Source: Lentisphaerota bacterium (GTDB lineage: Bacteria > Verrucomicrobiota > Lentisphaeria > Victivallales > Victivallaceae). Taken from it: DNA of 32,254 nucleotides. Of the stretch, positions 1-32,254 are shown one piece after another (positions within the stretch are counted from its first letter, which is position 1; every line of letters begins with the position of its first letter). The notes under the pieces were generated by a model. It was given only the letters and a program-made list of their open reading frames with translations, made no database searches and was not told the origin of the DNA. A program made the translations under genes and the position numbers. The DNA lies in NCBI GenBank assembly GCA_015061775.1, contig SUVY01000028.1, positions 1 through 32,254 on the forward strand. The letters run 5' to 3'.

Positions 1-134
1 AAGCGCAGTATGCGACTTCGGTGTTCTTGGATTAACATAAATCCGTTTTTATCAAGAGGCAAACCACTTTTTGTTTTCAGGCATAAAAAATGAGAGACCT
101 CTTGTGTCTCTCATAATATCTTGAAAAGGAGAGA
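1..134 (-). repeat. Intergenic repeat element, copy 1 (cut by window edge)
   Basis: This stretch is nearly identical to 3422-3559, with only a few substitutions and single-base indels. Read on the minus strand it holds, in order, a terminator hairpin (114 to 90), a small hairpin with GGATTT/AATCC arms (44 to 29) and a bulged hairpin with CGCA/TGCG arms (18 to 1). It lies downstream of the pyrophosphatase stop codon. In copy 2 the same segment leads into a small gene with a strong ribosome binding site; the matching part here would lie left of base 1 and cannot be seen. Confidence 0.85.
84..114 (-). terminator. Rho-independent terminator in repeat copy 1
   Basis: A 9 bp perfect stem (ATGAGAGAC 90-98 with GTCTCTCAT 106-114, loop of 7) is followed on the minus strand by a run of T at 84-89. 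It would end transcripts coming from the pyrophosphatase gene. The same hairpin and T-run occur in copy 2 at 3515-3539. Confidence 0.75.
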
Positions 135-139
135 GGGGC

Positions 140-197
140 GCGGGGAGAGAGGGAAAACTTCTTTTCTCGCGAAAAGAAGTTTTCCCGCTTTCCCCGC
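140..197. repeat. Long intergenic hairpin, family A
   Basis: A 16 bp perfect stem (151-166 with 171-186, loop TCGC) is extended by an outer 7 bp stem (GCGGGGA 140-146 with TCCCCGC 191-197) across a small internal loop. It sits between the pyrophosphatase stop codon and the repeat-copy terminator. The core CTTCTTTTC/GAAAAGAAG recurs in the 25 bp hairpin at 17885-17938 and, in degraded form, at 3605-3645. Role unknown; a transcript-end or mRNA-stabilising structure is plausible. Confidence 0.8.
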
Positions 198-250
198 ATC
201 ATCTCCCCATATCGGGAACAAAGCTTTTACCAATTACTTGCGAGGTATTT

Positions 251-1915
251 TTACCGCTTGATGTTGTCCAGAGTGGCGAGAACCTGCGGAAGCACCTGTT
301 TCTTGCGGCTCATTACTCCGGGAAGGTCAAAGAGATTATCCGAGAGACGGCGGAAGGGAAGCATATCGAGCACCGGAGTTTTTCCCGTAGCAAGCAGCCT
401 TGAGTTTCCGTTGACGACATCGGTAACGAGCAGACCTGCGAGGTGAAGCTGCTGGTTTTTCTCTTGTTCTTTGAGGACATCGAGCAGTTCATTTTCGCGG
501 TTTTCAAACTCCTCGAAGCCGACCTCTTCGACCTGAGATATCGAGAAGTGGAATTTATCGAGGTGCTGGAAAACCTTGCGGTCAGCGAGCACGACCTCTT
601 CCGGAGTGCTTTTGGCAATAAGCGAACCCACCTGGAATATCTCATTCATCAGCTCTTCCGGATCGACTCCGGTGATGTTTTTAAGGTAATCCAGCGCGAG
701 CTTGTCTCTGGCGCACGAGGTCGGAGAACGCAGCAGCAGCGTGTCTGTGATGATTCCTCCCATCAGGATTCCGGCAGTCGAGACCGGAATTTTTACATTG
801 TGGGTGATAAACATCTCAGTCACCAGCGTCGAAGTGCTTCCGACGACGTCGCAGGTTATCTTGATAGGATATCTGGTCGGAGGCATTCCCATACGGTGAT
901 GGTCGATGACTTCGATGATCTTTGCGTCATCTACACCGGGAACGCTATGATCGAATTCGTTGTGATCTACCAGTATGAGCTCAAGACCGCGCTCTCCGGT
1001 GAGGTCGCTTTTGCGGAATGTTCCTGCGAGCTGTTTCTGGCGGTTCAGCACCGGAAAAACATCATCAAACTCCTCGAACACCTGCGTCTTGATATCTGTA
1101 ATGCGGTCATCCAGCCTGAATGAACGCACCTGATGCTGTGCAGCAAGCTCAACAGGACTGCTGAATTTCAATCTGCGGACGACTGTTGCGGAGTCATATT
1201 TTGTTGCGATGATGGATATTCCGCGGCTCTCTGCCGCCTGGAGGACGAGCGGATCGACCGGATTTCTTCCGGTGATGAGCATGAGGCGCACTCCCATATT
1301 TATTGCCAGCAGATGGATATCGGAGCGGTCTCCGACGATGATCGCGAGCTTTTCGGGGTTTTCCTGCGGAATATGCTGCTTGAAACTTTCCACGTTCATA
1401 GCCGCAACATAGACTTCAAAATCCTGCATCTGCTCTTCATCTTTGGCGTTGAGCAGGTTTCCTTCGAGCACTTCGTTGACGAGTTTGATGCTTGAGTGGA
1501 CGATGCGTCCGGTGAATCCTCCGCTGGAGCCGTTTAGCTGAAGCATATCTCCGAGCAGGGAGTACAGGCAGAGCATACCTTTGAATTTTCTCTCTTTGCC
1601 GACCACAGGAAGGCGGGGAATACGCAATTTTTCCAGATCACCGATGGCATTGAGCAGCGTTGTTTCCGCGCTGACTGAAGGAATATCGCTGCGGACGATA
1701 TCCCTGACGCGGGGATAGACGTCACTTATCATCGGAGGAAGCGGAACTTTGAATTTTTCAAAAATATATTTCGCTCTCGCTCCCGGCAGACCGGGCAGGG
1801 CAGGGTGGACGTTTTTTTCTCCGAGAGCGCGTTTGAGTTCAGCGACTGCGACGCACGCCGCTGCGCTGTCCATATCGGGATTGCGGTGCCCGATCACCAA
1901 CGTTTTCTTTTCCAT
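251..1915 (-). CDS. ppaC: Manganese-dependent inorganic pyrophosphatase (family II) with CBS and DRTGG domains
   Basis: Cytoplasmic enzyme splitting pyrophosphate to two phosphates, expected to be regulated by adenine nucleotides through its CBS pair. An N-terminal DHH-type block (VIGHRNPDMDSAA) is interrupted by a CBS domain, a DRTGG domain and a second CBS domain (about residues 60-310). The DHH fold then resumes with VDHNEFDHS and VIDHHRMG, and the DHHA2 domain ends with the conserved SRKKQ motif. About 554 residues is the size of CBS-DRTGG pyrophosphatases; simple family II enzymes have about 310. The start at 1915 (MEKKT) is preferred because AAAGAGG lies 5 bases upstream; an in-frame start at 1936 would add seven residues and has no ribosome binding site. 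Monocistronic as far as can be seen. The symbol is by family only. Confidence 0.93.
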   Translation of the reverse strand: MEKKTLVIGHRNPDMDSAAACVAVAELKRALGEKNVHPALPGLPGARAKYIFEKFKVPLPPMISDVYPRVRDIVRSDIPSVSAETTLLNAIGDLEKLRIPRLPVVGKERKFKGMLCLYSLLGDMLQLNGSSGGFTGRIVHSSIKLVNEVLEGNLLNAKDEEQMQDFEVYVAAMNVESFKQHIPQENPEKLAIIVGDRSDIHLLAINMGVRLMLITGRNPVDPLVLQAAESRGISIIATKYDSATVVRRLKFSSPVELAAQHQVRSFRLDDRITDIKTQVFEEFDDVFPVLNRQKQLAGTFRKSDLTGERGLELILVDHNEFDHSVPGVDDAKIIEVIDHHRMGMPPTRYPIKITCDVVGSTSTLVTEMFITHNVKIPVSTAGILMGGIITDTLLLRSPTSCARDKLALDYLKNITGVDPEELMNEIFQVGSLIAKSTPEEVVLADRKVFQHLDKFHFSISQVEEVGFEEFENRENELLDVLKEQEKNQQLHLAGLLVTDVVNGNSRLLATGKTPVLDMLPFRRLSDNLFDLPGVMSRKKQVLPQVLATLDNIKR

Positions 1916-1977
1916 AAAAACCTCTTTAAACCGCACAGCTTCGATCGGATTTTTTCAGGCTCGATTTCTGCTGTCTC

Positions 1978-1998
1978 GCGGAAATACTCTTTTTCCGC
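1978..1998 (-). promoter_or_regulatory. Small hairpin upstream of the pyrophosphatase gene
   Basis: GCGGAAA (1978-1984) pairs with TTTCCGC (1992-1998) about 65 bases upstream of the start codon on the minus strand, just after a TATAAT-like sequence near 2000-2010. No good -35 box was found with it. It may be a 5' leader hairpin; function unknown. Confidence 0.35.
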
Positions 1999-2076
1999 AT
2001 TATATATACCAATAGTGTCTCTGTTATAAGATAGCTCATAAAGTGCAATTATGCAATAAATGGAGTAAAAAAAGAG

Positions 2077-2105
2077 TTGAAAAAGACGTTTTGAAGTGTT
2101 ATCTT
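2077..2105 (+). promoter_or_regulatory. Candidate sigma-70 promoter of the lactonase gene
   Basis: TTGAAA (2077-2082) and TATCTT (2100-2105) are separated by 17 bases and lie about 40 bases before the lactonase start codon. The -10 box is a weak match. Confidence 0.45.
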
Positions 2106-2142
2106 AGGATAGTGTTAAACAGATTGGATATGGAGTTTTTTT

Positions 2143-3186
2143 ATGGGAAAAATATTTTTTCTTTCAGCATTCGGTTCCGATGATGATGCCGGAATATACA
2201 CATATACATTCAGCGAATCCGGCAAGCCTGAGGAGACCGGTTTTGCCGTCCTGCGCAACTCAGGATACCTCGCATTGTCTCCTGACCGCAAGACGCTCTA
2301 TGCCACTTGCGCCTGCGATGACAGCTCCGACGGAGTGGTTGCCTACCGGGTAGCCGCCGACGGAACATTGACCAATATGCTTGGAAATATCCAGCCGACC
2401 GGAGGCAAATCCAGCTGTCACTTGTGTACCTCCCTTGATGGAAGATATCTCTACGTCGCCAACTATTCAAGCGGAAGTTTTACCCAGTTCCCTGTTCAAT
2501 CCGACGGTTCCGTTTCAGAACGTACTTGCGTCGTTCAGCATACCGGCAGCGGTCCATTTGAGCAGCGGCAGCTGAGTGCCCATGCCCACCAGTGCTGCGC
2601 GGTTCCGGACGGAAAGTATATCGCAGTTGTAGATCTCGGCTGCGACAGCATATTCTGCTATCCATACTCAGCCAACGGAGGCATAAGCCGTTCCGGCGTC
2701 ATTGAAAACAAGATAACTCCGGCAGGTTCCGGTCCGCGCCATATCGTCTTTGACCAAAGCGGTAAACGCGCTTATCTTATCAATGAGCTCGGAAACACTT
2801 TGTTCACATTGAAATATTCCGATGGAAAATTTGAAATCACCGACCGTGCGACCACCCTTCCGCGCGGAGTCGAGTGTGCCACCAAAGCCGCAGCTGTGCG
2901 CCTCTCTAAGGATGGAAAGTATCTGATAGCCACCAACCGCGGTTTCGACAGTGTTATCCGCTTCGATTTGAAAAATCCCGATAAGCCGCAGGGAGTCGAA
3001 CTCCAGCTGGTCGGAGGCTCAAGTCCGCGCGACGCCGAATATCTCTGGGGCGGAAAATATTTTGCCGTCAATAATGAGTTCAGCGGTTCGACTCGTTTTT
3101 TTGACTGCGACTCCAGGACGGGAGCATTATCTCCCAACGGTTACGAGTTGATAACTCCGCGACCGCTCTGTCTTCTTGAGTTCTGA
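2143..3186 (+). CDS. Lactonase family protein (6-phosphogluconolactonase-type seven-bladed beta-propeller)
   Basis: Lactonase-fold protein of 347 residues, the usual length of the YbhE/Pgl-type family, which opens lactones such as 6-phosphogluconolactone. Recurrent propeller-blade signatures are visible: LALSPDRKTLYAT, TSLDGRYLYVANYSSGSF, AVPDGKYIAVVDLGCDS, GSGPRHIVFDQSGKRAYLINE and LSKDGKYLIATNRGFDS. The PRH and ANY.SGS blocks are typical of the family. No signal peptide is seen, so it is probably cytoplasmic. GGAG lies 8 bases before the start. It is a single gene ended by the strong hairpin at 3261-3296. The true substrate is inferred; family members may act on other aldonolactones. Confidence 0.88.
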   Translation: MGKIFFLSAFGSDDDAGIYTYTFSESGKPEETGFAVLRNSGYLALSPDRKTLYATCACDDSSDGVVAYRVAADGTLTNMLGNIQPTGGKSSCHLCTSLDGRYLYVANYSSGSFTQFPVQSDGSVSERTCVVQHTGSGPFEQRQLSAHAHQCCAVPDGKYIAVVDLGCDSIFCYPYSANGGISRSGVIENKITPAGSGPRHIVFDQSGKRAYLINELGNTLFTLKYSDGKFEITDRATTLPRGVECATKAAAVRLSKDGKYLIATNRGFDSVIRFDLKNPDKPQGVELQLVGGSSPRDAEYLWGGKYFAVNNEFSGSTRFFDCDSRTGALSPNGYELITPRPLCLLEF

Positions 3187-3260
3187 CTCATCCTGCCATA
3201 TTTGCCGAGTTTTCATTCCAGATACAGTACGTTGAATATGTGACGCAGCGTCCATAAACA

Positions 3261-3296
3261 AATCAAAACCACCAACCAAAGCTGGTGGTTTTGATT
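3261..3296. terminator. Bidirectional terminator after the lactonase and small genes
   Basis: A 14 bp perfect stem (AATCAAAACCACCA 3261-3274 with 3283-3296, loop of 8) is followed by ATTTTGT on the plus strand and by TGTTTATG on the minus strand. It closes the lactonase transcript and can also end the minus-strand small gene at 3324-3398. Confidence 0.85.
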
Positions 3297-3323
3297 ATTT
3301 TGTAATAGCCCGTTTAGATTTTA

Positions 3324-3398
3324 TCAGAAGGATTTTCTGATTACATAAAATCCAAATAATTTATGTGAAAACGCTTGATTGTGTGATACATTATTCAT
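3324..3398 (-). CDS. Small ORF of 24 codons with a strong ribosome binding site
   Basis: On the minus strand AGGAGG lies 8 bases before an ATG at 3398. The frame encodes MNNVSHNQAFSHK..., continues through an aromatic and basic tail (LFGFYVIRKSF), and stops at 3324. It is not recognised and is too polar for a simple membrane peptide. It follows directly after repeat copy 2, whose hairpins would form its leader, and is followed by the terminator at 3261-3296, so the unit looks like a complete mini-gene. Two alternative hairpins overlap its 3' end (3323-3341 and 3330-3353). Translation is inferred only from the ribosome binding site; a leader peptide or structured RNA is the main alternative. 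Confidence 0.45.
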   Translation of the reverse strand: MNNVSHNQAFSHKLFGFYVIRKSF

Positions 3399-3457
3399 GG
3401 TTTGTCCTCCTGATTTTTTAGAAGCGCACTATGCGACTTCGGTTTGTTCTCGGATTT

Positions 3458-3486
3458 AACATAAATCCATTTTTATCAAGAGGCAA
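3458..3486 (-). promoter_or_regulatory. Candidate promoter inside repeat copy 2
   Basis: TTGCCT (3486-3481) and TATGTT (3463-3458) on the minus strand are 17 bases apart, each matching consensus at four of six positions. It would start a transcript of about 190 nt through the small ORF to the terminator at 3261-3296. Confidence 0.3.
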
Positions 3487-3508
3487 ACCACTTTTTGTTT
3501 TTCAGGCA

Positions 3509-3539
3509 TAAAAAATGAGAGACCTCTTGTGTCTCTCAT
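3509..3539 (-). terminator. Rho-independent terminator in repeat copy 2
   Basis: ATGAGAGAC (3515-3523) pairs with GTCTCTCAT (3531-3539). On the minus strand a T-run follows at 3515-3509. It is placed to end the M20 peptidase transcript. Confidence 0.75.
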
Positions 3540-3559
3540 AATATCTTGAAAAGGAGAGA

Positions 3560-3586
3560 TCCGCCGTCGCCAAGGCTAAGGCGGGA
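3560..3586. repeat. Hairpin with conserved TCGCCAAGGCT loop, copy 1
   Basis: CCGCC (3561-3565) pairs with GGCGG (3580-3584) around a loop containing TCGCCAAGGCT. The window end has a second copy (32172-32197) with the same loop but a TCCTCC/GGAGGA stem, so stem bases differ on both sides while pairing is kept. Confidence 0.6.
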
Positions 3587-3697
3587 CAGGGGGAAAAGAA
3601 TAGCGAAGCCGACGTTCGGCTTCTTTTCTCGTGAAAAGGGATTTCGCCTTTCTTTCGTATCATCTGCCCATATCTGGAACAGTACTTTTTTACAAAT

Positions 3698-4909
3698 TCA
3701 GAGCAGTTCAAGTATCATGGATACCAGTTTGTCTATGGAGGCTATTTCTATTCTTTCGTTTGCTCCATGGCTCTCCTGACCATCAATACCGGTTATGAAG
3801 ACAGGACAGCCCATTTTGTAAAGATGACGCGCGTCGGTCGCTCCGCACAAACGCTCGGGCTTGACGTTTCTTCCGAATGCCTTGTTATAGGCAGCAACCG
3901 CACGCTTTAAAACTTCGGACTCAGGATCCGTTTCAAATGGATCACAGCCGATTCTCATTTTTACTTCAAGTCCGGACTTCTCACAGATGAATTTGTAGAT
4001 TTTTTCAGCATCCTCCAGACGGGTTATCCGTACATTTATATGCGCTGACGCTTTGTCAGGAATTCGGTTGGAAACATTTCCGCTTTTAATCACAGTCAAG
4101 GCAAGAGAGGAACGCCAATCCTCGATACTGGAGGGATTTTCCCAAGATGACAGTACCCTTTGCAATCCGTTGATAAGCTTGATGTTGGGATTGTCAAACA
4201 GCCAGGGAGTCGATGAGTGACCTCCTCTTCCGGTGGCGGTAACTGTGTAGTTGACAATTCCTTTCTGACTGTAAATAACACCGTTTCCGCCATCGAGAAC
4301 ATATCCGCATTTTTCCGCGCGGTAGCCTTTTTGAACCATGAAGGCGGTGGTAGAGCCGCCGATTTCCTCGTTGGCGGTGAAGATACAGCCGACCTTTTTG
4401 CCCGCAGGAACGTTGCACAATATTTTGGCGGCGGCAACGGCGTGGCCCAGACAGTCCTTGCTTCCGCGGCCATACAGAATACCATCTTTGATAACCGCGG
4501 TGTACTGCGATTCGTCCATTGCAGGAACTACATCAAGGTGAACACAAAGAATGTGATCCTGAACTTTTCCGGGAGCCGTTGAGGCAAAAAGGACGTTGCG
4601 TTCTCCGTCGCGCTCCATGGTGCAATGGAGTCCTCTTTCGGACAAGAATTGCATCATCCGCTCCTGAACTTTGTTTACAGCCGCGACATCGCTGCTTACC
4701 GGACGCATACTGATAAGTTCGCACAAAAGCTGCAAATAAGCATCATTGTTTTCAACCTTGCTGACATTTCCGCAATTTGCACATCCGGCGATTCCGACTC
4801 CGGAAAGCAACAGCGTGAAAAGACTGACCACGCTGCGCAGACAGCTCTTCACACGTTTTTTTCCGGAAACTTCTGCCCGCACACACTCGACACCGTTTTT
4901 GTTTTCCAT
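3698..4909 (-). CDS. M20 family metallopeptidase (ArgE/DapE-like), predicted lipoprotein
   Basis: Zinc peptidase/deacylase of the M20 family: 403 residues with the HxD motif (CVHLDVVPA, H124 and D126), the bridging aspartate in GRGSKD (D152), the EE pair in TANEEIGG (181-182) and a late histidine in GQESHG. A dimerisation domain lies between. The substrate cannot be read off; acetylornithine-, succinyl-diaminopimelate- or dipeptide-type substrates are all possible. The N-terminus is unusual for the family: a basic stretch, a hydrophobic segment (about 27-41) and a lipobox-like IAGC with Cys43. This predicts export and lipid anchoring. The n-region of about 25 residues is long, but no later start keeps the hydrophobic segment intact. 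It has a strong promoter at 4963-4991, and the terminator in repeat copy 2 lies about 160 bases downstream. Confidence 0.88.
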   Translation of the reverse strand: MENKNGVECVRAEVSGKKRVKSCLRSVVSLFTLLLSGVGIAGCANCGNVSKVENNDAYLQLLCELISMRPVSSDVAAVNKVQERMMQFLSERGLHCTMERDGERNVLFASTAPGKVQDHILCVHLDVVPAMDESQYTAVIKDGILYGRGSKDCLGHAVAAAKILCNVPAGKKVGCIFTANEEIGGSTTAFMVQKGYRAEKCGYVLDGGNGVIYSQKGIVNYTVTATGRGGHSSTPWLFDNPNIKLINGLQRVLSSWENPSSIEDWRSSLALTVIKSGNVSNRIPDKASAHINVRITRLEDAEKIYKFICEKSGLEVKMRIGCDPFETDPESEVLKRAVAAYNKAFGRNVKPERLCGATDARHLYKMGCPVFITGIDGQESHGANERIEIASIDKLVSMILELL

Positions 4910-4962
4910 AGTAACATACCTTATAGTTGTTGATATTTTCCAATTATGACACTCATCAGTAG

Positions 4963-4991
4963 AATATACAGCCGCGTCCGTAATTTGTCAA
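4963..4991 (-). promoter_or_regulatory. Sigma-70 promoter of the M20 peptidase gene
   Basis: On the minus strand, TTGACA (4991-4986) and TATATT (4968-4963) are 17 bases apart, about 55 bases before the start codon. The -35 box is perfect and the -10 matches at five of six positions. Confidence 0.75.
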
Positions 4992-5384
4992 CCGCACTAT
5001 TCCTGAAATAATCCCCAAGCCGCAGTCAACAAATAAATTTATGAAAGAAAGCAAATATAACTCCGTAACACCATAATATTTTGCGACTTGAAAATAGTTT
5101 AATCGGCAGTATATTACAGTGTATGGCGTGTTTTATGATAAAGCGAATGGATAGTGGGGGCGTAGTTCTGCAAAGAAAGGAAAATCACTTGAAAAATGAA
5201 AAAGGCTTTGCCAAAAGCAAAACCTTAACAACTGCCCCAACGGGCATTTGACCGAAGTCAATGATTTGAATAAATTTTTATTTGAACTCGTAGTGCAGTT
5301 TTATAGGGGACTCAAACCGCGCCGTCCACGCTTCCGTTTCAGTTATCAACTGCTGTATTATCGGTACAGCAGATAATCACTTTT
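4992..5384. other. Intergenic region, no gene seen
   Basis: AT-rich sequence with no convincing coding frame. Visible features are an imperfect hairpin around AAGGCTTTG...GCAAAACCTT near 5200-5227 and the 8 bp hairpin at 5350-5372. With the transposase remnant on the other side, it may be a decayed insertion flank, but no inverted repeats or target duplication were found. Confidence 0.5.
5350..5372 (-). terminator. Possible terminator hairpin of the amidohydrolase gene
   Basis: CTGCTGTA (5350-5357) pairs with TACAGCAG (5365-5372), 12 bases beyond the amidohydrolase stop codon. There is no T-run after it on the minus strand, so termination is uncertain. Confidence 0.35.
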
Positions 5385-6164
5385 TTATAACTTATATCCG
5401 GTCAGATTCAGGAAATTTTCGCGGAAAATCTTTTTCCGATCGCTTTCGGAAATATGTTCAAAAAGCACCCCAGCGGTATTCATCCCTGCACTCAATACGG
5501 GGAAATCGGTACCGAAAAGCAAGTGGTCGGCTCCGATCATTTCCACACCTTTTTTCAACATACCCCAAAAGGGCAAGCCGCGTCCTGAAATATCAAAGTA
5601 CAAATTTTTGTACTTCTGCGCCGCCTGATAACTGGGCATAATCCCACAATTATAGGGATGGGCAACCACAATTTTAAGTTTGGGAAAATTCGCCGCCAAC
5701 TTGCAGGTATCATCCAGCGAATAGGGGTGATAATTGAGTACCATATCCAGACTCTGCACCAATTCCAGAATCTTGAACATACCTTCGCTGGCATATTCCT
5801 TGTACCCCATAACGTAACTGGCGATTTCACCGACCCAACGGAATCCCATATCGTAAAATTTCTGGATTTCCGCGCAGGATTCTTCTGGAAAAAAGGGGTG
5901 GATATTCACGCCGGGCAGATAGTATTTGCCATAATTTTTGTGAACTTCCAGCACCCTGCGGTTGCACTCTCTTATGACTTCAAAGTCGCTGCCGTCATTA
6001 AAAATATTGTACGCGCCGCAAGAGATCTGAATCCCAGCCCTGCGCTGTTCAGCAAAAAGTTCATCGTAAGCAACCGGCACTTGAAAAGGAAAATCCCGAT
6101 CTGCCGCAAGATATGGATGCATATGAGCATCAATGATGCCATATTCGGCTAAATCAAACTCCAT
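5385..6164 (-). CDS. Metal-dependent amidohydrolase family protein (Amidohydro_2, TIM barrel)
   Basis: Cytoplasmic TIM-barrel hydrolase or decarboxylase of the amidohydrolase-2 type, 259 residues. Visible metal and active-site motifs are DAHMH (H14, H16) near the N-terminus, NYHPYS in the middle, VVAHPYNCG, and FGTDFPV carrying the final aspartate. Substrate unknown: relatives include lactone hydrolases, aromatic decarboxylases and uncharacterised sugar-island hydrolases. AGGAGG lies 7 bases before the ATG, and a TTGACT-17-TATATT promoter lies just upstream, so it is expressed alone. Glycine codons here are often GGC or GGG, whereas neighbouring genes prefer GGA, and a transposase remnant lies upstream, both of which suggest recent acquisition. 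Confidence 0.8.
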   Translation of the reverse strand: MEFDLAEYGIIDAHMHPYLAADRDFPFQVPVAYDELFAEQRRAGIQISCGAYNIFNDGSDFEVIRECNRRVLEVHKNYGKYYLPGVNIHPFFPEESCAEIQKFYDMGFRWVGEIASYVMGYKEYASEGMFKILELVQSLDMVLNYHPYSLDDTCKLAANFPKLKIVVAHPYNCGIMPSYQAAQKYKNLYFDISGRGLPFWGMLKKGVEMIGADHLLFGTDFPVLSAGMNTAGVLFEHISESDRKKIFRENFLNLTGYKL

Positions 6165-6188
6165 AGAATGTCCTCCTGTATTTCCGGT

Positions 6189-6217
6189 AATATACTATAA
6201 ATCCAGCCGAAAGTCAA
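6189..6217 (-). promoter_or_regulatory. Sigma-70 promoter of the amidohydrolase gene
   Basis: On the minus strand, TTGACT (6217-6212) and TATATT (6194-6189) are separated by 17 bases, 25 bases before the start codon. The architecture matches the M20 peptidase promoter. Confidence 0.7.
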
Positions 6218-6270
6218 ATTTCATATTAAGAAAAATACTTCTTTACACCCTGCTGGATTGGTAAATTTGA

Positions 6271-6495
6271 AAGAATGGTTACTATGCTGATGTAACGCCG
6301 AGTCCGGTGCTGCAATATATGATGGAGCCGTGTTACTTCTCTCTGCATGGATTTCAGAGGAAAAACTCACACAACTATTATGACAGCGAGAAGGATTTGC
6401 AGCGCGATATTTCCAATTATAATAATATGCTTCAATCCCAACGGATAGGAATGCAAACTCCGTTAGATGTTGAAACACAATTTATGGATGAAAAA
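6271..6495 (+). pseudogene. Transposase (integrase-core) C-terminal remnant
   Basis: A plus-strand frame open from 6271 reads SHNYYDSEKDLQRDISNYNN, then QRIGMQTPLDV. This resembles the C-terminal end of the IS3/IS481 integrase core, where a D...I..YN...R.H....TP.EV pattern is usual. The N-terminal domain and the first catalytic residues are absent, and a stop codon lies at 6268. After about 6495 the frame runs into the end of the oxidoreductase gene on the other strand and loses meaning. No terminal inverted repeats were found. Assignment rests on a short pattern. Confidence 0.38.
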
Positions 6496-6555
6496 AGGGT
6501 ACTTGGGAAATTTAATGAAAATTATCCCAAATACCCAAAGAATGCAAACGTGAAC

Positions 6556-7854
6556 TTAGTTCTTCATGACATCAGTCAGGTCGATGATCTCGCCGGACTC
6601 GATGGACTTGAAGACCGCGTCTCCGATGGAGATGGCGCAGAGACCATCTTTGGAGTCCGCGAGGATGTCGTAGGGACGATCCTCAAGAACGCCCATGAAG
6701 ACATCTTCCTGGATGAGCGGGTCGCCGCCGCCGTGGCCGCCGACTCCCGGTTTGATCCAGATGCGCTCGAGTGAGCCGAAAATCGGATAGTAATCGATGT
6801 AGTTTTCGGTGTTGTGCGGGAAGCTGGTTCCGCCGGCACCGCCGATCTGCTCGCACTCGATACGTCCGTGAGTACCGTTGATGGCGAGTTTGTATCCCTC
6901 ATACGGAGTTGAGAAGTTGGCTGAGTAGTTCAGCAGGACTCCGTTGGAGTATTTGACGTTGGCGACGAAGGTGTCGTGGATGTTGATCTCGCTGTCGAAC
7001 ATGCACATATCAGCGCGGTAGAGCTCCGGAGTGAAGAGCAGACCGTGAGAAGCATCGAAAGCATCGAGGTGATCGTCGTGGATCTTGATGGAGGTTGCAC
7101 GGGTCTCCCAGCGGGCCTTGTAGGCACACTTCATGAACTCGGGGCACTCAGCGCAGTGACGTCCGTCTTTCTTGGAGGGGTTGAAGGGACCGTTGGGGCC
7201 GAAGTGGTTCAGAGCTCCGAAAGCGTGGACTTTCTCCGGCTCGTTGCAGCCGATCCACCAGCTGACCAGGTCGAAGTGGTGGCTGGACTTGTGGATTGAA
7301 AGACTTCCTGAGTTCTCACGCATACGGTTCCAGCGATGGAAATAGCTTGAGCCGTGTTTGATGTCGATATACCAGTTGAGGTCAACGTGGGTGACTTTAC
7401 CGATTTTTCCTTCGATGACCATCTCGCGCAGCTTGCGGTGGGTCGGGGAGTAACGGTAGTTGAAGGTGCAGACGACTTTACCCTTGGATTTCTTCTCAGC
7501 TTCGCGGACTTGGATCGCCTGTTCCCAGTTGATGGTCATGGGTTTCTCGGTGATGACATCGAGATCTTTCTCGAGAGCCTTGATGATGTACTCAGCGTGG
7601 AAGCTGTCGCGGCTGACCACGAATACGGCATCCGGTTTGGTCTCTGCGATCATCTTGTCAAATTCTTTTTCATTGTAGCAGGGAACATCCTTGCTCTCGG
7701 GAATCTGACGTTTGCAGACATCGAAACGGACGGGGTCGATATCGAGCATACCGACGAACTCAGCCTGTTTCGAGAAGGTCTCATACATCGGTTTGATCCA
7801 CATTCCGATGGCGCGTCCGGAGACACCGCAGACAACATAACGGCGTTTTGACAT
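6556..7854 (-). CDS. Gfo/Idh/MocA family oxidoreductase
   Basis: NAD(P)-dependent sugar or cyclitol dehydrogenase-like protein of 432 residues. It has an N-terminal Rossmann motif (VVCGVSGRAIG, about 7-17), the family EKP motif (E103-P105), and a C-terminal domain with HKSSHHFDLVSWW, the likely catalytic histidine region. A cysteine cluster CxxCxxxxxC (about 239-248, RHCAECPEFMKC) sits in a loop; similar clusters occur in some relatives from PVC bacteria. No Tat signal is seen, so it is probably cytoplasmic. AAAGGAA lies upstream of the start. A gap of about 250 bases with a hairpin separates it from the mannosidase gene, so it has its own transcript. Substrate unknown; family members oxidise inositols, glucosides or aminosugars. 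Confidence 0.9.
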   Translation of the reverse strand: MSKRRYVVCGVSGRAIGMWIKPMYETFSKQAEFVGMLDIDPVRFDVCKRQIPESKDVPCYNEKEFDKMIAETKPDAVFVVSRDSFHAEYIIKALEKDLDVITEKPMTINWEQAIQVREAEKKSKGKVVCTFNYRYSPTHRKLREMVIEGKIGKVTHVDLNWYIDIKHGSSYFHRWNRMRENSGSLSIHKSSHHFDLVSWWIGCNEPEKVHAFGALNHFGPNGPFNPSKKDGRHCAECPEFMKCAYKARWETRATSIKIHDDHLDAFDASHGLLFTPELYRADMCMFDSEINIHDTFVANVKYSNGVLLNYSANFSTPYEGYKLAINGTHGRIECEQIGGAGGTSFPHNTENYIDYYPIFGSLERIWIKPGVGGHGGGDPLIQEDVFMGVLEDRPYDILADSKDGLCAISIGDAVFKSIESGEIIDLTDVMKN

Positions 7855-8038
7855 TTTTTTATTTCCTTTTAGTTTGATTTACGGAATTCTTGCGATTCCT
7901 GTACTTTAAAATGGTACGGTATTTAATTTATCACATAATTGTACAATTTCAAGCTCTATTATTGAAAATTTATTCGTATTAACAGCTTATCCCCTGCTTT
8001 CTCAGATAATACTGTGTCTAAATGCAGAAAACAACAGG

Positions 8039-8073
8039 ACGGCGGCAGGTGTACATTTGCCGCCTGTCGCCGT
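8039..8073 (-). terminator. Hairpin after the alpha-mannosidase gene
   Basis: An 11 bp stem with one G-U pair (8039-8049 with 8063-8073) lies 28 bases downstream of the mannosidase stop codon. On the minus strand TGTTGTTTTC follows, a weak T-rich tail. It is the probable end of the two-gene mannosidase transcript. Confidence 0.55.
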
Positions 8074-8101
8074 TCTATGAAAAAAGTTGAGATTGTAAGC
8101 G

Positions 8102-11100
8102 TCAGCGTTTGATACGCAGAGTTCTGATTTCAAAGGGCTTGAACTTCAGCTCTGCGCTCAGGGAGTCTTTTGCGATATCCTGAGTATCGCTCCACTCGAT
8201 CATATTGCATTCTGTTATGGTCACAGGTCGTGCGAAGTCGAGCTTCACGCTGCCGTTGGTTCCATTGGTTTCCACCAGACGGATGATGAGGTCATCGCTC
8301 TTTTCCGCCTTTTTGACCGCTCCGACGGAGACGTTCTTTATCTCGGAAAGCGTAAACGGTATATCCAGACCGGCTTTTCCTTCGATCACCGTGAGGGGGC
8401 GGTTGAGCATGGCGCCTTCGCGCATGACGTCTCCTGAGGTGAGGTTTCCGGAGTGCGGAAGGAAACTGTAAGTAAAGAGATGCTCTCCCTGGTCTGCATC
8501 ATAGTCCGGATGGGTCGGAGAGCGCAGCAGATTGAGGTCGAGCGTATCGCAGGTAAGATGATAGCCGTACTTGCAGTCGTTGAGCAAAGCAGCTCCTCCG
8601 TTGGCGTCGCTGATATCGACATAGTTGTGGGCTGCGACTTCAAAGCGGGCAAAGTCCCAGCTAGTGTTGGTGTGGGTCGGTCGGCGGGTGTATCCGTACT
8701 GGATATCGCAGGAGGCTTCTGTTGAGTTGACCGCGGTTTTGAAGGCGACCCTGAGCATTTTGTGACGCTCATGCCAGTCAACGCGGGTGACAAAATCAAG
8801 CCGTTTGCTTCCTGAGCGGAGCACGACCTGCTGATTTACAGTTGAATTTTTTCCGCAAGCAAGTTCAAATTCGAGAGACTGCCGCAGAGCTCCTGAGCTC
8901 TTTTTTACTGCGGACACTCCGACAGCTCCGGCTGGAACGCCATCCATATAATTGACATCGATATCCCAGGCATCCCAGCACTTGGGATTGTCAACATAGA
9001 CGTTCAAGTTGTTTCCGGAGCCGGAAATGATTTCCATGCCGCGCTCTTTGTCGTAAGCTGAGAGCAGAACGGCGTTACGGTCAAATTCATAGCGGATAAG
9101 CTCGTTTTCGAGAACGAGTTTTCCGTCATTTATCTGAGCAGCGGCATCTGTTTTTGAGCTTTTGCTGATGACAAGTTTGCTGCACGGAGCAACATCAACA
9201 AGACACCATAACGCGTCCTCGTCCTGCTGGACGGGCAGGGGTGTACCGTTTTCATCGGTCACGCTGCAGCCGCTCCACGAATCTGGAAGCTTGATCAGCT
9301 CCTGAACAGGGTAACTCAAGGTATTTACCAGAGTGAGCGAGTCAGGGCAGGCATTGAACATTTCTCCGGCTTCACGGATGAGTTTGCTGCACTTTTCAAT
9401 GATATCGGCGTACTCTTTTTCTGTAACAGTATAGACCTGACGCACGGATGAACCGGGAATGATGTCATGAAACTGATTACAGAGCAAAGTTTTCCACATC
9501 TTATCCAGCTCAGAGGCAGGATATTTTTCTGTCGGAAGACTGCTGTAAATAAATTCCGTTGCCGCAAGGAGCTGTTCACACTTGCGGTTGCCTCTTTTGG
9601 TGCGGCTCTGGGTGGTGAGTGTTCCGCGGTGCAGCTCAAGATAGAGCTCGCCTACCCAGGCGGGAAGGAGGGGGATATACTCTTTTATCCGCTCAAAAAA
9701 CGCCGCGGCAGTACCGAATTTAACTTTGGGAACTCCCTCGAGGTCGGCACAGCGTCGGGTGTTTTCGATGTAGCGCATGGCAGGACCTCCGCCTCCGTCA
9801 CCGATTCCGGCGAGGGTCATGAATTCCGGAATGATGTCTGACTCATTGAAGTTGTCTCTCGCTTTGATGAGCCCTTTGGGGTCGGCAGAGGAGTTGTAGG
9901 TGTCTTCAGGAGGAAAGTGGGTCAGAACTTTAGTTCCGTCTATACCCTGCCACATGAAGGTGTTATACGGAAATTTGTTGAACTGATTCCATGATATTTT
10001 CTGGGTGAGGAAGTAATCGCATCCGCATTTTTTGATGATCTGCGGCATAGCGGCTGAGTAACCGAATACGTCAGGAATCCAGAGATTTTTGACATCGACG
10101 CCGAATTCGTCCATAAAGAAGTTTTTTCCGTGGATGAACTGGCGTATCATGGATTCTCCGGAGGTGATGTTGCAGTCGGCTTCGACCCACATACCGCCCT
10201 GACACTCCCAGCGGCCAGCCTTGACCTGTGCTCTGATTTTTTCAAATAGTTCCGGATAGTGCTCTTTGACAAAAGCGTAGAGTTGTGGCTGGCTTGCTCC
10301 AAAGATGAACTCGGGATACTTTTCGATATTGGCTATCTGGCTTGAGAAGGTACGCGCGGCTTTGCGGATCGACTCCCTGACCGCCCAAAGCCAGCCGACG
10401 TCGATATGGGCGTGGCCGATGGTGGTGGCGGTAAGTTCTGAGTCAGTTGCCTTGAATTCAAGCTGTTTTTTCAGTATCGCGCGTGCCGCAGATGCATTTG
10501 CGGGATCGTCAGCAAATACTGCTTCAGCTCTGGCGAGCGCGGAAGCAATCTGTTTTTTTCTGGCACACGGTTTTTCGTATGACTCAAAGAGAGAAAAGAG
10601 GACATTTACATCGGCAAAGAGCTGGAACATCTCTTCATCGAAAACTCCGATCTGCATGATACGGCAGAGACCGTCGGGGTCGGTTTCGTCCTCTCCGAAC
10701 ATTCCGTTGGCGGCGGCTTCGCACCAGAAGTCGATTTTTGAGCCGCTCTCCGCGCAGGGAAGCACCTGATAGTACTCCTTTTTGTAGTACGGATTGTATA
10801 TCGAGTGGGTGGTGAGACCGAAGACCGGAACGCCGCTGTTGTCGAAAATCAGCACTTCAGCTCCGAGATTGAGGCGTACCCATACGGGTTTGCCGACCCA
10901 TTCGGGCTTGACGTCGCAGGTGAAGTGGAACCAGGCGTTCTCCCAGCGTTTGGCATAGAAGTCTCCCTGTTTGACGTGCATTTCAACTCCGGAACATCTC
11001 TTTTCAAAAGGAACCGGCTCAACGGTATGATAGCAGACGGCTTCAAGTTCGTATTTGTCAAACAAAAAGTTGTTATCAAGTCTTTCGAGGAACTTTTCAA

Positions 11101-11137
11101 ACGTCTTTTTCTGTTCCTGGAAAATCTTTTCTCTCAT
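8102..11137 (-). CDS. Alpha-mannosidase, glycoside hydrolase family 38
   Basis: Retaining alpha-mannosidase releasing mannose from alpha-mannosides such as N-glycan fragments. It has 1011 residues, the usual length of bacterial GH38 enzymes. The N-terminal beta domain (1-230) precedes the catalytic (beta/alpha)7 domain, with the zinc-binding HAHID motif (H242, H244, D246), AGRWECQGGMWVEAD and WIPDVFGY, whose D356 is the expected nucleophile. The middle helical domain and C-terminal beta-sandwich domains follow. No signal peptide is seen, so it probably acts in the cytoplasm on imported oligosaccharides. It is 15 bases downstream of the quinone oxidoreductase gene and shares its transcript. 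GGAG lies 8 bases before the start. Confidence 0.95.
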   Translation of the reverse strand: MREKIFQEQKKTFEKFLERLDNNFLFDKYELEAVCYHTVEPVPFEKRCSGVEMHVKQGDFYAKRWENAWFHFTCDVKPEWVGKPVWVRLNLGAEVLIFDNSGVPVFGLTTHSIYNPYYKKEYYQVLPCAESGSKIDFWCEAAANGMFGEDETDPDGLCRIMQIGVFDEEMFQLFADVNVLFSLFESYEKPCARKKQIASALARAEAVFADDPANASAARAILKKQLEFKATDSELTATTIGHAHIDVGWLWAVRESIRKAARTFSSQIANIEKYPEFIFGASQPQLYAFVKEHYPELFEKIRAQVKAGRWECQGGMWVEADCNITSGESMIRQFIHGKNFFMDEFGVDVKNLWIPDVFGYSAAMPQIIKKCGCDYFLTQKISWNQFNKFPYNTFMWQGIDGTKVLTHFPPEDTYNSSADPKGLIKARDNFNESDIIPEFMTLAGIGDGGGGPAMRYIENTRRCADLEGVPKVKFGTAAAFFERIKEYIPLLPAWVGELYLELHRGTLTTQSRTKRGNRKCEQLLAATEFIYSSLPTEKYPASELDKMWKTLLCNQFHDIIPGSSVRQVYTVTEKEYADIIEKCSKLIREAGEMFNACPDSLTLVNTLSYPVQELIKLPDSWSGCSVTDENGTPLPVQQDEDALWCLVDVAPCSKLVISKSSKTDAAAQINDGKLVLENELIRYEFDRNAVLLSAYDKERGMEIISGSGNNLNVYVDNPKCWDAWDIDVNYMDGVPAGAVGVSAVKKSSGALRQSLEFELACGKNSTVNQQVVLRSGSKRLDFVTRVDWHERHKMLRVAFKTAVNSTEASCDIQYGYTRRPTHTNTSWDFARFEVAAHNYVDISDANGGAALLNDCKYGYHLTCDTLDLNLLRSPTHPDYDADQGEHLFTYSFLPHSGNLTSGDVMREGAMLNRPLTVIEGKAGLDIPFTLSEIKNVSVGAVKKAEKSDDLIIRLVETNGTNGSVKLDFARPVTITECNMIEWSDTQDIAKDSLSAELKFKPFEIRTLRIKR

Positions 11138-11152
11138 GACGGTATTCTCCGT

Positions 11153-12112
11153 TTACCTCAGCGTCAGCACTACTTTGCCGATGTTTTCCGAGCGGCGCAG
11201 CACGGCGTGAGCCTCTTCGACCTGCTGTATCGGATAGACGGCATGGATATTGCTAACGAGTTTCTTTGATATGAAAAGCGGAATCAACTCATCGTGCAAG
11301 GCTTTCATGATGCGGCTCTTCTCTTCAGAAGTACGGCTTCTCAGAGTGCTGCCGATGAGCTTTATGCGCTTGCGCCAGATGTTTTCAAGGTTGATTTGTG
11401 TTTCCGCTCCGCCCATGGAGGCGATCATTATCCAGCGTCCTTTAAAAACCATCTGCTGGATACATTTGCCCATATTGGCTCCTCCGATGCAGTCGAGCGC
11501 GACAGATGGCGGATTTGCTTCGAGAACGCTCAGGATATCCTCTTTTTTGTAGTTTACAGCAATATCTGCTCCGAGTTTTTTGACGAAATCGGCTTTATCC
11601 TCTGAACCGACAGTGGTGATGACCTTTGCTCCGTAGAGTTTGGCGAGCTGTATCGCGGCGAGACCTACTCCGCTTGCACCCGCCTGCACGTAGAAGATGT
11701 CATCTTTGGTCAAGCCGCCCGCCTCAAACATCAAATTGAGGTAAACGGTGCACCATACCTCAGGAATCGACGCGGCTTCGACGAAGCTCATCTCATCCGG
11801 GATCGGAATTACCATGCCTTCTGGAACAGCGATCTGTTCAGAGTAACCGCCTCCGCCTACGAGCGCGCAGACACGGTCTCCTTTTTTGAATTGACTTCCC
11901 TGCGGAGCGTCAAGGACAACTCCAGACACTTCAAGACCGCACCATTGCGGCCACTCCGGAGGAGAGGCATACTTGCCATCTTTCTGCATAAGATCCGCGC
12001 GGTTGACCGCTGCTGCGTGGACTTCGATGAGGACTTCATCATCTTTTTGTACAGGGGCAGGAACATCGCTCCAGGCGAAATCGAGTTTATCATCCAATAT
12101 CATAGCTTTCAT
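11153..12112 (-). CDS. NAD(P)H-quinone oxidoreductase, PIG3 type (MDR superfamily)
   Basis: Medium-chain dehydrogenase/reductase of 319 residues lacking structural zinc cysteines. It has the N-terminal GroES-like domain with AAAVNRADLMQKDGKY and PPEWPQWCGLEVSGVV, which are characteristic of the PIG3/TP53I3 quinone oxidoreductase group. The NADPH-binding Rossmann fold starts at QAGASGVGLAAIQLAKLYG. It is likely a cytoplasmic NADPH-dependent reductase of quinones or enones. It is the first gene of a two-gene unit with the GH38 mannosidase, a pairing that hints at a sugar-linked role or simply co-expression. GGAG is 12 bases before the start, a rather long spacing. Confidence 0.88.
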   Translation of the reverse strand: MKAMILDDKLDFAWSDVPAPVQKDDEVLIEVHAAAVNRADLMQKDGKYASPPEWPQWCGLEVSGVVLDAPQGSQFKKGDRVCALVGGGGYSEQIAVPEGMVIPIPDEMSFVEAASIPEVWCTVYLNLMFEAGGLTKDDIFYVQAGASGVGLAAIQLAKLYGAKVITTVGSEDKADFVKKLGADIAVNYKKEDILSVLEANPPSVALDCIGGANMGKCIQQMVFKGRWIMIASMGGAETQINLENIWRKRIKLIGSTLRSRTSEEKSRIMKALHDELIPLFISKKLVSNIHAVYPIQQVEEAHAVLRRSENIGKVVLTLR

Positions 12113-12193
12113 GGTTTCTGTGTGCTCCTATAGTTGATTGTTAAACATTGATTGTATATTATACACGCACTTGAGCTCAAAATCAAGACAGGT

Positions 12194-12224
12194 GCGCAAA
12201 AAAGGTGAAAAAACAGTTTTGCGC
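12194..12224 (-). terminator. Weak hairpin after the LacI-type regulator gene
   Basis: GCGCAAAA (12194-12201) pairs with TTTTGCGC (12217-12224), 5 bases beyond the regulator's stop codon. The T-runs lie in the loop rather than after the stem, so termination is uncertain. Confidence 0.35.
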
Positions 12225-12229
12225 CGCTT

Positions 12230-13216
12230 TTAAGAGGACTCACGGATTATGAGATCGCACCTGACGACCGTGTTAGGAAGATTTTTCTTGCCGTCAAAGA
12301 GTTGTTCGATCATCTTTCCCGCCTCAACTCCCAACCGGTGCAAATGCAGGGATACTGTGGAGAGAGATGGAATGTAATTTTTTGATATCGCTATATCGTC
12401 GAAACCGATAACTCCGATATCCTGCGGGATCTTTATTCCGAGCTCAGTAGCGCGCTTGATAAAACCGATGGCGATGATGTCATTGGCGCAGAGTATGCAA
12501 TCGATGTTGCGGTGGTTGCGGAAAATCTCTTCAGCGGCATGGCTTCCGTATTGGAAACCGGCTCCGCCTCTTATCTCATATACCTCACTCTCATCGACTC
12601 CGAATCCGCGGGCAAAGCCCTGTTTTTTGGGGCGGTCGAGGTGTCCGGAAACGTATGCCGGATGTTTTCTGCCGGTCTCACGGAAATATTTACCGGCGAG
12701 AGTTGCTCCATAGCCGTTGTCATAGTCGATGGTGTTGACGCTGTTTTCACCGCTTCTGCCAATGACAACGCACGGAATGTGGTTTTTGAAGGCAAGGTCT
12801 GCGAGGGCGGCGGCTCCCGGAGTTCCGCTGATGATGATGGCTCCGGAAACTCTTCCGTCAAGGATCTGCTCTTTTGCTTCGGAGAGCAGGCGTTCATCGT
12901 CTTCGTCGAAGGCCGTGACATTGAAGATACGGTCGCGTCTCAGAGTGCGGTTGACTCCAAGAACTATCTCTGAAATGAAGTAATCGGGCTCCTCGGTGTA
13001 GAGTTCAGGGTAGAAAAACGCGATGCAGCCTCCGTGTTTTTTGCCGAGATTTCTTGCGTGGAAACTGGCATAATAGCCCAACTCTTCAGCCGCGTCGAGA
13101 ATTTTTTTCTTGGTTTCCTGGCTGATCCTGCCTCTGCCCCCGAAAGCCCGCGATACAGTGGCGCAAGAGACTCCGACAGCTTTGGCAAAACTTTTGATAT
13201 CCATTTCTGATGACAT
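12230..13216 (-). CDS. LacI/GalR family transcriptional regulator
   Basis: DNA-binding repressor or activator of 328 residues. The N-terminal helix-turn-helix (IKSFAKAVGVSCATVSRAF, about 7-25) is followed by the hinge helix region (AEELGYYASFHARNLGKK), then a periplasmic-binding-protein-like effector domain to the end (CILCANDIIAIGFIKRATELG and IGVIGFDDIAISKNYIPSLSTV). It is transcribed away from the nagA operon, and the shared region holds two inverted operator-like sites, so it probably controls that operon and itself. Effector unknown; an amino-sugar phosphate is a fair guess. No clear ribosome binding site precedes either ATG at 13216 or 13204, so the start is uncertain by four codons. 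Confidence 0.9.
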   Translation of the reverse strand: MSSEMDIKSFAKAVGVSCATVSRAFGGRGRISQETKKKILDAAEELGYYASFHARNLGKKHGGCIAFFYPELYTEEPDYFISEIVLGVNRTLRRDRIFNVTAFDEDDERLLSEAKEQILDGRVSGAIIISGTPGAAALADLAFKNHIPCVVIGRSGENSVNTIDYDNGYGATLAGKYFRETGRKHPAYVSGHLDRPKKQGFARGFGVDESEVYEIRGGAGFQYGSHAAEEIFRNHRNIDCILCANDIIAIGFIKRATELGIKIPQDIGVIGFDDIAISKNYIPSLSTVSLHLHRLGVEAGKMIEQLFDGKKNLPNTVVRCDLIIRESS

Positions 13217-13231
13217 GATTTTTTTAATATT

Positions 13232-13249
13232 TGCGTAAACGTTTTCTCA
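13232..13249. promoter_or_regulatory. Operator-like site O1 for the LacI-type regulator
   Basis: TGCGTAAACGTTTTCTCA, centred on AAACGTTT, has the palindromic CG-centred form of LacI/GalR operators. It lies 16 bases before the regulator start codon. Its left part is the reverse complement, with one mismatch, of part of the site at 13312-13329. Confidence 0.6.
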
Positions 13250-13311
13250 TATGTCGTGGTAATAAAATAATGCTTGAAATGGAAAAATCAAATTATTTTT
13301 ATAAAATTTTT

Positions 13312-13329
13312 TGCGAAAATGTTTACGCA
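13312..13329. promoter_or_regulatory. Operator-like site O2 for the LacI-type regulator
   Basis: TGCGAAAATGTTTACGCA is a near-perfect 18 bp palindrome of form TGCGWAAAYRTTTWCGCA. It lies about 30 bases before a TATAAT sequence (13359-13364) that may be the -10 box of the operon starting at 13404. No -35 box with ideal spacing was found, which would suit an activated or repressor-occluded promoter. Confidence 0.65.
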
Positions 13330-13403
13330 AATTTGCAAAAGTTGAAAATTTGTATTATTATAATAGCGCAACCAGTATCTAAATAACATAAGGAGATATC
13401 ACT

Positions 13404-14792
13404 ATGATAAAAGTCGCCCCCGCGATCCGTCCCGAGCTCGATCCTGAGTATGTGCCCGCAGTTCTGTGGAACCGTGAATACCGTAAACTTGCCGCTGAGA
13501 CGGCAGGCTCAAAGCGTGTCGTTTTTTCTTTCAAACGCCCCAACGGAACGGTATCTGTGTTTGATACAGTCATGCTTCCGCATACCGCGGAGTACCGCGA
13601 AATAAACATCAAATATGCCGAGCGCATCATCAAATTCCTGCTCTGGATGAAGGGCGGATATGAGGTAGTTATCGCCAACGCTCCGGAGCTTGCTGAGGAT
13701 ATCGCCGCGATATACAGCCCCGCCGGAGAGCGTAAATTCGATTACGAGATCATGGGTGAGACCATCTATGGAAGACCCTTCAAGGTGACTGCTGTTGCGC
13801 TCGAAGAGACTCCAGCTGAGAGCGAGATGCAGGTCAAGCTCGGAGGTCACCTCGACGGCTGCCGCATCGGTTTTGACCTCGGCGGATCCGACCGCAAATG
13901 CGCGGCGGTGATCGACGGCAAAGTCGTGCATACAGAAGAGGTGGTCTGGGATCCCTATTTCCAGAAAGACCCCGAGTACCATAAGGCTGGAATCCGCGAC
14001 TCCCTGCGCCGCGCTGCTGAAAAACTTCCGCGAGTCGATGCCATCGGAGGAAGTGCCGCCGGAGTCTATGTTGACAATCATCCCCGTCTTGCCTCACTCT
14101 TCCGCGGAATATCCAAAGAGGATTTTGCAAAACACATCGTTCCGATCTTCGACGAGATCCAGAAGGAGTACAACGTTCCCTTCGTGGTCGCCAATGACGG
14201 AGAGGTCACCGCTCTCGCCGGTGCCATGAGCATGGAGTCCAACGGAGTGCTCGGTCTCTCCATGGGAACCAGCCAGGCTATCGGTTATGTCAACGTCAAC
14301 GGAAACATCACCGACTGGCTCAATGAGCTGGCATTCGCTCCTGTCGATTACCGCGATGATGCTCCCGCCGATGAGTGGTCAGGAGATATCGGCTGCGGAG
14401 CTCAGTACTTCTCACAGCAGGCGGTTGCCCGTCTTGCTCCCGCCGCCGGACTGGAGTACCCCTCCGATATGCCGTTCCCCAAACGCCTTGAGGCAGTTCA
14501 GGCTCTGATGGCAGATGGAGACGAGCGCGCCGCAAAGATCTACCGCACTATCGGAGTCTGCTTCGGTTATGCGATCGCCCACTACGCCGACTTCTACGAG
14601 ATCAAAAATCTGCTTATCCTCGGACGCGTCAGCTCCGGCAAGGGCGGAGAGATCATCATCGAAGAGGCGAAAAAAGTTCTGGAAAAAGAGTTCCCCGAAC
14701 TTGCTTCAGGCATCACTTTCCGTATTCCTGATGAGAAGTTCAAACGTCACGGACAGGCGGTCATCGCCGCAAGTCTGCCCACCATCGGCTGA
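13404..14792 (+). CDS. ROK-like ASKHA-fold sugar kinase with an unassigned N-terminal domain
   Basis: The region from about residue 155 has ROK/ASKHA features: phosphate-1 loop RIGFDLGGSDRK (D158-S162), GGSAAGVYVD, the catalytic-type aspartate in VVANDGEVTALAGA, and the glycine-rich LGLSMGTSQAIGY loop. The usual ROK zinc motif (CxCGxxGC) is absent. Residues 1-150 form an additional domain that I do not recognise. Total length of 462 exceeds the usual 300-400 of ROK proteins. It is followed 17 bases later by nagA, so an N-acetylhexosamine kinase making the NagA substrate is the likely role. AAGGAGAT precedes the start. A non-catalytic sugar sensor is the alternative. Confidence 0.75.
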   Translation: MIKVAPAIRPELDPEYVPAVLWNREYRKLAAETAGSKRVVFSFKRPNGTVSVFDTVMLPHTAEYREINIKYAERIIKFLLWMKGGYEVVIANAPELAEDIAAIYSPAGERKFDYEIMGETIYGRPFKVTAVALEETPAESEMQVKLGGHLDGCRIGFDLGGSDRKCAAVIDGKVVHTEEVVWDPYFQKDPEYHKAGIRDSLRRAAEKLPRVDAIGGSAAGVYVDNHPRLASLFRGISKEDFAKHIVPIFDEIQKEYNVPFVVANDGEVTALAGAMSMESNGVLGLSMGTSQAIGYVNVNGNITDWLNELAFAPVDYRDDAPADEWSGDIGCGAQYFSQQAVARLAPAAGLEYPSDMPFPKRLEAVQALMADGDERAAKIYRTIGVCFGYAIAHYADFYEIKNLLILGRVSSGKGGEIIIEEAKKVLEKEFPELASGITFRIPDEKFKRHGQAVIAASLPTIG

Positions 14793-14809
14793 AAAACAGG
14801 AGGTATGAT

Positions 14810-15961
14810 ATGTCACTGCTTTTGAAAAACTGTTATCTGGTAACTCCGGGATTTGAGCACGAGGATATGTCTGTGCTCATCGAGAACGGAAAAATTTCCC
14901 GTATCTACGCCCCGCAGGATATCCTTCCTGAGGCAGATGAGGTGCGTGACTGCGGAAACGCTCTGCTCATGCCCGGCTTCGTCGATGTCCATTGCCACGG
15001 AAGAAGCGGCTTTGACTTCTGCGATGCCTCCGTCGAGGCGATTTCCACCATCGCCAAAAACAAGCTCGCCGAAGGAGTCACCACGTTGCTGCCCACCACT
15101 CTTACTTTGAGCTATGAGCAGCTCGCTGCGGCTTTGCAGAGTGCAGCCGATTATGCCGCTTCCGCAAATGACGGCTGCAAGATCCCCGGAGTACATCTCG
15201 AGGGTCCCTTTATCAACAGCAAACTCATCGGAGCGCAGAACCCCGCTTATGTCCGCCTTCCTGATATAGAAGAGGTCAAAAAGCTCAACGCTATCTATCC
15301 GGTGAAGAAGGTCTCATTCGCACCCGAAGTCGAGGGCGGAGATCTCTTTTCAGCTGAGCTTCTGGCGATGGGAGTAGTTCCCTCAGCCGTCCATACCGCC
15401 GCAACTCACGGTGAATTTCTGGCAGCCTACTGCCACGGAATGAGAAACCTCAGCCACTTCTGCAATCAGATGACCGCTCTCCATCACCGCGATATCGGCA
15501 TGGTCGGAGCAGGTTTGCTCCATGAGGATGTCTATATCGAGTTTATCTGCGACAAACTGCATATCTGTCCTGATATGATCGAGCTGGTGTTCTCACTCAA
15601 GGATGTCAAGCATATCCAGCTTATATCCGACGCCATGCGCGCCTCGGGAATGCCCGATGGAGAGTATGACCTCGGAGGCATGCAGACCTTCGTCAAAGCC
15701 GGAGCCGCCCGCCTTGCCAATGGAGCTCTTGCCGGAAGCACCCTCCAGATCTGCGACGCCCTCAAAAACGTTTTCGACATCACTGGAATCTCGCTCTCTG
15801 AGCTCGTGCGCACTACTTCTGATAATCAGGCAAAAGCCCTTGACCTCGGCAAGATCGGCAGGATCGAGCCCGGATACGCCGCCGACCTCGTTCTGCTCGA
15901 TGATGACTTCAAAGTCCTTTCGACCTACGTTGACGGAGTTGAGAGGTACAGCTGTAAATGA
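14810..15961 (+). CDS. nagA: N-acetylglucosamine-6-phosphate deacetylase
   Basis: Cytoplasmic amidohydrolase removing acetate from N-acetylglucosamine-6-phosphate to give glucosamine-6-phosphate, a step of amino-sugar catabolism and wall recycling. It has 383 residues, normal for NagA. Visible motifs are PGFVDVHCHG (H61, H63), GVHLEGPF (E131), TAATHGE (H200), NLSHFCNQMTAL (H216) and LISDAM (D274), which match the metal and substrate ligands of the family. AGGAGG lies 7 bases before the start. The stop codon overlaps the next start as ATGA. No nagB is present in the window, so the deaminase must be elsewhere. Confidence 0.95.
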   Translation: MSLLLKNCYLVTPGFEHEDMSVLIENGKISRIYAPQDILPEADEVRDCGNALLMPGFVDVHCHGRSGFDFCDASVEAISTIAKNKLAEGVTTLLPTTLTLSYEQLAAALQSAADYAASANDGCKIPGVHLEGPFINSKLIGAQNPAYVRLPDIEEVKKLNAIYPVKKVSFAPEVEGGDLFSAELLAMGVVPSAVHTAATHGEFLAAYCHGMRNLSHFCNQMTALHHRDIGMVGAGLLHEDVYIEFICDKLHICPDMIELVFSLKDVKHIQLISDAMRASGMPDGEYDLGGMQTFVKAGAARLANGALAGSTLQICDALKNVFDITGISLSELVRTTSDNQAKALDLGKIGRIEPGYAADLVLLDDDFKVLSTYVDGVERYSCK

Positions 15962-16803
15962 GTATTTCAATCGAGGAATTTTCCGCGCGGTGTCTGCTCA
16001 ACGCTGAGGAGACAGAGGCATTGCGTTCCATTTTGCGCGATGAAAACATCATGAAGATGGCAGAGCATATTGCCCAATGCTGTTTTTATCCGGCTGAACG
16101 CGGAGAGATACCTGAGTACCCGGAGAGCAAAGAGCTCTCCCAGGCGTGGTTCGCTGCCTGCTACCTCGGAGCCGGGGCGGCAGAGCAGCATTACGCCAGC
16201 AAGGGTATTCCGCGGGAAATAATGATTGAAAGCATGAGCGACCTCGCCATCTGGCTGAGGAATTCAAAACGCAATTACAACGTTATCGGTTTGTGCAATG
16301 CGCGTCCGTGGGAAGCATCGATCTTCCACGGCAATGTCCTGCGTTTCGGCAGACTTGAGTGCAACTATCAGCATTTTTACGAATTTGAGCCCATCTGCGA
16401 CGACCAAGGCAATGTCCTGCTCAAGAAGGGGGATGCGGTGATAAATATGCACATTCCGGAAGATGGTCCGATGGATATAGGCGAGTGCCGCAAGTCCATG
16501 GAGCGTATGCGCGCCTTCTTTTCTGAATACCGTAAAGATTATGACTGGAAAGGTTTTCTCTGTGAGAGCTGGCTGCTCGACAGTCAGCTGCGTCAGATGC
16601 TTCCGGAAAACTCCAACATCATCAAATTTCAGGATATGGGATATCACTTCGATCTGTCGGAAAACGAGGATACCATATTCCGGGTTTTCGGAACCCGGGA
16701 CCCAGAAACCGTTGAAAATCCCACAACACTCCAGCGCAATATGCTTGCGTTCATCAAGTCTGGCGGAGTATTCCGCAGAGGCGTATTGTTTATTCCGAGG
16801 TGA
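15958..16803 (+). CDS. GNAT-like acyltransferase-domain protein (NAT_N/GNAT_C type)
   Basis: A protein of 281 residues with the two-part layout of the NAT_N/GNAT_C family: an N-terminal helical domain (1-125), then a GNAT-like C-terminal domain with LRFGRLECNYQHFYEFEP, the GDAVINMHIPEDGPM strand and FLCESWLLDSQL, then NSNIIKFQDMG. Members are annotated as acyltransferase-domain proteins; the acyl donor and acceptor are unknown. It overlaps nagA by 4 bases and is overlapped by the next gene's leader, so the three are translationally coupled. An amino-sugar or related amine is a possible acceptor, by context only. Confidence 0.75.
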   Translation: MSISIEEFSARCLLNAEETEALRSILRDENIMKMAEHIAQCCFYPAERGEIPEYPESKELSQAWFAACYLGAGAAEQHYASKGIPREIMIESMSDLAIWLRNSKRNYNVIGLCNARPWEASIFHGNVLRFGRLECNYQHFYEFEPICDDQGNVLLKKGDAVINMHIPEDGPMDIGECRKSMERMRAFFSEYRKDYDWKGFLCESWLLDSQLRQMLPENSNIIKFQDMGYHFDLSENEDTIFRVFGTRDPETVENPTTLQRNMLAFIKSGGVFRRGVLFIPR

Positions 16804-16808
16804 TAAAT

Positions 16809-17864
16809 ATGGATATAGCAGTTGATAAATTACAGGCTGTGCTCGATGAGAGCGTAGCATCAGGAGAAGAGTGCGGAGTTCAGCTCACCATATACCAAGA
16901 TGGGGAGCTTGCTGCTGAACTATTCTCCGGATATACCGACTCCACGCGAACAGTCAAAGTTACAGAACAGTCACTTTTTCCTCTCTTTTCGAGCGGCAAA
17001 GCTGTTATGGCAACGGCGTTCCACATCCTCAAAGAGGAGCGTGGTTTTGACTACTCAGAAAAGGTCTCAGATTACTGGAAAGAGTTTACCGGCAACGGTA
17101 AGGAGACGCTTGAGATACGCCATATTTTAAGTCACCGCAGCGGACTTCATATCAATCCTGTCGGAAACATATCAGACCATCTTGCTGATTGGGAGTATAT
17201 GTGCCGTCTGGTCGAAAAGGCGGTCCCGGCATGGACTCCGGGAACAAAATGCGGTTACCAGAGCACTACTTTTGCCTGGCTGCTGGGGGAGCTTTTCCAG
17301 CGTATAAGCGGAATTTCCTTCAAGGATTATATCCGCGAGCGCATACTTGTTCCGCTCGGAGTGGAAAACGACTTCTTTTTCGGAGTCACTCCAGAAGTCG
17401 AAGAGCGCATCGTTGAGATCGACGCGACCGCTTTTGATACAGATGATGTCTTTACCGCTCATTTTCACGGCAACAAAAAGCTGCGCAGAGCATTCATCCC
17501 CTCTGCCAACGGAATATCCACCGCAAGAGCTGCCGCAAAGATATTCAATGCGCTTTACGGAAACACTCCATTGTTATCGACCGGGACACTCGAAGAGGCA
17601 ACCCTCCTGTGCCGCCATCCGGAAGACCCGATCGTACCCGGATCGTGGACGAAATTCGGACTTGGATACGCGCTTCCTGATTGGGAGAATTCCCAGGGAG
17701 ATATCTTCGGACACGGCGGAGCCTGCGGAGCAGAACTTCTCTATTGCAAATCACGCAAACTCGCTCTCTGTTTTGTTAAAAACCGTCCTTTGCCAACTCA
17801 CCCCGTTCACCCCATCCGCAACAGAATATCCGACGTTCTCGGACTTCCGCACCGCTTTTGGTAA
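16809..17864 (+). CDS. Serine hydrolase of the beta-lactamase/class C fold
   Basis: Penicillin-binding-protein-like hydrolase of 351 residues. The SxxK motif is S61-S-G-K64 (LFPLFSSGKAV), the tyrosine motif is the YQS in KCGYQSTTF, and the third motif is HGGACGAE. This matches class C esterases and D-aminopeptidases rather than true resistance enzymes. No signal peptide is seen, so it is probably a cytoplasmic esterase or amidase. The ATG at 16809 is preferred because GAGGTGATAA, which includes the previous stop codon, lies 6-10 bases before it; a GTG at 16800 is in frame but overlaps that signal. Last gene of the four-gene operon. Confidence 0.85.
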   Translation: MDIAVDKLQAVLDESVASGEECGVQLTIYQDGELAAELFSGYTDSTRTVKVTEQSLFPLFSSGKAVMATAFHILKEERGFDYSEKVSDYWKEFTGNGKETLEIRHILSHRSGLHINPVGNISDHLADWEYMCRLVEKAVPAWTPGTKCGYQSTTFAWLLGELFQRISGISFKDYIRERILVPLGVENDFFFGVTPEVEERIVEIDATAFDTDDVFTAHFHGNKKLRRAFIPSANGISTARAAAKIFNALYGNTPLLSTGTLEEATLLCRHPEDPIVPGSWTKFGLGYALPDWENSQGDIFGHGGACGAELLYCKSRKLALCFVKNRPLPTHPVHPIRNRISDVLGLPHRFW

Positions 17865-17884
17865 AAGGGGAGGCGTGGTAGTTC

Positions 17885-17938
17885 TTGGGGAAGGGGAAAA
17901 CTTCTTTTCACGGGAAAAGAAGTTTTCCCCTTCCCCAA
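17885..17938. terminator. 25 bp perfect hairpin, family A, after the serine hydrolase gene
   Basis: 17885-17909 is fully complementary to 17914-17938, with an ACGG loop. The core CTTCTTTTC/GAAAAGAAG is shared with the hairpin at 140-197. It lies 20 bases after the serine hydrolase stop codon but has no T-run, so it may act as an RNA processing or stabilising structure as much as a terminator. Confidence 0.7.
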
Positions 17939-18041
17939 ACCCCATCCCTTTTCAAGAAAAGCGGAGTACTTTGTTAGTGGATTGCTGAGATTGATTCTGT
18001 ATATCGGTTCTGTTGGAGTTTATAGACCTGTCTTTTCAAGA

Positions 18042-18075
18042 AAAACGGACTGCTTTTTGTGAGGCAGTCCGTTTT
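18042..18075. terminator. Bidirectional rho-independent terminator between convergent operons
   Basis: AAAACGGACTGC (18042-18053) pairs with GCAGTCCGTTTT (18064-18075), a 12 bp stem with T-rich tails on both strands. It separates the nagA operon from the convergent rhamnose-type operon. The sequence CTTTTCAAGAAAA before it also occurs at about 17947. Confidence 0.85.
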
Positions 18076-18103
18076 ATTTTGTAGTTGTCTTACGTTTGCG
18101 AGA

Positions 18104-19525
18104 TCATTTCGCTGCGTATTTGAGGAACTCCTTGTAGAGTTCTCCTGCAAGCGGAGTTGAGGAGTCCTCGATACTGGTATATTTTATCATGCTTTTTGAA
18201 GCATCTTTGATAGAGTTATAAGCTTTGAGTGCGGCTGCTCCGACGACGGCTGCTCCGAGCAGGGATGCTTCTGAATTTTCCGGTATGCGTTTATCCTGTT
18301 CAAAAAGGGCACAGGCGGTCTCCCTGACTGCTTTTTCGCGGCAGGCGAGGGCTTGCAGGGAGATATATTGGCGTTTCCCGGTCAGCTCTTCCAGTAAATC
18401 TGTGCATTGTTTGAGCGGGCAGAGTGCTCCGAAAACTGCTCCGCGGCAGATATCGGCGATTCCGTGGGAAGCGTTGAGTTTGTGCCATGCTCCGCCTGGA
18501 GTGTAGTCCATGCTCGGAGCTCCTTTTCCCAGTATGTACGGCAGATAAAGCGGCAGATCCTTGGTCAGAGCTGCGGTGTCCGCAAGTTCAAAGAACTCCG
18601 GAACAGTTATGTTGTGCAGTTTTGACAGCCATTCAAATGAAAAGCCTCCCGAGGGAACTGAGCCGAGAAACAGCTCCTGTTCCGGATCAGCGTGGGCAAA
18701 TACGAAGAGTTTGCCTGCGAGACGCTTTCCGTCACCCCTTCTGCCTGAGGCAAGAAGTTGTCCAGCTGTTCCGAGGGTGAGGGATATCGTGTCGTCGTTG
18801 ACTCCGCTGCCGACGGCTGCGCTCGAAAGGTCTCCTGTTCCTGTGATGACCGGAGTTCCCTCTCTGAGTCCGGTCTCCTGCGCCGCCTCTCTTGTGACAT
18901 ATCCGCATACAGACGCTGATGGAAGTATCTGCGGAAGTTTACCCGTGTCTATCTCAAGTTCATCAAAAAAATCTTTTGACCACTTGCCGCTGCTCAAATC
19001 CATTCCGAGGACTCCTGACGCGTCAGTCGGGTCGGTGCAGCGTACTTTGGTGAGGGAAAACGAGATGAAGTCTTTGCTCTGCATGAAAGTCGCGCTTTTG
19101 GCGTATAGCTCAGGAAAAGCTTTTTTCATCTGAAGCATTTTGGGCAGAGTGAATACCGGAGTTGATTTATTTCCGCAGAGCGCGAGCAGCTCTTTCCCGA
19201 ACTTATCGTTGAGAAAGTCTGATTCTGCGGCTGCAGAGTTGTCGCTCCAGAGCAGAGCGGGAGCGACTGGAACTCCGTCTGAGTCAACTCCGAGCAGCGC
19301 GTGCATATTTCCCGTGAGAACGACTGCGTCGGCAGGGCAGGGGAGTTCTGACGTTATCTCCCGCAGCAGTTTTGCCGTTACGCTGTACCACTCTTCTGCA
19401 TCCTGCGTCACCGGAGAAGCTGCCCGGTCAAGCCTTTGGCTGCGCAGAAAATCCATAGCTCCTGTTTCATCGAAGCAGGCTGTTTTTATCCTGCTGGTTC
19501 CGATGTCAACTGCTATTATCTTCAT
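18104..19525 (-). CDS. FGGY family carbohydrate kinase
   Basis: ATP-dependent kinase of sugars or sugar alcohols, 473 residues, typical for FGGY enzymes. Visible are the N-terminal phosphate loop (IIAVDIGTSRIKTACFD), NMHALLGVDSDGVPVAPALLWSD, the catalytic-base block GTGDLSSAAVGSG and the adenosine loop TLGTAGQLL. By look it resembles xylulokinases; rhamnulokinase is suggested by the rhaA gene in the same operon, and substrate is unresolved. ATG at 19525 is preferred over GTG at 19543 because GGAG lies 8 bases upstream and the Rossmann-like strand starts there. It follows the SIS gene by 14 bases and is the last operon gene. Confidence 0.85.
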   Translation of the reverse strand: MKIIAVDIGTSRIKTACFDETGAMDFLRSQRLDRAASPVTQDAEEWYSVTAKLLREITSELPCPADAVVLTGNMHALLGVDSDGVPVAPALLWSDNSAAAESDFLNDKFGKELLALCGNKSTPVFTLPKMLQMKKAFPELYAKSATFMQSKDFISFSLTKVRCTDPTDASGVLGMDLSSGKWSKDFFDELEIDTGKLPQILPSASVCGYVTREAAQETGLREGTPVITGTGDLSSAAVGSGVNDDTISLTLGTAGQLLASGRRGDGKRLAGKLFVFAHADPEQELFLGSVPSGGFSFEWLSKLHNITVPEFFELADTAALTKDLPLYLPYILGKGAPSMDYTPGGAWHKLNASHGIADICRGAVFGALCPLKQCTDLLEELTGKRQYISLQALACREKAVRETACALFEQDKRIPENSEASLLGAAVVGAAALKAYNSIKDASKSMIKYTSIEDSSTPLAGELYKEFLKYAAK

Positions 19526-19539
19526 TTGTTTGTCTCCGG

Positions 19540-20283
19540 TCACGGAAGCAGAAACGCGTCGCGCATTTTCTGTTCAGAGAGCAGTTTTTCGTTGTGTTCC
19601 GCTCCACCCGGAGCGTTTGAGCTGAGAAATACCGGAGCCGTCAATCCGGCGGCAACGATTTTTTCGACAGCCAGAGCAGATATCGAGTGCATGATGTACG
19701 AGCCGATGATGGTCGATACGGGGCCCATCGGAATATTTCCGGCAACGGAGACAGAGGCATCTCCGCAGGGAACGTGATTGTCGATGATGACAGCACTTTC
19801 TTCAAAGTGCCACAAGTTTGCGATCGAGCTGTGATTTCCTTTCTGGGAGCGGTAGTTTGACGAGGTGATTATGATAAGTTCAGCTCCGCGCTTTTGTGCT
19901 TCACTTGCGACGGCGACCGGAGCTGCATTTTTTCCTGAAGTGGATATTACCACGATGACATCACCCTTCTTGAGCTGTGAACATCCGATGACCGCTTTTC
20001 CGATATCTTCGTTGTGCTCAACTGCGCTGGTGAGGAATCCCGGAGTCGTTGCGATACTCATTCCCGGACCCCACAATGGGCGCCAGAAAGCCGGAGCTCC
20101 GGCACGGTAGAAGACATCTTCTGCGAGGATGGCAGAGTGGGTGCAGCCGAAAACATATATGGTGTTTCCGGCGATGTAGGCATCTGCGATTTTACCGGCA
20201 GCCTTTTCGATGGATTCAGACTCTCTGCTTACGGCAGAAAGTGTGCAGTTTACCTGTTCGAGATACTCAAATGCGAGCGACAT
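19540..20283 (-). CDS. SIS-domain phosphosugar-binding protein (UPF0309-like)
   Basis: A single SIS domain protein of 247 residues. Typical signatures are IYVFGCTHSAILAEDVFYRAG, DVIVVISTSGKNAAPVAVASEAQKRGAELIIIT and a C-terminal helix with NAPGGAEHN. SIS domains bind or isomerise phosphosugars; this group is uncharacterised and often sits in carbohydrate operons. Possible roles are a ketose/aldose phosphate isomerase or a binding protein. It lies 15 bases downstream of the transporter gene and 14 upstream of the kinase gene, so it should act on a phosphosugar of the same pathway. Confidence 0.82.
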   Translation of the reverse strand: MSLAFEYLEQVNCTLSAVSRESESIEKAAGKIADAYIAGNTIYVFGCTHSAILAEDVFYRAGAPAFWRPLWGPGMSIATTPGFLTSAVEHNEDIGKAVIGCSQLKKGDVIVVISTSGKNAAPVAVASEAQKRGAELIIITSSNYRSQKGNHSSIANLWHFEESAVIIDNHVPCGDASVSVAGNIPMGPVSTIIGSYIMHSISALAVEKIVAAGLTAPVFLSSNAPGGAEHNEKLLSEQKMRDAFLLP

Positions 20284-20298
20284 ATTTTATTTCCCTTA

Positions 20299-21213
20299 TT
20301 ATTGATTCAGAGCAGCGTCTGACCTTTGAGGTTTGCCCATAGTACAGATGACTATGGTGACGGCTGTGATTATTATGATTATTCCGGCAATCAGTACCGG
20401 GGTTACGTTTTCATTGAATTTAAAAATTCCGACTATCACTGCTGCCACAGGGTCGAGAGCGCCGAGAACGGCGGTTCCGGTTGGACCGATCCGGTGTATT
20501 GCAACTGCGGTGAGCAGGAAGGCGACCAGCGACGGAACGAGTCCGAGTCCGACGGCATTTCCGAGAGCTGTCCAAGACTGAATAGGCTGCAGGTCTGCGC
20601 CTCCGCGCAGGGAGAGCAGAAATACCGCGATCGAGACGAGCATAGCGTAGAACGTGAGCTTTTCAGGAGCGAGTTCTTTCAGGCGGCTCTGTTTTACAGC
20701 GACAATATAAACCGCGTAAGAGAGAGCAGAAAGCATGATAAATACAATCCCGCGTGCACAGACATTGCTTCCGTTGCCTGGTTTGCAGAGCATCGCCACT
20801 CCGCAGAGCGCAAGGAACATACCTGCGATGGTAGAGTACCTTATTTTCTCTTTGTAGAAAAAGAACATGATGAGGGCTACCATCACCGGATATACCGAGA
20901 GTATGGTGGCAGATATGCCTGAATCCATTATTCTGAATGTGAAGAACCAGAACAGGCAGGTCGATGCCATCAGAACACCTGCGCCTGAAGTGAGCAGCCA
21001 GTATCTGCGTTCAAGACGGAAACTTTTGCGGAATACCAGCATATATCCTGCCAGCAGCAGTGCCGCGAATAAAAAGCGGTAAAACAGTACCGGAAGCGGT
21101 TTCAGCCCTTCTGCATACAGCGGAATTCCGAAAAACGGATTCAATCCGAACGCAATTGCCGCGAGCGAGGCGCAAACCGTTCCGATAACGTATGCTTTTG
21201 AGAGCCTTATCAT
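20299..21213 (-). CDS. EamA/DMT-superfamily transporter
   Basis: An integral membrane protein of 304 residues with about ten hydrophobic segments and two EamA halves. Segments such as LPVLFYRFLFAALLLAGYMLVF and TAVLGALDPVAAVIVGIF, with IIIIITAVTIVICTMG near the C-terminus, fit the drug/metabolite transporter fold. Substrate unknown. By position between an esterase and sugar-phosphate genes it may import a sugar or export an intermediate. It is 14-15 bases from its neighbours on each side, hence in one transcript with rhaA. Confidence 0.85.
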   Translation of the reverse strand: MIRLSKAYVIGTVCASLAAIAFGLNPFFGIPLYAEGLKPLPVLFYRFLFAALLLAGYMLVFRKSFRLERRYWLLTSGAGVLMASTCLFWFFTFRIMDSGISATILSVYPVMVALIMFFFYKEKIRYSTIAGMFLALCGVAMLCKPGNGSNVCARGIVFIMLSALSYAVYIVAVKQSRLKELAPEKLTFYAMLVSIAVFLLSLRGGADLQPIQSWTALGNAVGLGLVPSLVAFLLTAVAIHRIGPTGTAVLGALDPVAAVIVGIFKFNENVTPVLIAGIIIIITAVTIVICTMGKPQRSDAALNQ

Positions 21214-21227
21214 GGAAAGATGTGGAC

Positions 21228-22070
21228 TTACTTGCCGCGTTTCTTGATGACCGGAACGAGCTTATACTGCCAGAGCCGTTTTTTGTTGACCTCTTTGGCG
21301 AGCGGAGAGTTGATTTTTGCCATCTCTGTTGCAATGATATTTGCGAGCAAGTGGGCTCCCATGATGTTGGTATGGCTGGGATCCCAACGGTTGCTGTCGC
21401 GCTGTATGCAATAGAATTTAGCGCACTCCTCTTCACCGATAAGCTCCATAGCTTTTGCCTGCTCGGTAAAGAGGTCGATGCAAGGAGCATTGAACTCTTT
21501 TGCGACTTCGATCACTGCCTGACTGTACGGAATGCGGTCTTTACGCATGACTTTGCCTTTGTTGAAGTGCGGCTTGTCATCTTTTCCGCGCACCATGGAC
21601 TGATTCATCGTGACGAAGATGGTTTTTGCTCCGATAGCTTCCGCCTCTTTGTAGAAGCGGCGCAAATTATCCTTGTAGGTGGTTGCGGGATCGGTGTATT
21701 TGGGTCCCTTCTTGCTGTCATTTGCTCCGAGAGCCATGATGACGTAATCCGGCTTTGATTCGAGCAGTTTTGCCCAATATCCCTGGGAGCGGAAAGTCAC
21801 GGTACTTCTTCCTGACTTGGCAAAATTGAGTATCTTGACGTTGCTGCTGAAATACCCCGGGAGCACCTCTCCCCAGCCCCAGACGCGGCGGGGGTCGGAG
21901 TCAGAGTTGTAGCTGTCGCGGTATCCCTCACAGGCGGAACTGCAGGCGAGGGCGACTTTGATTACTTTAGTTTCGGCAGGTTTTGCTGCTTTGGCTCCGG
22001 CGGCTTTGGGCTCATTCGCCTGGGCACAGAGCATGACAGCGAGTGTGAGTATAAAAAAGATGTTTTTCAT
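21228..22070 (-). CDS. Secreted SGNH-hydrolase-fold esterase, rhamnogalacturonan acetylesterase-like
   Basis: A 280 residue protein with an N-terminal signal peptide (hydrophobic MKNIFFILTLAVMLCAQA). SGNH blocks are partly visible: block II NFAKSGRST, block III MALGANDSKKG and block V DPSHTNIMGAH, carrying the Asp and His. Block I, normally GDS, reads ALACSSACEG: the serine is kept but the Gly-Asp is replaced by Ala-Cys. Relatives remove acetyl groups from pectin side chains, matching the rhaA gene just upstream. Because block I is altered, activity needs testing. It lies 14 bases from rhaA. Confidence 0.8.
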   Translation of the reverse strand: MKNIFFILTLAVMLCAQANEPKAAGAKAAKPAETKVIKVALACSSACEGYRDSYNSDSDPRRVWGWGEVLPGYFSSNVKILNFAKSGRSTVTFRSQGYWAKLLESKPDYVIMALGANDSKKGPKYTDPATTYKDNLRRFYKEAEAIGAKTIFVTMNQSMVRGKDDKPHFNKGKVMRKDRIPYSQAVIEVAKEFNAPCIDLFTEQAKAMELIGEEECAKFYCIQRDSNRWDPSHTNIMGAHLLANIIATEMAKINSPLAKEVNKKRLWQYKLVPVIKKRGK

Positions 22071-22084
22071 TTTTGTTTTTCCTG

Positions 22085-23344
22085 TCAGTTGCGGCTTGAA
22101 ATTTTTTTCTCGTACTCTTTGATTTCCTGCATGAATGAGAAATCATCCGGAATGTTTTCGCTCTCACAGTAGTAACGCCAGACGGCAGACCACGGAAGAG
22201 TCTTGATTTCCTCCTGACGCGCCATGCGTGAAGTGAAGTCCCAGGCATCCTCTTCTTTTTTGAGCAGTGCGGTGGGCTCGAGCAGGGCGATGAGCAGGGC
22301 TTTCTGCATATTGCGGGCTCCGACGACCATGGCACCGATACGGTTTATGCTGGCATCGAAGTAGTCGAGGCAGAAGAAGATTTTGTCGATGAATCCATAT
22401 ACGGCAGCCTCTCTTGCGATCGAAAGCAGTTCATCATTGAGCAGGATGACGTGGTCGCTGTCCCAGCGGACTCCGCGGCTGACGTGGAGAAGTATCCTTC
22501 CCTGACGTGCGACGATGGCAGAGAGCTTGTCGGCGATGGACTCGGTGGGATGGAAGTGTCCTGAGTCAAGGCAGATGAGCTTGTTGTTCTGTGCCGCGTA
22601 CATGAGATAGAAGTCATGAGAGCCGACGGTGCAGGACTCAACTCCGATACCGAAGAGTTTTGACTCGACCGCATCGAGCAGATACTTCTCATCGATCTTG
22701 TCGGAAAAGATGGTGTCGAGAGACTCAGCAAGACGCAGACGCGGAGCGTAACGGTCGGCTGGAATATCTTTGAATCCGTCGGGCATCCAGAAGTTGCAGA
22801 CCGCGGGAGTTCCGAGGGTTTTTCCAAACTCTTCGCCGATGCGGCGGATTGCTTTACCGTGGTCGATCCAGAATTTGCGGATTCCGGCGTCAGGGTGAGA
22901 GAGTGAGAGACCGTGGTCGAGTTTAGGGTGCGAGTAATAGCACGGAGCGATATCGAGACCGATATTTTTCTCTTTTGCCCATGCGAGCCAGTTCGAGAAG
23001 TGTTCGATAGTGAATCCGTCGCGGTCAACTCCGGGGATCATGCGATCGACCTGATGGCCCTGGAGACAGACGCGGCTCTTGCCCGGAACCAGTTTGAGAA
23101 CAAGATCAAGATCATCGCGCAGCTCATCGGCGGTGCGGGCGCGTCCGGGATAGTTTCCGGTGACCTGACAACCTCCGGTGAGGGCGGTCTCGAAGTTTTC
23201 AAAACCTACGACATCATCTCCCTGCCAGGCGTGGAGAGAGACCGGAATGGTTTTAAGTTTCTCGATTGCGGAAACAGGATCGACACCGTGAGCGCGGTAG
23301 ATATCGCATGCGGCTTCAAATGATTTGACAGTTGAATTATTCAT
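22085..23344 (-). CDS. rhaA: L-rhamnose isomerase
   Basis: Cytoplasmic metal-dependent aldose-ketose isomerase turning L-rhamnose into L-rhamnulose. At 419 residues it has the size of RhaA. Diagnostic stretches are VSLHAWQGDDVVGFE near the N-terminus, GNYPGRART, SCTVGSHDFYLMYAA, CLDSGHFHPTESIADK and LLHVSRGVRWDSDHVI, all with metal- and substrate-binding residues. First gene of the operon with the esterase, transporter, SIS and kinase genes. AAGGAG is 7 bases before the start but lies in an inverted repeat (23352-23401), so translation may be regulated. No rhaD aldolase is present in the window. Confidence 0.96.
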   Translation of the reverse strand: MNNSTVKSFEAACDIYRAHGVDPVSAIEKLKTIPVSLHAWQGDDVVGFENFETALTGGCQVTGNYPGRARTADELRDDLDLVLKLVPGKSRVCLQGHQVDRMIPGVDRDGFTIEHFSNWLAWAKEKNIGLDIAPCYYSHPKLDHGLSLSHPDAGIRKFWIDHGKAIRRIGEEFGKTLGTPAVCNFWMPDGFKDIPADRYAPRLRLAESLDTIFSDKIDEKYLLDAVESKLFGIGVESCTVGSHDFYLMYAAQNNKLICLDSGHFHPTESIADKLSAIVARQGRILLHVSRGVRWDSDHVILLNDELLSIAREAAVYGFIDKIFFCLDYFDASINRIGAMVVGARNMQKALLIALLEPTALLKKEEDAWDFTSRMARQEEIKTLPWSAVWRYYCESENIPDDFSFMQEIKEYEKKISSRN

Positions 23345-23351
23345 AAAAAAA

Positions 23352-23401
23352 CTCCTTGATGTTGTTAGTTATATACAGCTGATATACAATACATCAAGGA
23401 G
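23352..23401 (-). promoter_or_regulatory. Inverted repeat holding the rhaA ribosome binding site
   Basis: On the minus strand CTCCTTGATGT (23401-23391) pairs over 11 bp with ACATCAAGGAG (23362-23352), around a 28-base loop. The second arm contains AAGGAG, the rhaA ribosome binding site, and is followed by seven T before the ATG. The structure could block initiation, act as a terminator or attenuator, or end the transcript of the beta-helix gene upstream. Confidence 0.6.
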
Positions 23402-23438
23402 CTCAAAATTCAAGTTTTTTTTGCTTTAAAAGCGTTAT

Positions 23439-26400
23439 TTACTCGAATACAATATCAAATACCGGATTGTATCCGATGACCGCCAGACATTTTCTGGCTT
23501 GAGGAGCGACACCATCACCTGCTTTTTTGCCGTTGACGCTGACTCCGTCTGAACTGAGTTTGACGGTTATATACTCATCGCGTGTCGCGGAAATCTCTGC
23601 GATTTTCTTTGTATTCTTGCGTTCATTGATGGTGAGAGTTACGCGGTCACCATCGCGGGTGAAGCCGAAGTTTTTCCGGTCGAGAACGAGGATCGTACCC
23701 TTTTTGTCGGCGGCGCGGAAAGTTACGGTAACGGATTTTGCTTTCTGGTGTGCTCCGAGATCGACGGTCATTGGTGCTCCGTTGAAGTAGTAGGGCTTCT
23801 TTGGCTCAGGATACTGCGGCTCTGAAGCGATGTAATAGACCGCCCACTCTCCGGGAACAGGTCCTTCAGCTCTGAGCATTGTTGCATTGTAGAACACCTG
23901 CTGGCGGAAGGGAGACAGTTTTGATACATCAACTGCAGTTCCGGGACCTGAGACGATGGAGAACTTTCCTTTTCTGTGGACAGCTCCGATATCGACAGAG
24001 GCATCAGGCTCTCTGAAACCGAGCGAACCCTTGCCGATGACCGGACTCTCAGCCGCAGGAGTGTATTCTTTGTTCAATTTGAGATCGCTGCTCTTTTTGA
24101 CGAAGAATCCCTTGTGTTCTGTGATTTTTGCGGTCATGTTATCGGGTCTTGAACTTTCCACAACGGCGTTGCGGTAGAACTCAAAGAGGTCGCCGTCCCA
24201 ATTTTTTCCGCGCGAAGAGAGATCGGCGTTTTCGATTATGTTGTTGAAAAATCTTACATTGGTAAGAGAGCGGCTGTTGATAGGCATCGGCAGGGTGAGC
24301 AGTCCATGCTCCTTGAGCAGTATCGTGTTGTTGAATACCATGAAGCCGGGATACGGAACGAATATCACGCGCTTGGTGTAGCGGCATTCAACGTCGGAGT
24401 TATCGGGCTTGTGATTGTTCATCTGCACTCTCTGCCAGCTTACTCCGGGAATACCCATTTTGAAAGAACCGCGGGTACCGCCCATAAGACCCAGCAGCGG
24501 AAGCACCTCTTTGGTGTTGTAAAAGACATTTCGGTAGATGAATACCGGTCCCGGCCACGGCATACCGCCGTTGGGCTGATAGCTTATCGGCTCGAAAATA
24601 TCGACGAAAAGGTTGTTGTGAACTCTCAAATCAACAGAGTGGTTTTCGGCTTCGACGGCATTATCTACGTGCCGCTGCATATTGTTTCCGTAAACTCTCC
24701 AATGCTTTGTGTTGGACATCCCCCAGGTGGAAAGGCCTTCAAAGCTGTCGATGATATCGCAGTTGCGGATGTGCCAGTATCTGCCCGGACCTCCGGCGAT
24801 ACCGGTCTCGTAGTTGACCAGCTTGCGGCTGTTTTTGTAGTTGCGCTTGCGTGTCCAGTGATAGCTTGGAAACTCCTTGGATATTGGAGTGTTGTGGTGA
24901 TCTCTTATGACTTCGAGCGCATCGTGGTAGGCGTGGGCCTGATCGTAGTGGCAGTTTTCGATAAAGACGCCTTCGGTCACGCCGCGGCTCCATGCTCCGA
25001 AGCGGCATCCCTTGAAGACGCAGTTGCGGATGACGAGATTTCCTGAGCAGGTGAGCACTCCGGCTGCTCCGGGAGTCTCAAATGTGATGCCATCGAGCAC
25101 GATATTGGCGTCTCCGCTGCAATCGATGTAGAGATTTGAGTGATTGGGGGCGTAGATATGGTGACCGTTGCCTCCGGGAGCGGTGACTGCTCCGGCGGCT
25201 ATCACGTGGTCAGCGGGATTGCGCGAGCCGTATCTTGCTGTGTGGTGCAGTCTCACATAGAGGTATTTTGAGGCATCGTCAAAGTAGAATCCGTGGTAGG
25301 CTGCCGGAAGATAAATGTACCCTTTCTTTGAGCCTTCGGTGGCTTTCCCGACGCGGAAGTGTCTCACCGCAAATTTATTTAGCTCATCGAGCGAGTTGTA
25401 GGGGAATAGATCGACTCCTGAGTAGAGCATTCGGCAGGGGCTGTGGGAAAATTTTGTGCGGTAGAGCTGAAGTTTCTCATCTACACACTCCCATTTGGCT
25501 TTGCCGGTACGCAGTTTTTTGTCGGCGGCGGTGATGATGACGCTGCCGGGTTTGCCGGATGCTTTGAAAATGATCTTGCGGTCAGGAGTTCCCGGTTTTG
25601 TGATTTTGGGCGTTTCAAAATAGACTCCGGGAGCGATCAAAACAGTATCTCCCGGGCGAGCCATATCGGCGGCTGCCTGAATGGTTTTGAGCGGGTACTT
25701 CTGGGATGTTTTGCTCCTTGAGTCATCACCGGTTTCGGCGTTGACATGGATGGTGCGCGGAGCTGGAAGGCGCTTTTTGGAGGTCTCCTGCAGAGAGCTT
25801 GTTAATTTGACTCCGAGCAGGGAGGTGAGTTCAGCGTCGCTCATTGCGCGGTCATAGATGGATATGCGTTTGAATTCGGTTCCGGCTGGAGCGTTGAATT
25901 TGAGAGACTTGCTGTTCTGGCGTCTTGCGCCGAATATCATAATTCCGTTGCCGGCTCCCGCGGATATGGATTTGACGTGATCGAGGACAATTCCCTTGGA
26001 GTAAACAACACTGTTTTTCTTGCAGTCGATGGCGAAAACCGTGATCGAGCTGCCGGGGGTGAAACGCAGAACGAATGTATATGGAGTCTTTGCTTCAAAG
26101 GCGGGAGCGTCCTGAAAAATCATTCCGAGACCATCTTCTCCGCCAGCGTCTGAGATGTGGAATCCCAATCTGTTTCCATTGTAGGCGTAGGGATTTTTGT
26201 CCGCAAATCCGAGCTCGATACCGTGGTATTTCTTCTCAGCCCGGTGGCGTGAAAGGATCACTCCAGTCGGAGCTGAGGCATACTCTACTGTAACGATGTA
26301 TGTCTGAGCACCGGTGATTTTGTTCGGAGCGACAAGGGCATTCTCTCCGTCGAGCGTGGAAGAGATGTTTTTCTTGTACCACTTGCCGTTGCTTTTTATT

Positions 26401-26504
26401 CCGCTTAAATTACCATCTGCTTTTCCGCCGACGAAAGAGAAGACGGGCTTTGCAGACACCAACAGCGGAACGATCGCCGCCAGTACAAAAAAAACTCTCT
26501 TCAT
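23439..26504 (-). CDS. Secreted LamG-like/right-handed parallel beta-helix protein
   Basis: A large secreted protein of 1021 residues. A signal peptide (1-18, MKRVFFVLAAIVPLLVSA) is followed by a LamG-like lectin/glucanase fold (about 20-230). A parallel beta-helix begins with the block IHVNAETGDD, then YPLKTIQAAADMARPGDTVL (about 255-300), typical of pectate-lyase-like proteins, and runs through repeated turns such as NLVIRNCVFKGCRFG, WHIRNCDIIDSFEG and VHNNLFVDI to about residue 740. The C-terminal third is beta-rich without a recognised module. It is a candidate polysaccharide lyase or glycoside hydrolase, or an adhesive beta-helix. It is 17 bases downstream of the pseudopilin-like gene and 94 upstream of rhaA, which suggests pectin side chains as substrate. 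Confidence 0.82.
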   Translation of the reverse strand: MKRVFFVLAAIVPLLVSAKPVFSFVGGKADGNLSGIKSNGKWYKKNISSTLDGENALVAPNKITGAQTYIVTVEYASAPTGVILSRHRAEKKYHGIELGFADKNPYAYNGNRLGFHISDAGGEDGLGMIFQDAPAFEAKTPYTFVLRFTPGSSITVFAIDCKKNSVVYSKGIVLDHVKSISAGAGNGIMIFGARRQNSKSLKFNAPAGTEFKRISIYDRAMSDAELTSLLGVKLTSSLQETSKKRLPAPRTIHVNAETGDDSRSKTSQKYPLKTIQAAADMARPGDTVLIAPGVYFETPKITKPGTPDRKIIFKASGKPGSVIITAADKKLRTGKAKWECVDEKLQLYRTKFSHSPCRMLYSGVDLFPYNSLDELNKFAVRHFRVGKATEGSKKGYIYLPAAYHGFYFDDASKYLYVRLHHTARYGSRNPADHVIAAGAVTAPGGNGHHIYAPNHSNLYIDCSGDANIVLDGITFETPGAAGVLTCSGNLVIRNCVFKGCRFGAWSRGVTEGVFIENCHYDQAHAYHDALEVIRDHHNTPISKEFPSYHWTRKRNYKNSRKLVNYETGIAGGPGRYWHIRNCDIIDSFEGLSTWGMSNTKHWRVYGNNMQRHVDNAVEAENHSVDLRVHNNLFVDIFEPISYQPNGGMPWPGPVFIYRNVFYNTKEVLPLLGLMGGTRGSFKMGIPGVSWQRVQMNNHKPDNSDVECRYTKRVIFVPYPGFMVFNNTILLKEHGLLTLPMPINSRSLTNVRFFNNIIENADLSSRGKNWDGDLFEFYRNAVVESSRPDNMTAKITEHKGFFVKKSSDLKLNKEYTPAAESPVIGKGSLGFREPDASVDIGAVHRKGKFSIVSGPGTAVDVSKLSPFRQQVFYNATMLRAEGPVPGEWAVYYIASEPQYPEPKKPYYFNGAPMTVDLGAHQKAKSVTVTFRAADKKGTILVLDRKNFGFTRDGDRVTLTINERKNTKKIAEISATRDEYITVKLSSDGVSVNGKKAGDGVAPQARKCLAVIGYNPVFDIVFE

Positions 26505-26521
26505 GTAAACACTCTATTGTA

Positions 26522-27334
26522 TTACCACTGGGCGTTGTGCCAGAAGTTGTTGCCCCGATTCTTGTTGAAGGTATTGGAGCCGCTTCCTGTGGCTCTGATC
26601 TTTGCGTCCGAGAGCCACTCAACGTGACCGTCGCAGAAAGCGGCATTGGCTCCGCCGTTGTGACGGGTGGCGATGTTTTCATAGCGGTATATTCCGAATG
26701 CGCGGCTGTTTCCGACATGTTTGGTGGTATCAAGAGGTGTGGCTGAGAGTTCGCTGTGTCCGAGTACACTGTCCATTACCAGACCACGGGTTGCGGGCTG
26801 CCAGACTTTAGAGAGTATCTGATAGCGTCTGCCGCCGCTGTCGGTATCATTTGCCGGAGTTAAATCATGGAAAGTCTGATAGGTGCTGAAAGTATAGCTG
26901 TTATTGGGCGTGTCGCTGTCAAGCGGGGTGGTGATGCTGTTGGGATTCAGATAGTCACGGCGTCCGGAGGGACAGAGAGCGACTTTAAGGATATCATGTT
27001 TTTTTGCCTCTTCAAGGGTTTCGTAAACCGGGCCGCCCAGATAGGGGACAAGGGTGAATCGGTTGATAGCTTGGTATGAGGGTCCGAGCATATATATTGA
27101 ACTGTTTTTTGTTGTCCAGTCATTGTTGCTGGCGCCGCATGATTTTGCTCTGCCGTTATAGTCATCTGCATAACGAAGCATGGCAAATGCCACGTTTTTA
27201 AGGTTGTTGGTGCAGCCTGAGGTTTTGGCGCGCTCACGGGCGCTTGAGAGTGCAGGCATCAGAATCGCCGCAAGGATTGCGATGATAGCGATAACTACGA
27301 GGAGTTCGATCAGGGTGAAAGGCTTCTTTTTCAT
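26522..27334 (-). CDS. Pseudopilin-like protein with H-X9-DG C-terminus
   Basis: A 270 residue protein beginning [16 protein letters not shown], the N-terminal methylation/cleavage motif of type IV pilins and type II pseudopilins, with the hydrophobic helix continuing to about residue 30. The C-terminal [14 protein letters not shown] has the H-X9-DG motif (H, nine residues, DG) of prepilin-processing-associated proteins that are abundant in PVC bacteria. It is probably secreted or anchored to the inner membrane; function is not known. The start at 27334 is chosen for AAGGAA 5 bases upstream; an upstream in-frame ATG at 27472 has none and would bury the signal. It lies in one transcript with the beta-helix gene 17 bases downstream. 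Confidence 0.88.
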
Positions 27335-27602
27335 ATTGTTTCCTTTGGTTAGGTGGTTGTTTTTTATTGCTGAATATGCGATTTGCTCTATAAATATACG
27401 GTATAAATCACTTTTTCGCAAGGGGGAGGCTTTAAAAAAATGAAGATTTTTCATTATTTGCAGGAAAATCATGCTCGGTTATGCAAAAAGATAAAAAATT
27501 GTTCATTTTGATATTTGCAATATTCAGTTATGGAGTTAGATTAAGAAAGTTGTTTTTATTTGAATTTCAACCCTAAATAAACAAACAGGAGGATTTTCAA
27601 CC
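27335..27602. promoter_or_regulatory. Divergent intergenic region between two pseudopilin/beta-helix units
   Basis: A strongly AT-rich stretch of about 270 bases separating a leftward gene (start 27334) from a rightward one (start 27603). It must hold both promoters. AGGAGG at 27587-27592 serves the rightward gene. TTGATA- and TTGCAA-like sequences around 27508-27515 could be -35 elements, but no pair with good spacing stood out. No gene is seen here. Confidence 0.5.
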
Positions 27603-30008
27603 ATGGGCAGAAAACTCTTTGTGCTGTTTGCCGTGCTGGCGGCAGCGGTCGTGACAGCGGCTCCGACGATCAAGTCCGCTCAAAAGTATGAAAAGAACCG
27701 TCTTGAGCTTATCAAGCCGATGAAGAAGGGGCAGCTCCTGCTGCGTCCCACCTTCAATTCGTGCAGCTTCTATTACGGATGCGGCAAACTTGAGAACCCG
27801 GTGCTTGAATTCCGTAAGAAGGGCGGAGCGTGGCGCAGGGCTTTTGCTCCGGTGCATTACTTCGAGGACAAACACACCACTACCGGACTTGTGATGGACG
27901 AGTACCGCGGAAGCATCGTCAAGCTCGAGGAGAACACCGCATACGAAGTGCGCTTCATGGATGGAGACAAGCAACTTGTTTCCGGCTCATTCACCACCTG
28001 GAACAGTGTCGTTCCGGTCAAGCGCACCGTTTATCTTGATCCCGCCAAAGCTCCTTATACTATTACTGAGCAGGGCTCTCCCGAAGGCTGGATACGCTAC
28101 ACCGTCAAAAACGGAGCCGTTATCAAGGGCGTTCCGGAAAAGCCGGTATTCACCATCAAAGGGGCAAAATATATCCTGCTCGATGATATGACCATCAAGG
28201 GAGGAGACAACAGCCGCAACGTCATCGTCCTCGATAAAGCGGTCGGAGTGCGTATCCGCAACTGCGATATATCCGGCTGGGGAAGACACGGCAAGGCAAA
28301 GTTCGACTCTCCCAAACTTGCCGGTTCTGTTCAGTATAAGAACTCACGCGGAAAATACCGCACCATCAACTATGACGGAGCCATCGACATCACACAGGGA
28401 AACCGCGATATCGTGGTCGAAAGATGTTATATACATGACCCGACCTCCCGCGCCAACAGCTGGTATTACTGCCACCCCGCAGGACCTCAGGCGATTGTCT
28501 GCACCAAGCCCGACTACGGCACGGTCATCCGCTACAACGACTTCATCGGCAGCGATCTCCACCGCTGGAACGATGCGGTCGAGGGTCCGGGAAATTTCCA
28601 CAGCAACGGAGGTATCAACCGTGATGCCGACGTGTACGGCAACTTCATGATCTTCGCCAATGACGACTGCATAGAGCTCGACGGAGCTCAGCAGAACGTC
28701 CGCTGCTTCTGGAACCGCTTCGAGTCAGCTCTCTGCGGCGTTTCCATTCAGGGCTGCATGACCAGTCCCATCTACGTCTTTGAAAACCTCTTTACCGGTA
28801 TCCTCGGTGAGTATGGAGAGAAAAACGCCTCGATCAAGACCAGCGGCAAAAACGGAATCCATCCGATATCCTTCATCTTCAACAACACCTTTACCGGAGT
28901 GGGCAGCGGATTCCGTTTCCATAAGGAGTTGGTGAGTGACCTCAGGAACAACGTCTTTGTCGAAGGTCAGAATATTACGGTCAAAGGAATTAACAAGTAC
29001 TCTGCGCTTTCTTCAAACTCCGTTGCCAACGGTGCAGTTGCTGTTGATGGTATCGACAAAGATGCTTCCCGTCTCGTCAACTATGAGCAGGGACTTTACC
29101 ATCCGGTCAAGGTTCTTGCCGCCGAGAAGATCGACAACTTCTGCGATGCCCCCGGAGCTGTGCGCGGAGCATTGCAGACCAATGGCGATCTTGAGTTGCC
29201 TTACCGCCCCATCCCCGTCAAGCTCGACCGCACCCGCATTTCCGGAGTCAAGGTCACTGACGGTGCCGCTTCCCCTGCCGAAATCAAAATCACCGCAACT
29301 GTCGGCGGAAAGAATTTCAAATCAGCCTACACCATCGCAAAAAACAGCGTCTTTGACTGGATGGAAATAACTCCGGCAAAGGGAGTCCTCAAATCCGGTG
29401 ACAAGATCACCTTTACCGTCAAGTTCATTCCCGAAAAGATGAAAGAGCGTCAGTTCTACCGCGGAGCATTCAGTCTGCGCCTTGCTGACGGATTTTCTCG
29501 CGTGGTGTCGGTCTATACTGAAACCGATTTCAAACAGCCCTTCAAACTTGTTGAAGAGGGAAATGATGCGGTCTATATCGACGCGTTCGCTCCGTCCAAA
29601 GTCACCCGCACCGATAAGAAGAAGCCCGCTCTCAGAGTCGTCAAAGACAAGATGGGAGTCGATGGAAAAGTCGCAGTCACCGATCAGCGCACCATCTGCG
29701 AATACACCGTAGAAGTTCCTGAGGATGGAAGATACTACTTCCTTATCCGCGGATACAATAACAAAGGCAAGAATCCGCGTATCAAGGTGAAAGTCAACAA
29801 CACCAAAGAGGGAGTTTCCTCTCAGCAGGTGGTAACTGACCGTATGCGCTGGACCAACCTCTCTCCCAGATACTCCGTTGGAGTCAAAGTTCAGTACTAC
29901 GATCTCAAGAAGGGCGAAACCAAAGTGACCATCCAGGGCGTCGGACACCCGCTTTACTACGACGGAATTGTCCTCGCCAAAGATCCTGAGGCTTTCGAGC
30001 CGCGCTGA
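27603..30008 (+). CDS. Secreted right-handed parallel beta-helix protein
   Basis: An 801 residue secreted protein with signal peptide MGRKLFVLFAVLAAAVVTAA. A short fibronectin-like region (about 30-135, TAYEVRFMDGDKQLVSGSF) precedes the beta-helix (about 150-470), whose coils show NDCIELDGAQQNVRCFWNR, VGVRIRNCDISGWG and NRDIVVERCYIHD, patterns of PL/GH28-like and pectate-lyase-like proteins. The C-terminal part has two beta-rich modules, the last (about 685-795) looking like a carbohydrate-binding module (EYTVEVPEDGRYYFLIRG). Function is probably polysaccharide binding or cleavage, with substrate unknown. AGGAGG precedes the start by 10 bases. Followed by a hairpin terminator and then another pseudopilin-like gene. 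Confidence 0.82.
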   Translation: MGRKLFVLFAVLAAAVVTAAPTIKSAQKYEKNRLELIKPMKKGQLLLRPTFNSCSFYYGCGKLENPVLEFRKKGGAWRRAFAPVHYFEDKHTTTGLVMDEYRGSIVKLEENTAYEVRFMDGDKQLVSGSFTTWNSVVPVKRTVYLDPAKAPYTITEQGSPEGWIRYTVKNGAVIKGVPEKPVFTIKGAKYILLDDMTIKGGDNSRNVIVLDKAVGVRIRNCDISGWGRHGKAKFDSPKLAGSVQYKNSRGKYRTINYDGAIDITQGNRDIVVERCYIHDPTSRANSWYYCHPAGPQAIVCTKPDYGTVIRYNDFIGSDLHRWNDAVEGPGNFHSNGGINRDADVYGNFMIFANDDCIELDGAQQNVRCFWNRFESALCGVSIQGCMTSPIYVFENLFTGILGEYGEKNASIKTSGKNGIHPISFIFNNTFTGVGSGFRFHKELVSDLRNNVFVEGQNITVKGINKYSALSSNSVANGAVAVDGIDKDASRLVNYEQGLYHPVKVLAAEKIDNFCDAPGAVRGALQTNGDLELPYRPIPVKLDRTRISGVKVTDGAASPAEIKITATVGGKNFKSAYTIAKNSVFDWMEITPAKGVLKSGDKITFTVKFIPEKMKERQFYRGAFSLRLADGFSRVVSVYTETDFKQPFKLVEEGNDAVYIDAFAPSKVTRTDKKKPALRVVKDKMGVDGKVAVTDQRTICEYTVEVPEDGRYYFLIRGYNNKGKNPRIKVKVNNTKEGVSSQQVVTDRMRWTNLSPRYSVGVKVQYYDLKKGETKVTIQGVGHPLYYDGIVLAKDPEAFEPR

Positions 30009-30029
30009 TTTTCAGCAAAAACACCGTAC

Positions 30030-30061
30030 AAAGTGCAGTCCGTAAAAATGGGCTGCACTTT
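30030..30061 (+). terminator. Terminator after the rightward beta-helix gene
   Basis: AAAGTGCAGTCC (30030-30041) pairs with GGGCTGCACTTT (30050-30061), with one G-U pair, followed by TTATTT. It lies 22 bases after the stop codon. Confidence 0.8.
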
Positions 30062-30142
30062 TTATTTGCAAATGTCAATAACGTGTGTTATATTATTTCA
30101 GAGTTCCAGAAATAGGGAAAATCAAAAAAAGGAGAGCCGAAA

Positions 30143-30955
30143 ATGAAGAAAAATATCTCATTCCCGGGAATGAGAGTAAAGACGAGCTTTACTCTTATAG
30201 AACTTCTTGTTGTCATAGCCATCATAGCCATTCTTGCGGCGATTCTGATGCCGGCTCTGTCGAGTGCACGTGAGCGCGCCAAGTCGAGCCAATGTCTCAA
30301 CAACCTCAAGCAGAGCGGTCTCGGAATCCTCTCATACGTTGATGACCACAAAGAGATTCTCATGTATTACGCCTATATCCAATGGACCATGATGCTCAAC
30401 CGCGAAGCCTTCGTCGATTACCACTCAACTGCGGCTGCGACCTGGAAATCAGGAACCTATGTTCCCAACCGTAAATCGATGATGTGTCCGGGAATATTTC
30501 CTTATACTCCTCAGAAAAAGAATTTCCGTGTGACCAAAACCGATGGTGCCCTGAGTGATGTCATCGGACGCCATATCTCTACCTACGGTTTTACCTGTCA
30601 GGTGAGCGAGTTGCAGCGCGACCGGCCGATGACAAGCACGGAACACGTGAAGTGGCGTCAAAATTTCTATGCAAACAACGAAACAAAAGATGGGTACAGC
30701 TATCGTCCGCAGTTCATACGCAACCCCTCAGGATTTTTCCTCATGGGAGACAGCTTCTATACCACCACCAACAGCGCATGGTACTGGATCGCCTTTGGTG
30801 AAGCCAAGAATATTGCCTACGCTGCCCACAACAACCGGATGAATACGCTCTGGGCAGACGGACACGCTGAATCTCTCGGACAGGGAATGCTTACCAAAAA
30901 GCTCCATACTCCGCGCAAAGCGCTGCTTTCGACATTGGACCGCGTCGATTTCTGA
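30143..30955 (+). CDS. Pseudopilin-like protein with H-X9-DG C-terminus
   Basis: A 270 residue relative of the leftward pseudopilin-like protein. After [15 protein letters not shown] comes [20 protein letters not shown], and the 32 residues from FTLIELL through ARERAK are the same in both. The remainder differs apart from the H-X9-DG motif ([16 protein letters not shown]). A likely inner membrane-anchored or secreted prepilin-like protein; its function is unknown. AAGGAG lies 8 bases before the start. It follows the rightward beta-helix gene past a terminator, so it may have its own promoter; TATATT-like sequence occurs at 30089-30094. Confidence 0.88.
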
Positions 30956-30978
30956 GCAGCTTACGCTTGATTTTACAC

Positions 30979-31001
30979 TCCGGAACGCTGTATGTTCCGG
31001 A
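30979..31001 (+). terminator. Terminator after the rightward pseudopilin gene
   Basis: TCCGGAAC (30979-30986) pairs with GTTCCGGA (30994-31001) and is followed by nine T. A classic rho-independent terminator, 24 bases beyond the stop codon. Confidence 0.85.
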
Positions 31002-31032
31002 TTTTTTTTTGCCCGCAAAAAGCTGAAAGTTG

Positions 31033-31060
31033 TTGCAAAAAACGTTTTTTGTGCTATATT
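31033..31060 (+). promoter_or_regulatory. Promoter of the structured leader/amidohydrolase transcript
   Basis: TTGCAA (31033-31038) and TATATT (31055-31060) are separated by 16 bases, predicting a start near 31067, exactly where the terminal helix of the putative RNA begins. Consensus agreement is four and five of six. Confidence 0.6.
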
Positions 31061-31066
31061 AGATAT

Positions 31067-31210
31067 ACAACATCAAAGAGTGACCACAGCTGGTCTGTCA
31101 ACCGAGGTCAGGAACCCACGGTGAATTATTCCTTCGCGGAATTGATGTGGACTTGAAAGTCAAAAAAATCCTGAAAGGCGGCGCGTTCCGTGCGGAGCTC
31201 TTTGTGTTGT
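31067..31210 (+). ncRNA. Candidate structured RNA or 5' leader of about 145 nt, unassigned
   Basis: The two ends pair: 31067-31080 with 31198-31210, 13 base pairs with one bulged base at 31073. Inside are a perfect hairpin GACCA-CAGC-TGGTC (31082-31095), a pairing TCAGGA/TCCTGA (31108-31113 with 31169-31174) and, within it, CCAC/GTGG and ATTCC/GGAAT (31116-31119/31147-31150 and 31128-31132/31138-31142). A promoter sits just upstream. It does not match the SRP, RNase P, tmRNA or riboswitch motifs I know. It could be a regulatory leader of the amidohydrolase gene or a stand-alone RNA; no T-run terminator follows it. Confidence 0.45.
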
Positions 31211-31245
31211 CATGTCGTAACAAAAAACACAGGAGCAAAAGCAAA

Positions 31246-32001
31246 ATGAGAGAACAACCGGTCGTCATCCACATTCCCCACAGCTCACACTATATTCCGG
31301 AGTTTTTGCGTCCGGATATTCTGCTTGGCGATGAAGAGCTGAACCAGAATTTCTGTTCCTTTACTGATTGGAGGACGAAAGACCTCTTTTCTCACCGGGA
31401 GTTTCCCTGCCGTATCGTTTCCAATGTGAGCCGTATGGTGTGCGACATGGAGCGCTTCCGCAGCGACAGTTGCGAAGATATGGCTGCGCACGGCTACGGA
31501 GCTGTTTATACCAGAGATGCGTTTCTGCGTCCGCTGCGCCGCTATGACAGCATAAAGAGAGAGCTGATACTCCGGTTGTACTACGATCCGCACCACAGAC
31601 AGCTTGAGGAGGCCGTCTCTGCGATGCTCAAAAAATACGGACGGTGTCTCATTGTCGATTGTCATTCGTTTTCCGGAGTTCCGCTGCCCTACGAGCCGGA
31701 GCAGGAGTTTTCACGTCCCTCATTCTGTATCGGCACAGTTGAAGGTCATACGTCAAAACATCTGATTTCCACGGCGGTGAAAACGCTTCAGCAAGACAGC
31801 GTTTCTGTTGCCTTGAACTACCCTTATTCGGGAAGTATGATACCGCTCAAACACTTTGGGGACTCCCGGGTGCAGACGCTTATGGTCGAGGTGAACCGAA
31901 GCTTGTATCAACAGCATGGAGCATTTACCTCAGTTCCGCGTTACCGGCACGTGAAAAACATTATAGGAAACTTACTCACAGCACTCTCCGCGGCATTTTG
32001 A
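31246..32001 (+). CDS. N-formylglutamate amidohydrolase family protein
   Basis: A 251 residue metal-dependent hydrolase of the FGase family, whose classic member splits N-formylglutamate to formate and glutamate in histidine breakdown. Family motifs visible are VVIHIPHSSHYIPE at the start, TDWRTKDLF, SRMVCDMERF, VDCHSFSGVPLP and the C-terminal VEVNRSLY. No other hut genes are nearby, so the natural substrate may differ. The start at 31246 is chosen because the IPHSS strand begins the family domain there and AGGAG lies 10 bases upstream; an in-frame start at 31147 would run through the structured leader. Monocistronic. Confidence 0.88.
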   Translation: MREQPVVIHIPHSSHYIPEFLRPDILLGDEELNQNFCSFTDWRTKDLFSHREFPCRIVSNVSRMVCDMERFRSDSCEDMAAHGYGAVYTRDAFLRPLRRYDSIKRELILRLYYDPHHRQLEEAVSAMLKKYGRCLIVDCHSFSGVPLPYEPEQEFSRPSFCIGTVEGHTSKHLISTAVKTLQQDSVSVALNYPYSGSMIPLKHFGDSRVQTLMVEVNRSLYQQHGAFTSVPRYRHVKNIIGNLLTALSAAF

Positions 32002-32094
32002 GACCGAGCCTATCTGAAAAATATACCCAACCGCAAAACATTCCCGGAAGCCAACTTGTGCACGGGGAGGGGATTTGGTTCTTTTTTTGTTGCA

Positions 32095-32126
32095 CAAAAA
32101 AAGCGGGCTCGTTTACACGAACCCGC
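32095..32126 (-). terminator. Terminator for a gene beyond the right edge
   Basis: GCGGGCTCGT (32103-32112) pairs with ACGAACCCGC (32117-32126) over ten positions with one mismatch. On the minus strand a run of T follows (32102-32096). This is the end of a leftward transcript coming from outside the window. Confidence 0.7.
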
Positions 32127-32143
32127 GAATCCATCGCTTGTCA

Positions 32144-32169
32144 CCATTTTTATTTGCCAATAAAAATGG
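32144..32169. repeat. 11 bp AT-rich hairpin
   Basis: CCATTTTTATT (32144-32154) pairs perfectly with AATAAAAATGG (32159-32169) around TGCC. It lies between the terminator at 32103-32126 and the conserved-loop hairpin at 32172. Function unknown. Confidence 0.6.
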
Positions 32170-32171
32170 CT

Positions 32172-32197
32172 TCCTCCTTCGCCAAGGCTGCGGAGGA
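32172..32197. repeat. Hairpin with conserved TCGCCAAGGCT loop, copy 2
   Basis: TCCTCC (32172-32177) pairs with GGAGGA (32192-32197) around a loop containing TCGCCAAGGCT. Relative to 3560-3586 the stem bases changed in a pairing-preserving way. The rest of the window (32198-32254) is GC-rich with CGCTTCGC repeats and no gene seen. Confidence 0.6.
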
Positions 32198-32254
32198 CAA
32201 GCCGGCACTTGGATTGCCCTCGCTTCGCTCACGCACATCGCTTCGCGACGTCAA

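Follow-up and report, generated by a model that had tools for sequence, protein, structure and literature searches.

Introduction

The SAM-I/IV riboswitches (RF01725) were described as a class by Weinberg et al. 2010 (PMC2864571), and PMC6890682 cites a crystal structure of this class by Trausch et al. 2014. In the comparison given in PMC6890682, SAM-I/IV aptamers have an unsplit P2, no PK-1 and a P4, while SAM-IV aptamers have a split P2, a PK-1 and no P4, with a second pseudoknot, PK-2, formed between the P3 loop and a 3' strand.

The locus reported here is in a Lentisphaerota bacterium (GCA_015061775.1, contig SUVY01000028.1, positions 1-32,254 of the forward strand), and the whole of this 32,254-nt stretch is referred to as the window. 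The window contains an aptamer that agrees with SAM-I/IV in being a full-length match to RF01725, with an unsplit P2, a CAACC/GGUG P3 core, P4, P5 and PK-2. It departs from the described members of RF01725 in having an A inserted in J1/2 and in its target, an FGase-family gene; no description of an FGase controlled by a riboswitch was found in the open literature searched. Like SAM-IV (RF00634), it has a P5 and a PK-2 after P1, but unlike SAM-IV, with its split P2, PK-1 and lack of P4, it has a P4 and an unsplit P2, and RF01725 was the match kept for the window within the clan that both families share. It also has the ligand-binding core common to SAM-I (RF00162), but its P2 lacks the internal loop (kink-turn) and it carries a PK-2, and no match to RF00162 was found in the source genome. 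Judged by its sequence, the leader RNA is thus a new member of a known family, SAM-I/IV, and not a new RNA class, and it is predicted to bind SAM.

Results

When the window was searched with Infernal against all Rfam 15 models, RF01725 was the sole gathering-level match in the 32 kb (E 3.4e-5). A preliminary description of this DNA had read the segment upstream of the hydrolase gene as a riboswitch or leader, which agrees with the aptamer found (Table 1). It had also stated that the RNA matches no known class, which is contradicted by a score above the gathering threshold (48.7 versus 41.1 bits), and its proposal of formylglutamate, histidine or folate compounds as ligands found no support, the ligand of the family being SAM. 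The three internal helices that it saw are P2, P4 and P5 of the aptamer. P2 is an uninterrupted stem with no internal loop, and inspection revealed no PK-1 because the P2 loop is short. The CAACC, GGUG, AUC and GAU core elements are all present, with one A inserted in J1/2. The fold energy of the whole 31033-31246 segment is modestly below that of shuffled sequences (z = -2.1), so fold energy alone is insufficient to reveal the structure, which the Rfam match and the covariation do reveal.

Table 1. Features of the leader and its target gene, in window coordinates
Feature	Position	Strand	Basis
Intrinsic terminator of the upstream pseudopilin-like gene	30979..31001	+	9-bp stem, then T run
Sigma-70-type promoter TTGCAA-16-TATATT	31033..31060	+	Best consensus site; promoter-like, predicted
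SAM-I/IV riboswitch aptamer, RF01725	31065..31177	+	48.7 bits, gathering 41.1; model positions 1-99 of 99
Anti-sequestor 5' arm, overlaps P1 5' strand and J1/2	31067..31080	+	13 bp with 31198-31210
P1 5' strand ACAUCAA	31070..31076	+	Pairs with 31142-31148
P2 hairpin, unsplit, 4-nt loop	31082..31095	+	Compensatory changes at two pairs
CAACC...GGUG core with P3 and P3 loop	31099..31123	+	Aptamer alignment, folding
PK-2 5' strand CAGGA, in P3 loop	31109..31113	+	Pairs with UCCUG 31169-31173
P4 hairpin	31129..31141	+	Folding
P1 3' strand UUGAUGU	31142..31148	+	Pairs with 31070-31076
P5 hairpin	31150..31161	+	Rfam alignment, folding
PK-2 3' strand UCCUG, after A run	31169..31173	+	Pairs with CAGGA 31109-31113
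Switching strand CUCUUUGUGUUGU	31198..31210	+	Pairs with 31067-31080 (ON) or, via 31198-31208, with 31226-31236 (OFF)
Sequestor 3' arm, holds Shine-Dalgarno AGGAG 31231-31235	31226..31236	+	Pairs with 31198-31208
FGase-family (PF05013) amidohydrolase, 251 aa	31246..32001	+	Profile matches, homologue conservation

The intrinsic terminator closes the upstream gene, and the leader is therefore its own transcription unit. An NsiR1 match at 30962-31009 scored 17.8 against a gathering threshold of 39 and was rejected, as it corresponds to this terminator. The promoter had been said to point at one arm of a terminal helix, and this held: the best consensus site predicts a transcription start at about 31067, where the 13-bp helix begins. 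Related aptamer loci have a comparable promoter pair 10-13 nt 5' of P1, weakest in L005. The upstream gene (30143-30955) has a pseudopilin-like N-terminal methylation motif and a DUF1559 match, and a second pseudopilin-like gene with such a motif, judged from sequence only, is found in the window at 26522-27472.

Conservation of the aptamer was assessed in an alignment of 11 RF01725 aptamers. Of the 137 genomes searched in the source order, 10 carry the family; one of the aptamers, L010, scores slightly below the gathering threshold (39.7 bits). In P1, P2 and P3 all cells of the alignment (100%) are paired, versus 32-45% in slid controls. Across the 11 loci P1 shows a compensatory change from A-U to G-C at one pair and P2 shows compensatory changes at two pairs, while P3 is invariant and uninformative on covariation. 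The PK-2 strands were assigned manually and verified at their positions, as the pseudoknot is missing from the Rfam structure line, and here 54 of 55 cells are paired and four of the five pairs covary; the exception is one broken pair in L004. The strands read CAGGA/UCCUG in the window, CGGGA/UCCCG in L009, CCGAG/CUCGG in L010, CGAGU/ACUCG in L003 and CGGAU/AUCCG in the rest, and out of the 120 possible re-pairings of these five distinct strand pairs the true one alone pairs in full. The compensatory changes proposed as a check in the preliminary description are thus present, in P1, P2 and PK-2.

The window and L009 have an additional A where P1 meets J1/2 (AUC-AAAGAG), which Infernal places as an insertion; the remaining nine close relatives lack it and read AUC-AGGAG or AUC-GGGAG. 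The nucleotides that we take to form the SAM pocket (in P1, J1/2 and P3) were assigned from the SAM-I sequence together with the residue numbers of PMC6890682. The extra A could bulge out or lengthen P1, and because it adjoins the expected SAM site the affinity or specificity of these two aptamers could differ. Its restriction to two sequences would also fit a member of the same family in which the insertion has led to a different ligand or abolished binding, with another metabolite being sensed or the balance between P1 and the anti-sequestor being constitutive. However, the CAACC/GGUG core, P3, PK-2 and P5 are intact, and the switching helices are kept in both insertion-bearing sequences, which suggests a working switch and makes so large a change in function unlikely.

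The 13-bp terminal helix of the preliminary description does exist (31067-31080 with 31198-31210; 13 pairs with one bulged U, -14.1 kcal/mol), but it is no part of the aptamer: as it takes up the P1 5' strand, helix and aptamer exclude each other. The helix is instead the anti-sequestor of the expression platform. Among 1000 dinucleotide-shuffled versions of the platform, one reached its energy. The sequestor helix, with which it overlaps by 13 nt, has an energy of -16.9 kcal/mol, matched by 25 of 1000 shuffles in the window. The leaders were then folded with P1 enforced and the PK-2 bases held unpaired (P1 state) or with the anti-sequestor enforced (ON state). The probability that the Shine-Dalgarno is unpaired was 0.01 in the P1 state versus 0.64 in the anti-sequestor state in the window, and in the two further leaders of FGase genes it was 0.01 versus 0.71 (L009) and 0.00 versus 0.88 (L010). 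In the window the two folds are near-equal in energy (-45.9 and -46.0 kcal/mol), a balance that the binding of a ligand could shift.

In each of the nine leaders analysed the anti-sequestor ranks with the best 0-2.6% of shuffles, though these leaders are related and the results are not independent tests; its sequence varies between groups. The sequestor of L010 is no better than shuffles (361 of 1000), yet the Shine-Dalgarno is hidden in this leader too. In the leaders of a second target, a gene for a protein of about 150 aa described below, the Shine-Dalgarno contrast was weaker or absent in the same folding calculation. We also considered a platform that terminates transcription and does not sequester the Shine-Dalgarno, as a weak terminator-like hairpin at 31185-31198 is followed by UCUUUGUGUU. 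However, by inspection no U run follows a hairpin there in L009, L010 or L002, and the sequestor covers the whole Shine-Dalgarno in the three FGase leaders, so that termination is very unlikely to be how this platform works.

The leader is very probably a SAM-I/IV riboswitch, predicted to work as a SAM-OFF translational switch. At low SAM levels, 31067-31080, comprising the P1 5' strand and J1/2, would pair with 31198-31210, and this anti-sequestor would leave the Shine-Dalgarno free so that the hydrolase could be translated. When SAM is bound, the aptamer would be held together by P1 and PK-2 and 31198-31208 would be released to pair with 31226-31236, hiding the Shine-Dalgarno and turning translation off. 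The computation shows that the RNA belongs to the family, that the helices are present and conserved, and that they are mutually exclusive; the direction of the switch, from SAM to gene off, we infer from this arrangement and from the way SAM riboswitches usually act, with SAM turning the gene off.

The preliminary description had placed the true start of the protein beyond a leader without coding content, and this proved correct: homologue conservation begins at the Met encoded by ATG 31246, and AGGAG lies at 31231-31235. The strong end-to-end helix and an in-frame GTG at 31147 could instead point to an independent small RNA, an unrelated structured leader or an N-terminal coding region of the hydrolase. 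However, the Rfam match, the conserved position of the element before the start codon and the protein conservation from 31246 leave these readings barely credible. A start at the GTG, named beforehand as the finding that would count against a leader RNA, was not borne out, as homologues are conserved only from 31246; the GTG falls inside the P1 3' strand.

The protein matches PF05013 with 147 bits (cut-off 28.9, E 1.2e-42) over 217 of 219 profile positions. It shares this Pfam family with HutG, but it reached only 46.6 bits against the cut-off of 278.75 for the HutG equivalog (TIGR02017), and hutH (PF00221) was not detected by profile search of the source genome, which is 98.4% complete. The same genome has two MetH-like matches and one strong metY-like match, and no Rfam family was found beside these genes. 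The predicted structure of the FGase was too poor for use (pLDDT 58).

An intact orthologue of the FGase is found in 3 of the 137 genomes (the source genome, G111 and G116), and the aptamer is directly upstream in all three. A fourth genome, G096, has a broken orthologue (L025, 1501-2105) in which the middle part is missing and the frame is shifted, and no aptamer was seen upstream of it. The distant FGase of G037 is not an orthologue, and no Rfam match was found near an Armatimonadetes FGase relative with 41% identity (L052). The remaining seven SAM-I/IV genomes are exactly the seven of the 137 with a gene for an unrelated protein of about 150 aa, and the riboswitch is upstream of this gene in all seven (L007:998-1444 on the minus strand, L002, L003, L005, L008, L011 and L060). 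None of the 137 genomes has both the 150-aa protein and the FGase orthologue. The 150-aa protein has no Pfam match, and its AlphaFold model is confident (pLDDT 90), yet no PDB fold matched it at E <= 0.001.

One genome (G094) carries a second SAM-I/IV aptamer, L004, in addition to the one that precedes its 150-aa gene. No recognisable gene lies behind L004, which is probably decaying. In other members of the phylum (L041, L043, L044, L046, L047 and L049) a short ORF follows RF01725 and carries the motif HHLWNNNGTWW..YT....R.RRSLGT, which we take to resemble the arm-binding domain of phage integrases; three of these ORFs have weak, below cut-off similarity to DUF6538.

Discussion

In the wider phylum RF01725 is found upstream of metY and metK, and this context argues for SAM as the group's ligand. 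To our knowledge FGase is not an established methionine gene. However, from the company that RF01725 keeps with metY and metK, the low HutG score, the absence of a detectable hutH and the context of the orthologues, we infer that the FGase-family enzyme serves methionine or SAM supply and not histidine breakdown, and "N-formylglutamate amidohydrolase" is probably a misnomer for this protein. As to the reaction, it is a guess, and a doubtful one, that the enzyme releases methionine from an N-formyl or N-acyl derivative. It is similarly doubtful that the SAM-repressed FGase acts in methionine salvage, for example as an N-formyl- or N-acyl-methionine amidohydrolase, with the 150-aa protein meeting the same need by another route.

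The type of riboswitch is already known, and what is new is this member and its unexpected target gene. The locus is one more well-supported case of SAM-I/IV, from gut Lentisphaeria, whose translational platform is readable. It also shows how a riboswitch family of known ligand can serve as a label, here pointing to a methionine or SAM role for the FGase-family protein and for the unnamed 150-aa protein.
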